A stretch of 64,000 bases of DNA from Alcanivorax sp. DSM 26293. Lineage in GTDB: Bacteria > Pseudomonadota > Gammaproteobacteria > Pseudomonadales > Alcanivoracaceae. The position numbers and the translations under genes are program-made. The stretch lies in the NCBI RefSeq assembly GCF_900107995.1, contig NZ_FNUM01000008.1:1-64000 (forward strand), in the 5' to 3' direction. The notes beneath the pieces are model-generated. The model did no database searches. It was given only the letters and a program-made list of their open reading frames with translations, and was not told the origin of the DNA. Positions 1 through 64,000 of this stretch are shown one piece after another (within the stretch, counting starts at the first letter, position 1; every line of letters starts with the position of its first letter).

Positions 1-275
1 ATCCCTGCGAAACGGCGCATGGACTCGATCTCATACAAGGCATCTTCCATCGCCGGATCACTCAGGTTGTAGATGATCTGCATGACATGAATGCGAAGCA
101 TGCTCGATAGCGCATACGGCGGCCGGCCAGTGCTGCCAGAGGCGTAATAAACAGCAATCGTAGACTCCAGCGCCTTCCAGGGTAGAAGCTGATCCAACTT
201 CTCAAGGAACACTTCCCGCCGGGTCTTGCGCTTCTTGTGTTCGTATTCGGCTTCGGCAAAGGTCAGCTGGCTCAT
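1..275 (-). CDS. IS5-family transposase, N-terminal part
   Basis: About 91 residues are visible from an ATG at 275, starting MSQLTFAEAEYEHKKRKTRR. The segment has the layout of the IS5 InsH N-terminus: an opening QLTFA block, a basic stretch, an LPW motif, a GRPPY motif, then MLRIHVMQIIYNLSDPAMED. This region lies upstream of the DDE catalytic core, which is outside the window, so activity cannot be judged. The alternative of a domesticated fragment cannot be excluded. The reading frame is open throughout the visible part. Confidence 0.8.
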   Translation of the reverse strand, partial: MSQLTFAEAEYEHKKRKTRREVFLEKLDQLLPWKALESTIAVYYASGSTGRPPYALSSMLRIHVMQIIYNLSDPAMEDALYEIESMRRFAG

Positions 276-344
276 GGCATTCCCGGCAAGTGGCTGATAG
301 AAAGTCCTGATTATGGCAAAGTCGGGGAGTTTTTCAGAGGTTCC
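1..344 (-). mobile_element. IS5-family insertion sequence, one end (truncated by window edge)
   Basis: The element holds the 5' part of a transposase read leftwards and continues beyond the window. Its outer end appears to lie at 344: read on the minus strand, the terminus begins GGAACCTCTGAAAAACTC and is directly preceded by CTAA (345-348). CTAA fits the YTAR four-base target that IS5 elements duplicate. The other end and the second target copy are outside the window, so the boundary is an inference. It borders an AT-rich stretch with a HEPN-like gene. Confidence 0.7.
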
Positions 345-476
345 TTAGAGGAAGAAAGCACAGCAATAAAAAAAACCAATAATCCTTGATCCCGGTTGTC
401 ATTTACCCACCTTTTGAGAAAAATATAGGTACAATATTTGAAATATCTTATACCCACGACCTTTAAGCCAGTATCG

Positions 477-1079
477 TTATTTGCTCGGCCATAATCTAGC
501 GCCCTGAAGACTAAGAGGCCACTCGCAAAAATTTTGCCCACTCTTGCTCGACCAACTAGGATAAACCCCATTACTTTCAATTTGCGCTTGAATTTCATTT
601 GCAACACGAATATAACAATCCAGCCTATCGAATGTTGCTTCAGCCTCTAAGCTACTCCCTGCAGATAGCACTTGCCATACCGAGCCTTTCTCTCCCGGCT
701 GATCTATTTCAACATCCTTTATTTCATCATAACTACGACCATGAGCCAGATTATCACGCAGTAAAAAACACTCTTTTATTTTCTGGTAGACAGATGTCCC
801 AAGAAAGCCTGGCATATTAGCCTTATCGAAAACCGTCTTATGCCGCTCCCTCTTACCACCCAATTTTCTCTCTGTATTCTTCCAATCTCGAACCAATATA
901 TCACCATAATGATTAAGCATTGCCTCAACCGCAAATGCGCAAAAAACGATTCCCACAATACAATAATGCTTACGGGAGGACTCTTCGCTTGTAGCGTCTG
1001 CCATGGCATGGCTGAATTCAGCTACCTTAAAGCAAAGATGAGAAGTCCGGCTATCGAAATACACAGGCACTTTCGACAA
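477..1079 (-). CDS. HEPN-like hypothetical protein
   Basis: A 200-residue protein with no named family that I recognise. Residues 105-114 (LLRDNLAHGR) carry the R-x4-H arrangement (R108, H113) typical of HEPN-fold RNases and HEPN-like proteins, within a predicted mostly helical chain; an upstream helix around 40-58 is hydrophobic. The start is a TTG, supported by an AAGGGG Shine-Dalgarno eight bases upstream; no ATG is available near the N-terminus. The gene is clearly richer in A+T than its neighbours and lies next to an IS5 end, which suggests acquisition. Function is unknown; HEPN proteins often act in toxin-antitoxin or anti-phage roles, but no partner gene is visible here. Confidence 0.55.
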   Translation of the reverse strand: MSKVPVYFDSRTSHLCFKVAEFSHAMADATSEESSRKHYCIVGIVFCAFAVEAMLNHYGDILVRDWKNTERKLGGKRERHKTVFDKANMPGFLGTSVYQKIKECFLLRDNLAHGRSYDEIKDVEIDQPGEKGSVWQVLSAGSSLEAEATFDRLDCYIRVANEIQAQIESNGVYPSWSSKSGQNFCEWPLSLQGARLWPSK

Positions 1080-1113
1080 AATTTATACCCCTTACAAAAA
1101 TTAGCGCCACAAT

Positions 1114-1137
1114 AAACCGAATTAAAATTTTCGGTTT
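1114..1137. other. Hairpin between hydrolase and HEPN-like gene
   Basis: A perfect 8-bp stem (AAACCGAA/TTCGGTTT) with an 8-base AT loop. It lies downstream of the hydrolase that ends at 1186 and just upstream of the HEPN-like start. The T-run is better on the plus strand, so its role as a terminator for the leftward gene is uncertain. Confidence 0.35.
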
Positions 1138-1185
1138 TTCATTGAATGCAATTTAAAAAATTCAACTCCTATTCATCTTGCCCGC

Positions 1186-1968
1186 CTACCTCCGATAATC
1201 AAACCGCCCTTCCGCCAAAAACACCTTCACCTGTTCAATCACGTGCCCATTACGCATCATGAACGGATGCGTCACCGGCAACACCAGATGATCCTGCATG
1301 CCTTCCACTTTCGTCCTTTCCACGGTGACCTTGCCGTCATTGGGGCCGGGTAATTGGGTGGAGAGCAGAAAGTTGATGGTGTCGCTACCGGCGATGACGC
1401 CCAGGGGGAAGTCCACCGGGCCGAGCTGGTTGGGGACGCTATCGGGGCCGGTACCCATCTGGCTGCCAGCGGGGCCGTTGAACCACTGGAACGGGGCCCA
1501 GTCGCCCAGGCGGTCCACCACTTCGCTGCCCTGGTTGGGCGGGCCGAGCATGACGGCGCGACCCAGTCGATCGATGCGGTGTTGGCTCAGGTACTGGCGC
1601 AGCAGGATGCCGCCCATGGAATGGGTGACGAAATGGATGGTGCCGGTGGCGGGGCATTTTGCCAGGGCTTTGGGCAGGGTTTCTGTGGCGAGAGTCTGGA
1701 TGTCTTTTTTGGTGGAGGGATAGCCCTGGTTCACCACCGTGTAGCCAGTGTTCTCCAGGGCGTTTGCCATTTTCTTCATGGCGTGGGCAGTGCGGGCCAG
1801 ACCATGGAGCAGGATGACGCATTGGGGGTCCTGAATGTTCATTGTTGCCCCCTCAGTATTCGGCAAGGCTGCTCCCCCTCTCCCCACCCCCTCGGCCCAC
1901 AACGTCGAGGGGCTTGAACATATCCCAAGCATCAAGCCGATAAACAACCTCAGAATCAGATGAGACAT
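1186..1968 (-). CDS. Secreted lipase-like alpha/beta hydrolase
   Basis: 260 residues with an N-terminal hydrophobic signal segment (about 1-25, cleavage plausible after LWA). The hydrolase core begins with [10 protein letters not shown] (oxyanion-hole HG motif, about 51-60) and has the nucleophile elbow THSMGG with Ser117. A GPNDGKV segment and a C-terminal THPFMM histidine complete a plausible triad. The family (triacylglycerol lipase EstA/LipA-like) hydrolyses ester lipids in the periplasm or outside the cell. A shorter product could start at M43 (MNIQDPQ), which would remove the signal; I prefer 1968 because of the clear signal peptide. No lipase foldase gene is adjacent. Confidence 0.7.
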
Positions 1969-1988
1969 CGCTTTACCGGCTTTCCGCT

Positions 1989-2016
1989 GTTAACTATTAA
2001 CTGTTCACTGTTAACT
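1989..2016. repeat. Four-unit 7-bp tandem array (NTTNACT class)
   Basis: Four consecutive heptamers GTTAACT, ATTAACT, GTTCACT, GTTAACT. The array overlaps the stop of the aminotransferase gene and encodes its last residues (QLTVNS). It is a lone copy without an inverted partner nearby, although the same class recurs at 21814-21841. Confidence 0.75.
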
Positions 2017-3133
2017 GGTTCAACGCCTTTTCCAGCCGCGCCACCGCTGCATCCACATCCCCCAGCTTGTCCAGGCCGAACAGGCCCACGCGGAAGGTCT
2101 TGAAGTCTGCCGGTTCGTCGCACATGAGCGGCACGCCGCCGGCGGTCTGCAGGCCCAGCTGGACGAAGGCAGCACCGCTCTTGATGGTGTCGTTGTCGGT
2201 GTAGGACACCACCACGCCGGGGGCTTCGAAGCCGGGGGCGGCGACGCTGGCGAAGCCGTGTTTGGCCATCAGGTCGCGCACGGCGGTGCCCAGTTTCCAC
2301 TGGCGTTCCTTCACGGCGGTGAGGCCTTCTTTCATGGTTTCCAGCATGGTGTCACGGAAGCCACGCAGGGCATCGGTGGGCATGGTGGCATGGTAGGCGT
2401 GGCCGCCATTTTCATAGGCGATCATGATGTCGCGCCATTTGCGCAGGTCGCAGGCGAAGCTGGTGCTGGTGGTTTCCTGCAAGCGCTGGTCGGCGGCTTC
2501 GCTGAGCATCACCAGGGCGCTGCAAGGCGAGGAGCTCCAGCCCTTCTGGGGGGCGCTGATCAGCACGTCCACACCGATGGCTTTCATGTCCACCCAGATG
2601 GTGCCGGAGGCAATGCAGTCCAGCACGAAAAGGCCGCCCACGCTGTGCACGGCGTCGGCCACCTGTTTCAGGTAGTCGTCCGGCAGGATGATGCCAGAGG
2701 CGGTTTCCACGTGGGGGGCGAAGACCATGGCCGGCTTTTCTGCCTTGATGGTTTCAACCACCTGCTCAATGGGGGCCGGGGCGAACGGTGCCTGGGGCTG
2801 GTCGCTGATGGGGGACGCTTTCAATACGGTCTCTTTGGACGGGATGCTGCCCATCTCAAAGATCTGGCTCCAGCGATAGCTGAAGAAACCATTACGGATC
2901 ACCAGGCAGTGCTGGCCGGTGGCGAACTGGCGGGCCACCGCTTCCATGCCGAAACTGCCACCGCCAGGCACCACGGTAACCGAGTGAGCGTTATAGACCT
3001 GCTTCAGGTTGCTGGAAATATCGCGCATGACCTGCTGGAAACGCTGGGACATGTGGTTCAGGGAGCGGTCGGTAAAAACCACGGAATACTCAAGCAGGCC
3101 GTCTCGGTCAAAGTCACGGGGCAAATCTGTCAC
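1997..3133 (-). CDS. Class V aminotransferase (alanine-glyoxylate type)
   Basis: A 378-residue PLP enzyme of the fold-type I, class V family (alanine-glyoxylate, serine-glyoxylate or phosphonate aminotransferases). Visible signatures are the PGGGSFGMEA cofactor-binding loop near 56-65, HVETASG near 141 and the Schiff-base lysine in SAPQKGWSS (K197). Length is normal for the family. The C-terminus is unusual because the last codons are made from a tandem heptamer repeat and the stop lies within it, so the native end may have been replaced. The precise amino donor and acceptor cannot be inferred. It is transcribed away from the rnf operon. Confidence 0.75.
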   Translation of the reverse strand: MTDLPRDFDRDGLLEYSVVFTDRSLNHMSQRFQQVMRDISSNLKQVYNAHSVTVVPGGGSFGMEAVARQFATGQHCLVIRNGFFSYRWSQIFEMGSIPSKETVLKASPISDQPQAPFAPAPIEQVVETIKAEKPAMVFAPHVETASGIILPDDYLKQVADAVHSVGGLFVLDCIASGTIWVDMKAIGVDVLISAPQKGWSSSPCSALVMLSEAADQRLQETTSTSFACDLRKWRDIMIAYENGGHAYHATMPTDALRGFRDTMLETMKEGLTAVKERQWKLGTAVRDLMAKHGFASVAAPGFEAPGVVVSYTDNDTIKSGAAFVQLGLQTAGGVPLMCDEPADFKTFRVGLFGLDKLGDVDAAVARLEKALNQLTVNS

Positions 3134-3576
3134 GGGGGGTCACCTCTGCAGCAACCGGCGCCTGGCCGGTCTCGTCGCGTTATTGTCTGTCTTGGATACT
3201 GGATTGCCGCCAGCGCCGCAACCGTCCAGGGCCAAAAGGATGGCAAAACCGGCCTCAACTGCTTAATTCGCAGTCAATGACTGTTTCTGAGGGGGCCTCT
3301 ATGCTTCACCCAGTGCGCTATGCGTGGTCTGAAGTGTGCAGATGTTGTGTTTCGTCGCGACGGACAGGGCGGGTTCTCCTTTCCTAGTGACGAAACGCAG
3401 CAGATGCGTGCTTCAGGCCGCGCAGAGAGTGCTGGGTGTGGCGTAGAGTCCCCCTAGTAAGCTTATGCATTATCATTCTTGAGCCAACCGGGGCGCTGCC
3501 TCATACTATGCGCCCTTAACGCCCTGTAAACACAGCGTTTAACGTCTTTCTTTCTCGGCAAGCGAGCCACGATCAC
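3134..3576. other. 443-bp divergent intergenic region upstream of rnf
   Basis: No convincing open frame. It contains the promoters of the leftward aminotransferase and the rightward rnf operon. The 3' part (3440-3560) is locally AT-rich and holds a Fur-box-like stretch, listed separately. No repeat of the classes found elsewhere in the window is seen. Confidence 0.5.
3462..3480. promoter_or_regulatory. Possible Fur-box-like site upstream of rnfA
   Basis: Read on the minus strand, AAGAATGATAATGCATAAG matches 12 of 19 positions of the classical Fur consensus, including an intact AATGATAAT core. It lies about 100 bp upstream of rnfA, whose complex carries several iron-sulfur clusters. The match is modest and could be chance in an AT-rich promoter. 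Confidence 0.25.
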
Positions 3577-4161
3577 ATGACAGAGTACGTCCTGATTCTG
3601 ATCAGCGCTGTGCTGGTAAACAATTTTGTCCTGGTGCAGTTCCTGGGGCTGTGTCCCTTTATGGGGGTCTCCAACAAGATCGAGACCGCCATGGGCATGT
3701 CCCTGGCGACCACCTTCGTACTGACGTTGTCGTCCGTGCTCGCCTACCTGACCTGGGCCTATATCCTGGTGCCCTTCGAACTGGAGTACCTGCGCACCAT
3801 CAGCTTCATTCTGGTGATCGCCGTGGCGGTGCAGTTCACCGAAATGTTCGTGAAGAAGGCCAGCCCCCTGCTCTACCGGGTGCTGGGCGTGTTCCTGCCG
3901 CTGATCACGTCCAACTGTGCGGTGCTCGGTGTGGCGCTGCTGAATGTACGCCAGGAAGATGCCACCTTTATGTCATCGCTCACCTACGGGCTGGGCGCGG
4001 CACTGGGCTTCTCCCTGGTACTGGTACTGTTTGCCGCCATGCGTGAGCGTATTGCCGTGGCCGATGTGCCCGAGGCCTTCCGGGGCCCCAGCATCGGCCT
4101 GATCACCGCCGGCCTGATGTCGCTGGCCTTCATGGGCTTTTCCGGGTTGATCAAGCTATGA
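3577..4161 (+). CDS. rnfA: Rnf electron transport complex subunit A
   Basis: A 194-residue integral membrane protein with about six helices, the normal size of RnfA/RsxA. It shows the paired cysteines that sit in the membrane centre of the complex, LGLCPFMG (C26) and TSNCAVLG (C114), which with the matching cysteines of RnfE hold a [2Fe-2S] cluster. First gene of rnfABCDGE; its stop overlaps the rnfB start (ATGA). The complex couples electron flow between ferredoxin and NAD to ion movement across the inner membrane; in some gammaproteobacteria it reduces the SoxR regulator. Confidence 0.97.
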
Positions 4162-4742
4162 CCGCTGTGCTGATTGCCGTGGCCGCCCTGCTTGCCCTGG
4201 CCGCTGTGTTCGGTGCGGTGCTGGGCTTTGCCTCGGAAAAATTCAAGGTCGAGGGCGACCCCATTGTCGACCAGATCGATTCCCTGTTGCCGCAGACCCA
4301 GTGTGGCCAGTGCGGGCACCCGGGCTGTCGCCCCTACGCCGAAGCCATTGCCGAAGGCGAGGAGCATAACCGCTGCCCGCCAGGCGGCCAGGATACCGTG
4401 GACGCCCTCACTGACCTGCTCGGCCGTGACGAGCTGACCCTGGATGACGAAGGCGCCGAGGATGCGGACATCCCCAAGGTGGCCTATATCCGTGAGGACG
4501 AGTGCATCGGCTGCACCAAATGCATCCAGGCCTGCCCCGTGGATGCCATCGTCGGCGCCGCCAAGCTGATGCACACGGTAATCGTGGACGAGTGCACCGG
4601 TTGCGACCTGTGCGTCGAGCCCTGCCCGGTGGACTGCATCGACATGGTGGAAGTGCAACCCACCCTGCAGACCTGGGGCTGGAACCGGCCCGCGGGTATC
4701 GGCCAGCGCCCGGACAGCCGTATTGAGGTGGTGAACCTGTGA
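4158..4742 (+). CDS. rnfB: Rnf complex ferredoxin subunit B
   Basis: 194 residues: an N-terminal membrane anchor (about 1-25), then a four-cysteine Fe-S domain (C49, C52, C57, C73 in CGQCGHPGC...C), then two ferredoxin-type [4Fe-4S] motifs at C116-C126 ([12 protein letters not shown]) and C146-C156 ([12 protein letters not shown]). This is the electron-entry subunit that receives electrons from soluble ferredoxin or passes them to it. It overlaps rnfA by four bases and rnfC by four bases, so translation is coupled. Size is as usual for gammaproteobacterial RnfB. Confidence 0.97.
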
Positions 4743-7627
4743 TTCGTACCCTGTTCCGTTCACGCAGCCGCAAAATCTACGACTTCCACGGCGGTATTCA
4801 TCCGCCGGAAAGGAAAGATCTTTCCAATGGCACCGCCATTGCCGCCGGCCCCCTGCCGTCGCAACTGATTCTGCCCCTGAACATGCACATCGGCGCTCCG
4901 GCCAAACCGCTGGTGGAACCGGGCGAGCGGGTGCTGAAAGGCCAGATGATTGCCGAACCCAGCGGTGCAGTGAGCGCGGCCATTCATGCCCCCACCTCCG
5001 GCACCGTCAGCGCCATAGGCCCCCGCGCCATCCAGCATCCGTCCGGCATGGATGCCATCTGTATCGTCATCGACACCGACGGCAAGGATGAATGGATTGA
5101 GCGCGCCGGGGTGGCCGACTACACCGAGCTGAGCCCCGGTGAACTGGTGGACACCATCCGCCATGCAGGCATCGCCGGCATGGGCGGCGCCGGCTTCCCC
5201 ACCAGCATCAAGGTGAACCTGGGGGACCACCAGCGGGTGGAAGAACTGGTAATCAATGCGGTGGAGTGCGAGCCCTACATCACCGCCGACGACCGCCTGA
5301 TGCGCGAGCGGGCCGCGGAGATTATTGCCGGCATCCATATCCTCCAGTACCTGCTCAATCCGCGCCGTACCCTGATCGGCATCGAAGACAACAAGCCGGA
5401 CGCCATCTCCGCCATCAAGCGGGCCTGCAAGGGCTGCGACATCGAGGTGCGGGTGGTGCCCACCAAATACCCCTCCGGTGGCGAAAAACAGCTGATCCAG
5501 CTGCTCACCGGCAAGGAAGTAAAAAGCGGCCAGCTACCGGCCCAGGTGGGCGTAGTGTGTCAGAACGTGGGCACCGCCTACGCCATCAAGCGGGCGGTGA
5601 TCGACGGCGAGCCGTTGCTGTCCCGGGTGACCACCCTCACCGGCGAAGGCGTGCGCCAGCCGGGCAACTTTGAGGTCCTGCTGGGCACCCCGATACGGGA
5701 CCTGTTGGTCCATGGCGGTGTGGACCCGGACAATATCGGTCGTCTGGTCATGGGCGGCCCGATGATGGGCTTCACCCTGCACAACCCGGCGGTGCCGGTG
5801 GTCAAAACCACCAACTGCATCATCGCCGCCACCCTGGAAGAGCTTCCCGAACCGCCGCCGGAACAGCCCTGCATCCGCTGCGGTTCCTGTGCCGACGTGT
5901 GCCCGGCCAACCTACTGCCCCAGCAGCTCTACTGGCATGCCAAGAACGACGATCTGGAAAAGGCCCAGCACCACAACCTGATGGACTGCATCGAGTGCGG
6001 CGCCTGTGCCTATGTGTGCCCCAGCCATATCCCGCTGGTGCAGTACTACCGTTACGCCAAGGCGGAAGTGCGACAGCAGGCAGCCGATCAGGTCAAAGCC
6101 GACAAGGCTCGCCAGCGCTTCGAAGCCCGCCAGGCCCGGATTGATGCGGAAAAGGCGGAAAAAGAAGCCCGTCGCCAGGCGCGGCTGGAAGCCAACCGCA
6201 AAAAGAAAACCGAAACGGCCAGTGCCCCTACCGTGGATACGGCAGCGCTCAAGCAGGCCTCCCTGGAAGCGTCCAAGGCCTATAAGGCCGCCGTCAAAGC
6301 GGCCAAAGCCGCCGAGGCAGACAACGCGGACAACCTGGACGCATTGAAAGCCGACGTGGATCGCCTGAAAGCCATCGCCGACAAGGCCAAGGCAGCCGTT
6401 CGTGACGCCAAGGAAGCGGGCCCCGCCGCCGCACCGGCGGAAGATATCGTCGGCAAGCTGAAAAAACAGGTCGGTGACGCCTCGTCCGCTTACAAGACCG
6501 CGGTGAAGGCCGCCAAGGATGCGGAAGCCAATGGCGACGACAACGCCGCCGAGCTACGCGCCAAAGCCGATGAGCTAAAGGCCGCCGCCGACAAACTCAA
6601 GGCGGAACTGCGTGACGCCAAGGCCAACGCCCCCGCCACCCCGGCAACTGCGCCCCAGGTCGACCCGGTGGCAGACCTGAAAAAACAGGTGGGTGACGTG
6701 TCCTCTGCCTACAAGGCGGCCGTGAAGGCGGCCAAGGAAGCGGAAGAAAACGGCGCTGACAATGCCGCCGAGTTGCGCAGCCAGGCGGACGAACTGAAAG
6801 CCAAGGCGGACCAGCTCAAGGCCGACCTGCGCGACGCCAAGGCCAATGCACCGGCCACGCCCGCCCCGGCCCCTGCCGCTGCGCCAGCCGACCCGCTGGC
6901 CGACCTGAAGAAGAAGGTGGGCGAAGTCTCGTCTGCCTACAAGGCCGCCGTCAAAGCCGCCAAAGAGGCCGACGAGAACGGGGCGGACAACGCTGCCGAG
7001 TTGTGCGCCGAAGCGGATCGCCTGAAAGCGGAGGCCGACCACTGGAAAGCCGAACTGCGCGAGGCCAAAGCGTCCGCACCGGCCCCGGCTGCCCCCAAGA
7101 CACCGCCAGCCCCCACGGATACGCCCAAGGCACCGGAGACCGAGGCCCCGCAGGCGCTCACTGCGGTAGACCCGGAGGTGGCGGCCAAGCGCCAGAAGCG
7201 TCTCAAGGCCCTGAAAACCGCCTACAACATGGCCCACAAACAGTACAAGGAAGCCCATGCCGCCCTGGAGCGCGGTGAGCGAAACGGCGATATACCCGCC
7301 GAAGAACTCAATGCCATGCAGCAGAAGGTGGACAAGCTGAAAGGCAAAGCCGATGTGGCCCGCGATGCCCTGGATGCGCTGGTGGAAGAAGCCAAGGCGG
7401 ATATCCGCGCTCACACCGGCAAGGATCTGAAAACCCTGAAGCTGGAAGCTGCCCGGGCAGAAAGTGCCCTGGCCGACAAACAGCGCGAGCTTGAGCAGCA
7501 GCGGGACAGCGCCTCGGAAGATACCCTGGAAGCGCTCAGTTCCGAATTACAGGCCCTGGAGGCGGAAGCCCAGATCGCCCGCAAGGCGCTCAAGCAGGCG
7601 GTGGAAGAACAAGGACTGCAAGACTGA
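4739..7627 (+). CDS. rnfC: Rnf complex subunit C with long repeat tail
   Basis: 962 residues from a GTG start overlapping the rnfB stop. The first ~450 residues are the conserved RnfC core: an NADH/FMN-binding region with a GMGGAGFPT glycine motif and two [4Fe-4S] motifs, [12 protein letters not shown] (about 377) and [12 protein letters not shown] (about 416). After this comes a Lys/Arg/Ala-rich helix and four near-identical ~75-residue repeats (beginning near 502, 571, 646 and 721, each with an AYKxAVKAAK core followed by a Pro/Ala linker), then a last coiled-coil region to the end. C-terminal extensions are known in gammaproteobacterial RnfC, but this one roughly doubles the protein. The role of the tail is unknown. 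Confidence 0.95.
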
Positions 7628-8658
7628 TGGCACTGATCTCTTCAACCTCGCCCCATACCACGGTGAGCAACAACACCGGCGCCTTCATGCGTCAGGTGAT
7701 TTACGCCACCCTGCCCGGCCTGGCAGTGCTGACCTGGCAGTTCGGCTGGGGCACGGTCATCAATGTGCTCTGGGCCGTGGTGGTGGCGCTGGTCAGTGAG
7801 GCGCTGATCCTGAAAGCCCGCGGTCGCCCGGTGGCCTTCTACCTGAAGGATTACAGCGCCGTGCTGACCGCCGTGCTGCTGGCCCTGGCCCTGCCTCCCA
7901 CCTCCCCCTGGTGGCTGACCCTGATAGGGGTGAGCTTTGCCATTATCGTCGCCAAGCAGCTCTATGGCGGCCTGGGCATGAACCCCTTCAACCCGGCCAT
8001 GGTCGGCTATGTGCTGCTGCTGATTTCCTTCCCGGTGGCCATGACCCAGTGGATCGCCCCCGGCGAGGCACCCAGCCTGGTGCAAAGCTGGCAGCTGTTC
8101 ACCGGGCAACTGCCGGTGGACGGCCTGAGTGGCGCCACGCCCCTGGATACTTTCCGTACTCTCCACAGCTCTGGGGCCGGCAATGAAAGCGAACTGGCCA
8201 GCCACGGCATCCTCCATGGCCAGTTTGCCGGGCTCGGCTGGGAATGGGTGAACCTGGCCTTCTTGCTGGGCGGTCTGTATCTGATCAGCCGCAAGATCAT
8301 TACCTGGCATATCCCGGTGGGTTTTCTGGCCGGCCTGGCCCTGCCTGCCCTGGTGGCCTGGCTGATCGACCCGGTCCGGTTTGCCGATCCGATGTTCCAG
8401 ATCCTCTCCGGCGGGGCCATGCTCGGCGCGTTCTTTATCGCCACGGACCCAGTGAGCGCCGCCACCAGCCGCAGCGGTCGGCTGATCTATGCGGCGCTGA
8501 TCGGGGTGCTGATCTGGGTAATCCGCAGCTTCGGCGGTTACCCGGATGCGGTGGCATTCTCGGTGCTACTGCTTAACCTTTGCGCGCCCTTTATCGATTA
8601 CTACACCCAGCCACGGACCTATGGCCACGACAAGCCAAACAGGGGCACCCAGTCATGA
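7627..8658 (+). CDS. rnfD: Rnf complex membrane subunit D
   Basis: 343 residues with about nine or ten hydrophobic segments. The motif LSGATPLD places the threonine that carries covalently bound FMN at T171, and GMNPFNPAMVGY near 117-128 is typical of RnfD/NqrB. The start ATG shares one base with the rnfC stop. RnfD forms the membrane core through which electrons and ions move. It overlaps rnfG by four bases. Nothing is unusual in length or motifs. Confidence 0.96.
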   Translation: MALISSTSPHTTVSNNTGAFMRQVIYATLPGLAVLTWQFGWGTVINVLWAVVVALVSEALILKARGRPVAFYLKDYSAVLTAVLLALALPPTSPWWLTLIGVSFAIIVAKQLYGGLGMNPFNPAMVGYVLLLISFPVAMTQWIAPGEAPSLVQSWQLFTGQLPVDGLSGATPLDTFRTLHSSGAGNESELASHGILHGQFAGLGWEWVNLAFLLGGLYLISRKIITWHIPVGFLAGLALPALVAWLIDPVRFADPMFQILSGGAMLGAFFIATDPVSAATSRSGRLIYAALIGVLIWVIRSFGGYPDAVAFSVLLLNLCAPFIDYYTQPRTYGHDKPNRGTQS

Positions 8659-9302
8659 TGCGTTATGCCATTACCAAAAACGCCGTGATCCTCAGCCTGT
8701 TTGCCATCAGCACCGCCGCGGCCCTGGCCATCACCAATGAACTGACCATCGGCAAGGTGGAGTGCAACAAGCAGGCGGCACTGATGGCCTCGCTCAATGA
8801 AGTGATGCCCCACGACCGGCATGACAACGATCTGCTGGCCGATCGCATTACCGTCAGCGACCCGCTGCTGGGCCGCAACGGCCATCATATTTACCGGGCA
8901 CGCCAGGATGGCGAGCCCAACGGCGCCGTACTGGAAGCCACTGCCCCGGACGGTTACGGTGGCAACATTGCCCTGATCGTTGGCGTGGATATGCAAGGCA
9001 AGGTTCGAGGGGTGCGCGTGGTGCCCCCGCACAATGAAACACCCGGGCTGGGCGACAAGATCGAAACCAAAAAATCCGACTGGATTTATGGTTTCAATGG
9101 CCTGTCACTGGGCAATCCTGCCGATGCCGGCTGGGCGGTGAAGAAGGACGGCGGCCAGTTCGACAGCTTTACCGGCGCCACCATCACTCCCCGCGCCGTG
9201 GTGGGAGCCGTGCACCGCGCCCTGCAATATTTCGACGCCAACCAGACGGCTGTCTTTGAGGCACCTTCCGAGGCAGCCCCGGCGGAGACCTGTGATGAGT
9301 GA
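8655..9302 (+). CDS. rnfG: Rnf complex FMN subunit G
   Basis: 215 residues from the first ATG of an ATGATG that overlaps the rnfD stop; a longer frame extends upstream but lies inside rnfD. One N-terminal membrane helix is followed by a periplasmic FMN-binding domain. The motif SFTGATIT contains the FMN-attached threonine (T176). The [14 protein letters not shown] block at about 124 is also characteristic. FMN attachment would require an ApbE flavin transferase, which is not encoded in this window. Confidence 0.95.
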
Positions 9303-10008
9303 TGTGAATTACAAAAAGATCAGCATGGACGGGTTGTGGAATAACAACCCGGCCACCGTGCAGATTCTCGGCCTCTGCCCCCTGCTGGCGGTGACCGGCA
9401 CCGTGGTCAACGCCCTGGGCCTGGGCCTTGCCACCCTGGTAGTGCTGATGGGCTCCAATATCTGTGTCTCGCTGATTCGTCAGTACGTGACCGATGCGGT
9501 CCGTCTGCCCGCTTTTGTAATGATCATCGCCGCCATGGTGACGGTGATCGAAATGCTGATGCAGGCCTTCACTTTCGAGCTTTACGAAATCCTCGGCATC
9601 TTCATTCCGCTGATCGTCACCAACTGCACCGTGCTGGGTCGGGCCGATGCCTTTGCCAGCAAGAACCCGGTACTGCCGGCGGCCCTGGACGGTTTCATGA
9701 TGGGGCTGGGTTTTCTGGTAATTCTGCTGATCCTTGGCGGCATGCGTGAGCTGATCGGCCAGGGCACGCTGTTCACCAACATGCAGCTGCTGTTCGGCCC
9801 CATGGCCGCGGACTGGCAGCTACAGGTGGTAGAGAACTACGGCGGTTTCCTGTTCGCCATTCTGCCGCCGGGGGCGTTCGTGGGCCTGGGTCTGATCATT
9901 GCCGGCAAGAACGTGATCGACAAACGCTTGAAAGCAATCCAGAAAGCCAGAGCCAGCGACGAGCCCAAGGTCAGCCGCCGGGTACGCACCACCGGCAAAG
10001 TCAGTTAA
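9295..10008 (+). CDS. rnfE: Rnf complex membrane subunit E
   Basis: 237 residues, homologous in layout to RnfA, with about six helices and the same cysteine pairs ([10 protein letters not shown] and [10 protein letters not shown]) for the intramembrane [2Fe-2S] cluster. The ATG at 9295 overlaps the rnfG end by eight bases; a longer frame exists but lies inside rnfG. Last gene of the operon. In many gammaproteobacteria nth follows immediately; here about 3.3 kb of other genes and a repeat unit intervene. Confidence 0.95.
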
Positions 10009-10026
10009 ATGCATCACTTCCCTGCC

Positions 10027-10120
10027 GTAGGAGCGTCGCTGGCGGCGCGATAACAGCCGTCGCGAGTTGCGAGAAGCGAGTATCGAAACGGGTTTATGGC
10101 GGCGCGAGCGTCTCTCCTAC
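10027..10120. repeat. Composite repeat: REP-like inverted pair around a 4x7-bp array
   Basis: A REP-like arm (10027-10053, starting GTAGGAGCGTCGCTGGCGGC) is followed by four heptamers, GCGAGTT, GCGAGAA, GCGAGTA, TCGAAAC (10062-10089), and by the reverse-oriented REP arm (10096-10120), which overlaps the stop codon of the leftward gene ending at 10117. The unit closes the rnf operon and could fold into a large hairpin. Confidence 0.75.
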
Positions 10121-10572
10121 AGCACCAACCCTGCCACCAGTAAAGCCAACGCCACCAACCCGTGCGGCAGAAACACATGACGCCAGCGCAGAATGCGCAG
10201 TAGCTCCCTCATCCCACCGGCACGGCGGCTACGCTCCCAACTGGCAGCAGTCTGGAACGGGGCGATATCGTCCACTTCACCACGAAAATGCGCTTCGATT
10301 TTTTCGATACGCGCATAATGTGCAGCCTGAAATGCCTTCCAGTGCCCCTCCACCAGCCAAAACATCAAGCTACCGACCACACCCACCCAGAGCAGTGCCG
10401 AGCGATCGAAAAACGCGCCGGAACCAGCAAGCACTCCCGCCAGGGTAACGCTCCAGGCCTTGATGGTGAGCGACTTCTGGTCAAAGGAATCAATCAGCCC
10501 GGTCAGGTGGAAGTACTCGGCTTCCAATTGTTTATCCAGTTGTGACACACCATCCCCCCATGAATGGATCAA
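10117..10572 (-). CDS. Small membrane protein of unknown function
   Basis: 151 residues. The N-terminus is a soluble helix containing LEAEYFHLTGLIDSFDQKSLTIKAWSV-type sequence, followed by two close hydrophobic segments (about 43-56 and 60-75), a charged middle region with ARIEKIEAHF, and a C-terminal hydrophobic helix. I have seen this type as an uncharacterised conserved protein without assigned role. Its stop codon is within a REP-like arm. It is convergent with rnf and divergent from the hemerythrin-like gene. Confidence 0.6.
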   Translation of the reverse strand: MIHSWGDGVSQLDKQLEAEYFHLTGLIDSFDQKSLTIKAWSVTLAGVLAGSGAFFDRSALLWVGVVGSLMFWLVEGHWKAFQAAHYARIEKIEAHFRGEVDDIAPFQTAASWERSRRAGGMRELLRILRWRHVFLPHGLVALALLVAGLVL

Positions 10573-10653
10573 ATTCTCCGATAAATTCGCGCTATTAAAC
10601 GCGATTCAATCCACCCAGACAAAACGGCATAGTAGCGAACAAGGAGAAATGCC

Positions 10654-11214
10654 ATGAACCATAAAACCGTGACTCCACGACGCCAACCAATGCCCGAGGA
10701 CATTCAACGCCAACTGTACGGCCCCGAGCGAGACCAGTGGCGGGATCACCCCCACTACCTGATCAGCGACGCACGGGCCCTGCAACGTAACCACCGCAAC
10801 CTGAAGCGACAGGCCAGGCAGTATCATGGCGCCCTCACCCATATGCTGGAAATAGCCGATGCTGAGAGAAAGACGGACAGCAGTCGCCAGCTATTCACGA
10901 CTATTGGCCACCATGGTCGCAGCCTGCTGAAAAATCTGCACAGTCACCATGGCTTCGAGGACAGCAGTGTCTTCCCGATGCTACGCCAACATCACCCAAG
11001 ACTGGCGGCAGGCTTCGACATACTGGAACAGGATCACCTTGCGCTGGATGCGTTACTGGCTGATATCGACCAACAACTTGACCACTTCCCTGCGCTGGCC
11101 AACGACCTGCAAAAACTGGAAAACGCTCATCAAAAAGCGTCAGAGCTGGAGGCGTTACTGCATCGTCATATGGACGACGAAGAAGACATTATTGTGCCTA
11201 TCTATTTGTTGTAA
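10654..11214 (+). CDS. Hemerythrin-like (HHE) domain protein
   Basis: 186 residues. Histidine and acidic positions expected for a di-iron HHE four-helix bundle are visible: LHSHHGFEDSSVFP (about 95-108), LEQDHLALD (about 124-132) and LLHRHMDDEEDIIVP (about 168-182). Such proteins bind oxygen or act in iron and nitric-oxide stress responses. The N-terminal ~35 residues are polar and not part of the domain. No signal peptide, so probably cytoplasmic. Transcribed alone. Confidence 0.75.
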   Translation: MNHKTVTPRRQPMPEDIQRQLYGPERDQWRDHPHYLISDARALQRNHRNLKRQARQYHGALTHMLEIADAERKTDSSRQLFTTIGHHGRSLLKNLHSHHGFEDSSVFPMLRQHHPRLAAGFDILEQDHLALDALLADIDQQLDHFPALANDLQKLENAHQKASELEALLHRHMDDEEDIIVPIYLL

Positions 11215-11341
11215 ATGCCATTATTTGCACTTTATTGAACGGAACAATTCACATTCTTTTGCACTTGTTGTGCGCCCGTTGGCGAACCTTGAATGGACAC
11301 CGGGATCATACTAGTCACGATCAACAAACAAGGAGTGAGCC

Positions 11342-11872
11342 ATGAAAAGTGCAGCAGTTGCCGCCCTCAGTATCGCCGGGGCCGTGGCCATCGCCGGTGT
11401 CGGCTACGGTGCCTACCAGACCATGACCCCGGCCACCTCAGGCTATGCGGAAGTGGTGAATGTGGACCCGATTGTGAAAACCTGGCAGGAGCCCCGTGAA
11501 GTCTGTCAGCAAGTGACCGTGCAACGGCAGAAGCCGGTCAAGGATGAACACCGGATTACCGGTAGCGTGGTCGGCGCGGTGGTCGGTGGCGTGATCGGCC
11601 ACCAGTTCGGCGGCGGCAGTGGTAAAGATGCCGCCACCGCCGGTGGTGCCATTGCCGGTGGTGTGGCCGGCAACCAGATCCAGAAAGGGATGCAGGAAAA
11701 AAACACCTACACCACCACGGAACAGCGTTGTAACACCGTGATGGAAGACAAGCGTCGCACAGAAGGCTATGACGTGACCTATGTCTTCAATGATCAGGAA
11801 GACACCATTCGCATGGACAAGAAGCCCGGCGAACGCCTGCGCATTGAAGATGGGAAAGTGGTTACCCAGTAA
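11342..11872 (+). CDS. Glycine-zipper 2TM envelope protein
   Basis: 176 residues with an N-terminal hydrophobic segment (about 5-27), a middle with two cysteines (CQQ, about 57, and the later RCN), and a glycine-zipper region from about 74 to 105 (GSVVGAVVGGVIG, then AGGAIAGGVAGNQI). This is the layout of the 17-kDa surface antigen/SlyB-type 2TM family. The C-terminal part (YDVTYVFNDQED) is conserved in these proteins. Probably anchored in the envelope; the exact function is not known. A heptamer repeat unit begins ten bases after the stop. Confidence 0.75.
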   Translation: MKSAAVAALSIAGAVAIAGVGYGAYQTMTPATSGYAEVVNVDPIVKTWQEPREVCQQVTVQRQKPVKDEHRITGSVVGAVVGGVIGHQFGGGSGKDAATAGGAIAGGVAGNQIQKGMQEKNTYTTTEQRCNTVMEDKRRTEGYDVTYVFNDQEDTIRMDKKPGERLRIEDGKVVTQ

Positions 11873-11881
11873 CCGGAAGCC

Positions 11882-11958
11882 GTTGCGAGGAGCGAGTTGC
11901 GAGGAGCGAAAGGCCAAACCGGTTAGCTCTTCGAAACTCGTTACTCGTCACTCGCTTG
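11882..11958. repeat. Inverted pair of 4x7-bp arrays (CGA class)
   Basis: Left array 11882-11909: GTTGCGA, GGAGCGA, GTTGCGA, GGAGCGA. Right array 11931-11958 in reverse orientation: TCGAAAC, TCGTTAC, TCGTCAC, TCGCTTG. A 21-base spacer separates them. The pair lies between two convergent genes and might serve as a bidirectional terminator, although no poly-T follows. Confidence 0.75.
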
Positions 11959-12010
11959 CCCCCTTTCTGCAATCGCGCACGCAGCTCTTGGCAAACGCCC
12001 GCATTACCCC

Positions 12011-13195
12011 CTAGCCCGATAGTACCGAGACAAAGGTCTGGATGATGGTCGCGTTGGCGATATCCACGATAAAGCCCCCCACCACCGGCACGATGATAAA
12101 CGCCAGCGGCGACGGCCCATGATGCTGGGTCACCGCCTGGATATTGGCCACCGCCGTGGGCGTGGCTCCCATGGCAAAGCCGCAATGGCCAGCGCAGAGA
12201 ACCGCCGAATCATAATTGCGTCCCATCAAGCGGAAGGTCACCAGAGTAATAAACGCCAGCGCCAGCCCTACCTGCACCAGCAGCATGGCAAGCATGGGCA
12301 GGGCCAGATCCACCAGCTGCAGTAATTGCAGACTCATCAGCGTGATCGCCAGGAAAATCCCCAGCGCGGTATTGCCTACCACATCGATGGTGGCATCGTT
12401 CACCTGCCACAGACGCCGCGCCGTATTGCCGAGAACAATGCAGACAAACAGCACCCACACGAAGGTGGGCAAGCGAAACACGGACGCAAATTCTTCCGCC
12501 GCCACGGTGCCAACCACCACCCCCACCGCCAGCAACATCATGATGCGGATCACACTGGCGGAAGAGATGGGCCGGGGCGTTTCCGCCTCGTCATGCCCGG
12601 CATCTTCCACCGCCGCTCCGTGGGCAGGGGCGGCGAGCCGGTAGCGGCGAATCAGAAACATGGCCAGTGGCCCACCCAGCAGGGCCCCGAATATCAGGCC
12701 AAAGGTAGCAGACGCTGCCGCCAGCTCACTGACGCCAGTGAGGCCGAAATCCCGCTCGAAAACGCCCGCCCAGGCCGCGCCGGTGCCGTGACCACCGGTC
12801 ATGGTCACCGAGCCACCGATGAGGCCGTACCAGGCCTCCAGGCCCATGAGCTTGGCCATCATTACACCGACCAGATCCTGCAGGGCCACCAGCACGATCA
12901 CCAGCACCGCAAACAGCAACATGGCCCAGCCGCCCCGTCGTAACAGGCGAAAGTCCGCCGCCAGGCCCACGGCGCCAAAGAAGAACAACATGGCGGGGGT
13001 TTTGATGCTCTCATCAAAGGTTAGGCTGATCCCGGACACCTGCATGACCGTCACAATAATGGTGGCCAGCAGGCCGCCCACCACCGGCTCGGGCATATTC
13101 AGCCGGGACAGCAACTCGACCTTGTGCACAATCCACTGACCCGCGCCCAGCACCAGCAATGCGACCATCAGGGTTTCCATGGCGGAAAACTGCAT
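12011..13195 (-). CDS. gltS: Sodium/glutamate symporter (GltS family)
   Basis: 394 residues with about ten to twelve membrane segments. Family signatures include PEPVVGGLLA in the first quarter, the conserved GGHGTGAAWA loop (about 134-143) and a second-half AGHCGFAMGATPTAVANI loop. GltS carries L-glutamate into the cell with sodium. The start at 13195 has an AAGGAG Shine-Dalgarno six bases upstream. Between the two halves is a soluble loop rich in acidic residues (about 200-218). The gene is divergent from nth. Confidence 0.88.
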   Translation of the reverse strand: MQFSAMETLMVALLVLGAGQWIVHKVELLSRLNMPEPVVGGLLATIIVTVMQVSGISLTFDESIKTPAMLFFFGAVGLAADFRLLRRGGWAMLLFAVLVIVLVALQDLVGVMMAKLMGLEAWYGLIGGSVTMTGGHGTGAAWAGVFERDFGLTGVSELAAASATFGLIFGALLGGPLAMFLIRRYRLAAPAHGAAVEDAGHDEAETPRPISSASVIRIMMLLAVGVVVGTVAAEEFASVFRLPTFVWVLFVCIVLGNTARRLWQVNDATIDVVGNTALGIFLAITLMSLQLLQLVDLALPMLAMLLVQVGLALAFITLVTFRLMGRNYDSAVLCAGHCGFAMGATPTAVANIQAVTQHHGPSPLAFIIVPVVGGFIVDIANATIIQTFVSVLSG

Positions 13196-13268
13196 CCCTT
13201 TCTCCTTGTTCGCGGCTGGGGAGCCGCCAATTGATCCGCTATACTGCCCGCGACAACTGGAAGCTGTT

Positions 13269-13907
13269 ATGAATCGCGAGAAACGAACTGAAATCTTTAC
13301 CCGTCTGCGGGACCAGAATCCTCACCCCACCACCGAGCTGGAGTACAGCAACGATTTCGAATTGCTGGTGGCCGTGGTGCTGTCTGCCCAGGCCACGGAC
13401 GTGGGGGTGAACAAGGCCACCGCCCGGTTGTATCCGGTCGCCAATACACCGGAAGCGATCTTCGCCCTGGGCGTCGACGGGCTTAAAGAGTACATCAAGA
13501 CCATCGGCCTGTTTAATTCCAAGGCCGAAAACATCATTCAACTGTGTAAAATTCTCATCGAGCAGCACGACAGCCAGGTGCCCCGCACCCGCGAAGCGCT
13601 GGAAGCGCTACCCGGCGTGGGCCGCAAAACTGCCAATGTGGTACTCAATACCGCCTTCGGGCTGCCCACCATGGCGGTGGATACCCACATCTTCCGGGTG
13701 TCCAACCGCACCCGCATTGCCCCGGGCAAGAATGTGCTGGAAGTGGAAAAGCGGTTAGTGCGACTGGTGCCGGAGGAATTCCTGCGCGATGCCCACCACT
13801 GGCTGATTCTGCATGGCCGCTATGTGTGCACGGCACGCAAGCCCAAGTGCGGCGAATGCCTGATCGCCGATTTGTGCGAGTTCCCGGCAAGTCAGCGGCC
13901 TTCGTAA
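13269..13907 (+). CDS. nth: Endonuclease III
   Basis: 213 residues, the normal size. A base-excision repair glycosylase/AP lyase for oxidised pyrimidines. The helix-hairpin-helix LPGVGRKTANVV contains the catalytic lysine, VDTHIFRV holds the catalytic aspartate, and the C-terminal C-x6-C-x2-C-x5-C pattern (CTARKPKCGECLIADLC) binds a [4Fe-4S] cluster. A longer frame begins at 13179, but MNREKRTEI at 13269 matches family starts. In related bacteria it directly follows rnfE; here it lies about 3.3 kb downstream with its own promoter region shared with gltS. Confidence 0.95.
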   Translation: MNREKRTEIFTRLRDQNPHPTTELEYSNDFELLVAVVLSAQATDVGVNKATARLYPVANTPEAIFALGVDGLKEYIKTIGLFNSKAENIIQLCKILIEQHDSQVPRTREALEALPGVGRKTANVVLNTAFGLPTMAVDTHIFRVSNRTRIAPGKNVLEVEKRLVRLVPEEFLRDAHHWLILHGRYVCTARKPKCGECLIADLCEFPASQRPS

Positions 13908-13978
13908 ACGGCGATTGAGCCCCCCGCCGGCCGTTGCTACTCTGGGATTTCACGGTTCAACCGACGAAGGGACGCGAT

Positions 13979-14398
13979 ATGAAACATCCCCTCTTGCTGG
14001 CAGCGACGCTGGCCCTGTGCGCACCGGTTATGGCTGGCGACCTGAAGCCCGGCCTGTGGCAGATCAATACCACCATGGAAGGCGACAATCTGCCACCACA
14101 GATGCGCGCCCATACCCAGCAGGATTGCCTCAGTGCCGATCAGGCCGAGGACGTGGTGACCGCCCTGCGCAAGGACTGGAACGCTGAAGGCTGCGACCTG
14201 GGCCAGGTGGATCGCAGCGGAGACAGTCTGAGCTGGGATGCTTCCTGCAACCAGAATGGCATGCAGAGCACCATGAAAGGTTCAGTGACGTTGCACAGCG
14301 ACACCCATTACACCAGCGTCATCGACATGACCATGCCGGGCAACCAGATGGTGTCGACAAGCGAAGGAAAATGGGCCAGCTCGGATTGCCCTGAATAA
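13979..14398 (+). CDS. Periplasmic DUF3617-family protein
   Basis: 139 residues with a clear signal peptide (MKHPLLLAATLALCAPVMA) and a mature domain beginning GDLKPGLWQINTTMEG, the opening typical of DUF3617 proteins (a Pro-Gly-x-Trp motif after the first strand). Four or more cysteines (CLSAD, GCDLG, SCNQN, DCPE) probably form periplasmic disulfides. Function unknown. The start ATG at 13979 is chosen because the signal peptide begins there; the upstream extension is not signal-like. Confidence 0.72.
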   Translation: MKHPLLLAATLALCAPVMAGDLKPGLWQINTTMEGDNLPPQMRAHTQQDCLSADQAEDVVTALRKDWNAEGCDLGQVDRSGDSLSWDASCNQNGMQSTMKGSVTLHSDTHYTSVIDMTMPGNQMVSTSEGKWASSDCPE

Positions 14399-14408
14399 GA
14401 ATTGGCGG

Positions 14409-14543
14409 TTCGCCTTGCCAGCAAGGCTCCAACGAAATCATCACCTAACACCTAACCGTTGGAGCTATGCTTGCATGGCGAAGGGGCTTAGTCAGATGGT
14501 GATACCGGTCATCCACCCTTCGCCATGCGAGCATAGCGCCAAC
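14409..14543. repeat. Cluster of REP-like palindromes (GGAGC...GCGAA class)
   Basis: Three arms: 14409-14434 (TTCGCCTTGCCAGCAAGGCT...), 14458-14488 (GTTGGAGCTATGCTTGCATG...) and an inverse arm 14518-14543 (CTTCGCCATGCGAGCATAGC...). Two copies of CACCTAA lie between the first two. The cluster occupies the space between two convergent genes. Confidence 0.65.
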
Positions 14544-14559
14544 AACGCAGCGAGGCGCT

Positions 14560-15291
14560 TCATAGCTTCCCGGCAAACACCTTCTCAAAAAACGCCAACA
14601 CCCGCTGCCAGCTGTCTTCCGATGCACCTGCATCAAATTTTGAGCGCAGCGGCGGCAGTGGCCCCAGTTTCTTGAAGGTGAAAGTCTGGTGGTCATTCAT
14701 GAAGGAATGGCCCACGTCTTCATAGGTCTTGATATCGTGGGGCACGCCCAGCGCCTCCATGTGTTTTGCCAGACGATCACCATGGTCACCATAGATCATG
14801 TCTGTGCGACCCCAGCCACCGACTGCCGGGCAAATGCCGGTCACATCTTTCACGTTTTTCGGGATACCGCCATAGAACGGTGCCACGACCTGTACCGGTG
14901 CCTGGCTGGCGTAGAGCACTGCAAAACGCCCGCCCATGCAGAAGCCCATGACACCCACCTGGGTCACCGCCTCCTCGCCCTGATTGAGCAACCATTCCCG
15001 GCAGGCTTCCAGCTGCTCGAAGGTCTGGCCCTTGCCGGTCTCATGGGCCTTCAGGGTTTTCACCACACACAGGGCCTTGCTGCCGGGCAGATCATAGAGG
15101 TCCGGCACCAACACCGGATAACCGTTATCCGCCAGCCGCTGGGCAATGCGCTCGATATCCTCGGTATAGCCGAAGATGTCATGGATAGCGATCACCGCCG
15201 CCTTATGGGGATTAGCGGTTTCGGGGCGCAGCCAACGGGCACGCATGGTATGGCCGCCGGGGATGGGAATGCCTACAGGTTGGTTGGACAT
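14560..15291 (-). CDS. Dienelactone hydrolase family protein
   Basis: 243 residues, alpha/beta hydrolase of the DLH family. The nucleophile is a cysteine in MGFCMGGR (C118), as in carboxymethylenebutenolidase; an IAIHDIFGYTEDI oxyanion region lies at about 35-47 and the histidine in YEDVGHSFMN near the C-terminus. The acid residue is not assigned with certainty. Substrate unknown; DLH enzymes open lactone rings in aromatic degradation but many family members have other roles. Cytoplasmic, no signal peptide. Confidence 0.8.
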   Translation of the reverse strand: MSNQPVGIPIPGGHTMRARWLRPETANPHKAAVIAIHDIFGYTEDIERIAQRLADNGYPVLVPDLYDLPGSKALCVVKTLKAHETGKGQTFEQLEACREWLLNQGEEAVTQVGVMGFCMGGRFAVLYASQAPVQVVAPFYGGIPKNVKDVTGICPAVGGWGRTDMIYGDHGDRLAKHMEALGVPHDIKTYEDVGHSFMNDHQTFTFKKLGPLPPLRSKFDAGASEDSWQRVLAFFEKVFAGKL

Positions 15292-15300
15292 GGGAAGACC

Positions 15301-15421
15301 AATGAATAGTTAATAGTGAATAATGAATAACGAAAACCAGAGGCTACTACTAGCCGGGGCAGACATCCCTGTCCATCGGGGCCACTCCACTTCGTTATTA
15401 ACTATTAATTATTCATTATTA
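15301..15421. repeat. Inverted pair of 4x7-bp arrays (AT-rich class)
   Basis: Left array 15301-15328: AATGAAT, AGTTAAT, AGTGAAT, AATGAAT. Right array 15394-15421 in opposite orientation: GTTATTA, ACTATTA, ATTATTC, ATTATTA. The 65-base centre contains a short inverted GGCTACTACTAGCC stretch. The unit begins nine bases upstream of the hydrolase start codon, so it probably lies in that gene's leader. Confidence 0.75.
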
Positions 15422-15429
15422 ATTGCTTC

Positions 15430-15837
15430 TCACCCTTCCTGCATGGCCACCAACCGCGCCTCCTGCAGGGCGGCGGTGCGGTGTCGGGTGGCTTCCCGGT
15501 ATTCCGGGTCGGCCAGCATGGAGGCAAAGGCCTGTTTGGAGGGGTAGCGGACCAGCAGCACGTCGTCCCACTTCTCTCCTTCCGGGGCAATCACGCCTGC
15601 CAGGGCCTTGCCCTTCCAGACCATCTCACCGCCGACACCGCGCACCTTGCCAAAGGCCACGTCGGAATATTTCTGGTAGGCCTCGCGCCCGCTGTAGTCT
15701 GCTTCGCCATCCTTGTAGCGCGCAGTGTCGTTAAAACGCAGCAGATTCAGCATGACGATGGGGGTATCGTCCGGCAGGGACGCCAGAATCTCGGGCAGGC
15801 GTTGCGGGTTGGGATCAATAACCGGTTTCTCTGACAT
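15430..15837 (-). CDS. DUF1330-family protein
   Basis: 135 residues. The pattern TPIVMLNLLRFND near 24-36, a YSGREAYQKYS block, and the final VRYPSKQAFASMLADPEYREATRHR stretch are those of DUF1330, small ferredoxin-fold proteins related to the antibiotic-biosynthesis monooxygenase superfamily. No enzymatic role can be assigned. Soluble. Its C-terminus borders an inverted heptamer repeat unit that separates it from the downstream hydrolase. Confidence 0.75.
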   Translation of the reverse strand: MSEKPVIDPNPQRLPEILASLPDDTPIVMLNLLRFNDTARYKDGEADYSGREAYQKYSDVAFGKVRGVGGEMVWKGKALAGVIAPEGEKWDDVLLVRYPSKQAFASMLADPEYREATRHRTAALQEARLVAMQEG

Positions 15838-15882
15838 GGTGACTCCGTGTGTTTTTTCAGTGAGGCCGAGTCTTCATTAGGG

Positions 15883-15911
15883 CTTCGCCTTGCCAGCAAG
15901 GTACCAACGGC
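15883..15911. repeat. REP-like palindrome
   Basis: CTTCGCCTTGCCAGCAAGGT followed by ACCAACGG; a hairpin-forming copy of the same family as the arms at 14409, 20543, 30258 and 40878. It lies in a 182-bp intergenic space that otherwise shows no feature. Confidence 0.55.
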
Positions 15912-16019
15912 AGGCTTTACCCGAAATGTCCCCGGCAAGACCAGAAGTCCAATCCCTACCCTGCCGCCATATCCGAAAAAGGGACAGGGCCAATCACGAC
16001 ACCCTGCACGCCAAAGCGG

Positions 16020-16628
16020 TCACTGTGTTGCCAGGGTAATGTGTTCCGCTGCACACAGGCTTTCCAGATCGGCCAGACTCTGCGTCGGGCAGCGCAACGT
16101 CATCGCCACCCGCTGGCTGTATTGCACGTCCAGGACCGCTGCTCCATTCTGCTCCGCCCAGTGTCGAAGACGTTGCTCCAGGGGAAAGTCCAACGCCAGC
16201 TGGCAGGTACACTGCGGAACGCTCTCCACCCGTTCTACTTCCGCCAACACCGTTTCCGCGGCAGCCGCGTAGGCACGAACCAGGCCGCCGGCGCCCAGTT
16301 TCACACCACCGAAATAACGGATCACCACCACCAGCACATCACTCATGCCCTTGTGCTGGATCACATTGAAAATGGGTTTGCCGGCGGTGCCGGAGGGTTC
16401 GCCATCGTCATTCATGGCCGCCTGGGCAGACGCCGGGCTGCCCAGCAGATAGGCGTAGCAATGGTGACTGGCATCCGGATAAAGGGCTCTGGCCTCGTCG
16501 ATGATTGCCATGGCCTGTTCGCGGCTGCTCACCGGCCGAAGCCAGGTGATAAAGCGGCTTTTGTTGATCAGCAGCTCCCGGTCAACGGGACCGGCGGGAA
16601 CGGGATAACCTTTGATGGCTGACTCCAG
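16020..16628 (-). CDS. yigZ: YigZ/IMPACT family protein, probable CTG start
   Basis: 202 residues if translation starts at the CTG at 16628. The core has YigZ signatures: DASHHCYAYLLG, DDGEPSGTAGKPI and VVVIRYFGGVKLGAGGLVRAY. The GTG at 16532 would cut off an N-terminal stretch containing INKSRFITW, which matches the conserved KKSRFIT segment of E. coli YigZ, while CTG-GAG-TCA aligns with the MES opening of that protein. There is no ATG, GTG or TTG between the upstream stop and that segment. So either CTG is the start or the original ATG has mutated. Biochemical role of the family is unclear; the eukaryotic relative IMPACT regulates translation. Confidence 0.82.
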   Translation of the reverse strand: MESAIKGYPVPAGPVDRELLINKSRFITWLRPVSSREQAMAIIDEARALYPDASHHCYAYLLGSPASAQAAMNDDGEPSGTAGKPIFNVIQHKGMSDVLVVVIRYFGGVKLGAGGLVRAYAAAAETVLAEVERVESVPQCTCQLALDFPLEQRLRHWAEQNGAAVLDVQYSQRVAMTLRCPTQSLADLESLCAAEHITLATQ

Positions 16629-16693
16629 GTATCACTGACAGGAAACGGCTATGGTAAGGTAATTGCCGTTGTTATCCGAATACGTGACCCGCC

Positions 16694-16939
16694 ATGACCG
16701 ACCCCCTCCGCCGAGACAATCACAGCCTGCGCCGCCGCAAACAGCTGGCCGTTGGTGTCGCCCTGCCTGTCAGTGGCGTGATCTTCGCGCCGTTGCTGTG
16801 GGCCCTGTATCAGGATGGCAGCATTGTCTTTCTCACGCTGAGCGCCCTGCTCTGGCTTGGCGCCGGCCGGTTTATCTATCACTTGCTGGCACCGGATGAA
16901 AAAGGGCGGCCCATGGCCGCCCGCGATACGGATCAGTGA
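16694..16939 (+). CDS. Small two-helix membrane protein
   Basis: 81 residues with two hydrophobic segments (about 20-40 and 44-64) between a basic N-terminus (RRDNHSLRRRKQ) and a polar C-terminus. The positive N-terminus predicts both ends in the cytoplasm. No family recognised. It starts 65 bases from yigZ in the divergent direction and its last codons overlap the end of the convergent HlyD-like gene by seven bases. Confidence 0.55.
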   Translation: MTDPLRRDNHSLRRRKQLAVGVALPVSGVIFAPLLWALYQDGSIVFLTLSALLWLGAGRFIYHLLAPDEKGRPMAARDTDQ

Positions 16940-18060
16940 TCCACGTAGAGGTAATGTTGCCAACTCATCATCCGCAACAGCATGCGGCGGATGATGGCCA
17001 CATGGTGAAGATGCTCCGAATAAACCGCGGCCTGGGCGCTGACCCCCATCGGCAACGCATCCACACTGTCATTGGCTTCCAGCTCAATAATCGCCAGGGC
17101 TTCATTATCCATGCGCAGGAAGGCATCACCGCCGATCAGCTGCTGACCCGCAGACAGTTGGGCTTCGGCAATCGTTGGCAACACTTCCACCAGCTTGCCG
17201 GTGAACACCTCCCCCGGTAACGAGGTGAAGGTGACCTCCGCTTCACTGCCGGGCTGCAAGCGCAGCAGGGATTGCTGGCGGAACGCCGCCACGTAGCGCC
17301 GTTTCTCACTGTTGACGAAGTTGGCCAGCGGCTTGAGCGGCAACGGTACCGCCATCATGCCAGGCCGAACCGCCAACTGGGTGACAAACCCATCCATGGG
17401 CGCGCGAATGATGGTGTTTTCCAGATCAAAACGGGCCTCTTCCAGTTGCGCCTTGATGGCCGCCACCGCCGGGTCGTCACCATCCACGGCCCCGTTAAGC
17501 TGCGATTCTGCCTTGGCCAGTGCAGCAAGGGCGGCATCCAGGTCCGCATTGGCTGCCGTCACAAGTTCACGCTGGGTATCGACCTGCTGCTTGCTGAATG
17601 CCGACAGCGCGCCTTCGTAACGACGCAGGGTACGTACCGCCTGATCACGTTTGGCCGTCGCCTGGGCAACCTTGGCGCGCGCTTGCGCCACGGAGGCCAC
17701 ATTGCCTTCTGCCAGCTGACTGGTGTCGGCCAACTGGGCTTCCAGTTGGGCCACTCTTGCCTGATAGCGGGTGTCATCCAGAATCACCAGAGGATCGCCC
17801 TTCTTCACCGGGGTGTTCGGCGTCACCGGGACTTCCAGAACCCGGGCGCGCACCTCCGGCACTATCGGCGTTACCACATAGACCTGACGGACCTTGCGGG
17901 TGAATGGATGGTTGTAGTTCATGGCCAGCACCATGGCGCCGACCAGCACAACGCCACCGAGGATTGCGGTGGGGACCGACCATTTATTCAGCGGAATCTT
18001 GAAAAGTTTGAAGATAAAGACACAGATCGCGGTATAGGTGAGGAGGATGAGCATTTCCAT
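16933..18060 (-). CDS. HlyD-type membrane fusion protein (YibH/YiaV-like)
   Basis: 375 residues. N-terminal membrane segments (about 1-20 and 30-48) lead into a periplasmic adaptor with a biotinyl-lipoyl-like hairpin (VEVPVTPNTPVKKGDPLV, about 86-103), an Ala/Gln-rich coiled coil (about 105-205) and a beta-barrel region beginning TIIRAPMDGFVT. The next gene downstream of its promoter side is a DUF3302 protein, the same pairing as E. coli YiaV/YiaW and YibH/YibI. These pairs have no firmly known substrate. The two genes abut (18060 shared base). Confidence 0.82.
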   Translation of the reverse strand: MEMLILLTYTAICVFIFKLFKIPLNKWSVPTAILGGVVLVGAMVLAMNYNHPFTRKVRQVYVVTPIVPEVRARVLEVPVTPNTPVKKGDPLVILDDTRYQARVAQLEAQLADTSQLAEGNVASVAQARAKVAQATAKRDQAVRTLRRYEGALSAFSKQQVDTQRELVTAANADLDAALAALAKAESQLNGAVDGDDPAVAAIKAQLEEARFDLENTIIRAPMDGFVTQLAVRPGMMAVPLPLKPLANFVNSEKRRYVAAFRQQSLLRLQPGSEAEVTFTSLPGEVFTGKLVEVLPTIAEAQLSAGQQLIGGDAFLRMDNEALAIIELEANDSVDALPMGVSAQAAVYSEHLHHVAIIRRMLLRMMSWQHYLYVDH

Positions 18061-18407
18061 CAGGCTTTCTCCTCCAGCTTGCGTTCAAGGCTGGCAATGC
18101 GCTCAGCCTGGGCATCCAGCTTTTCCTGCAAGGCAACCAGCAATGCCTCGTCCGCCCGCTGCTGCTCCTGTATCTGCTGAAAGCCCCAGCCCCGGTCAGG
18201 GCGATAAAGCGTGGCCCAGATCCACAGGAAAGGCCACAACACGTGCAGGGTAAACAGGCTCACCCAACCGGCCACATGAATCGCATCCTGATGGGGGTGA
18301 TTGCGTTTTTTTGCTATTTCATAGGGAATATCGTGGATAACGATGATGCCGTAAAACAGCACCAGCGCCACGAATATCAGTAACCCCAGAGCCAGATAAC
18401 TCAACAT
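18060..18407 (-). CDS. DUF3302 inner membrane protein (YiaW/YibI-like)
   Basis: 115 residues. Two membrane segments (about 3-24 and 44-66), separated by a short loop with IPYEIAKKRNHPHQDAIHVAGW, which is the conserved core of DUF3302. The C-terminal third is a charged coiled coil ending LERKLEEKA. It is the promoter-proximal gene of a two-gene operon with the HlyD-like adaptor; probably the inner-membrane partner of that adaptor. Confidence 0.8.
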   Translation of the reverse strand: MLSYLALGLLIFVALVLFYGIIVIHDIPYEIAKKRNHPHQDAIHVAGWVSLFTLHVLWPFLWIWATLYRPDRGWGFQQIQEQQRADEALLVALQEKLDAQAERIASLERKLEEKA

Positions 18408-18429
18408 CCAATCCTTCCCCCATTGGTTT

Positions 18430-18451
18430 ACGGCGAGTTCCCCCTCGCCGT
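18430..18451. other. Hairpin upstream of the DUF3302 gene
   Basis: A perfect 8-bp stem ACGGCGAG/CTCGCCGT with a 6-base loop. It lies between the end of the lipoprotein gene (18493) and the start of the DUF3302 gene (18407). No T-run follows, so termination is uncertain. Confidence 0.35.
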
Positions 18452-18492
18452 TAGTTCATCTCAGTGCCAATGCACAGCACAAACCGAGATGG

Positions 18493-19320
18493 CTACAGAT
18501 CCCGCCCGCAGCCACTGTAGAGCGTTTCGTTGTGGGTCACCTTCACCTGATACTCGAAGCTCTCGCCACTCATCGTATCCTCGCAGGGCGTTTCGATGAT
18601 TTCCACTTTCAGCTGTGCGGTGTCAGTCTCGGCCAGGTAAATGGTTTCCGTGCCTTCGGTCTGGGCGCCCGGGTCGGGAGTGGTGACTTCGGTTTCACCG
18701 TAATCCCCGACAAACATCAATTTATCTTCCGGATAAATCGCCAGATGCCAGCCCGGCTCGTTTCCCACCGCCCAGAAAGTGGCCCCCGCTTCCCTGGCGC
18801 CTGCCATGCCGGTTTTTGGCGGCTCCGCAGCAACTTTCTGCAGCATGATGGTGGCATCCTCACCGCTGGCTCCTTCACCCAGCTCCACCGTGTGCCGTTC
18901 GGTGGTGGTCCATAACAATTGCCCTTCCGGGCCACGAATCTCTGCACGCAGCGCATAGGCCATGGGGTGCTCATGCACCACCGCATCTCTGGCATAGCGC
19001 AGGGTAAAAGGGACCGGGACCTGCCCCGGGTCATCGATGTGTTGTTCGGCAATCACGGTGGAGGGTGCGTCTGCCAGCGAGACATCTTCAAGCCTCACCG
19101 TGAGGGTGGCGCCTTCCGGCATGGCCATACGCTCGCGGTACATGATTTTGCCGCTGAGAACCTGCTGCTCGGTTTTTTCACTCTGTTGCGTCATGGCCGG
19201 TTGGTCGCTTTCGGATTCCGGTGTGTTCTGGTCACAGCCGGAGAGGCCCACCAGGGCAATTAGCCCGGCGCCACCAAGCAACACGGGAAGGAAGCGGAGA
19301 GTCGGTGTCAAAGATCGCAT
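18493..19320 (-). CDS. YbaY-type lipoprotein with COG3650-like C-terminal domain
   Basis: 275 residues. A lipoprotein signal peptide ends in LVGLSGCDQ, giving lipidated C29-type cysteine. After an acidic linker, residues ~52-165 form a YbaY-like domain (VLSGKIMYRERMAMPEGATL ... LRYARD), related to pilotin folds. A second domain starting FWAVGNEPGWHLAIY matches the COG3650 family of putative membrane/lipoproteins and ends with two cysteines (ETPCED, SGCGRDL). Probably an outer-membrane lipoprotein. Function unknown. Confidence 0.75.
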   Translation of the reverse strand: MRSLTPTLRFLPVLLGGAGLIALVGLSGCDQNTPESESDQPAMTQQSEKTEQQVLSGKIMYRERMAMPEGATLTVRLEDVSLADAPSTVIAEQHIDDPGQVPVPFTLRYARDAVVHEHPMAYALRAEIRGPEGQLLWTTTERHTVELGEGASGEDATIMLQKVAAEPPKTGMAGAREAGATFWAVGNEPGWHLAIYPEDKLMFVGDYGETEVTTPDPGAQTEGTETIYLAETDTAQLKVEIIETPCEDTMSGESFEYQVKVTHNETLYSGCGRDL

Positions 19321-19408
19321 AATGATTCCTTTTGGTCGTCAGCGTGTTCAGAGTCTCTGCACGTGCGGCGGTTCCCTGCCGAGGTAACACTATTAAATCA
19401 AGCCACAT

Positions 19409-19437
19409 AAAAAAGCAGCCTCGCGGGCTGCTTTTTT
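19409..19437. terminator. Bidirectional rho-independent terminator
   Basis: A 7-bp stem AGCAGCC/GGCTGCT with a 5-base loop, flanked by six A on the left and a run of T on the right. It lies downstream of ohrA and upstream of the lipoprotein promoter; on the minus strand the hairpin is followed by TTTTTT. Confidence 0.85.
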
Positions 19438-19458
19438 ACCTTTCTTCAAGGTTTTCAC

Positions 19459-19890
19459 CTATACGGTTACGACCAACTCCACATCAATATTGCCGCGGGT
19501 GGCATTGGAGTAAGGGCATACCTGATGGGCTTTTTCCACCAGCGTCTGTGCCTGCTCCTGATCCAGCCCGGGGAGATTCACATTCAGGGTGGCCTGAATG
19601 CCGAACCCGCCACCCAGCGGACCAATGCCCACCTGACCGGTAATGGCGGTTTCTTCCGGCAGGGACACCTTGGCCTTGCCGGCCACCAGTTTCAGGGCGC
19701 CCAGGAAACAGGCCGAGTAACCGGCGGCGAACAGTTGCTCCGGATTGGTTCCCTCGCCGCCCGGGCCGCCCAGGGCCTTGGGGGTGGTGAGTTTGACGGA
19801 CAGCTGGCCGTCATCGCTGGCGGCGCGGCCATCACGACCGCCGGTGGCTGTGGCTGTGGCTTCGTACAACACTTTTTCCAGACTCATCAT
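19459..19890 (-). CDS. ohrA: Organic hydroperoxide resistance protein
   Basis: 143 residues, normal for Ohr. A thiol peroxidase that reduces organic and fatty-acid hydroperoxides using lipoylated partners. The two reactive cysteines are visible: C61 in [10 protein letters not shown] and C125 in HQVCPYSNA. The [10 protein letters not shown] block is also typical. The gene lies downstream of its regulator ohrR in the same direction, with a 152-bp gap that holds a half-conserved copy of the ohrR operator. Confidence 0.95.
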
Positions 19891-19945
19891 GCTCTCCTTT
19901 TATGTGCCTTCATGTGATTTGCTACGCCATTCAATACACACGATT

Positions 19946-19963
19946 TGATCGTGCACTATTTAG
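19946..19963. promoter_or_regulatory. Likely OhrR operator upstream of ohrA
   Basis: An imperfect palindrome, TTGATCGTGCACTATTTA. Its right half (GTGCACTATTTA) closely matches that of the perfect ohrR palindrome (GCGCGCTATTTA), differing at two positions. It lies 56 bases upstream of the ohrA start, a reasonable place for repression. Confidence 0.6.
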
Positions 19964-20042
19964 TGGAGCGAAAACGTGCAATTCTGCTTCCTGGCCGGGC
20001 CCCGGTAACGGCACCGGGCAACCCAACCCATTCGCTACGGAA

Positions 20043-20498
20043 TCAATCTTCCGCGGCCAGCCGTGAACGCAGCGCATGTAACTCATCACGCAGCTGGACC
20101 AGTTCTTCCGGACGGCACTGGCTGGCGCACAATACCGCTTCGGGCACTTTCTCCGCCTGGTCGCGCAAGGCCTTGCCGGACTGGGTGAGCGTCACCTCCA
20201 CATGGCGTTCGTCCGGCCGACTACGCTGGCGCAGCACCAGTCCCAAGCCTTCCAGTCGCTTGAGCAAGGGAGTGAGCGTCGCCGAATCGAGAAACAGGCG
20301 TTCGCCGATTTCCGATACGGACAGCCTGTCCTGCTCCCACAGCACCATCATCACCAGATACTGCGGATAGGTGAGTCCCAGCTCCTTCAACAGCTTGCGG
20401 TACACCTTGCTCATGGCAAGCTGCGCGGAATACAGGGCAAAACAGACCTGCAGGTCCAGCTTCAGCCAGGAGGTATTGTCAGGAGCGTCATCGTTCAT
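20043..20498 (-). CDS. ohrR: Organic peroxide-sensing MarR-family repressor
   Basis: 151 residues. A MarR winged-helix regulator with the OhrR sensor cysteine near the N-terminus ([11 protein letters not shown]19). The HTH is around [25 protein letters not shown] and the wing contains the [13 protein letters not shown] stretch. Peroxide oxidation of C19 releases it from DNA. Additional cysteines near 124 and 128 (LCASQC) suggest the two-cysteine subtype. Adjacent to ohrA; a palindrome overlaps its own promoter, indicating autoregulation. Confidence 0.92.
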
Positions 20499-20507
20499 GG
20501 GCCCACT

Positions 20508-20527
20508 TTAAATAGCGCGCTATTTAA
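20508..20527. promoter_or_regulatory. Perfect 20-bp palindrome, probable OhrR operator
   Basis: TTAAATAGCG followed by its exact reverse complement, ten bases upstream of the ohrR start codon. The related half site occurs upstream of ohrA. The position predicts autorepression of ohrR by blocking promoter or ribosome access. Confidence 0.75.
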
Positions 20528-20542
20528 TAGCAAGCACCTTTT

Positions 20543-20568
20543 ATTGGAGCCTTGCTCGCAAGGCGAAT
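20543..20568. repeat. REP-like palindrome
   Basis: ATTGGAGCCTTGCTCGCAAG followed by GCGAAT; hairpin-forming copy of the GGAGC...GCGAA class, directly next to the gcdH terminator. Confidence 0.55.
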
Positions 20569-20576
20569 GGCGGGAC

Positions 20577-20600
20577 GAAAAGCCCCGGCTTGCCGGGGCT
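20577..20600 (-). terminator. Rho-independent terminator after gcdH
   Basis: Stem AGCCCCGG/CCGGGGCT with a 4-base loop; on the minus strand it is followed by TTTTCG. It lies 24 bases beyond the gcdH stop. Confidence 0.8.
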
Positions 20601-20623
20601 TCAGAGTCTTCAGCGTCGCGCTA

Positions 20624-21790
20624 TCAACCGAAGGCCGGAATCCCGGTCTGGGCACGGCCCAGAATCAGGGCATGCACATCATGGGTGCCCTCGTAGGTGT
20701 TCACCGCCTCCAGGTTCATCACATGACGGATCACATGGTATTCATCACTGATCCCGTTGCCGCCGTGCATGTCGCGGGCCTGACGGGCGATGTCGATGGC
20801 CTTGCCGCAGTTGTTGCGTTTCATCAGCGAGACCATTTCCGGCGCCCAGTGGCCGCTATCCATCAACCGGCCCAGCTGCAAAGCGCCCTGCAGGCCCAGG
20901 GTGATTTCCGTCTGCATGTCCGCCAGCTTTTTCTGGATCAGCTGGGTAGCGGCCAGGGGCCGACCGAACTGCTTGCGGTCCAGGGTGTATTGCCGGGCCG
21001 CCTGCCAGCAGAATTCCGCCGCGCCCATGGCGCCCCAGCTGATCCCGTAGCGGGCCTTGTTCAGGCAGCTGAACGGCCCTTTCAGTCCTTCCACGTCCAG
21101 GCGGTTTTCGTCCGGCACAAAACAGTCGTCCAGCATGATCTGCCCGGTGATGGAAGCGCGCAGGGAGAACTTGCCTTCTATTTTCGGTGTGGTGAAACCG
21201 TCAAAGCTGCGCTCCACCACAAAGCCGGTGATCTTGCCATCCAGGTTGGCCCACACCACCGCCACATCGGCAATGGGAGAATTGGTAATCCAAGTCTTGG
21301 CACCGTTGAGCAGGTAGCCGCCGTCCACCTTCTTGGCGCGGGTGCTCATGGAGCCCGGGTCGGAACCGTGATCCGGCTCGGTAAGCCCGAAGCAGCCCAC
21401 CCACTCGCCGGTAGCCAGTTTCGGCAAGTATTTCTCGCGCACCGCTTCACTGCCAAAGGCATGAATGGGAAACATCACCAGCGACGACTGCACGCTCATG
21501 GCCGAGCGATAACCCGAATCCACCCGCTCCACTTCCCGGGCCACCAGGCCGTAGCTCACATGGTTCACCCCGGCGCCGCCATACTGCTCGGGAATGGTGG
21601 GACCGAGAAAACCGAGCTCCCCCATTTCCGTCATGATTTCCCGATGGAACACCTCGTGCCGGTTCGCTTCCAGCACCCGGGTCATCAGTTTGCTCTGACA
21701 GTAATCATGGGCCGCATCACGGATCATGCGCTCGTCTTCGGTGAGCTGGGTTTCCAGCAACAACGGATCTTTCCAGTCGAATCTCTGCAT
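20624..21790 (-). CDS. gcdH: Glutaryl-CoA dehydrogenase
   Basis: 388 residues from the ATG at 21790 ([12 protein letters not shown]), which has a GGGAAAAGA Shine-Dalgarno; a TTG four codons upstream is less likely. Acyl-CoA dehydrogenase fold with [15 protein letters not shown] in the middle domain, [19 protein letters not shown], and the catalytic glutamate in [17 protein letters not shown]. The FDWKDP opening and THDVHAL ending are typical of glutaryl-CoA dehydrogenase, which oxidises and decarboxylates glutaryl-CoA to crotonyl-CoA using FAD. This fits with the adjacent thiolase and the dicarboxylate-type block at 38-50 kb. Confidence 0.92.
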
Positions 21791-21813
21791 GTCTTTTCCC
21801 AAATTCTTTCGCT

Positions 21814-21841
21814 GTTAACTATTCACTATTAACTGTTCACT
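21814..21841. repeat. Four-unit 7-bp tandem array (NTTNACT class)
   Basis: GTTAACT, ATTCACT, ATTAACT, GTTCACT. It lies between gcdH and the upstream thiolase gene and contains the thiolase stop codon. The class is identical to the array at 1989-2016. Confidence 0.75.
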
Positions 21842-23039
21842 GCCTTTCAATCACCATGGCCACACCCTGACCAATGCCAATACACAGGCTGACCAGCGCA
21901 TAGCGGCCTCCACTGGCCTCCAGCTGGCGCATGGCGGTGAGGGCCAGGCGCGCACCGGATGCCCCCAGTGGGTGCCCCACGGCAATGGCCCCACCGTTGG
22001 GGTTGAGGCGTTCATCATCGCCAGCTAAACCCAGCTGTTTGCAACAGCCCAGTACCTGGGTGGCGAACGCCTCGTTGATCTCGATTACATCCATCTGCGC
22101 CAGGGTGAGACCGGCCCGGGCCAGAGCCTTGCGGCAGGCCTCCACCGGGCCCAGACCCATGACCCGTGGGGCCACACCAGCCACCGCACCCGCCAGAATC
22201 CGGGCACGCGGGGCAATGCCCGCCGCGTCACCAGCAGCACGGGAACCGATAATCAGCGCCGCCGCGCCGTCATTCACGCCGGAGGCATTCCCTGCGGTGA
22301 TGATGCCACCCTCAACGATAGCAGGCAGTTTTGCCAACTTTTCAGCGGTGGTGCCGGCGCGGGGATGCTCATCCTCTGTCACCGTCAGCGGCTCTTTCTT
22401 GCGGCCCTGGGGAACGGTCACCGGCAGAATCTCTTCCCGGTAGAAACCCTGTTCCCGGGCCACCTGGTAGCGTTGCTGGGAACGAGCGGCAAAAGCATCC
22501 GATGCCTCACGGCTGATGCCCAGGTCGTCGGCCACGTTCTGGGCGGTTTCCGGCATGGTGTCGGCACCGAACTGGCTGAGGATGGCCGGGTTGGGGAAGC
22601 GGGCGCCGATGGTGCTGTCGAAGATGGTCATATCGCGGCTGAAGGCTTTCTCGGCCTTGGCCATCACGAACGGCGCCCGGCTCATGGACTCGGTGCCGCC
22701 GGAGACAATCAGCTCGCCCTCGGCCACCGTCACCATGCGCGCCGCATCCAGCGTCGCCGCCAGGCCACTGCCACACAGGCGGTTAACGGTAATCCCGGCC
22801 ACGGATTCCGGCAGCCCCGCCAACAGGCCGGCGTGACGCGCCACGTTGCGGGCATCTTCACCGGCCTGATTGGTATTGCCGATCACCACGTCTTCATAGC
22901 GGGACAGCTCGAACCCGTTGCGCTGTACCAGCTCACGGATCACCCCGGCCAACAGGTCATCCGGACGCACCGGCGCCAGGGCGCCACCATGGCGACCAAA
23001 AGGGGTTCGCAGACCATCGTAGATATAGGCATCCAGCAT
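21837..23039 (-). CDS. Acetyl-CoA acyltransferase (3-oxoadipyl-CoA thiolase type)
   Basis: 400 residues from MLDAYIYDGLRTPFGRHGG at 23039; the longer frame from 23081 is a repeat-derived extension. Thiolase signatures are complete: nucleophile cysteine in VNRLCGSGL (about 90), NGGAIAVGHPLGASGAR with the histidine, and the second cysteine in SLCIGIGQG. The opening IYDGLRTPFGRHGG is typical of PcaF/PaaJ-type 3-oxoadipyl-CoA thiolases, so dicarboxylic acyl substrates are plausible, but ordinary 3-ketoacyl-CoA thiolase activity is also possible. Upstream partner of gcdH in the same direction. Confidence 0.88.
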   Translation of the reverse strand: MLDAYIYDGLRTPFGRHGGALAPVRPDDLLAGVIRELVQRNGFELSRYEDVVIGNTNQAGEDARNVARHAGLLAGLPESVAGITVNRLCGSGLAATLDAARMVTVAEGELIVSGGTESMSRAPFVMAKAEKAFSRDMTIFDSTIGARFPNPAILSQFGADTMPETAQNVADDLGISREASDAFAARSQQRYQVAREQGFYREEILPVTVPQGRKKEPLTVTEDEHPRAGTTAEKLAKLPAIVEGGIITAGNASGVNDGAAALIIGSRAAGDAAGIAPRARILAGAVAGVAPRVMGLGPVEACRKALARAGLTLAQMDVIEINEAFATQVLGCCKQLGLAGDDERLNPNGGAIAVGHPLGASGARLALTAMRQLEASGGRYALVSLCIGIGQGVAMVIERQ

Positions 23040-23060
23040 TTGCACTCTCCCGTTCAGGGA

Positions 23061-23229
23061 GTTGAAGAGTTTAAAGTTCAAAGTTGAAACGCGACTGAGT
23101 CAGGCGCCACCCGTTACACTCATTCCCCGCGCTGACGGGCTTGAGAGCCAGCATTGGGGCGCGGCGATACTACTATCGAATGGCAGACTCCCATCCCGCG
23201 TTTCAACTTTAAACTTTGAACTTTCAACC
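23061..23229. repeat. Inverted pair of 4x7-bp arrays (AGTTNAA class)
   Basis: Left array 23061-23088: GTTGAAG, AGTTTAA, AGTTCAA, AGTTGAA. Right array 23202-23229 in reverse: TTCAACT, TTAAACT, TTGAACT, TTCAACC. About 113 bases lie between them, with a GATACTACTATC near-palindrome. The unit fills the divergent space between the thiolase and an acyl-CoA dehydrogenase. Confidence 0.78.
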
Positions 23230-23360
23230 GCCTTTGTCCGCTATGCGGAATGTTGTTTTGAAAACTTGACGGGCAGAATAGGCCGTGACAGAGTGCGATG
23301 CAAGTGATTCGCCTCGCGGTCACGCCCCCAAAAGACCCAATGTTACCGCCGGACCCGACC

Positions 23361-24518
23361 ATGATTCGTGATGCCGAAATCCTCAGCCAGTTGACCGATA
23401 CCATTGCCCGCTTTGTCCGTGAACGACTGGTGCCTGCTGAACAGCACGTGGCTGAGACGGACACCATTCCCGATGACATTGTCGCCGACATGAAGGCCAT
23501 GGGGCTATTCGGTCTGTCGATCCCCGAGCAATACGGCGGCCTGGGGTTGACCATGGAAGAGGAAGTGCTGGTGGCCTTTGAACTCGGCCGCACCTCTCCG
23601 GCTTTCCGCTCCCTGATGGGCACCAATAATGGCATCGGCGCCCAAGGCATCCTCATTGATGGTACCGAAGAACAGAAACAGAAATACGTCCCGGCGCTGG
23701 CCACGGGCGAAGTGATTGGCGCCTTCTGCCTGACCGAACCGGATGTGGGCTCTGATTCCGGTGCGGTGAAAACCCGCGCCCAGCGGGAGGGCGACCACTA
23801 CATTCTCAATGGCACCAAACGCTACATCACCAATGGTCCCCATGCGGGCCTGTTTACCGTGATGGCCCGCACCGACCCAGAGATCCAGGGTGGCGGTGGC
23901 GTTACCGCCTTTATCGTGGAAGGCGATACCCCCGGCATTTCCCGCGGCAAGGCCGATGTAAAAATGGGCCAGAAAGGCGCGCACACCTGCGACATCATTT
24001 TCGACAATTGCCGGGTGCCCGCCGAGAACATCATCGGTGGCAAGGAAGGCGTGGGTTTCAAGACCGCCATGAAAGTGCTGGACCGGGGCCGCCTGCATAT
24101 CTCTGCGATCTGTGTAGGGGTGGCCACGCGACTGATTGAAGACGCAGTGAATTTTGCCGCCGAGCGCAAACAGTTCGGCAAGCCCATCATCGAACACCAG
24201 TTGATTCAGGCCATGCTGGCGGATTCCCGGGCGGAAATGTTTGCCGGCCGCTCCATGGTGCTGGAAGCCGCCCGCAGCAAGGACCGGGGTGAAAAGGTCA
24301 GTCTGGATGCGTCCTGCTGCAAGCTGTTCTGCTCTGAAATGGTAGGCCGCGTGGCGGACCGTGCCGTGCAGATTCACGGCGGTGCCGGCTATATGGCGGA
24401 CTATGCGGTGGAACGCTTCTACCGCGACGTGCGCCTGTTCCGGATCTACGAAGGTACCACCCAGATCCAGCAGATCGTCATTGCCCGGGAGCTGGCGCGG
24501 CAGGCAGGGAATAGTTGA
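23361..24518 (+). CDS. Acyl-CoA dehydrogenase
   Basis: 385 residues from MIRDAEILSQLTDTI at 23361, the opening found in relatives; ATGs at 23340 and 23298 are alternatives. FAD-dependent dehydrogenase fold: helical N-domain, CLTEPDVGSDSGAVKT in the beta domain, ERKQFGKPIIEHQ, VQIHGGAGYMADYAVERFYRDVR, and the catalytic glutamate in RIYEGTTQIQQIV. It introduces the alpha,beta double bond into an acyl-CoA. Chain-length preference cannot be read. The gene ends inside a heptamer repeat array. Confidence 0.88.
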   Translation: MIRDAEILSQLTDTIARFVRERLVPAEQHVAETDTIPDDIVADMKAMGLFGLSIPEQYGGLGLTMEEEVLVAFELGRTSPAFRSLMGTNNGIGAQGILIDGTEEQKQKYVPALATGEVIGAFCLTEPDVGSDSGAVKTRAQREGDHYILNGTKRYITNGPHAGLFTVMARTDPEIQGGGGVTAFIVEGDTPGISRGKADVKMGQKGAHTCDIIFDNCRVPAENIIGGKEGVGFKTAMKVLDRGRLHISAICVGVATRLIEDAVNFAAERKQFGKPIIEHQLIQAMLADSRAEMFAGRSMVLEAARSKDRGEKVSLDASCCKLFCSEMVGRVADRAVQIHGGAGYMADYAVERFYRDVRLFRIYEGTTQIQQIVIARELARQAGNS

Positions 24519-24820
24519 AAGTTTAAAGTGGAAAGTTCAAAAGCGCGTTCCAGGCCAAAGGTAATTGATGGAATCAGTGCCCGCGGTCAAATGCTCTATT
24601 CGCTATGCAAGCATAGCTTATTTGCTGCGCTCACCCTTCGGGCCGCCCTGCGGGCGTTACTCCGCTATGCTCCGTTCCCACAAAAAGACCTATCGTTCTT
24701 TGGGGCCCTGTGGGAAACGATGCTCGCATCGCGAATAAGACCTACCGGCGCGGGTCCGGCTTTGTTCGATTGGCAGCAACAGCGATTCACGTTTCAACTT
24801 TGAACTTTCAACTCGCAACT
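24513..24820. repeat. Composite repeat: outer 4x7-bp inverted pair, inner REP-like pair
   Basis: Outer left array 24513-24540 (AGTTGAA, AGTTTAA, AGTGGAA, AGTTCAA), which contains the stop of the acyl-CoA dehydrogenase; outer right array 24793-24820 (TTCAACT, TTGAACT, TTCAACT, CGCAACT). Inner arms at 24598-24617 (ATTCGCTATGCAAGCATAGC) and 24720-24736 in reverse. A 22-base stretch starting GCTGCGCTCACCCTTCGGGC (24624) recurs with one change at 43274. No gene lies in this 307-bp interval. Confidence 0.75.
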
Positions 24821-24825
24821 CACCC

Positions 24826-26220
24826 ATGTCCCTGACCCGCCTACTCCATTACACCCTCCCCCTGTGCATGCTGGGCACCCTGCTGTTTCTGGTGTTCGAC
24901 CTGCAAGCCGGGGGCTGGCTGGCGCGCATCGCACTGCTGCTTTATCTACTGGTGCAATGGCCCCGCCAGACCCGGATGGCAAAGGGGATTCTGCTGGGGG
25001 TGATCGCCATGGCCGCTGTGGTTGTCTGGCGTGACGCCCAGCCCGTTCCCATTCTGTTAGGGGCGCTGGATCGGCTCTGTTTCTTTGCCACCTTTGTGTC
25101 GTCCCTGGGGCTGCTGCGAGTCTCCGCCATGCGCTCGCGGCTGGTGCGCGAGGCCGGCACTACCCTGATCCGCCAGAAACCGGCCCTGCGTTATCCCACC
25201 CTGTCACTGGGCACCGCCCTGTTCGGGGTGATCATCAATATCGGCGTGCTAAATCTGTTCGGCGCCATGGCACTGCGCAGCAATACCCTGAAAGCCGCCG
25301 GCGGCCATGAGGAGATTCAGACGGCGCGGGAGCGACGCATGATGCTGTCGATTCTGCGCGGGTTTGCCCTGGCACCACTGGTCTCGCCTCTGGGTATCAC
25401 CATGGCAGTGATCCTGGCCAATATGCCGAGTCTCACCTGGGCCACACTGGCGCCGGTGGCACTGCCCACCGCCGGCCTGTTCTTCCTGCTGGGATGGTGG
25501 CTGGACTGGCAATTACGCCCCGGCCATCTGGCCAGCCGGGTACCACACACCGCGCCACCCTCCCTGAAACCACTGTGGCAATTCACCCTGCTGGCGCTGG
25601 GGATCACCCTGAGCGTTTTCGCCTTGTCGGTGACAGCGGACCTGCGTTTGCCCGTGGCCGTGCTGGTAGCCTGCCCGCTGTCAGCAATACTGTGGATGGC
25701 CCTGCAACGGCGGCGGCTGGGCGGCGGCACCGGCTTGCCCCGGGCCCTGACGTTACTGGGGAGACACTCACGGCTGATCTTTGGCGCCAATCGCGGAGAA
25801 ATTGCCGTGCTGGGCGGCTCCGCCTGCCTGGGCGCCCTACTGACGCCTCTGATTGACCAACACCAGTTACACGAGCTGCTGCAAGCCACCCACCTTCAGG
25901 GCGCCGCCATGGCCGTGGCTGCCATGTTGCTGGTGGTGGCGCTGGCACAGGTAGGGCTCAACCCGATCGTTTCAGTCACCTTACTGGCATCCTTGCTGGG
26001 TGATGGGGTCGGCGCCGACCCACGCCTGCTGGCCGTAGGTCTGATGTGCGCCTGGAGCCTGTCGATGATTTCCTCGCCGTTCACTGCCTCCATGCTCGTG
26101 CTCAGCCAATTGATTGGCCGCTCGCCCTACCGGATCGCCTGGCGCTGGAACGGATTGTTCTTTGTGCTGGTGGTGCCAATGCTGGCGTTATGGATGATGC
26201 TGGTTGCGGCAATATTGTAG
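24826..26220 (+). CDS. Polytopic membrane protein of unknown function
   Basis: 464 residues with about twelve hydrophobic segments and short polar loops. No signature of a named transporter family is certain; the paired half-structure, with SPLGITMAVILANMPSL in the first half and SSPFTASMLVLSQLIG near the end, recalls ion-transporter superfamily members in which two similar hairpins line the path. It starts six bases after a heptamer array and is followed by a convergent LuxR-type gene. Substrate unknown. Confidence 0.6.
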   Translation: MSLTRLLHYTLPLCMLGTLLFLVFDLQAGGWLARIALLLYLLVQWPRQTRMAKGILLGVIAMAAVVVWRDAQPVPILLGALDRLCFFATFVSSLGLLRVSAMRSRLVREAGTTLIRQKPALRYPTLSLGTALFGVIINIGVLNLFGAMALRSNTLKAAGGHEEIQTARERRMMLSILRGFALAPLVSPLGITMAVILANMPSLTWATLAPVALPTAGLFFLLGWWLDWQLRPGHLASRVPHTAPPSLKPLWQFTLLALGITLSVFALSVTADLRLPVAVLVACPLSAILWMALQRRRLGGGTGLPRALTLLGRHSRLIFGANRGEIAVLGGSACLGALLTPLIDQHQLHELLQATHLQGAAMAVAAMLLVVALAQVGLNPIVSVTLLASLLGDGVGADPRLLAVGLMCAWSLSMISSPFTASMLVLSQLIGRSPYRIAWRWNGLFFVLVVPMLALWMMLVAAIL

Positions 26221-26223
26221 GTA

Positions 26224-26934
26224 TCACCCCTTGATAAACCCGTTTCGAATTGCCACGCGTATGGCCTCAGCGGTTGTCGCCACCCCCAGGCGTTGCCGCG
26301 CCTTGCGCAAGTGATTCTCAACGGTTCGGTTGGACAAACCCAGGGTTGCCGCAATATCCGCCTGGCGCCAGCCTGCCGCTGTCCATGCCAATATCTCGCT
26401 TTCCCGGCCGGATAAAACTCTGGGTGTCTCCCGGTCCGGCATTTCGATAAGCCGGCGAGCGGCAAGAAAAGCCGAGGTAGCCATCAGCCCTGCCGATAGC
26501 CGGGCCGCCGGTGACGCATCGATTTTTTCGCCGCCCAGGCTCATCGCCCCCTCCAGTCCGAGTGGTCCGAATATCGGAACCTGCAGTCCATGGATGCCAG
26601 GCCCCTGTGGCTTGCGAACAATGCGATAATGCTCGCCTTCCTGATCCAGTGTCTTGGTCCAGAAAAATGCCTCGCCGATATCCAGAATATGTCGGGTTAC
26701 CGGGCAACGCCTGACGTAGGTTTTCGCATCCACCGCTTTTCCGTCTCCGAACCAGTCCCCTTCTACCCAGTAAATGCGGTCGACCAGTTCGTCCAGTGAC
26801 GCGGATGCCGAAAACAGGACGAAGCGATCGTAACCAAAGCCGCTGGCGTAGCGACGAACCGCATCCTGGATACTTGTCAGGCTCTCGCTTCTTTCCAGCA
26901 AGAGAGCCACGCGCACGGCGTCATCGGTTGGCAC
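26224..26934 (-). CDS. LuxR-type regulator with autoinducer-binding-like domain (LuxR solo)
   Basis: 236 residues. Residues ~5-160 resemble an autoinducer-binding domain: aromatic residues in the RIYWVEGDWFGDGKAVDA segment and the later AFFWTK are in places typical of the acyl-homoserine-lactone pocket. Residues ~172-232 form a LuxR helix-turn-helix (LSGRESEILAWTAAGWRQAD, then LGLSNRTVENHLRKARQRLG). No luxI synthase lies in the window, so it is a solo receptor here. It is preceded five bases away by hchA in the same direction and may be co-transcribed with it. Ligand unknown. Confidence 0.75.
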   Translation of the reverse strand: MPTDDAVRVALLLERSESLTSIQDAVRRYASGFGYDRFVLFSASASLDELVDRIYWVEGDWFGDGKAVDAKTYVRRCPVTRHILDIGEAFFWTKTLDQEGEHYRIVRKPQGPGIHGLQVPIFGPLGLEGAMSLGGEKIDASPAARLSAGLMATSAFLAARRLIEMPDRETPRVLSGRESEILAWTAAGWRQADIAATLGLSNRTVENHLRKARQRLGVATTAEAIRVAIRNGFIKG

Positions 26935-26939
26935 AGGGG

Positions 26940-27803
26940 TTACTCATTACCCACAGCGTCAAGCAAGGCCTTCGCTGCCAGTTTCCCCAGCGCATTGCCG
27001 GCAAGAGGGCTGTCACCGGTCAACATTTTTCGATCCTGGCAGGTCTCTCCGGAGATGTTGTCATTCACAATTTCAAATCCCATGGACGTCAATTGTTCCC
27101 CGAATTTCCAGGTCAGATGGCCCGGCATATACCCCATGTCCGGGGTCTGGGCATCCAGTGCATCCGGGAAGGCACAGATTTTATATCCGGAAAAAGAAGG
27201 CCCGCCTTTCGCCGCCAGGAAGGCCGCGGGGCCATGACACAGGGAAATGATGAATTTGTCATTTGCCAGCGCCCACTCCAGAACCGCTTTCATATCGTCG
27301 CTCTCTGGCAGGCCGATCAGGGCACCATGGCCGCCGGGAATAAACACGCCGATATAATCCGAGTCTTCGCCCAGTGCGTCTTTCACCACATCTGCCAGCT
27401 TCAGGGGCTGCTTGAACTGATCCCGGTACTTGGAGAACAAGCCTTTCACTTCTTCGTCCTCGGACGGCATGGCCCAGAACTCGAACTTGACCGGGTTGCC
27501 GGACAGGGTCGCGATGTCGAATGCAAAACCGGCTTTGTCCAGGTGATACATGGGCAGCAAGGTTTCCACCGGATGGTTACCGGTAGAGAACATGGTGCCA
27601 TTGTCGGTCATCAAATAGCGCTCATCCGCACCAACGACCAGCACTTTCCAGCGACCACCGGTATAGGGGGACGGGTAGTCTGCGCCACTCAAGTCTGATT
27701 TCGGAGCAGTGAACTGGCTGAGGGAATATGAGGACGGAAAGAATGCATTGTCTTCCGCCGGGTCCGGAGTGGGACGCTTGTCATCAGATTGCGCTGTTGC
27801 CAT
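26940..27803 (-). CDS. hchA: Hsp31-type DJ-1/PfpI protein (glyoxalase III/chaperone)
   Basis: 287 residues, normal for HchA. The nucleophile elbow [11 protein letters not shown] holds C189 and H190; an upstream [13 protein letters not shown] (about 154) and a C-terminal [15 protein letters not shown] segment are typical of the Hsp31 group. Members convert methylglyoxal to lactate without glutathione and act as heat-inducible holding chaperones. The start ATG at 27803 is followed by a polar N-terminal extension. The gene lies immediately upstream of a LuxR solo. Confidence 0.88.
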
Positions 27804-27970
27804 GAAAACTCTCCATCACTGTATGGGACATTAATCGCTTCAGTGTAGAACGAGTTTCATGACAGGCAATGAGGGATTTCCCCCAATGGCCACGCCGATC
27901 TATTTCATCATGTGTCATTCGGGCCGCTTCGGTTGCCTTGCCCTTTTCGCAACGTTATTTTGACTCCGGT

Positions 27971-28996
27971 TCACGCAGCGCTTCTGAACACCCAGATTCC
28001 TCCACGGTTCTGCCGCTGCACCCTCCCCTGCTCCACCAGACAATTGAGGTGAGCAATGCTTTCGCCCATGGCAAACATGAGCTGTTGCACATCCAGCTCC
28101 CGACGGAACATGACCGGAAGCATGTCGTGGGCATTGTGGGGGTGCTGACGGCAGGCGGCCTGCACCTGATCCAGTTGCTGATCATGGTGGTCCACCAGTG
28201 CATTGATGCGCTGGTGCAACCCTCGAAACGGCAGACCATGGGCGGGCAACACCAGGGTGTCCCGGGGCAAGGCATCGCGTATGGCCTTGAGGCTGCCCAC
28301 GAAGGCGGCCACCGGGTTCGCTTCCGGTTCCGTGGGCCGCACCATCAGATTGCTGGAAATGGTCGGCAATACCTGGTCGCCACTGATCAGCAGACGATCG
28401 CTTTCTCGGTAAAGGCACAGGTGCTCTGGGGCGTGCCCGCGACCGATATGAATCTGCCAGCGCTGGCCATTGATGGTCAGGCTGTCACCGGCGCCGACAA
28501 ATTGCGGGTCCACCGGCATGGGCATCACCACGCGACGAAAGCCGTTACCCTTGCCGGCCACCTTGTCCAGGTTGTCGCCCTGCAGGCCATGGCTGCCGAG
28601 AAAATGTTTGAAGCGTTCGATGGTCTGTTCGTCGCTGGCGTCGCAGATATGGCTGGCCAGTTGCCATTCGCCCCGACTCATGATGACCGGCGCCTGGCAG
28701 TGTTGCTGCAGCCAGCCGGCCATGCCCAGATGATCCGGGTGGTAATGGGTGACGATGATGCGGGTAACCGGTTTGCCGTCCAGTTGTTCGCTGAGCAACT
28801 GTTGCCAGATTTCCCGGCTGCGGCGGACTCCCAGCCCGGTATCCACGATCACCCAGCCATGGTTATCTTCCAGCAACCAGAGATTGATATGGTCGAGGGC
28901 AAAGGGCAGCGGGAACCGCAGCCAGTAAACCCCGTCGGCCACCTTGAAACGCTTGCCTGCCGGCGGCAGATCAGTGAACGGATAGTGTAAGGACAT
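27971..28996 (-). CDS. Metallo-beta-lactamase-fold hydrolase
   Basis: 341 residues from MSLHYPFTDLPP at 28996; a longer frame starts seven codons upstream. Metal ligands are visible in THYHPDHLGMAG (H-x-H-x-DH) followed by GRGHAPEHLCL and SGDQVLP, with HGLPFRGLHQRI near the C-terminus. This is the glyoxalase II/hydroxyacyl hydrolase-like group with an extra C-terminal winged-helix domain of the type found in LACTB2-like and MBL-fold proteins. Substrate unknown. Confidence 0.78.
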   Translation of the reverse strand: MSLHYPFTDLPPAGKRFKVADGVYWLRFPLPFALDHINLWLLEDNHGWVIVDTGLGVRRSREIWQQLLSEQLDGKPVTRIIVTHYHPDHLGMAGWLQQHCQAPVIMSRGEWQLASHICDASDEQTIERFKHFLGSHGLQGDNLDKVAGKGNGFRRVVMPMPVDPQFVGAGDSLTINGQRWQIHIGRGHAPEHLCLYRESDRLLISGDQVLPTISSNLMVRPTEPEANPVAAFVGSLKAIRDALPRDTLVLPAHGLPFRGLHQRINALVDHHDQQLDQVQAACRQHPHNAHDMLPVMFRRELDVQQLMFAMGESIAHLNCLVEQGRVQRQNRGGIWVFRSAA

Positions 28997-29087
28997 AACG
29001 AACCTTTTCTTCACCACAGAGCCCTATCGTAGGAGCGTCTATTTTTCCGGCACGCTGTGCCGACTCATGTTTTAAAGGAGCACAACC

Positions 29088-30056
29088 ATGCGTGCCTGGT
29101 GTATTGAGGATCAGCAACTGCAACTGGATACCCTGCCGGACCTGCAACCGGGGCCGGAGGAAATTTGCGTGCAGGTGAAAGCCATCGGCGTAAACCGGGC
29201 GGATCTGTTGCAGGTGCTGGGCCGCTACCCGGCACCGCCGGGCACCGACAGTCGCATTCCCGGGCTGGAATACGCCGGGGTGGTCAGTGCCGTGGGGGCG
29301 CGGGTGCAGCAACGGAAAGTGGGTGATGCGGTGATGGGCCTGGTGCCCGGCTGTGCCTATGCGGAGCAGGTTGTCACCCACGAACGGGAAGCGCTGACCG
29401 TTCCCGATGGCATGGACTTCGCCCGCGCCGTCACCCTGCCCGAAGCGTTTCTGACCGCTTACCGGGCTCTGTTCCTGGAAGGCGGTTTGCAGCCTGGCCA
29501 GTGGTGCCTGATTCGTCCGGCCACCGCCGGCGTCGGCCTGGCCGCCACGCAACTGGCCGCAACGCTGGGCGCCCGCTCCATCGGCAGCAGCCGGGACCTG
29601 AGCAAGCTGGACACGGCCACCGACATGGGGCTGGCGGCCCAGGTTTGCGAGGACGACACCTTGAAAGCGCAGCTGGATGCGTTGACCGAGGGTCAGGGAG
29701 TGGCGGTGATTCTGGATATGGTTGGCCCGGACTGGAATGCCCTGCTCGGCGGGCTGCGTGCCGAGGGCACCCTGGTGAATATCGGCGTCCTTGGCGGCCT
29801 GAGCACGGAGCTGAATCTGGGCGCCCTGCTGATGAAACGCCAGACGCTGAAAAGCATGACCATGCGCAGCCAGCCCCTGGAGAACCGCATCCGTATGGCG
29901 CAGCTGTTCAATGACCGTCTTGCGCCCCTGTTTGCCAGCGGTCGCCTGCTGCCCCTGCCACTGGAAACCTTCCCCTTTACCGACGCCAAAGCCGCCCACG
30001 AGCATATGGCCGGGAACGACTTCAGTGGCAAGCGAGTGATTGTGGTTGGCGACTGA
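29088..30056 (+). CDS. NAD(P)H:quinone oxidoreductase (zinc-independent MDR family)
   Basis: 322 residues. N-terminal GroES-like domain with KAIGVNRADLLQVLGRYP and GLEYAGVV; Rossmann domain with ATAGVGLAATQLAAT in place of the usual GASGGVG-like NADPH loop. The later ILDMVGPDWN and GTLVNIGVLGG segments are typical of the quinone oxidoreductase/PIG3 branch. It lacks the catalytic zinc ligands of alcohol dehydrogenases. Probably reduces quinones or enals with NADPH. A strong hairpin follows its stop. Confidence 0.82.
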   Translation: MRAWCIEDQQLQLDTLPDLQPGPEEICVQVKAIGVNRADLLQVLGRYPAPPGTDSRIPGLEYAGVVSAVGARVQQRKVGDAVMGLVPGCAYAEQVVTHEREALTVPDGMDFARAVTLPEAFLTAYRALFLEGGLQPGQWCLIRPATAGVGLAATQLAATLGARSIGSSRDLSKLDTATDMGLAAQVCEDDTLKAQLDALTEGQGVAVILDMVGPDWNALLGGLRAEGTLVNIGVLGGLSTELNLGALLMKRQTLKSMTMRSQPLENRIRMAQLFNDRLAPLFASGRLLPLPLETFPFTDAKAAHEHMAGNDFSGKRVIVVGD

Positions 30057-30071
30057 CATGCACAAGGCCCA

Positions 30072-30104
30072 GCGTGAAACAGTATTTGAAATACTATTTC
30101 ACGC
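30072..30104 (+). terminator. Stem-loop after the quinone oxidoreductase gene
   Basis: GCGTGAAA pairs with TTTCACGC, then one mismatch, then AGTAT with ATACT, around a 5-base loop. It lies 16 bases after the stop. The T-run after it is short (TTTCTG), so the termination function is probable rather than certain. Confidence 0.5.
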
Positions 30105-30257
30105 TTTCTGCCCGCGCCTCAATGACCAAAAACATCAGGTTGACCGAATCTCGGAACCTGCCAGAAGGGCTGGCCAGAATAACCCTTTTAGACCACGTCA
30201 CCGACCAGAGCCTTGCTCCCCACGCGACGGTTTGAAGACGCAGGAGCAGATTCGACG

Positions 30258-30285
30258 CTTCGCCTTGCGAGCAACGCTCCAACGG
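30258..30285. repeat. REP-like palindrome
   Basis: CTTCGCCTTGCGAGCAACGC followed by TCCAACGG; a slightly asymmetric copy of the GGAGC...GCGAA class, directly downstream of the OmpW-like pseudogene. The rest of 30105-30257 shows no gene. Confidence 0.5.
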
Positions 30286-30297
30286 TTTTGCCGGGTA

Positions 30298-31163
30298 TCA
30301 GAACGTGAAGCCCACCCCCAGGTGGAAGGCGTACACATTCATGTCCGCCACAAATTCCGCATCACCCACTTCCGCGAATTGATACTGGGGAAGCCCCGGG
30401 GCGCGAATAAAGGTGCGCTCCACCTTGGCTTTCACTTCCTTGACGCTGATGTACTTGGCGTCCGCCGTCAGCCACCAGTGGTCGCTCAGCCGCCAATCGG
30501 CACCTATCTGCCCCACCCAGCCAAATTTATCCTGAATCTCCAGTTCCGGTTCTCCCACTTCCGTGAGAATCGGGTTGGTGACATGGCTGTCGTAGGTAAA
30601 CAGATACACGGCTCCCAGACCCACATAAGGCCGGAAGTTGTGGTCCAGGCGGAATCGCTTCACCAGGGTCACCATGGGCGGCGCCACCTTGGTTTCGCCC
30701 ACCTTTTCCCCAATGCAGGCACCCCGGTGGGAATACCGTTGGCCTCGGTGACCAGTGGCTCATCCGCCAACTTGCCCTTGGCCTTCAGTTCCAGAGTGGG
30801 CGGCAGGGCCGCCATGGTTTCGATGGACCAGCCACCATCCCCCCAGCGCAGCTTGTAGCCGATGATGGCAGCCGGAATGGTGAGCGGATCACTGAACGCC
30901 TCCCCTTCCTGCTCACCCGGCTCCACCGCCACTTCAGCAATCTCTGACAGGTTGCTGAGCGTGATCGATCGGGTCTTTACGTCCGGGGACATATGGATGG
31001 CTCCGAAGCGAAAGTAGAGCCGGTCTTCGCCAAAAATTTTCTGGGTGAATTTCACCCCGGGGTAATCCGGGCCGTACATGTCCTGACTGGCAACATGGGC
31101 AGAAAGAAACCCCAGCACGACAAACAGGAAAATTCGTTTTTTCGCATCCATTGTTTTTCTCAT
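30298..31163 (-). pseudogene. OmpW-family outer membrane protein, frameshifted
   Basis: The two halves are open in different frames. The 5' half starts at the ATG at 31163 (GGGGGAG Shine-Dalgarno) with a signal peptide (FLFVVLGFLSAHVASQ) and runs to about 30705. The 3' half runs from about 30711 to 30298, with OmpW features such as RPYVGLGAVYLFTYDS and a final NVYAFHLGVGFTF strand ending in Phe. One extra G in a run of four G at 30705-30708 (read on the minus strand) would restore ALGEKVGETKVAPP and a 288-residue barrel. So it is either a recent one-base deletion, phase variation or a sequencing error. OmpW proteins carry small hydrophobic molecules across the outer membrane. Confidence 0.75.
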
Positions 31164-31165
31164 TT

Positions 31166-34100
31166 TCAACGCTCCCCCGCATTTTCCTGACCCGCCGTGG
31201 TGAGGCGGGCGTGGGTGGGGTTGTTAACCACACGGATACGGAAGTCGTCCTTGGCAATGCCCAACTCCAGTGAACCCACGCCCTCTTCCGGGAGAATGCC
31301 GCCGATGATCAGGTCAAGCAGGTCTCCCAGTACCGGGATCAGAGCACCAAGGTCCACTGACAGGTTCAGCGTCGCGGCAATAGCGGACGCATTGCGCGAC
31401 TCCAGGGTGATCTGTCCGTTACGCAGGAATTTCACCGGCCCGGTCAGGTAGGCCGATACCGGCAGGCTTCTCACGTTGGCATCCGCCACATTGGGTATGG
31501 CTTGCCCACCGGGGATCAATGCGGAGAGCAGGCGCAGGTCCGGCGCATCCAGCCAGGCATCCAGGCGGGTGATAAAAATCGGATCGTCGATTTCTTCCCC
31601 GGTATCCGGATCAATCTGGTTCACCACGAAGCCGCGCAGGGGCTGAGGAGGCTTGTCGTCATAGGGGCGGAAGCGGAGCACCAATGCGCCGGTTTCCAGG
31701 GGCAAGGGAATCAGATCGCCCAGAATCGGAATGGCCAGCGTCGCGTTGGCAGTCAGAGATGTGCCCATCACATGCTGGGCATTGATCTCCACCGGAATCG
31801 CCGACTCTCCTACGGTCTGGATACAGAAGATTTCGCCATCGGCATCTTCCTGGGTGGCGCACCAGCGGCCATTGCCTTCATCGACCAGACCGATATAACT
31901 CAGGTCCAGCGGTTGCTTTGGCAGAAACGCCATGGGCAACGCCGCATGGGTAAAGATCTGGTCACCTTGATCCAGGTTGGCGCCGCCAATCAGCCCACCG
32001 GTGCTTTTCACATGACCGCGGGCATGGTTGTTGACCGCTTCCACTTCATCGTTGTCCCAGTTGCCATTGCCATTGACGTCGGTGTACTCCCGGGTCAGAA
32101 CAGTGGCATAGGCAGCCCCTTCATCCGGGGTGGCGGTGAAATCGAGCAGAATCGGCGGCCCCCCTACACAGGGCTGATTGGAAAGCGGGCCACAGGTGCC
32201 CATGCCGTTGAGTGGGTCCGTGTTGATGCCCAGGTTGCCGAAGCGATCATGACTGCGGAACACCGCTTCGCCACTGTCGCCGCCATTGATCACCAGACGA
32301 TAGGCATTGCCGGGCATAATGGTATCCGGTGCCGGCTGAGCCCGCAGACGCAGACTGTTGCGTCGTGCTGACATGGGGATGTTCTGCCACTGGCCATTCA
32401 CCTGCTCACCCAGACACATGGCCCCGCCTTCACAGGATTGGCCATCGGCGGCAATGGTGCCGAACGTCATGGAGGCCATTTCCATGGGCATATTGAAACT
32501 GATCTCGATGGGGCGACTGACGTCATAGAAGAAGGGGTAGTAAAGCGAATCCGACGCCAGACCGCCCACACACCGGCCAGCCATTTGCACCGTGTTGCCA
32601 TCTGCATCCTGGCGTTCGACACCACGGTCTTCCAACGCACACCCGATGCCCGGGTAGGCCCCCAACACCACCGGCGGCAATACCGGCGCACCATTGTCCG
32701 CCGCGTAGCTGGCCGTATCGAAAACAATCTGACCCGTGCCATCGGTGGCATCCCCGGGCACAAACTGCAGATGCGAAGGATCAAACAGGTCCTGATCTTT
32801 CAAGCCATCGCCAAGATCCAGGTAATAACGCTGCCCGGCCGCCAACGCATTGAGCGGCGTAATCACCAGGTTGGAGCCACTGCTACGGACCTGCACCGGC
32901 ACCGGTTCGCTGCTGTCCTGACGGAACAGTTTCACCTGCTCCATTCCTTCGTCATGCACTGGCTCGTTGAACACCACAACGATGTTGTTGCTCGGCTCCA
33001 CCTGGGTCTGATTATGCTCCGGGAACGACCCGGTTGCCTGAAGCGGATCGCGGTTGAACTGATCGAACTCGAAGTCCACGTCTGCACGGACGCCAAGTGC
33101 AAAGTCCGCGCTGACTTTGGCAGCTCCGCTGAGAATATCCAGTTCCAGGGTTCGGAATACCTCGAAGGTCAGCGCGCCATCCTTCACATCCACCACGCCA
33201 ACCGCCTGGATGTGCATCAGGTTCTGGTTCACTGAAGCATTGCCCCGTGGTTCGACTGCATGCATGGCCAGATCAAAATTCATGTACACAAACATCGGCG
33301 CATAATCATCATCGGGCTGGAACCCCTTGGGGCGATAGGGGTTGGTCACCAGATAACCGGTCACGTCGGTCACAAAAGTGCCGATGATGTCGCCGGTAAA
33401 CATGGGAGTGCGCACCTCGCCACCCAGCTTGATCGGATCAATACCGGTAATGCGCAGCTGCTGGCCGGCTCGGGCGACCACGGGCACCGCATCCACATGC
33501 ACGTCCGGACGGCCCATCCAGCCCTCCAGTACCAGCGGCATGGCATTCACCTGGGTCACACCCAGTGCCTCGGTAACCAGGTTGAACTGATTAAGCGGCA
33601 ACCCGTGCAGCCGTGAGGCTTGCGGGTAGCCCGGGTCCCCCAGGGCCGGCTGGGCTTTCATCAGCTGCTTGATGGGCGGGTTGAGATCGACCACGTCATC
33701 CTTGGACAGGGTGGGCGTCAGCTCATAGGTCACTGTCTCCAGAACGTCTTCATCAAAATCTTCCAGACCCTGCAGGGTGAGTGTGTAGGTGTCGCCGCCG
33801 ATCAGGTCCTCTTTGGGGTCCAGGGTGATGTAGTGGCGCTCATTGAGAATCCTCACATCCACCAGTTCCCCGGACTGCTGATGCTCCAGCTTGACCGTGT
33901 CACCGTAACGGACGGTGGTCTCCACCAGCGGCTCGGTGAAGGTGATGCGCACCGGCGAGAAATCCATGAACGGGAAGCGCTCTTCTGCAACAGGCTCCGG
34001 CAGATAGGCCCCGGGATTTTCCTGGTTGATGGCCAGCACCTCGGGAACCTGATCAGGCAGCGGGTGGTACTGGCGGGTGCGAAACGTAATCAGCGGGCCG

Positions 34101-34519
34101 TCCTGATCATCCAGGTTGACGATGCCGGAGGCGATCTGCGGCGACACCCACAACCGGTACTCTTCACCAGGGCGCAGACCCGACATGGAAAAGGTAAAAG
34201 TATGGTTGCGGTTGGAGACCTGGGCGCTGGACAGATCCACCAGGTTCCCTTCACTGTCGGCCAGACACAGGGCGCCGGCAAAATTTTCACCGTCAGGCTG
34301 ACATTCTGCCTTGGCGGCAGCCTCATCAATGGCACTGGAAAAAGTCAGCAGCAACTTGCTGCCGAGAGGCAGATCCACCATGCCGTCAGACGGATATGCG
34401 TAGATCAGCGCCTCACCCGGCTCCGGAGGGATAAACACATCCGGGTCGTCTTCACAGGCATTGAGCAGGGGATAAAGCAGACATAAAACAGCCAGACGCT
34501 GTATCGATATTGTGCGCAT
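31166..34519 (-). CDS. Large Ig-like-domain lipoprotein
   Basis: 1117 residues. A lipoprotein signal ends in PLLNACEDD (C22). Several Big_5/SbsA-like Ig domains can be seen: residues ~35-150 (IYAYPSDGMVDLPLGSKLLL), ~480-590 (HNQTQVEPSNNIVVVFNEPV) and ~665-750 (RPIEISFNMPMEMASM). An EF-hand/dockerin-like calcium loop DVNGNGNWDNDE lies near 810. The rest appears rich in beta structure. Probably on the outer membrane surface or periplasmic side. The stop is two bases upstream of the OmpW-like start, so the two are translationally linked; a joint role in uptake of a hydrophobic compound is an inference. Confidence 0.78.
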   Translation of the reverse strand: MRTISIQRLAVLCLLYPLLNACEDDPDVFIPPEPGEALIYAYPSDGMVDLPLGSKLLLTFSSAIDEAAAKAECQPDGENFAGALCLADSEGNLVDLSSAQVSNRNHTFTFSMSGLRPGEEYRLWVSPQIASGIVNLDDQDGPLITFRTRQYHPLPDQVPEVLAINQENPGAYLPEPVAEERFPFMDFSPVRITFTEPLVETTVRYGDTVKLEHQQSGELVDVRILNERHYITLDPKEDLIGGDTYTLTLQGLEDFDEDVLETVTYELTPTLSKDDVVDLNPPIKQLMKAQPALGDPGYPQASRLHGLPLNQFNLVTEALGVTQVNAMPLVLEGWMGRPDVHVDAVPVVARAGQQLRITGIDPIKLGGEVRTPMFTGDIIGTFVTDVTGYLVTNPYRPKGFQPDDDYAPMFVYMNFDLAMHAVEPRGNASVNQNLMHIQAVGVVDVKDGALTFEVFRTLELDILSGAAKVSADFALGVRADVDFEFDQFNRDPLQATGSFPEHNQTQVEPSNNIVVVFNEPVHDEGMEQVKLFRQDSSEPVPVQVRSSGSNLVITPLNALAAGQRYYLDLGDGLKDQDLFDPSHLQFVPGDATDGTGQIVFDTASYAADNGAPVLPPVVLGAYPGIGCALEDRGVERQDADGNTVQMAGRCVGGLASDSLYYPFFYDVSRPIEISFNMPMEMASMTFGTIAADGQSCEGGAMCLGEQVNGQWQNIPMSARRNSLRLRAQPAPDTIMPGNAYRLVINGGDSGEAVFRSHDRFGNLGINTDPLNGMGTCGPLSNQPCVGGPPILLDFTATPDEGAAYATVLTREYTDVNGNGNWDNDEVEAVNNHARGHVKSTGGLIGGANLDQGDQIFTHAALPMAFLPKQPLDLSYIGLVDEGNGRWCATQEDADGEIFCIQTVGESAIPVEINAQHVMGTSLTANATLAIPILGDLIPLPLETGALVLRFRPYDDKPPQPLRGFVVNQIDPDTGEEIDDPIFITRLDAWLDAPDLRLLSALIPGGQAIPNVADANVRSLPVSAYLTGPVKFLRNGQITLESRNASAIAATLNLSVDLGALIPVLGDLLDLIIGGILPEEGVGSLELGIAKDDFRIRVVNNPTHARLTTAGQENAGER

Positions 34520-34781
34520 CCTTTCACCCGTTTCTTGTTTTTGGAGGCAGATTTTTCTATTGATTCCGGGGACAGGATTCAGTGGCGCGGGGACGGGGAC
34601 AAGTTATCGTTTGTAAGCAAAAATCCACATAATGGTGCGTTTTATCTACCTGATAAATAGACACTTTCTGCATTCACGTATACTTCACGAAGCAAATTCC
34701 CAAGTAATTCAATGGCTTTTGAAAAGGGGATTTTTGCTCAGGGATTCCGCACTAAAACTTTGTTCGTAATCCCTGGTTGAC
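34520..34781. other. AT-rich promoter region of the lipoprotein gene
   Basis: No gene. The sequence is AT-rich, with an AAAGGA Shine-Dalgarno just upstream of the lipoprotein start. The short GGGGACAGG/GGGGACGGGGAC stretch at about 34568-34600 is the only repetitive feature. The rest contains the promoter, which I cannot place exactly. Confidence 0.4.
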
Positions 34782-34818
34782 AAGAAAAACCGCAACATGA
34801 CGTTTTGTATCATGCTGC
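34782..34818 (-). terminator. Probable terminator after the panE-like gene
   Basis: On the minus strand, GCAGCATGA pairs with TCATGTTGC (one G-T pair) around a 9-base loop, followed by GGTTTTTCTT. It lies 16 bases after the stop of the panE-like gene. Confidence 0.65.
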
Positions 34819-34833
34819 GAACAGAACGCCGCC

Positions 34834-35754
34834 TTATTGGTAACGAATACGCAGTGCGGTCAGCACCGTTTTCAAGTGAGGGGCAGCCACTCCATGGCGT
34901 TCGGCAATCGCCACCACATTACCCAGGATGGCATCCAGTTCGATGGGCCGGTCGTTCAGGTAGTCCAGTGCCATGGAATTTTTGTAGGCGCCCATCTTGC
35001 GGGTACCGGCCAGATTTTTTTCCACCAGATCGTCCGGGAGCGGATAGCCATCGGCAGCGGCGACGGCTATCACCTCTTTCATCATGGTACGGACCAGGTC
35101 TTCGCCACCGGGGGCATCAAGAATCGATAACGTATCGGCCCCATTGCTCAGCACGCTGAGAGGATTGAACGGCGCATTCCAGACACACTTGCGCCAGCGC
35201 TCCCCCACAACCGCTTCGCTATCGTTAACCTCAATACCCCCTTCCCTGAACAGGCCGCTCAAGCGGCGACAGTGCTCATCAAACCCCGCGGGAAAATTGC
35301 CCATTACCAGTTGGCCGTAGGCCTGATGATGAACCTCGCCGGGGCCCGTGCGGCTGACAGCGATAAATGCCAGGCAGCTCACCAGAGGATGCTGCGGATA
35401 GGCATCGGCCAGCTCCCGTTCGATATCCAGGCCATTTTCAATCAGCACCAGGCCGGTGTGGTCGCCCATCCAGGGACGCACCAGCGCGGCACGATCCACG
35501 CCGGGCAACACCTTGACGCAGAGCAGAAGATAATCGGGAAACGCGTCCGGGGTGTCATCCGGGCGATACACCCGCTCCGGCAGCCAGGACAGCTCCCCCA
35601 GTGGGCTGGTAAAACGAAAGCCGCCCTCCTTAACCGCGTCATAATCCGAGCGCAGCACCACACTCACCTCACAGCCAGCCCGTTTAAGAATGGCCCCATA
35701 AAAGCTGCCGATGGCACCGGCACCGACGATCAGAATGCGAGGTTTATCCGTCAT
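34834..35754 (-). CDS. 2-dehydropantoate 2-reductase family protein
   Basis: 306 residues. N-terminal NADPH motif ILIVGAGAIGSFYGA, LLLCVKVLPG near 77, the catalytic lysine in WRKCVWNAPFNPLSVL and a C-terminal SMALDYLNDRPIELDAILG block are those of PanE/ApbA ketopantoate reductases. The true PanE makes pantoate for coenzyme A; several paralogues of this family have other keto-acid substrates, so panE is not assigned. It overlaps the upstream MFS gene by eleven bases, suggesting one operon. Confidence 0.82.
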   Translation of the reverse strand: MTDKPRILIVGAGAIGSFYGAILKRAGCEVSVVLRSDYDAVKEGGFRFTSPLGELSWLPERVYRPDDTPDAFPDYLLLCVKVLPGVDRAALVRPWMGDHTGLVLIENGLDIERELADAYPQHPLVSCLAFIAVSRTGPGEVHHQAYGQLVMGNFPAGFDEHCRRLSGLFREGGIEVNDSEAVVGERWRKCVWNAPFNPLSVLSNGADTLSILDAPGGEDLVRTMMKEVIAVAAADGYPLPDDLVEKNLAGTRKMGAYKNSMALDYLNDRPIELDAILGNVVAIAERHGVAAPHLKTVLTALRIRYQ

Positions 35755-37198
35755 AACAGTGTCTCTTTATCAAGCCCTGCCGCATGGCATGCAAGGGCCA
35801 CAACGACAGCAGGAAAACGATTAACAACAACCAGAAAGCCCGATCAAAACCAAATTCAAAGGCCTCTGCCAGCGACAACGCAGGATCAGTCTGCCCATAG
35901 CGATCACTGAAAAATTGTATGCAAAGGGCGCACAGATTCACGCCCAGAGCACCGCCGATCTGCCGGGCGAAATTGAAAATGCCCGAGCCCTGTGGAATCA
36001 ATGCCGGTGGCAGCAAGCCCAGTGCCCCGGTGGACGATGGCGGCATCATCAACCCCAGCCCCACCCTGCCCAGCAGGGTCCACCACACCAGCCATACCGC
36101 CGATGTCGCCAAGGTGGCACCCGCCATCAGCGCCATGTTGAGGACAAACAACAGCAGACCGATGATCATGATGCGGGTCTCGGAAAATCGGTCGGTCAGG
36201 TGTCCGGCCACCGGAAAGGTGAACGCCATGGCCAGTCCCGCCGGCATCAACATCAGGCCGGCACTGGCGGCGCTTTCGCCCAGTACCTGCTGAAAATACA
36301 GCGGCGTCACATAGGTGGAGGCGAACACCCCGGCACCAATCACCATGGACATGAGAAAGCTGCCCGTGAAGCCCGGATACGCAAAGACCCTCAGATCCAT
36401 GAGAGGGTGGGCATGGCGCCGCTGCCACACCACAAACCATGCCAACGAGACAGTGCCAACAAGCAACGTGGTCAGCAACCAGGGGTCGCTCCAACCACGG
36501 CGATGGCCATTGGCCAGACCCCACAGCACTGCCGTGATACCCAGGGCCAGCAACAGCACGCCAGCACGGTCGAGGCGAACCGGTGCCAGCTGGCGATCCT
36601 TGCCGGGCAGGTACCGCCAGGCCATCACCATGCCCACCACACAGGCCGGCAGCACCACCAGGAACACCGCCCGCCAGGACAGGGTATCCACCAGCACCCC
36701 TCCGATGGCAGGGGCAATCGCCGGCCCCAACACCACGCCAAGCCCATAGATTCCCATGGCCTGGCCGCGCCGGTTAAGCGGGAAGACCTGAAAGATGGTA
36801 ATCATGGCCAACGGTTGTACCAGCCCGGCCAACAGACCTTGTCCGATACGGGCCGCCACCAGCAGAGGAAACTGCTCACTGACAGCACCGATAATGGACA
36901 CGACGATAAACAGCCCCATGGCCAGCAGATAGGCACCACGGGCACCGAATCGCTGGGCACACCAGGCATTGAGCAGCATGCCCACGGTCATGGCAGCAAG
37001 AAAGCCGGTGGCCAGCCAGTGCACCTGATCCTGGGCCAGCCGAAACTCCACCATGATGGTGGGAATGGCCACATTGATAATGGTGGACGCCAGCACCACG
37101 GACATGGTGCCGAGCATCACGGTTATGGTGGCCAGCCAGCGGTAGCGTGGCCCATAACGGTCGAACAACCGTTCGACCTGGGCCTCTACCGACGCCAT
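35744..37198 (-). CDS. MFS transporter, DHA2 (EmrB/QacA) type
   Basis: 484 residues with about fourteen membrane segments. N-terminal helices hold the LATITVMLGTMSVVLASTII segment with the early-helix position typical of the family, the loop GARGAYLLAMGLF, and motif C-like GLGVVLGPAIAPAIGGVLVD in helix 5, which marks drug/proton antiporters. The export substrate is unknown. It shares one base with the stop of the upstream CurA-like gene and overlaps the panE-like gene downstream: a tight three-gene operon. Confidence 0.85.
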   Translation of the reverse strand: MASVEAQVERLFDRYGPRYRWLATITVMLGTMSVVLASTIINVAIPTIMVEFRLAQDQVHWLATGFLAAMTVGMLLNAWCAQRFGARGAYLLAMGLFIVVSIIGAVSEQFPLLVAARIGQGLLAGLVQPLAMITIFQVFPLNRRGQAMGIYGLGVVLGPAIAPAIGGVLVDTLSWRAVFLVVLPACVVGMVMAWRYLPGKDRQLAPVRLDRAGVLLLALGITAVLWGLANGHRRGWSDPWLLTTLLVGTVSLAWFVVWQRRHAHPLMDLRVFAYPGFTGSFLMSMVIGAGVFASTYVTPLYFQQVLGESAASAGLMLMPAGLAMAFTFPVAGHLTDRFSETRIMIIGLLLFVLNMALMAGATLATSAVWLVWWTLLGRVGLGLMMPPSSTGALGLLPPALIPQGSGIFNFARQIGGALGVNLCALCIQFFSDRYGQTDPALSLAEAFEFGFDRAFWLLLIVFLLSLWPLHAMRQGLIKRHCYDG

Positions 37199-38226
37199 TA
37201 CCGGGTGGGGTCCTCGCTGACCTGCACCAGCAGCTTGCCGCGATTACGTCCGGTCAACAGGCCCTGGAAGGCATCCACGGTGTTTTCCAGACCCTGGACG
37301 ATATCTTCCTGGTACTGAATTTTTCCAGCCTGCATCCAGGTACTCATGTCACTGACAAAGTCCTTCATCAGGTGGGCGTAATCGAACTGGATAAAGCCTT
37401 TGATCAGGATCCGCTTGACCAACAGCTTGGTCAGGAACGCCGGCAACTGATCCGGTCCCTGAGGCGCTTCGGTATCGTTGTAGTGGGCGATGCGACCACA
37501 CAGGGGAATCCGGGCGAAATCGTTGACCTGCTTCATCACCGCATCGAACACCTTGCCGCCCACGTTTTCGAAATAGATATCGATGCCGTCCGGGCAGGCT
37601 GCCTTGAGCTGCGCGTCAAAATCCTCGTCCTTGTAGTTGACGCAGGCATCGAAGCCATAAGCCTCAACCACATGCTCGCACTTGTCCGGCGCCCCGGCCA
37701 CGCCCACCACACGGCAGCCTTTCAGCTTGGCGATCTGACCGACCACCTGCCCCACGGCCCCGCTGGCGGCGGACACGACCACGGTTTCGCCTTCTTTCGG
37801 CTGACCGATTTCCAGCAGCCCGGCATAGGCGGTAAAGCCCGGCATGCCCAGCACACCCACGGCGGTGCTGATGGGCGCCTGCTTCGGATCCAGCTTGCGC
37901 AGCATGGCCTTGCCCTGCACGGAGTATTCCTGCCAGCCCCCGAAGCCGAGCACGTAATCACCGGCTTCATAGCCTTCCAGCCGCGACTCCACCACCTGCC
38001 CCACGGTGGCCCCCTGCATCACATCACCCAGCTCCACACTGGCGGCATAGGACTTGGCCGGGCTCATGCGACCGCGCATGTAGGGGTCCAGGGACAGGTA
38101 GATCGTCTTGATCAGAACCTGCCCGTCTTTCGGCGACGGCATCTCACCTTCGCGCAGGGGCAAATGCTCAGCCTGCGGCATGCCTTTGGGATACTCGGAC
38201 AGAATAATCTGGCGGTTGATCGTCAT
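37198..38226 (-). CDS. NADPH-dependent reductase (CurA/PTGR-like)
   Basis: 342 residues from MTINRQIILSEYPKG at 38226; the longer frame begins inside repeat DNA. Medium-chain reductase of the leukotriene B4 12-hydroxydehydrogenase/curcumin reductase branch: YLSLDPYMRGRMS near 45-57, VVSAASGAVGQVVGQIAK in the cofactor domain, GIDIYFENVGGKVFDAV, and the GFIQFDYAHL stretch. No zinc ligands. It saturates the double bond of alpha,beta-unsaturated carbonyls. First gene of a three-gene operon with the MFS and panE-like genes. Confidence 0.85.
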   Translation of the reverse strand: MTINRQIILSEYPKGMPQAEHLPLREGEMPSPKDGQVLIKTIYLSLDPYMRGRMSPAKSYAASVELGDVMQGATVGQVVESRLEGYEAGDYVLGFGGWQEYSVQGKAMLRKLDPKQAPISTAVGVLGMPGFTAYAGLLEIGQPKEGETVVVSAASGAVGQVVGQIAKLKGCRVVGVAGAPDKCEHVVEAYGFDACVNYKDEDFDAQLKAACPDGIDIYFENVGGKVFDAVMKQVNDFARIPLCGRIAHYNDTEAPQGPDQLPAFLTKLLVKRILIKGFIQFDYAHLMKDFVSDMSTWMQAGKIQYQEDIVQGLENTVDAFQGLLTGRNRGKLLVQVSEDPTR

Positions 38227-38253
38227 GGTGCTCTCCCGGATTTCAAACCTACC

Positions 38254-38426
38254 TGTAGGAGCGCCACTTGCGGCGCGATCACCCAAAACCTGAAAAGCGG
38301 TATTTACCACAGAGGACACAGAGATCACTGAGGAAAAAACGGGTTCTTCTCTGTATACTCTGTGCCCTCTGTGGTGAGAGTGCTTTTGATCCTGGTCTTT
38401 TATCGCGCCGCAATCGACGCTCCTAC
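38254..38426. repeat. Composite repeat: REP-like inverted pair around 3x9-bp inverted arrays
   Basis: Outer arms: 38254-38280 (TGTAGGAGCGCCACTTGCGG...) and 38401-38426 in reverse. Inner arrays: 38308-38334 with units CACAGAGGA, CACAGAGAT, CACTGAGGA, and 38347-38373 with the reverse units TTCTCTGTA, TACTCTGTG, CCCTCTGTG. The architecture copies the heptamer units elsewhere, but with a 9-bp period. Confidence 0.78.
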
Positions 38427-38450
38427 GGCTAGGAAATATTTTTTATCATC

Positions 38451-38474
38451 AAAAAAGGCGGCCGAAGCCGCCTT
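38451..38474 (-). terminator. Rho-independent terminator after the 38.5-kb acyl-CoA dehydrogenase
   Basis: On the minus strand: AAGGCGGC, TTCG tetraloop side, GCCGCCTT followed by TTTT. It lies 11 bases after the stop. Confidence 0.88.
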
Positions 38475-38485
38475 GGTGTGTTGCG

Positions 38486-39628
<1,143 letters not shown>

Positions 39629-39638
39629 GGTCGTCTCC

Positions 39639-40835
39639 TTACAGTCCCAGAATCATCTTGGCGATGATGTTCTTCTGAATTTCATTGGAGCCGCCGAAGA
39701 TCGACAGCTTGCGCATGTTGAAGTACTTGGTGGAAACACTGTTGGCAAAGTCGGGGCCCACCATTTCACCGTCGTAATCTGCGTCAAAGGTTTCCGGCAG
39801 GAACGGCTGGGCGTAGGGACCCGCCGCACGACGGAACAGGTCGGTAATTTCCTGACGCAGTTCGGTGCCCATGATTTTCAGGAAAGAACTTTCCGCCCCG
39901 GGGACACCGCCCGCCTGGGCTGCGGCCACGGTACGCAGGTTGGTCATTTCCAGTGCCATCAGCTCCATTTCCACATCCGCCAGACGGTTGCGGAACAGCG
40001 GGTCTTCAATCAACGGTTTTCCGTTCTGCTGGACCTTGCGAGCCACCTCTTTCAAGTGCTTGAGCGCCGCCTTGGACTGGCCTACACCGGCAATACCGGT
40101 ACGCTCGAAAGTCAGCAAGTACTTGGCGCAGGTCCAACCCTTGTTCTCTTCACCGACCAGGTTTTCCACCGGCACTTTTACGTCGTCGAAGAACACTTCG
40201 TTCACTTCGTGCTCGCCGTCCAGGGTAATCAGCGGACGCACGGTGATGCCCGGGGTTTCCATGTCGATCAACAGGAAGGAAATCCCTTCCTGTTTCTTGG
40301 CGTTGGGATCGGTGCGTACCAGACAGAAGATCCAGTCTGCATGCTGCCCCAGGGTAGTCCAGGTTTTCTGGCCATTGACCACATAGTGGTCGCCTTCGCG
40401 AACCGCCTTGGTTTTCAGGCCGGCCAGATCAGAGCCGGCACCCGGCTCCGAGTAGCCCTGACACCACCACACATCACTGTTGAGGATGGGCGGCAGGTAT
40501 TTCTGTTTCTGCTCGTCGGTGCCGAACTTGATGAGCACCGGCGCCACCATGTTCACGCCGAAAGGCAGCACGGTAGGAGCGCCATACTCGGCGCACTCTT
40601 CCTCGAAGATGTGCTTCTGGATGGGAGACCAGCCAGTACCGCCGTGCTCTGTGGGCCAATGCATGGCCATCCAGCCCTTTTCGTTAAGGATTTTCTGCCA
40701 GCGGATGGTGTCTTCCTTGCCCAGGTGCTGGCTGTTCTTGACCTTGCTGGCGATGTCCTTGGGCAGCTTTTCATCCAGAAAGGCGCGCACTTCATCGCGA
40801 AACGCCAGTTCTTCCGGGGTGTAGTTGATATCCAT
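39639..40835 (-). CDS. Acyl-CoA dehydrogenase, pimeloyl-CoA dehydrogenase large-subunit type
   Basis: 398 residues from MDINYTPEELAFRDE at 40835, with an AAGAGG Shine-Dalgarno; a longer frame from 40892 crosses a REP-like hairpin. Motifs: GWMAMHWPTEHGGTGWSPI, GYSEPGAGSDLAGLKT (flavin/substrate loop), GQKTWTTLGQHADW, and a C-terminal FGGSNEIQKNIIAKMILGL, where a glycine stands at the usual catalytic glutamate position of the YEGT segment. Typical of PimC-like subunits. With the next gene it probably forms one oxidase, as in the FadE-type heterotetramers of actinobacteria; that comparison is inference. Confidence 0.85.
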   Translation of the reverse strand: MDINYTPEELAFRDEVRAFLDEKLPKDIASKVKNSQHLGKEDTIRWQKILNEKGWMAMHWPTEHGGTGWSPIQKHIFEEECAEYGAPTVLPFGVNMVAPVLIKFGTDEQKQKYLPPILNSDVWWCQGYSEPGAGSDLAGLKTKAVREGDHYVVNGQKTWTTLGQHADWIFCLVRTDPNAKKQEGISFLLIDMETPGITVRPLITLDGEHEVNEVFFDDVKVPVENLVGEENKGWTCAKYLLTFERTGIAGVGQSKAALKHLKEVARKVQQNGKPLIEDPLFRNRLADVEMELMALEMTNLRTVAAAQAGGVPGAESSFLKIMGTELRQEITDLFRRAAGPYAQPFLPETFDADYDGEMVGPDFANSVSTKYFNMRKLSIFGGSNEIQKNIIAKMILGL

Positions 40836-40877
40836 CTTTGAACCTCTTGAAAGGTTGTTCTTTGCTTCGCAACCACT

Positions 40878-40906
40878 GTTGGAGCCTTGCAAGCAAGGCT
40901 CAAACG
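40878..40906. repeat. REP-like palindrome
   Basis: GTTGGAGCCTTGCAAGCAAG followed by GCTCAAACG; contains a perfect GAGCCTTG/CAAGGCTC stem with a 4-base loop. It lies between the bifunctional beta-oxidation gene and the PimC-like gene and could attenuate transcription between them. Confidence 0.6.
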
Positions 40907-40927
40907 ACGGGTTACAACATTCGTTTC

Positions 40928-43015
<2,088 letters not shown>

Positions 43016-43123
43016 AGTACTCTCCTCATTGAACTGCCATGCTCCGGTGAAGCCAGGCAGTACCTGCCCGGTCTGAGGCCGGGTCAGGAAGATGAAATCT
43101 CGACGTGCTATCAACCTTGCAGG

Positions 43124-43334
43124 TTGCAGGAGCCTCGCTGGCGGCGCGAAAACCGTTGCGAGTTGCGAGAAACGAGTTTCGAAAGGCAAAACCTCAAAGC
43201 GCGGAGGTTTCCGGTTTTCGCGACTCGAAACTCGTGCCTCGAAACTGTTATCGCGCCGCCAGCGACGTTATTCGCTCCGCTCACCCTTCGGGCCGACCCG
43301 CGGTCGTTGCTCCACTGCGCTACGCTCCTGCGGC
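43124..43334. repeat. Composite repeat: REP-like inverted pair around 4x7-bp inverted arrays
   Basis: REP-like arm 43124-43150; heptamer array 43155-43182 (GTTGCGA, GTTGCGA, GAAACGA, GTTTCGA); reverse array 43218-43245 (TCGCGAC, TCGAAAC, TCGTGCC, TCGAAAC); reverse REP arm 43250-43267; then a 22-base stretch (43274-43295) shared with 24624-24645, and a further short inverse arm near 43318-43334. The most complete of the composite units. Confidence 0.78.
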
Positions 43335-43458
43335 AGAGGGCCACTGCTATTGCACAGCTATTTCATTGCCGCTTGATAACACTGATCTGCGATGCCTAAT
43401 GGCGACGCACATAACTGTTAACTGCCCCCAGTATAAGCAAAGGCGGACCGCTTTCAAT

Positions 43459-43487
43459 TATTTTGGAATAATATTTCATTATCTGAA
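43459..43487. promoter_or_regulatory. Conserved AT-rich motif, copy 1
   Basis: Starts TATTTTGGAATAATATTTCA and matches the site at 50147-50175 in 24 of 29 positions and in orientation. It lies upstream of the leftward bifunctional beta-oxidation gene, separated from it by the composite repeat. Candidate operator for a shared regulator of fatty or dicarboxylic acid genes. Confidence 0.5.
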
Positions 43488-43493
43488 GAAGAC

Positions 43494-43521
43494 GAAAAAA
43501 CAGGGCGCCAGGCGCCCTGCT
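43494..43521 (-). terminator. Rho-independent terminator after the Liv-type substrate-binding gene
   Basis: On the minus strand GCAGGGCGCC pairs with GGCGCCCTG and is followed by TTTTTTCG. It lies 16 bases after the stop and closes the transporter operon. Confidence 0.9.
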
Positions 43522-43537
43522 TCCCCTCCTCGCCAGG

Positions 43538-44725
43538 TTACTCGCCCAGCACCTCGGAAATACGCTGCAGCTCAACGGTGCCACCTTTCTTGACGGTAGC
43601 GATGTTGGGATCGGCCATCATGCCACCCTTGGCATCGATTTCGGTCACGCCGTAGGGGTTATGCTCCTCCGCCAGGTTTTTCAGCGCATCGCCCATGGCC
43701 GCCCGGATTACCTTGGCGTCCTCCACGGTACCGGCTTCCTTCATGGCCTGAACCACGGTATGCATGGCGAAATAGTTGTAGGCCACTTCGGTGGTGGGAT
43801 CCTTGCCGTCATTCTGCGTGTGGTACTTGGCAACAAAATCCTTGGCGCCCTGCTCCTCGTACATGGTCAGCGGGACCACACCCACGGAGCCTTCCAGCAT
43901 CTTGTAGCCGCCAATGATCTTGGACATTTCGCCCATCTTGGCCTGGTCCATGATCACGAAGCCGCCTTTGAAGCCCAGCTGGCGGGCCTGCTTGGCCACC
44001 AGCGCTGTGGGTTCGGACGCCCCGCCAATGAACAGCACATCCGGCTTCTCTGCCAGCACCTTGCTGACGCCGGTATAGAAGTCCGCCGACTTGTTGTAGT
44101 CCATGGGGTTATCCGCCACCACGGTGCCGCCCATGGCTTCCCAGGTGGGCACGAATGCCTTGGTCCAGTACTTGGCGTAGTCATGGGTGGCATTGGCGAT
44201 GGCCACTTTCTTGCCATTCTGTTCCATGGCGATCTTGGTGAACGGCTTCATGTAGCCGGTAAAGGTGGGCGGGATACGCACGGTCAGTTCATTGCCCTTC
44301 TCGGTCACAGTGGGCACCGAGGTATAGGACATCACCAGGAAATCATCCCGCTCATTAAACGCTTGCAGGGCAAAGGTGCCACCAGAGTGCGGCGTAAAGA
44401 TCACCGGTGCATTGTACTGCTGCACCAGGCGCTTGCCGTTCACCGCCGCCTGACTGGGGGCGTACTTGTCATCCAGGGATACCAGGTTGATCTCGTAGGT
44501 GTCATCACCCACCTTGAAACCACCCTTGTCGTTGATTTCCCGGGCAGCCATTTGCAGGCCTTCCAGGGTGTTCTGCCCGTACAAGGCGGCACCGCCACTC
44601 AGCGGCCCGGTGAAACCGATGGTCACGGTTTCGGCCGCCTGTGCGCCGCTGGCAGCCAGTGCGATGGCACTGGCGCAGGCCAGGCGGCAGAAACGCTTAA
44701 CCAGTGTATTTTTTCCGTTGCTCAT
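43538..44725 (-). CDS. Liv-type ABC transporter substrate-binding protein
   Basis: 395 residues. Signal peptide (LACASAIALAASGAQA), then a type I periplasmic-binding fold opening TVTIGFTGPLSGGAALYGQN, with VIFTPHSGGT and the YDYAKYW-like HDYAKYWTKAF segment in the ligand cleft. Family members bind branched-chain amino acids, amides, aromatic or acyl compounds. Its setting inside an acyl-CoA catabolic block suggests an organic acid substrate, but that is inference. Last gene of a leftward transporter operon, 60 bp after livF. Confidence 0.85.
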   Translation of the reverse strand: MSNGKNTLVKRFCRLACASAIALAASGAQAAETVTIGFTGPLSGGAALYGQNTLEGLQMAAREINDKGGFKVGDDTYEINLVSLDDKYAPSQAAVNGKRLVQQYNAPVIFTPHSGGTFALQAFNERDDFLVMSYTSVPTVTEKGNELTVRIPPTFTGYMKPFTKIAMEQNGKKVAIANATHDYAKYWTKAFVPTWEAMGGTVVADNPMDYNKSADFYTGVSKVLAEKPDVLFIGGASEPTALVAKQARQLGFKGGFVIMDQAKMGEMSKIIGGYKMLEGSVGVVPLTMYEEQGAKDFVAKYHTQNDGKDPTTEVAYNYFAMHTVVQAMKEAGTVEDAKVIRAAMGDALKNLAEEHNPYGVTEIDAKGGMMADPNIATVKKGGTVELQRISEVLGE

Positions 44726-44785
44726 GAAACTCTCCCGTTATTATTTCAATCTTGTTGTGTAGCGCACACGTTGCGGGTGATCGCC

Positions 44786-45493
44786 TCAGGCCCCGATGTA
44801 GGCCTTGCGAATTTCTTCATTACCCAGCATCGCGTCCTTATCACCCTCCATCACCAGGCGACCGTTTTCGATCACGTAGGCGCGGTGAGCAATTTTCAGT
44901 GCGGCGAAGGCATTCTGCTCCGCCAGCAACACCGTGGTGCCCTGTTCGTTGATGCCCTTGATGGTTTCAAACATCTGCTTCACCACCAACGGGGCCAGGC
45001 CCAGGGACGGCTCGTCCAGCAGCAGTAGTTTTGGTCGCCCCATCATGGCGCGACCAATGGCCACCATCTGTTGCTGGCCGCCACTGAGGGATCCGGCGGG
45101 ATGATCCTTCTTCTCATCCAGGATCGGGAACAACGCCAGCACCTGGTCCAGCGTCTTCTTCATGGCGACCTTGTCCCGGCGATGCACATAGGCACCCAGC
45201 ATCAGGTTTTTCAGCACCGACATTTCCGGGAACAGCTTGCGTCCCTCCGGACACTGCACCACGCCACTCTGTACCAGGCCAGAGGGCTTCAGGCCGGTGA
45301 CATCCTTGCCATTCAGGGAGATCCTGCCGGCAGTAGGTTTGAGCAAGCCGCTGATGGTATTGAACAGGGTGCTCTTGCCGGCGCCATTGGCGCCCAGCAA
45401 TACCACCAGTTCACCCTCGCCCACCGTCATGGAGACTTTTTCCAGGGCCTTGAAGCTGCCGTAGCGGGCTTCCACATCGTTAAGCTGCAGCAT
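44786..45493 (-). CDS. livF: Liv-type ABC transporter ATPase (LivF)
   Basis: 235 residues from the ATG at 45493, which has GGGGAG eight bases upstream; GTG at 45502 is too close to that site. Walker [15 protein letters not shown] signature [15 protein letters not shown] and Walker [14 protein letters not shown] are all intact. Energises import with LivG. It overlaps the livG end by 14 bases. Substrate is set by the binding protein, so the name reflects family only. Confidence 0.9.
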
Positions 45494-46247
45494 CGTCATC
45501 ACTCCCCAGATAGGCTTCGATTACCACCGGATTGTTGCGGATCTGTTCCGGGGTGCCTTCGGCAATTTTTTCACCGTGGTCCAGCACCATGATCTTGTCC
45601 GCCAGGCTCATGATCATGTCCATCTTGTGCTCAATCAGGCAGACGGTGACGCCGTGCTCCACCATCTTGCGGATCAGTGCTGCCAGGTTCTCGGTCTCCT
45701 CCGGGTTGATGCCACCGGCGGGTTCATCCAGCAGCACCAGCTCCGGATCGGTAGCCAGGGCCAGCGCAAAGGCCACGCGCTTTTTTTCTTCCTGGCTGAT
45801 GTCCGCAGTAATGCGGTGACCGATATGGGACAGGCCGACGAAATCCAGCACTTCCTGGGCCCGGGAACGACATTTTTTCTCTTCATCACGCAGACGCTTG
45901 GAGTTGATGATCACGTCCCACAGGCGCGACTGGGTGCGCAGGCGATGACCCACGATCAGGTTGTCCAGCACCGTGGACTCATCGAACAGCGAAGTGGTCT
46001 GGAAGGTCCGCGCGATACCCAGGCGGGCAATGCGATCACAGGCCATACCGGTGATATCCATACCCTGGTATTCGATGGAGCCTTCCGTGGGCGCCATGGC
46101 CCCGGCCACCAGATTGAAGAAAGTGCTTTTACCCGCACCGTTGGGTCCGATGATGGCGTTGATCTTGTTGGCGTCGAATTCGATGCTGACGTTGTTCACC
46201 GCCGCTAGACCCCCGAACCGTTTGGTCAGGTTATTGATCTTAAGCAT
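45480..46247 (-). CDS. livG: Liv-type ABC transporter ATPase (LivG) with atypical signature
   Basis: 255 residues. Walker [12 protein letters not shown] and Walker [16 protein letters not shown] are normal, including the LivG-type extra insertion around [14 protein letters not shown]. The ABC signature, which should read like LSxGQ, is [15 protein letters not shown] here. The replaced glycine may lower ATPase cooperation with LivF, or this may be a subfamily trait. It overlaps livM by eight bases. Confidence 0.88.
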
Positions 46248-47304
46248 GGTTACCGGCCTCCTGATTGCGAGGTGTTACCGCCTTTTTCGTCTGCGACTTT
46301 TTTTCGCTGGCAGATTCCTTTTGGGCGGTTTCATGGGCTGCGGCCAGACGGCGACCCCGCCAGGTCAGGAAGGTGCCCACCACTCCGCGCGGGAAGAAGA
46401 TCACCAGCACCACCAGCAGCGGGCCGAACACGATCATCCGGTACTCTTCCAGGAACTGCAGGGACTGGGTCAGCCAGGTAATCGCCAGGGTGCCGAACAG
46501 CGGCCCCATCAGGGTGCCGATGCCACCCACCAGCAGGAAGGTAATCATGTCGAAGGTATGCACCACGTCGGCTTCTGCCGGGCCGATAAAGCGCACCATC
46601 CCGGCATACAGCGCACCGGCCACACTGGCGTAGGTGGTGGACAGCACGAATGCCAGTACCTTGTTGCGCATCAGGTTGATACCCAGGGACGCGGCCAGCT
46701 CGTCACTGATACGAATGGCACGGAAACTGCGGCCCAACAGGGAGTTGGCAATCCGCGCCGCCAGCCAGATGGACAGCACCATGAACACCAGAGCCAGGTA
46801 ATAGAACGGCGTGGTTTCGGTGAAATCCACCAGGCCGAATCCGCTCGGCGCCGGAATATTGATAATGCCCAGGGCACCGTGGGTCAGCTCCTCCCATTTA
46901 TCGATCAACAGATAAATGATGAAGCCCACACAGAGGGTAAAGATGGCGAAGTAGTGCTCTTTCAGGCGCAACGACACCACCCCGGCCAGGAAGCCCAACA
47001 AGGCGCCGGCAATACCCGCTGCCACGAAGGCCCACCAGAACGCCCAACCATGATCCACGGTGAGAATCGCCAGGGTATAGGCGCCGATGGCAAAGAAGCC
47101 GCCATGGGCCAGATTCAACTGGCCACAAAGCCCGGTGATGATATTCATGCCGTAGACCGCAATGGCCCAGACAAATGCCAGTGCCATCACGTAGATCTGG
47201 TATTCATTGCTCGCCACGAAGGGGAACAGCAGTGCCGCAAGGATCATCACGATCTTCATCGCCGGCGTCATGAAAAAATCGGAAATCTTGTGCAGGGCGT
47301 TCAT
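46240..47304 (-). CDS. livM: Liv-type ABC transporter permease (LivM)
   Basis: 354 residues with about ten membrane segments; the conserved ANSLLGRSFRAIRISDELAAS loop with the cytoplasmic contact for the ATPase, and GPLFGTLAITWLTQSLQFL near the end. A charged C-terminal tail (about 320-354: lysine-rich with SASEKKSQTKKA) is longer than usual. It shares one base with livH. Confidence 0.9.
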   Translation of the reverse strand: MNALHKISDFFMTPAMKIVMILAALLFPFVASNEYQIYVMALAFVWAIAVYGMNIITGLCGQLNLAHGGFFAIGAYTLAILTVDHGWAFWWAFVAAGIAGALLGFLAGVVSLRLKEHYFAIFTLCVGFIIYLLIDKWEELTHGALGIINIPAPSGFGLVDFTETTPFYYLALVFMVLSIWLAARIANSLLGRSFRAIRISDELAASLGINLMRNKVLAFVLSTTYASVAGALYAGMVRFIGPAEADVVHTFDMITFLLVGGIGTLMGPLFGTLAITWLTQSLQFLEEYRMIVFGPLLVVLVIFFPRGVVGTFLTWRGRRLAAAHETAQKESASEKKSQTKKAVTPRNQEAGNHA

Positions 47305-48167
47305 TAGCGCACCCCCTTGGTGAACAGACCGGTGGGCTTGATGGAGAGAATCACCACCAGCAAGGCGAAGGCGATGATGTCCTTGTAGTCGGTGGAGATG
47401 TAGAAGCCACCAAAGGCTTCCGCAAAACCGATGATCAAGCCGCCGACAATGGCACCGGGAATGGAGCCCATGCCGCCGAGAATGATGATCACAAAGGCTT
47501 TCATGATCAGCAGGTGCCCCATGGCCGGATACACCAGGTTAATCGGCGCGAACAGGGTGGCCCCCACCGCCGCCAGCACCCCGGAGATGGCAAAGGTCAT
47601 CATCGCCACCCGGTTGGCATCGATCCCTACCAGGAAGGCCCCTTCCCGGTTCTGGGCCATGGCCACAATGGTGGAGCCGGTCAGGGTCTTCTTCAGGAAT
47701 AGATGCAACACCGCCATCAGCGAGAAGGCGCCGACAATGATCAGTATCCGTTGGGCCGGCAGGGTCAGGCCGGCAAATTCCACAATGCCGGTGTAAGGCG
47801 TGGGCATGCGGCGGAATTCCGCGCCCCAGTGCATCTGCACCAGCGCTTCCAGAAACAGCATGATGCCGATGGCGGCAATCTTGTCGTGGATTGGCGGCGC
47901 ATCACGCAAGGGGTTGAACACCAGTCGCTCGCACAACACCGCCAGCAACGCCACCGCACCGGCGGCGCCAAGCATGGCCAGCCAATAGTTGGCGCCAAAA
48001 TCGACCATGATCACGTAGGACACATAGGCGCCCACCATATAGAGCGCCCCGTGGGCAAAGTTCGGTACGTGCAAAATGCCGTACACCAGGGTCAGCCCCA
48101 GGGCCACCAGCCCGTAGATGCTGCCCAGCGTCAGGCCGTTAAGCACTTGCTGCATGAATAAGTCCAA
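47304..48167 (-). CDS. livH: Liv-type ABC transporter permease (LivH)
   Basis: 287 residues with about eight membrane segments. Typical opening FMQQVLNGLTLGSIYGLVALG followed by TLVYGILHVPNFAHGALYM, and the EAA-like contact segment GSTIVAMAQNREGAFLVGID. First gene of the five-gene operon livH-livM-livG-livF-binding protein. It lies 133 bp downstream of the acyl-CoA ligase and may be transcribed together with it. Confidence 0.9.
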   Translation of the reverse strand: MDLFMQQVLNGLTLGSIYGLVALGLTLVYGILHVPNFAHGALYMVGAYVSYVIMVDFGANYWLAMLGAAGAVALLAVLCERLVFNPLRDAPPIHDKIAAIGIMLFLEALVQMHWGAEFRRMPTPYTGIVEFAGLTLPAQRILIIVGAFSLMAVLHLFLKKTLTGSTIVAMAQNREGAFLVGIDANRVAMMTFAISGVLAAVGATLFAPINLVYPAMGHLLIMKAFVIIILGGMGSIPGAIVGGLIIGFAEAFGGFYISTDYKDIIAFALLVVILSIKPTGLFTKGVR

Positions 48168-48300
48168 GGCAAAGCCTCCTGTATGGGGGACCCGCCGCTC
48201 AGTGGCATTGGCGTTTCCCGTTTTTCCTTTGTTATGTCAGCCCCTGCGACGTAGCGCTGCCGCGTAGGTTTTATTGTGGTGCTGACCGGGTGTTGTCCTG

Positions 48301-49992
48301 CTAGCAAGCCTGCTGTTTCTGCTCACTGGCCCATTCCTGCTCCTGCAGGGCTCGCCACATCACCTTGCCGGTGGGCGAACGGGGCAGCTCATCGCGAAAC
48401 TCCACCACCTCTGGCACCTTGTAGGCGGCCATTTCTTCCTTGCACCAGTCGATGATGGCCTGCTCGGTGAGCGTGCCTTTCATCTCGTTGCGCAGAACCA
48501 CACAGGCTTTCACGGTTTCACCGCGACGGGGGTGGGGAGTGGAAATCACGCAGCTTTCCTGGATGGCCGGGTGGCGGTACATGAGGCTTTCCACCTCGGC
48601 GGGCCAGACCTTGAAGCCGGACGCGTTGATCATCCGTTTGACCCGATCGACGATGAAGAAATAGCCCTCTTCGTCGTGGTAACCCAGATCACCGGTGCGG
48701 AAGAAACGCTTGCCATCCAGCTCGACAAACACCTTTTGCGTTTCCTGGGGACGCTTCCAGTAGCCCTGGAATACCTGCGGGCCATGGATGAGGATTTCCC
48801 CCACTTCACCCGGCCCCAGTTCCCTGCCGGTCTGGCCGTCGTCTTCCACTGCCACAATGCGTGAATCGATATCGAATACCGGAATCCCCAGACACTGGGA
48901 CTTGGGGTTGTCGGTGGGATTGATGTGGGTGCCGGCAATGGTTTCGGACAGGCCATAGCCTTCCATGTAACGCAGTCCGGTGAGCTGGAAGAGTTTGTCG
49001 GAGACTGCCGCGGGCATGGCTGCCCCGCCACCGCCAATATTTTCCAGTGAAGACAGGTCATATTTCTCCACGTCGGGATCGGAGAGCAGATCGATGGCCA
49101 TGGTGACGATATTCACCCAGCGGCTGACCTTGTAACGCTCAATCAGCGTGGCCGCCACGCGACGATCCCAGCGGGTCATCAAGACGATCAATGAGCCGCC
49201 ATAGATTGGCGTGTTCATGGAGCCCTGCATGCCGGTCACATGAAAGTACGGCAGCGTGGCCAGAGTCACCGACTCGGTGGTGCCATGACTCCAGATCGCC
49301 CCCTGGACACAGGTGGCCATTACCGAACCATGGGTGTGCATGCATCCCTTTGGCGCCCCGGTGGTCCCGGAGCTATAGGGAAACACCGCCAGATCGTCCG
49401 GGCCGACCAACAGTTCGCCGGGGAATTCACCGGCGCCAATGGCGTCTTTCCAGGCAATGTGCGCGGGATGATTCAGCGCCACCGCCGGCGCTTCCACCTC
49501 GGCGGGCAGCGGCAGGTCCGTGTCACGGGTGAGGTAATCGCTGTAGGCCGCCACGATCACATGGCGCAGGTTCACCATGCCCACCACCGGGGCCACCGCC
49601 GGCAACAATTCCTGGCCACAGATGGCCACGGCGGCATCGGTATCCTCCAGGTAATGCTCCAGTTCGGCGGCCCGGTTCATGGGGTTCACCGGCACGACAA
49701 TGGCATTGGCACGGAGGATGGCGTAGTAACTGATGATGAACTGGGGGGCGTTCTGCATGAACAGCAGCACCCGGTCGCCCTTCTCCACGCCCAGCGATTG
49801 CAGATAGCCCGCCAGGGCATCCACCTGCTGCTTGAGCTCCGCGAACGTGATGGGGCTGTCGTAATAGTTGATTGCATCCCGGTGGGGATAACGCAGGGCC
49901 GAAACCTCCAGATTGGTATAGAGGCTGGTCTGCGGCAGGCTGAGGTGGCGCGGCATATTCTCCGGCCAGACCGCATAGTGCCGATCAAACAT
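48301..49992 (-). CDS. Acyl-CoA synthetase (AMP-forming)
   Basis: 563 residues of the adenylating ligase superfamily. P-loop FPYSSGTTGAPKGCMHTH, substrate region LRYMEGYGLSETIAGTH, GEILIHGPQVFQGYWKRP, FFRTGDLGYHDEEGYFFIVD, and the catalytic lysine in RSPTGKVMWRAL. It activates a carboxylic acid with ATP and CoA. Position upstream of a Liv transporter and beta-oxidation genes suggests it activates the imported acid, a role like PimA. The C-terminus is complete. Confidence 0.87.
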   Translation of the reverse strand: MFDRHYAVWPENMPRHLSLPQTSLYTNLEVSALRYPHRDAINYYDSPITFAELKQQVDALAGYLQSLGVEKGDRVLLFMQNAPQFIISYYAILRANAIVVPVNPMNRAAELEHYLEDTDAAVAICGQELLPAVAPVVGMVNLRHVIVAAYSDYLTRDTDLPLPAEVEAPAVALNHPAHIAWKDAIGAGEFPGELLVGPDDLAVFPYSSGTTGAPKGCMHTHGSVMATCVQGAIWSHGTTESVTLATLPYFHVTGMQGSMNTPIYGGSLIVLMTRWDRRVAATLIERYKVSRWVNIVTMAIDLLSDPDVEKYDLSSLENIGGGGAAMPAAVSDKLFQLTGLRYMEGYGLSETIAGTHINPTDNPKSQCLGIPVFDIDSRIVAVEDDGQTGRELGPGEVGEILIHGPQVFQGYWKRPQETQKVFVELDGKRFFRTGDLGYHDEEGYFFIVDRVKRMINASGFKVWPAEVESLMYRHPAIQESCVISTPHPRRGETVKACVVLRNEMKGTLTEQAIIDWCKEEMAAYKVPEVVEFRDELPRSPTGKVMWRALQEQEWASEQKQQAC

Positions 49993-50309
49993 GTTGTGCT
50001 CTCCCGCGACGCTTTTATAAGCGCCTTTTATTTGTGTTGCTGCTGTAGCGAATGCTGAAGGGAATCGGCGGTCCCACCGCCCTTCAGCGGAAACAAGATG
50101 TTGACTCGCCAGTCAATCTGACATGGCTCGGGAGGGTCGTCAATACTATTTTGGAATGATGTTTCGTTTTTTGAAACGAAATCTGAAATTGGCTGGAAAG
50201 GCGCTTTTATCTCGGCAGGCCCAAAAACATACCACTGGGTATGTGCTCTGCCCAGACCGACCATCGGAAATGCGGACCGGTATTTCAGTGGGATCTTCAG
50301 GGGCCGGGA
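49993..50309. other. 317-bp upstream region of the acyl-CoA ligase gene
   Basis: No gene supported. It contains an AT-rich motif at 50147-50175 whose right part GTTTCGTTTTTTGAAAC is a hairpin-forming palindrome, and a Shine-Dalgarno-like GGGAGAG before the ligase start. A short frame (50028-50264) has no family features. Confidence 0.5.
50147..50175. promoter_or_regulatory. Conserved AT-rich motif, copy 2
   Basis: Starts TATTTTGGAATGATGTTTCG and agrees with the site at 43459-43487 in 24 of 29 positions. It lies 155 bp upstream of the acyl-CoA ligase start. It probably marks a shared operator for a regulator of this catabolic block. Confidence 0.5.
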
Positions 50310-50954
50310 TCAATCTCCGGGACGCTGACGCAGGGAGGGAGCATGCTGCAGGGCGAACAGGCAGGTATCGACAAAATCCGTGGCTGCCCGCTCCAGGTCC
50401 AGCACCTCTGGATCGAGTAGCCAGGTCATGATCACGCCGGTGAGCTGGCTGTGTAACCAGCTAACGGCCTTTCCCGTATCCAGACTTTCCGGGAGCTGGC
50501 CGCGGGCAATGGCGTTGGCAAAGGTCCGTGCCAACCGCGCGGAGGAGTCCCGACAGGCCTCACGCTGGCGATCCAGCAAATCGGCATTCTCACCGCTGAA
50601 CTCGCATTTCTGGAACATGATCTCGAAAAGCCGTCGCTGGCCGGGATCACAGACCGCTTGCTGTAACAGAAAGACCATAAACTCGCGCAGGCGCCCCAGT
50701 GGATCCGGCTCGCTGGCGTCCTCTGCCCGCTCCGCCAGGCTGTCGAACGGCAGACGACTGCGATCCACCATGGCCATGAACACATCATGCTTGTTTTTGA
50801 AGTGCCAGTAGATCGCCCCTCGCGTCACCCCGGCCTCGCTGGCAATATCCTTTAAAGAGGCGGACAGTACCCCTTTACGGTGAAAAACCTGCTCGGCGGC
50901 ATCCAGGATCTGAGCCCGGGTTTGCAGCGCTTCTGCCTTCGTTCGCCTGACCAT
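50310..50954 (-). CDS. acrR: TetR-family repressor of efflux (AcrR/TtgR-like)
   Basis: 214 residues. N-terminal TetR helix-turn-helix (QILDAAEQVFHRKGVLSASL, then IASEAGVTRGAIYWHFKNKHDVF) with a large ligand-binding domain, closest in layout to AcrR and TtgR. Divergent from acrA. A near copy of the E. coli AcrR operator lies in the shared promoter region. It presumably represses the efflux genes until bound by hydrophobic drugs or solvents. Confidence 0.88.
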   Translation of the reverse strand: MVRRTKAEALQTRAQILDAAEQVFHRKGVLSASLKDIASEAGVTRGAIYWHFKNKHDVFMAMVDRSRLPFDSLAERAEDASEPDPLGRLREFMVFLLQQAVCDPGQRRLFEIMFQKCEFSGENADLLDRQREACRDSSARLARTFANAIARGQLPESLDTGKAVSWLHSQLTGVIMTWLLDPEVLDLERAATDFVDTCLFALQHAPSLRQRPGD

Positions 50955-51006
50955 GGGAGACTCTTATGGACGTGAAAAAATCAAATGGATTCCGCGTTCG
51001 GGTCTA

Positions 51007-51030
51007 TACATACATCACTGAATGTATATA
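51007..51030. promoter_or_regulatory. AcrR-type operator
   Basis: Arms TACATACAT and ATGTATATA around a CACTGA centre. From memory, the E. coli AcrR operator has the same arms with one changed base and a TTTGTG centre. The site is between acrR and acrA (the acrA start is 84 bp away). Confidence 0.8.
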
Positions 51031-51113
51031 CTGAACCTGATTCATATTTCCTGCAAGCAGCGCCCGCTCACCGAGCCGGTGCCTGACGGCGTGTATTAAA
51101 ACTAGAGGTGATT

Positions 51114-52310
51114 ATGCGCAGCGGTTTGATTCTCTCCTTCCTGGCAGGCGCCCTTGCCCTGCAGCTCGGCGGTTGCAGTGACGGCGACCAGGCCGGACAG
51201 CAACAGCAGCAACAGGCGCCGCAGGTTGGCTTCATTACGGTAAAGGCTCAATCCACCACCCTCAGCCGGGAGCTGCCCGGGCGCACCACCGCTCACCAGA
51301 TTGCCGAAGTGCGCCCGCAGGTCAGCGGCGTGATCGAACAGCGCCTGTTCGAGGAAGGCCAGAAGGTGGAAGCCGGGCAACCTCTCTACAAGATCGACTC
51401 CCGGACCTACCAGGCTGCCGTGGACTCTGCACGGGCGGAGCTGGCCCGGGCCCAGGCCACCCTGAACTCCAACACCCTGCGCGTGGATCGCTTCAAGACC
51501 CTGCTGGAACGCCGTTCCGTGAGCCAACAGGAATATGACGAAGCCAAAGCTGCCCTGGACGAGAACAAGGCCGCGGTGGCCGCCGCTCGCGCCAACCTGA
51601 AAAGCGCGCAGATCAACCTGGACTACGCCACCATTGAGGCACCGATCAGCGGCCGCATCGGGCGCTCCACCGTCACTGCCGGCGCCCTGGTCACCGCCAA
51701 CCAGGCCAACGCCCTGGCCACCATCCGCCAGCTGGACCCCATTTACGTTGACCTGACCCAGTCCAGCATTGAGCTGCGCCGTCTGCGCCAGGCCATGGAA
51801 GCCGGCGAACTGCAGCAGGTAAGCGATGATGAAGCACGCATTACCCTGATCCTGGAAGACGGCAGCGAGTACAGCAAGGCCGGTGCCCTGCAATTCTCCG
51901 AATACGCAGTGGACGAAAGCACCGGCTCAGTGACCCTGCGCGCCCTCTTCCCCAACCCGGATGGTGATCTGTTGCCTGGCATGTTTGTGCGCGGCCGGCT
52001 TCCGGAGGGCCAGCGCGACGATGCCATTCTGGTGCCCCAGAAAGGCATTACCCGTGACCCTACTGGTCAGGCCAGCGCCATGCTGATTGACGAGAACAAT
52101 ACGGTGAAAAAAGTGAACGTGGTCACCGAACGGGCCGTGGGCAGTGAGTGGCTGATTGCCAGTGGCCTGAAAGACGGGGATCGCCTGATCGTGGATGGGC
52201 TGCAGAAAATTCAGCCGGGTATTCCGGTCAGCCCGGTAGATACCGAACAGCAGTCACAACCCTCCAAGGCACCCGCTGCGCAAGGCGGGGCTCAAGGCAC
52301 GGGACAATAA
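51114..52310 (+). CDS. acrA: RND efflux periplasmic adaptor (AcrA-like lipoprotein)
   Basis: 398 residues from ATG at 51114 (AGAGGTG Shine-Dalgarno). Lipoprotein signal LALQLGGCSD, then a membrane-fusion protein of the AcrA/MexA type: first beta segment RTTAHQIAEVRPQVSGVI, coiled coil about 100-170, lipoyl-like YATIEAPISGRIG, barrel with SEYAVDESTGSVTLRALFPNPD and LPGMFVRG. It connects the RND pump to an outer membrane channel. The C-terminal tail is rich in Gln, Pro and Ala. Operon with the pump gene, 56 bp downstream. Confidence 0.93.
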   Translation: MRSGLILSFLAGALALQLGGCSDGDQAGQQQQQQAPQVGFITVKAQSTTLSRELPGRTTAHQIAEVRPQVSGVIEQRLFEEGQKVEAGQPLYKIDSRTYQAAVDSARAELARAQATLNSNTLRVDRFKTLLERRSVSQQEYDEAKAALDENKAAVAAARANLKSAQINLDYATIEAPISGRIGRSTVTAGALVTANQANALATIRQLDPIYVDLTQSSIELRRLRQAMEAGELQQVSDDEARITLILEDGSEYSKAGALQFSEYAVDESTGSVTLRALFPNPDGDLLPGMFVRGRLPEGQRDDAILVPQKGITRDPTGQASAMLIDENNTVKKVNVVTERAVGSEWLIASGLKDGDRLIVDGLQKIQPGIPVSPVDTEQQSQPSKAPAAQGGAQGTGQ

Positions 52311-52366
52311 CCGCACGCGGCTCACTGGGCGCACACTAACTCGACGTAACGAGAAACGGGAATACC

Positions 52367-55300
52367 ATGGCCAGATTCTTTATTGACCGCCCGATTTTTG
52401 CCTGGGTTATCGCCATCATCATGATGATGGCCGGTGCCCTGGCTATTTACACCCTGCCGGTGGAACAGTACCCGGCAGTGGCCCCGCCAGCGGTGACCAT
52501 TGCCGGTAACTATCCGGGGGCCTCAGCAAAAACCGTGGAAGACTCGGTCACCCAGGTGATTGAGCAGCAGATGAGCGGTATCGATAATCTGCTCTATATC
52601 GGTTCCAGCAGCGATTCCTTCGGCAACGCCCAGATCACACTCACCTTCGCACCGGGTACCGACGCGGATATTGCCCAGGTTCAGGTGCAGAACAAGCTGC
52701 AACTGGCCACACCGCTACTGCCACAGGAAGTGCAACAGCAGGGTCTGCAGGTTAGCAAATCCTCGGATTCATTCCTGATGGTGGTGTCGTTTTCCTCCGA
52801 GGACGGCAGCCTTACCCGGGCCGATCTGGCCGATTATGTGGCCTCCAATGTGCAGGACCCGATCAGCCGGGTACCGGGTGTGGGCAAGATCCAGCTGTTC
52901 GGCTCTCCCTATGCCATGCGCATCTGGCTCGATCCGAACCAGCTCAACAAATACGACCTGACGCCCCAGGACATTACCCAGACCATTCAGGTACAAAACA
53001 ACCAGGTGGCCAGCGGTCAGCTTGGGGGTGCCCCGGCGGTGGAAGGCCAGCAACTGAACGCCAACATCATTGCCCAGACCCGCCTGCAAAGTACCGAGCA
53101 GTTCGAGAATATCCTGCTCAAGGTCAATCCGGATGGTTCCCAGGTGTTTCTGCGTGATGTGGCGCGGGTGGAATTGGCGGCCCAGAACTATGATGTGGTG
53201 GGCCGCTATAACGGCCAGCCTGCCGCCGGTCTGGCCATCAGCCTGGCCTCCGGGGCCAACGCGCTGGATACCGCTGATGCGGTGCGCGCCCGCCTGGAAG
53301 AGTTGAAACCCTTCTTCCCGGAAAAGATGGAAATGGACTATCCCTACGATACGACCCCGTTCGTGGAGATCTCCATTGAGGAAGTGGTCCACACCCTGTT
53401 CGAAGCCATCATCCTGGTCTTCCTGGTGATGTATCTGTTCCTGCAGAATTTCCGCGCCACCCTGATCCCGACCATTGCGGTGCCGGTGGTGCTGCTGGGT
53501 ACCTTCGGTGTGCTGGCGGCTTTCGGTTTCTCCATCAATACCCTGACCATGTTCGGCATGGTGCTGGCCATTGGCCTGCTGGTGGATGACGCCATCGTGG
53601 TGGTGGAAAACGTGGAACGGGTCATGCACGAGGAAGGGCTGCCACCCAAGGAAGCCACCCGCAAATCCATGGGGCAGATTACCGGCGCCCTGGTGGGTAT
53701 CGCACTGGTACTGTCCGCGGTCTTTATCCCCATGGCGTTCTTCCCCGGATCGACCGGGGCGATTTACCGCCAGTTCTCGATCACCATTGTGTCCGCCATG
53801 GTGCTGTCCGTGCTGGTTGCCCTGATCCTCACCCCGGCGTTGTGCGCCACCATGCTCAAGGCCAAGGACGCGGAGCACCAGACCGATTCAGGTTTCTTCG
53901 GCTGGTTTAACCGCACCTTTGATCGCAGCAGCAAGGCGTATCAGGGGCGGGTGGAAAAGATTCTCGGCCGCCGGGGTCGTTATCTGGCCATTTACGTGGT
54001 GATCGTGGGTGTGCTGGGTTATTCCTTCATGCGCCTGCCTTCCAGCTTCTTGCCGGAAGAAGACCAGGGCATCATGTTCACCCTGGTCACCCTGCCCGCC
54101 GGGTCCACCCAGGAGCAGACCGTGGACGTGCTGAAGAAGATGGAGAATTACTACCTCAACGAGGAAACCTCCGCCGTGGATGGCCTGTTCACCGTTGCCG
54201 GTTTCAGTTTCACCGGCCAGGGCCAGAACGCCGGCCTGGCATTTGTGAACCTGAAAGACTGGAGCGAGCGGGACTTGTCCGTGGATGGGGTCGACCAGGT
54301 AGTGGGCCGCTCCATGGGCTTCTTCGCCAGCATCCGCGAAGCCATGATCTTTGCCCTGAACCCTCCCTCGATTCCGGAGCTGGGTAACGCCAGCGGCTTT
54401 GACTTTCAGCTTCTCGATCAGGCCGGTCGGGGTCACGAGGCCCTGATCCAGGCACGCAACCAGTTACTGGGGATGGCCAGCCAGGACCCGCGCCTGGCCG
54501 GGGTACGTCCCAATGGTCTGGAAGACAGCCCCCAGTACCAGCTCGACATTGACCAGCAGAAAGCCAAGGCCCTGGGGCTCAACATCAGCGACATCAACAG
54601 CACCCTGCAGATTGCCTGGGGCTCCAGCTACGTGAACAACTTTGTGGACCGGGGCCGGGTGAAGCGGGTCTATGTGCAGGCCGACGCGCCCTATCGCATG
54701 CTGCCGGAAAACATTGATGACTGGTATGTGCGCAATAATCAGGGCGAAATGGTGCCTTTCTCCGCCTTTGCCACCGGCCACTGGACCTACGGGTCGCCCA
54801 AGCTGGAACGCTACAACGGTGTCTCCTCAGTGAACATCCAGGGTAACGCCGCCCCCGGCTACAGTACCGGTGATGCCATGGATGCCATGGAAGAGCTCAC
54901 CGCCAAGCTGCCGGCCGGTTTCGGCTTCGAATGGACCGGCCTGTCCTATCAGGAGCGCCAGTCCGGCGATCAGGCTCCGGCACTGTATGCCCTGTCGCTT
55001 CTGGTGGTATTCCTCTGTCTGGCCGCCCTCTATGAGAGCTGGTCGATTCCCTTTGCGGTGATGCTGGTAGTGCCCCTGGGGGTTATCGGTGCCGTACTGG
55101 CTGCCACCTTCCGGGGGCTGGAAAACGATGTGTTCTTCCAGGTAGGCCTGCTGACCACTATCGGGCTATCGGCGAAGAACGCCATTCTGATAGCGGAATT
55201 CGCCCTGGAGCTGGAGCAGAAAGGCGAGCACCTGGTCAAGGCCACTCTGGAAGCGGTACGCATGCGACTGCGGCCCATCCTGATGACCTCCCTGGCCTTC

Positions 55301-55498
55301 ATGCTCGGGGTGACTCCGCTGATGATCAGCACCGGCGCCGGTGCTGGCGCCCGAAACGCCATCGGTACCGGGGTGTTCGGCGGCATGCTCACTGCCACGG
55401 TGCTGGCGATTTTCTTTATTCCGCTGTTTTATGTGGTGGTCCGCAAGCTCGCCGGCGTTCCCTTGAACGGCAAGCCGAAAGAAAACGCACCGCACTGA
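52367..55498 (+). CDS. acrB: RND multidrug efflux pump (AcrB/MexB-like)
   Basis: 1043 residues, normal for the HAE1 family. N-terminal [20 protein letters not shown]; proton-relay aspartates in [18 protein letters not shown]; the lysine of helix 10 in [14 protein letters not shown]; helix 12 [20 protein letters not shown]. It exports hydrophobic and amphiphilic compounds with proton influx. There is no TolC/OprM-type gene next to it, so the outer-membrane channel must be encoded elsewhere. A terminator hairpin follows. Confidence 0.95.
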
Positions 55499-55510
55499 TT
55501 CAGTCTGAAC

Positions 55511-55549
55511 CTGTCAGGCGCCACCCGGAGTGGCGTCTGGCAGCCCCTT
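55511..55549 (+). terminator. Terminator after acrB
   Basis: CAGGCGCCAC pairs with GTGGCGTCTG (one G-T pair) around a 5-base loop, extended by further pairs, and is followed by CCCCTTTTCCC. It lies 12 bases after the stop. Confidence 0.7.
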
Positions 55550-55859
55550 TTCCCTCCTGACAGCCCCCAACCGACGTCCGTTCATCGCCATTCGATTTTC
55601 GCCTGTCCCCTGCGCGACGCCAGCGTGAAGGAAAACATGGTACTTCTGTTCCTATCGATGGCGCATGGCAATTTTTGTGAATCAGATTTGGAAAAACGGC
55701 TGCAGATCGGTTAACGCGAACATCCATAAAACCGCACCGTTTATCCTTTTCGTCTGTTAATTCCATATTTTGCATCTATAAAAATCATAGCGCCTGTTCT
55801 GAATGGGGAAGCAGTTCAACCTGCTTCAGAGGTCTCACAACGAGATCCGGGGGAACAGA
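55550..55859. other. Upstream region of the chemosensory operon
   Basis: About 310 bp. No supported gene; a leftward frame 55500-55775 has no family features and begins in AT-rich promoter-like DNA. The 55740-55800 stretch (TTTTGCATCTATAAAAATCA) is AT-rich and could contain the operon promoter. Confidence 0.45.
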
Positions 55860-56285
55860 ATGGAAGTAGCCGCTCCACAGGGAAGAGTCATGGACAGACT
55901 CCGTATCCTGGTGGTGGACGACAGCACCACCATCCGCAGCCTTATCACTGCCAAGTTGCACGAACTGGCAGCCGGCTCCTATGACCTGGACATTACCCAG
56001 GCCGCAGACGGCAGTGAGGCTCTGGCCTGTGCCCGGAAGCACCCTTTCGATCTGATCTTCCTGGATGTGGAAATGCCGGTAATGGGTGGCCTCGAGGCCT
56101 GCAGCGCCCTGCGACAGCAAGGTAACCCGGCACGCATCGCCATGCTCTCCAGCATGACCTCCGCGGAGGCGCATCTGGCCGGTCGCCAGGCCGGCTGCGA
56201 CAACTATCTGGTCAAACCCCCGCATGACGCCGATCTGCGTTCCATATTACGCCTGGCTTCGTTGCGAAAACTCGCCGCTGGCTGA
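55860..56285 (+). CDS. CheY-like response regulator
   Basis: 141 residues from ATG at 55860; MDRLRIL at 55890 is a serious alternative since the receiver domain begins there, and both have purine-rich sites upstream. Receiver motifs: LVVDDSTTIR (acidic pair), phosphoacceptor aspartate in LIFLDVEMP, threonine/serine in LSSMTSAEA, and lysine in YLVKPP. A single-domain regulator. First gene of the che operon, probably the output that CheA phosphorylates. No flagellar gene lies in the window. Confidence 0.85.
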   Translation: MEVAAPQGRVMDRLRILVVDDSTTIRSLITAKLHELAAGSYDLDITQAADGSEALACARKHPFDLIFLDVEMPVMGGLEACSALRQQGNPARIAMLSSMTSAEAHLAGRQAGCDNYLVKPPHDADLRSILRLASLRKLAAG

Positions 56286-56341
56286 ACAACAACCTCGATA
56301 CGCATAACAAACCTACGACAGGTTCCAGGGGAGAAGGCCCG

Positions 56342-58537
56342 ATGCAGGAAAACGACAAGGCACTGCAAAGCTTTCTGATCGAAAGTGACGAGAACCTGGG
56401 GCAACTGGAACAGGATATCGTGGCACTGGAGCGCTCCCCCCGGGACAATGACCGTATCGCCAGCGCCTTCCGGGCAATCCACACCATCAAGGGCACCTGT
56501 GGCTTCTTTGGGTTCAGTCATCTGGAGACCCTTAGCCATGCCCTGGAAGATCTCCTTGGCGCCATGCGCGACGGCGATGTGCAGATGGACTTGCCCCATG
56601 CCACCGTGCTGCTGGATGGAGTGGATGAAATTCGTGTTTTCCTCAAACGTATCCATGATGACGGCAACGATGGGGACCCCGCTCCACAGGCGCTGATGCT
56701 CCGGTTGCATCGGTTGATACCGGACCGCGCGCAAACCGGTGCCGCAACCCACCCGCCACCATCGGCCTCACTGAATTCTGAACCGGAATCCCTGGAACAA
56801 CCGGAACCTCCGCTTTCGCCCCTCCATGACGAAGAGCCGGAAAACAATGGCGGCGCACACACCACCATGGCCGAAACCACCGTACGTGTGGACGTGGTGC
56901 TGCTGGATAAACTGATGAACGTGGTGGGCGAACTGGTGCTTACCCGTAACCAGCTGCTGCAACACACCGCCAGTCAGAACGACGCCCAGCTGGTCAATCT
57001 GTCCCAGCGTCTCAACATGGTCACCAGCGAGCTGCAGGAAGGATTGATGCAAACCCGCATGCAGCCCATCCGGAATGCCTGGTCCACCTACCCTCGCCTG
57101 TTACTGGATCTGGAGAGGAAAACCGGTAAACGGGTGACGCCGGTACTCAAGGGCGGCGACACCGAGCTGGACCGTAGTCTTCTGGAGGCCATTCGCGACC
57201 CCCTTATTCACCTGGTGCGCAATGCCGTGGACCATGGCATCGAAAGTCCGGAAAAACGTCGCGCACAGGGCAAGCCGGAAACCGGCACGCTGACCCTGAG
57301 CGCTTACCACGAAAGCGGCAATGTCACGGTGGAAATCAGCGATGACGGAGCCGGGCTCGACAGTGAAAAAATCATCCGTCGGGCCCTGGAGATCGGATTG
57401 GTTCGGCCGGAACAGGTGGAGCAGCTCAGCGAACAGGAAAAGATCCGCTATATTTTTGAACCCGGGTTTTCTACCGCAGAAACGGTCAGTGACCTGTCCG
57501 GGCGCGGCGTGGGCCTGGATGTGGTGCGCACCAATGTGGAACGCATCGGGGGATCCATCGATATCAAGAGCCTCACCGGCCGTGGCACCACCCTGAAACT
57601 GAAAATTCCGCTCACCCTCGCCATTGTCCCGGCGCTGATCGTGCGTTGTCTTCATCAACGCTTTGCCATTCCCCAGGCCAATTTGATGGAAGTGGTCTAC
57701 GTGGAGTCCGACCGTCTCGACAAGGATATCGAAACGGTCCACGACGCCCTGGTCTATCGATTACGGGGCCGATTGCTGCCGCTGGTCGATATGCGCTCCC
57801 TGATGCAGATGGGGGACAGGGAAACCGAGAAAGACCAGTTCATTCTTGTCCTCACCGCCGATCAACAGGAGTTTGGTTTGTTGGTGGACGACGTTCGCGA
57901 CACCGAAGAAATTGTGGTGAAGCCGCTGGGAAAACTGCTCAAGGATAACCCCTGTTTTGCCGGTGCCACCATCATGGGCGATGGTCGCGTGGCATTGATT
58001 CTGGATGTGAAATCCACCGCCGACTTTGCCGGTGTCACCCGCCATGAACGCAAACTGCGTCATCAGGAAAATCCGTTGGCCGCAGATACCCAGCCCATTC
58101 GTGCCGCCGAAAACTATCTTCTGGTTCGCCCGGATGGCACATCCGGTCGCTCCGCTATCTCCCTGTCAAAGGTGTCACGGCTGGAGGAAATCAGCACCGA
58201 TCGCATCGAATACTCTGCCGGTCGGGAAGTGATCCAGTATCGCGGCGGTATTCTGCCGCTGATCCGCCTCGACAATCATCACGATATCCGCCCGGACGAC
58301 CAGGACATTATCCGCATTGTTGTACAGCCCACGGAATTTGGCGAAGTGGGCCTGGTGGTCAACGACATTATCGACATCGTCAGCGATGACGAGGCCGCCA
58401 TGCAACAGAACGGCAAAACCGAAGGCATTCTGGGCACCGGCATTCTGCAAGGCCGCGTCACCGACTTTATCGACTGTGATTCCCTGTTCAAGCGGTTCCA
58501 TGGCACGCACGGCAATGAGGACAGCAATGGAAGCTAA
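56342..58537 (+). CDS. cheA: Chemotaxis histidine kinase CheA with two CheW-like domains
   Basis: 731 residues. P1 phosphotransfer domain with H47 in FRAIHTIKGTCGFFGF; Pro/Glu-rich linker (~125-165) in place of a clear P2; dimerisation domain (~175-240); ATPase with N box HLVRNAVDHGIE, G1 SDDGAGLD and G2 GRGVGLDVV; CheW-like P5 (~415-560). A second CheW-like domain follows (~590-725: LLVRPDGTSGRSAISLSKVS ... GLVVNDIIDIV), unlike the E. coli protein. The extra domain may alter array packing. It overlaps cheW by eleven bases. Confidence 0.93.
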   Translation: MQENDKALQSFLIESDENLGQLEQDIVALERSPRDNDRIASAFRAIHTIKGTCGFFGFSHLETLSHALEDLLGAMRDGDVQMDLPHATVLLDGVDEIRVFLKRIHDDGNDGDPAPQALMLRLHRLIPDRAQTGAATHPPPSASLNSEPESLEQPEPPLSPLHDEEPENNGGAHTTMAETTVRVDVVLLDKLMNVVGELVLTRNQLLQHTASQNDAQLVNLSQRLNMVTSELQEGLMQTRMQPIRNAWSTYPRLLLDLERKTGKRVTPVLKGGDTELDRSLLEAIRDPLIHLVRNAVDHGIESPEKRRAQGKPETGTLTLSAYHESGNVTVEISDDGAGLDSEKIIRRALEIGLVRPEQVEQLSEQEKIRYIFEPGFSTAETVSDLSGRGVGLDVVRTNVERIGGSIDIKSLTGRGTTLKLKIPLTLAIVPALIVRCLHQRFAIPQANLMEVVYVESDRLDKDIETVHDALVYRLRGRLLPLVDMRSLMQMGDRETEKDQFILVLTADQQEFGLLVDDVRDTEEIVVKPLGKLLKDNPCFAGATIMGDGRVALILDVKSTADFAGVTRHERKLRHQENPLAADTQPIRAAENYLLVRPDGTSGRSAISLSKVSRLEEISTDRIEYSAGREVIQYRGGILPLIRLDNHHDIRPDDQDIIRIVVQPTEFGEVGLVVNDIIDIVSDDEAAMQQNGKTEGILGTGILQGRVTDFIDCDSLFKRFHGTHGNEDSNGS

Positions 58538-59000
58538 TCAACTGATCTGCACCTTTTCGGTGGCGGAGAAACATTACGGGGTGGTGGTCGACCATGTTCA
58601 GGAAGTGCTCGCCAACCACCAGATTACCGATATTCCACTGGCTCCCCCGGGAGTACTGGGATTAATGAATATTCGCGGCCGCATCGTGCCAGCCATTGCA
58701 CTGCGCAAAGTATTGCGATTGCCCGGTGAAAACGAAGACGACAACACCATCAACATCATCATCAATCATGGTGGCGAGCAGGTAGGCCTGATGGTGGATC
58801 GCATTGGTGACATTGTCAGTGTGCTGCCGGAAGAGATTGAACCCCCACCGGAAACGCTCAAGGGGGCGCCACGCAAGTTCATGCGTGGCGTCTTTCCTGT
58901 CCAGGGCACCCTGTACCTGCTACTGGATCTGGACACCTTACTGGCGGACGAATTATGCAGCCGCTCAGCCAGCCGCGCGGCACACTCACTATTGCAATAG
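58527..59000 (+). CDS. cheW: Chemotaxis coupling protein CheW
   Basis: 157 residues from MEANQLICTFSVAEKHYGV at 58527, starting inside the cheA end. The chain has the CheW fold: VQEVLANHQITDIPLAPPGV, GLMNIRGRIVPAIALRKVL and GLMVDRIGDIVSVLPEEIE. It links receptors to CheA. The gene immediately upstream of the globin receptor. C-terminal tail is Ser/Arg-rich. Confidence 0.93.
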   Translation: MEANQLICTFSVAEKHYGVVVDHVQEVLANHQITDIPLAPPGVLGLMNIRGRIVPAIALRKVLRLPGENEDDNTINIIINHGGEQVGLMVDRIGDIVSVLPEEIEPPPETLKGAPRKFMRGVFPVQGTLYLLLDLDTLLADELCSRSASRAAHSLLQ

Positions 59001-59020
59001 GAAGACGGGGATAGACAGCA

Positions 59021-61036
59021 ATGACCGACAATCTGGATCACGCAAACAACAACTCACTCTATAGCCAGGTAGGTGGTGAAACTGCTGTCCGGGCCGTGGT
59101 AACCGAATTCTACAACCGGGTGCTGGAAGACCCGGCCCTGGCGCCCTATTTCCGCCACAAACAGCGCAAGGGGCTGGAAGAATCCCAGGTCCGGTTTTTT
59201 ACCCAGGCGCTGGGAGGCCCAACGATTTATCAGGGCCCGTCCATGGCCGACGCCCACAAGAACCTCCATATCACCGCCCGGAATTTTGACCGGGTGGCCG
59301 ATCATCTTAACGAGACACTGGCATCGCTGGGCGTGGACTCCGCCCACATCGACGCCATCATGAATACCGTTGCGCCTTTGAAGGGGGACATCGTGAACGA
59401 GAACAGCATGGACACAACCAGCAGCAATTCGACAAACTCAAGCGATACCGTCCTTCGTGATGTGGATACCAGCAAGTCTGTCACCGACAGCCTGGAAGGC
59501 ATCAAGGGCACCATGGCAAGTCTTCAGGCCAATGTGTTTGTGGCGGACACCAACCTCAATATCGTCTACATCAATCCCCGCGCTGCCGAAACCCTGTCAA
59601 CCATTGCGCAGCCGATCTTCAAGACCTTTGGCGTTCGCATCGAAGATATCCTCAACGGCCATATTCACCGGTTTCACCGTGATCCCAAACGGGTGGAAAG
59701 CATTCTTCGTGACCCCAAGGCCATGCCCCATTCCGCGGACTTCAACTTCGGTGGCGTGACCTTGCGCACCCGTATCAATGCGGTAATGAGTGCGGAAGAA
59801 AAAATCATTGGTTACACCGTTTGCTGGGAAGATGTGACCACCGAGCTGCGTCAGGAAAACGAATTCCGCCGGGTGATGAACATGGTGGACCAGATGCCCA
59901 CCAACGTTTTCCTGTGCGACCGTGACCTGCAGATCATCTATCTGAACCCGGCCGCCACCGCCACCATGGAAAAGCTGGAATCCTACCTGCCCATCAAGGC
60001 CAGCGAACTGCTGGGTGCCAACATTGATATTTTCCACAAGCATCCGGAACACCAACGGCGCATTCTTTCCGACCCCACCAACCTGCCTTACCGCGCCCGC
60101 ATCAACATTGGCGAAGAAAAGGCTGATCTGCTGGTCAATGCCATCTACGACGCGGAAGGCAACTATGTGGGCCCCATGCTCACCTGGGAAATCATCACCG
60201 AGAAAGTGCTGCTGGAAGAGCGGATTCGCGGCACCGTGGAAGTGCTGGCCACCTCCTCCGAGGAAATGATTGCCACCAGTGACCAGATGGGGTCCAACGC
60301 CGGTGTCACCAGCAGCCAGGCCATCTCTGCCGTACGCACCGCCGAAGATATCAACGAGAACGTGCAGGCGGTGTCCAGTGGTATTGAAGAAATGGGCGCC
60401 AGCATCAAGGAAATCGCCAAGAACGCCACCGATGCGGCCCGCGTGGCCGATGAAGCGGTCAGCATCGCCGAAGGCACCAACACCACCATCAGCAGCCTGG
60501 GCACCAGCAGTGCGGAAATTGGCAAGGTGATCAAGGTGATTACCGGGATTGCGCAACAAACCAACCTGCTGGCACTCAACGCCACCATCGAAGCGGCCCG
60601 TGCCGGGGATGCCGGTCGCGGCTTTGCGGTGGTGGCCAACGAAGTGAAGGAACTGGCCAAGGAAACCGGCCGTGCCACCGAGGACATCGGCCAGAAGATC
60701 GAGGCCATCCAGGTGGATGTGAAAGGTGCCATCGAAGGCATTGCGCGCATCAGCGAAGTGATTCATCACATCAGCCAGGTACAGGGCTCCATTGCCTCCG
60801 CGGTGGAAGAGCAAACCATTACCACCAACGAAATGGGCCGGCGTGTCGCCGACGCCGCCAAGGGCACCAACGAAGTGGCCGGCAATATCGGCGGCGTGGC
60901 GGAAGCGGCGAAAAGCACCAACGCCGGGGTGGACAGCATGCGTCAGGCTGCCACCGACCTGGCCAAACTTGCCGCGGATCTGCAAACCCTAGTGGTGGAT
61001 GCGGAACGCACCGGACGCGCCGATAACCAGAAATAA
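59021..61036 (+). CDS. Truncated hemoglobin-PAS-PAS-MCP soluble chemoreceptor
   Basis: 671 residues, no membrane segment and no HAMP domain. Residues ~12-125 form a group 1 (trHbN) 2/2 globin: the line-up to Mycobacterium trHbN, recalled from memory, is colinear, with Tyr31 at B10, Gln56 at E11 and the proximal His79 at F8 ([12 protein letters not shown]), plus [11 protein letters not shown] Ser/Thr/Asn linker (~127-145) leads to PAS1 (~150-275) and PAS2 (~285-400), both containing a similar FHxxP motif ([20 protein letters not shown]). Residues ~405-660 are an MCP signalling domain with the tip [19 protein letters not shown]. No C-terminal CheR-docking pentapeptide. Likely senses O2, NO or CO; a haem role for the globin is inferred from residues. 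Confidence 0.92.
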
Positions 61037-61051
61037 TACGAGGCCAATCAG

Positions 61052-61444
61052 ATGGCGAATACACACGCACTGGTCATTGATGACTCCCGGGCCATGCGCC
61101 TGATTCTGAGCGACCTGCTTCAGCAATTGGGCTACGAAATCTCGGAAGCCGGTGATGGCCAAGAGGCCATGGCCCGGCTGGAAGGGGGTGACACCCTTCC
61201 CACCCTGGCCCTGGTGGACTGGAATATGCCGGTCATGAACGGCCTGGAATTTATCCGCGCCGTGCGGCAGCAGCCTTGCTATAACGGGATGAAATTACTG
61301 GTAGTGACCAGTGAGGCGGAAGTGAGCCAGATGGTCGAAGCCCTCACCGCCGGCGCCGATGAATACCTGATGAAACCGTTTTCCTCGGAGGCACTGGCCT
61401 GCAAGCTGGAAATGATGGGCCTGCAACGGACAGAGAGAGCATGA
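61052..61444 (+). CDS. CheY-like response regulator (second copy)
   Basis: 130 residues, single receiver domain: LVIDDSRAMRL, phosphoacceptor aspartate in LALVDWNMPVMNGLEF, VVTSEAEV with the conserved Thr, and YLMKPFSSEAL with the lysine. Close to CheY proper and could be either the motility output or a phosphate sink. It overlaps cheB by four bases (ATGA). Confidence 0.9.
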   Translation: MANTHALVIDDSRAMRLILSDLLQQLGYEISEAGDGQEAMARLEGGDTLPTLALVDWNMPVMNGLEFIRAVRQQPCYNGMKLLVVTSEAEVSQMVEALTAGADEYLMKPFSSEALACKLEMMGLQRTERA

Positions 61445-62565
61445 GCACCATCCGTGTCTTTCTGGTGGATGATACCGCCGCCGTGCGGCATATCCTCACC
61501 CAGATCCTCGAGGAAGACCCGGACATCGTTGTGGTGGGCACCGCTGCCGATGGACGCCAGGGACTTGATCGATTGCATCGCGTGGAAGCGGATCTGCTGA
61601 TTCTGGATGTGGAAATGCCCGGTATGGGCGGCCTGGAAATGCTCAAGGAACTGAAGGTCAGCCGTCCGGAACTGCCAGTGCTGGTGTTCAGTTCCATTAC
61701 CGAGCGCGGCGCCATGGTAACCATAGAGGCCCTGTCCCTGGGTGCCAGCGACTATGTGCCCAAACCCGCCATGGTGGGCACCGCCGCCGAGGCCAGGGAC
61801 TACATCAAGAACAGCCTGCTGGGAAAAATCAAAACCCTGCTGCAACGTTACAACAAGCCATCTGTGGCATACGCTGAACCTGCCAAAACGCCCCGTCCGG
61901 TTGCCTCACAACTCCCCCATCAACGTATCCCCTCCCGGGTGGACCTGGTGGTGATCGGCGCGTCCATGGGCGGACCAAGCGCCTTGGGTCAGCTGATCCC
62001 GTCACTGCCCGGCGACTTTCCGGTTCCCATTCTGGTGGTGCAACACATGCCGGCGGTATTCACCCGTGCCCTGGCCACTCGTCTGAACCAGAACGCCGCG
62101 CTGAATGTGGCTGAGTGCGACAGCAGGCAACGCGCCGAGCCCGGTCAGGTATGGCTGGCCGCAGGCGACTACCATATGACCGTGGATAAACAGGGCGACA
62201 ACACACTGATTGCCCCACTGCGCAGTGAGCCGGTGAACTTCTGTCGCCCTGCTGTGGACATTCTCTTTTCCAGCGCCGCCAGGCATTTTGGTTCCAATGT
62301 CCTGGCCGTGGTGCTGACCGGCATGGGTCAGGACGGCCTGGACGGTTGCCGCCAACTGGCCAGGGCCGGTGCCCAGATAGTGGTGCAGGACCAGGCATCC
62401 AGCGCGGTATGGGGCATGCCCGGAGTCGTATCAAGAGCCGGGCTTGCCTGCGCTGAGCTCCCCTTGCAGGACATGTCGACGGAAATCATGCGACGGGTTA
62501 ACCGTGGCCGCCCCACCTTCCGCGCGCGACAGCGTGCCGCCATGAACCCCGAGGCACAGGGATGA
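61441..62565 (+). CDS. cheB: Chemotaxis methylesterase CheB
   Basis: 374 residues: N-terminal receiver (VFLVDDTAAVRHIL; aspartate in LLILDVEMPGMGGLEM; lysine in SDYVPKPAM) and C-terminal methylesterase with the triad serine in VIGASMGGPSALG, histidine in VVQHMPAVFT and aspartate in VLTGMGQDGLDG. It removes methyl or amide groups from receptors after phosphorylation by CheA. Overlaps cheR by four bases. Confidence 0.95.
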   Translation: MSTIRVFLVDDTAAVRHILTQILEEDPDIVVVGTAADGRQGLDRLHRVEADLLILDVEMPGMGGLEMLKELKVSRPELPVLVFSSITERGAMVTIEALSLGASDYVPKPAMVGTAAEARDYIKNSLLGKIKTLLQRYNKPSVAYAEPAKTPRPVASQLPHQRIPSRVDLVVIGASMGGPSALGQLIPSLPGDFPVPILVVQHMPAVFTRALATRLNQNAALNVAECDSRQRAEPGQVWLAAGDYHMTVDKQGDNTLIAPLRSEPVNFCRPAVDILFSSAARHFGSNVLAVVLTGMGQDGLDGCRQLARAGAQIVVQDQASSAVWGMPGVVSRAGLACAELPLQDMSTEIMRRVNRGRPTFRARQRAAMNPEAQG

Positions 62566-63386
62566 GCTGTATCAGCGAAAACAGCTATCTCACTCTCTGC
62601 GCCCTACTCTCTGATCAGATCGCGCTCAGCCTGCCAGCGGACAAGGTGTACCTGGCAGAGGCCAGGCTGCAGAATCTGGCCAGCCAGCACACCCGGGGGG
62701 ACATCAATGCGCTCATAGAGAAGGCCTCCACCGTGGCTGAGGATGCACTGCGCACCGAGCTGGTAGAAGCCATGGCAATCAATGAGACGTATTTTTTCCG
62801 CGACCCGATTCTCAGCGAGAGTTTCCTGGACACCATGATCCCCACCCTGCTGGATAAACGGCGGGCGGACAAAACCCTGCGCATCTGGAGCGCCGCCTGC
62901 AGCACCGGCCAGGAGATCTACAGCGTTGCCATGTTGCTGGACCAGCATTTTCCACAATTGAGAAACTGGCAGGTCACCCTGATCGCCAGTGATTTCTCCC
63001 AGTCCGCATTGAGCAAGGCAAAACAGGGCTGCTATGGCCTTAACGAAATGAACCGCGGCTTGCCCGCGCGCAACATGGCGCTTTATTTCGAGCAACAGGG
63101 ATTGGACTGGCAGATAAAAACCGAGATCCGCGAACGCATTCGCTTTGAAAAAATCAATTTGATCCGGGAATGGCCAGAGGAACTGCCGTTATTTGACATC
63201 GTGCTGCTGCGCAACGTGCTGCTTTATTTTTCCATGGACGATCGCCTGCGAGTACTTCGCCGGGTACGCGAACAGACAGTCAGTGACGGCTACCTGCTCC
63301 TCGGCGCCACCGAGAGCCTGGAAAAATCCGCCGGCTTCATTCCGGCCATTCCCCGCAGCCATCGTCCTTTTTTCCAACCTGTTTGA
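62562..63386 (+). CDS. cheR: Chemotaxis receptor methyltransferase CheR
   Basis: 274 residues. N-terminal helical domain, then SAM-binding domain with the motif WSAACSTGQEIYS, LIASDFSQSALSKA, INETYFFRDP ahead of it and LLRNVLLYFSMDDR. It methylates glutamates of the receptor signalling helices. The globin receptor lacks a docking pentapeptide, so CheR must act without tethering. Translation is coupled to cheB. Confidence 0.94.
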   Translation: MSCISENSYLTLCALLSDQIALSLPADKVYLAEARLQNLASQHTRGDINALIEKASTVAEDALRTELVEAMAINETYFFRDPILSESFLDTMIPTLLDKRRADKTLRIWSAACSTGQEIYSVAMLLDQHFPQLRNWQVTLIASDFSQSALSKAKQGCYGLNEMNRGLPARNMALYFEQQGLDWQIKTEIRERIRFEKINLIREWPEELPLFDIVLLRNVLLYFSMDDRLRVLRRVREQTVSDGYLLLGATESLEKSAGFIPAIPRSHRPFFQPV

Positions 63387-63396
63387 GGGTGCACCT

Positions 63397-63843
63397 ATGG
63401 AAATGTCATCGCAACCCGCCATGCTGTCACAGAAAATTGCCCGCATCGGAGCCAATGTGCTCAGCGATTTCCTGAACATTCCGGTTCGGGCCCAGAGCGG
63501 CCCTCCTCCCACCGTGCAACATGGCGCGGAGGTTGCGATTTCGGGGAAATGGAAAGGCAGCGTGACCGTCTGCACCTGCGACGCTCTGGGCCCGCGAATC
63601 GCAGCCCGGATGTTCCGAAAAGAGGATGACGCCGTCACCGGCGAAGATATCATCGACGCCCTCACGGAATTGACCAACATCATCGCCGGTAACATCAAGG
63701 CTATCCTGCCCGGCCCCAGCCAGTTATCGCTGCCTGTGCCACTGGCAGTACTGCCCGGCGAGCATCGCAACAATGTGGACGTAACGTTATTCGATGATCG
63801 TCAGGGGATGCTGCGGATCAGCCTGCAGCCGGCGGAGCATTGA
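63397..63843 (+). CDS. CheX-type CheY-phosphatase
   Basis: 148 residues from ATG at 63397 (GAGGGTG Shine-Dalgarno). The helix EDIIDALTELTNIIAGNIKAIL carries the E-x2-N pattern of CheC/CheX/FliY phosphatases, whose Glu and Asn position water for CheY-P attack. Only one such helix is present, as in CheX. N-terminal region contains a strand pattern with SGKWKGSVTVCT. Its presence in the operon explains how the CheY signal is terminated without CheZ. Confidence 0.78.
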   Translation: MEMSSQPAMLSQKIARIGANVLSDFLNIPVRAQSGPPPTVQHGAEVAISGKWKGSVTVCTCDALGPRIAARMFRKEDDAVTGEDIIDALTELTNIIAGNIKAILPGPSQLSLPVPLAVLPGEHRNNVDVTLFDDRQGMLRISLQPAEH

Positions 63844-63852
63844 GGCCTTTCA

Positions 63853-64000
63853 TGTAGGAGCTATGCTTGCATGGCGAACCGCGCTTGCGCGGGAATCGTC
63901 CGTAGGGCGATCAGGACTATCAGTGCTCGACAGCTTCCAGAAAACACTGCGGACAGACTTTGATCTTTGCCGCCTCGCTACGCTCGGTTCGCCATGCGAG
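63853..64000. repeat. REP-like inverted pair at window end
   Basis: Arm 63853-63880 (TGTAGGAGCTATGCTTGCAT...) and inverse arm from 63987 to the window edge (GGTTCGCCATGCGAG), with about 105 bases between them. It follows the chemosensory operon directly. The second arm may continue beyond the window. Confidence 0.5.

Follow-up and report, generated by a model that had tools for sequence, protein, structure and literature searches.

A soluble chemoreceptor that joins a 2/2 globin to a pair of Aer2-type PAS domains, and that is probably a gas sensor, was found to be encoded in the window, a stretch of 64,000 nucleotides from Alcanivorax sp. DSM 26293 (contig NZ_FNUM01000008.1, positions 1-64,000), a marine oil-degrading bacterium. 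The receptor gene is a single open reading frame of 671 aa with an ATG start (59021-61036, forward strand), in which the globin is followed by two PAS domains and the MCP output part, and it is flanked by cheW and cheY in a compact eight-gene operon (55803-63843) with the order receiver, CheA, CheW, receptor, CheY, CheB, CheR and CheX. On balance, we consider it probable that the protein is a cytoplasmic haem-based O2/NO chemoreceptor with three predicted haem sites and a dedicated, non-flagellar che pathway. The following features were annotated:

55803-56285, forward strand: stand-alone receiver, CheY-like (Pfam)
56342-58537, forward strand: CheA with Hpt, dimerisation and ATPase parts and two CheW stretches (Pfam)
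58527-59000, forward strand: CheW, with a putative ATG at 58527 and the longest frame from 58317 (Pfam, synteny comparison)
59021-61036, forward strand: TrHb-PAS-PAS-MCP receptor gene, 671 aa (ORF, domain searches, orthologues)
59054-59395, forward strand: group I truncated globin domain, residues 12-125 (Pfam, HbN/1idr match, Foldseek)
59471-59845, forward strand: PAS1, Aer2-type, putative haem His H219 and Trp W269 (NF041847, residue comparison; borders by eye)
59846-60220, forward strand: PAS2, Aer2-type, putative haem His H339 and Trp W389 (6ceq/3vol/4hi4, residue comparison; borders by eye)
60221-61033, forward strand: MCP signalling hairpin following straight on PAS2 (Pfam, matched at 60422-60913; HAMP not matched)
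61052-61444, forward strand: CheY (Pfam)
61441-62565, forward strand: CheB (Pfam)
62562-63386, forward strand: CheR (Pfam)
63397-63843, forward strand: CheX-type phosphatase, with a putative ATG at 63397 (Pfam, synteny comparison)

Domains and predicted haem sites of the receptor

An earlier note on this DNA had described one frame with a group I truncated globin ahead of tandem PAS domains and an MCP output part, without membrane helices. This description was borne out, as Bac_globin, PAS and MCPsignal were all matched in one frame by Pfam, the tandem PAS part was also matched by the NCBIfam Aer2 model NF041847, and the maximum hydropathy over 19 residues was 1.0, compared to 2.7 in the PilJ control, leaving no membrane helix in the receptor. 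As judged from its sequence, the globin is a group I truncated haemoglobin (TrHb): PF01152 covered residues 12-125 with an E-value of 4.4e-25 (6.0e-26 in a second search) and 88.7 bits against a cut-off of 21, and the best solved relative was HbN of Mycobacterium tuberculosis (1idr), aligned without gaps over residues 11-129 (119 residues; E 3.7e-22), while group II proteins matched far more weakly (about 1e-7 to 7e-5). Moreover, the AlphaFold2 model of this part, which was moderate (mean pLDDT 63) and built from four sequences, had HbN chains as the top Foldseek match (TM 0.71 by query and 0.81 by target). The model of the full-length receptor (pLDDT 40 from three sequences) was too poor to be used.

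The alignment with 1idr placed the pocket residues TyrB10, PheCD1, LeuE7, GlnE11, PheE15 and HisF8 at Y31, F44, L52, Q56, F60 and H79, respectively, with the helix labels being those that we take to apply to the receptor globin. The distal and proximal residues are thus the same as in HbN, and haem at the globin is predicted from this conserved pocket; the three residues that the earlier note had listed as kept (Y31, Q56 and H79) were indeed invariant in all eight orthologues compared. HbN, however, consists of a globin domain alone and has NO dioxygenase activity; the roles of its TyrB10, GlnE11 and PheE15 are discussed in passages of PMC3493545. The globin was also correctly said to differ from that of HemAT, since PF01152 was the sole globin family matched and PF11563 gave no match at E 0.001. 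To our knowledge HemAT has no PAS domain, and it shares with the present receptor an N-terminal haem globin that drives an MCP. Its globin, in contrast, is assigned to the Protoglobin family PF11563 in passages of PMC6194562.

As for the PAS domains, a PDB search with residues 147-406 returned three sequences under E 0.01, all of them Aer2-type haem PAS, which aligned to PAS2 (6ceq, 8.4e-20; 3vol, 1.5e-15; 4hi4, 3.1e-15); no solved PAS was aligned to PAS1 in this search, and the assignment of PAS1 came via NF041847. This model gave 227 bits for the whole receptor, with the best stretch at residues 136-404, far under its cut-off of 1200 bits, and the protein was therefore rejected as a true Aer2. 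Pfam matched PAS_8, PAS_4 and PAS above their cut-offs at residues 284-316, the start of PAS2, and PAS_9 at residues 172-273 of PAS1 with 25 bits, slightly under the cut-off of 27. For the residue comparison, W283 was taken by us, in both position and role, to be the distal Trp of P. aeruginosa Aer2. Accordingly counted on the letters of 4hi4 from W283, H234, the haem ligand of that protein in passages of the review PMC13401364, was located as the His of 'FHKNP'. The axial His and the distal Trp of Aer2 were present in both domains (H219 and W269 in PAS1, H339 and W389 in PAS2). In passages of PMC8694187, 6CEQ is listed as Aer2 of V. cholerae and 3VOL as that of P. aeruginosa, both with haem b. 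By sequence comparison, both PAS domains thus look like Aer2-type haem PAS and not like the flavin or redox sensors that the earlier note had proposed. PAS1 appears the less certain of the two and divergent, the best relative among the compared frames (blast) being about 31% identical, compared to 41% for PAS2, and it may have lost haem. With a pair of this type, three haem sites are predicted in the receptor, one in the globin and one per PAS, and globin and PAS would probably both be haem gas sensors.

In the MCP part, MCPsignal was matched at residues 468-631 (E 5.2e-30), the distance from residue 394 to the hairpin tip was 127 residues, and no HAMP was matched in the receptor at E 0.001. 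The protein ends in ...TGRADNQK and lacks the aromatic C-terminal pentapeptide, which was found in 8 of 40 other Aer2-PAS frames, some of them cut at the locus end. The best scores of this part tied at 86.7 bits between the PilJ of the same genome and an Aer2-PAS receptor (L058), and its sequence has no special closeness to Aer2-type MCPs. With Aer2, the receptor shares haem-type PAS in an MCP and the matching His and Trp positions, and differs from it in the N-terminal 2/2 globin, the missing HAMP match and the missing pentapeptide. Aer2 of V. cholerae carries two haem-type PAS domains, that of V. vulnificus three and that of P. aeruginosa one, and the proteins of the two Vibrio species are described as multi-PAS-haem O2 sensors in passages of the review PMC13401364. 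Furthermore, the Aer2-like F7 receptors have PAS-HAMP repeats, a 36H signalling domain (130 of 130) and mostly the pentapeptide (96 of 130), according to passages of PMC7184735. As this family is defined there, the receptor is not a member, having neither a HAMP match nor the pentapeptide, although it may still work like one.

Conservation in the genus and the che operon

The receptor was carried by 11 of the 17 genus genomes: eight had intact open frames of 671-674 aa, one had the gene across two contigs (G012) and two had a broken frame. A mis-assembled join of two genes, raised in the earlier note as what could undo its description, was rejected, because the same fusion is intact in eight genus genomes. 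A total of ten pocket residues (six in the globin and four in the PAS domains) were invariant in the eight distinct full-length orthologues, whose globins were 63-91% identical to that of the window protein. For selection, 14 rows representing eight distinct genomes were kept, leaving out L069, L075 and L076 (broken or cut frames) and L009 (too short). Pairwise omega against the window protein ranged from 0.08 to 0.18 for the globin, from 0.02 to 0.11 for the PAS domains and from 0.003 to 0.064 for the MCP part, with dS near saturation in some rows. The globin is therefore under purifying selection, yet of the folded parts it shows the weakest constraint, and the linker between globin and PAS1 was poorly conserved (27-57% identical across orthologue rows). 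The two broken frames, in G006 (L010) and G010 (L008/L069), may reflect sequencing error or recent decay.

The gene order of the operon was the same in L002, L003 and L004, the last being A. jadensis T9. Beyond it, the next large frames lie on the opposite strand and were by eye thioesterase-like and IclR-like. No reductase gene was present among the eight operon genes. A promoter scan gave one site, compared to 3.4 expected by shuffling, and a terminator scan nine, compared to 8.3 expected. The receptor and the operon CheA were present in the same 11 genus genomes and missing from the same six; in the carriers this CheA was 75-100% identical, and the remaining six had only a partial CheA match inside a very long frame. 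Such a frame, of 2,378 aa and matching part of CheA, was also found in the window's genome, and this type of frame is taken as ChpA. Apart from the receptor, the window's genome had a single MCP, which was PilJ-like and had CheW and CheR neighbours. Given the operon, the co-occurrence with CheA and this sole other MCP, the receptor is the evident source of input to the che pathway of its operon. The search for flagellar genes covered flagellin, for which a match was found in 0 of the 17 genus genomes, the control search being positive in 4 of 14 known genomes. Since flagellin was not found, the output of the pathway is probably not flagellar rotation. In A. jadensis, passages of PMC12046545 report no flagellar genes and no visible flagellum. 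Across the genus, receptor and che operon are kept together in 11 genomes, and none of the 17 gave a flagellin match. Neither this operon nor the missing flagellin figured in the earlier note.

Proposed mechanism and its alternatives

In the mechanism that we infer, which extends to haem binding, the identity of the ligands, the direction (sign) of the signal and the output, O2 would bind the haem of the PAS pair, and O2 or NO would bind at the globin. The conformational change would then travel in line from the globin through PAS1 to PAS2, which would set the state of the MCP hairpin itself, with no HAMP relay in between. This hairpin would control the CheA encoded beside the receptor, which would phosphorylate both receivers of the operon, while CheB and CheR would adapt the receptor and the CheX-type protein would remove the phosphate. 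The output could be type IV pilus behaviour or a response unrelated to motility. If three haems are bound, the receptor would be a natural test of how one protein sums different gas sensors. Moreover, the output could be found by simple deletion, as the operon is small and self-contained, no flagellin was matched and the window's genome has only one other MCP.

Other roles of the globin deserve consideration. NO dioxygenation is the reaction for which HbN-type pockets are mainly known, and the receptor globin could be catalytic. It might then, as an NO dioxygenase or an O2 trap, protect the haem PAS or tune them, signalling being left to the PAS domains alone. Such a role would fit the HbN-like pocket including the gating PheE15, whose part in HbN is treated in passages of PMC3493545, and the weakly conserved linker that separates the globin from PAS1; furthermore, the globin has omega values above those of the PAS and MCP parts and is the fastest-evolving folded part, as expected if it were merely accessory. 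Against it stand the absence of a reductase from the eight-gene operon and the recurrence of N-terminal 3/3 globins before the same PAS type (see below), which suggests a signalling role, and we judge such an NO dioxygenase or O2 trap unlikely. A globin that has become a relic no longer binding haem would be compatible with the broken frames in 2 of the 11 carriers, but purifying selection and the invariant pocket residues speak against it, and we give it hardly any credence.

Regarding the PAS domains, some MCPs use FAD in theirs. The receptor could sense the redox or energy state through flavin, as E. coli Aer does, and FAD-dependent PAS receptors are described in passages of PMC13401364. 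This is very improbable here, since every solved relative under E 0.01 was an Aer2 haem PAS (aligned to PAS2) and all eight orthologues retain the haem His and Trp in PAS1 as well as in PAS2. Finally, a gas receptor whose output is type IV pilus twitching through cross-talk with the Pil-Chp system is a version of our main reading and compatible with it. The PilJ-type receptor with its CheW and CheR neighbours and the 2,378-aa CheA-like frame in the same genome point in this direction, as does the lack of a flagellin match in the 17 genus genomes. On the other hand, the six genus genomes without the operon still match a long CheA-like frame, so the Pil-Chp system does not need the operon, and we regard twitching as a possible output, though not the expected one. 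For the cytoplasmic haem-based chemoreceptor as a whole, the preference stated at the outset is kept.

Precedents and wider occurrence of globin-PAS receptors

The earlier note had called a TrHb in this position unusual, which holds for its rarity and not for its novelty. A total of seven proteins with PAS, Bac_globin and MCPsignal were reported in silico from 8,075 complete genomes by Sharma, Parales and Singer in 2018 and proposed as putative aerotaxis receptors, and gammaproteobacterial Bac_globin MCPs without identified PAS are mentioned as well, with no occurrence of Alcanivorax in the passages of PMC6194562 considered. The same three domains occur here in one soluble protein, and the combination is thus not new, though rare and so far described in silico. 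One of these seven precedents, Cc_4972 of Corallococcus coralloides, is likewise a soluble MCP with the three Pfam domains in a che cluster (CheA-CheW-MCP-...-CheB-CheR); ABC1 and ABM genes are part of that cluster and CheY is missing from its vicinity, whereas two receivers and CheX belong to the Alcanivorax one, and the likeness is at the level of Pfam domains and gene cluster, as given in passages of PMC6194562. In other proteins, kinase or nitrate reductase domains are joined to 2/2 globins (passages of PMC7082302). The present analysis adds the Aer2-type haem identity of the PAS domains, the operon that accompanies the receptor in a genus without a flagellin match, and the recurrence of 3/3 globins at the place taken by the TrHb.

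With residues 1-406 as query, a match running from the TrHb across both PAS domains was found, among the matches listed, in 1 of 369 class genomes, the source genome itself, and in 5 of 390 order genomes, these being the source and four others of the genus; no TrHb-PAS fusion outside the genus was among the matches listed for these residues in either sample. Searches with PF01152 extended over overlapping samples of 398 genomes of the phylum, 390 of the order and 321 of the class. Among the matches listed in frames longer than 400 aa, there were those of the genus and six others, and no fusion outside the genus; each of the six was rejected, being a single-domain globin preceded by read-through of upstream sequence. 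Matches in frames of 300-400 aa came from G202, G361 and G620, and weaker or rarer TrHb fusions can be missed among the matches listed.

Other alignments reached back to residues 24-81 (for example, L036, L037, L040, L041, L044 and L047, and further L048, L056, L058 and L121). These were rejected as TrHb fusions, the receptors carrying a 3/3 globin. Aer2-type PAS motifs in a frame of at least 300 aa were present in 51 of the 54 best loci of the class and order searches; these loci are best matches and no random sample, and some end at the flank of 1,500 bases, so that globins may be missed. A 3/3-globin profile built from eight of the 51 frames matched 25 of them, or 17 of 43 without those eight. 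Globin PF00042 was found in all eight receptors scanned, six of which had been chosen because their alignment reached that region, all eight also had HAMP, and flavohaemoprotein models of NCBIfam (NF009805) matched over the globin in each of three scanned receptors. A flavohaemoglobin-like 3/3 globin followed by two or three Aer2-type PAS domains, HAMP and MCP thus recurs in the class sample (L035, L036, L037, L040, L041, L043, L048 and L056, among others), and no description of such receptors was found in the literature passages searched. Those in L035, L036 and L037 share with the Alcanivorax receptor a globin N-terminal to Aer2-type PAS, and differ in the PF00042 globin and in HAMP.

Globins of two lineages therefore recur before the same haem-PAS type. 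As a tentative extension, which we consider less likely than not, the Alcanivorax protein could be a three-haem receptor for two gases, with O2 read by the PAS pair and the HbN-like globin responding to NO or to O2 at very low levels, and could drive, in bacteria lacking flagella, a complete che pathway of its own with an output other than motor switching. As 2/2 and 3/3 globins both precede Aer2-type PAS in MCPs, the pairing of a globin with haem-PAS might then be a design of general use that has yet to be named. In addition, Bac_globin matched twice in each of several open frames of about 270-300 aa (G127:C6, G361:C98, G108:C3, G297:C1, G246:C36, G351:C56 and G120:C108), which are probably tandem truncated globins.
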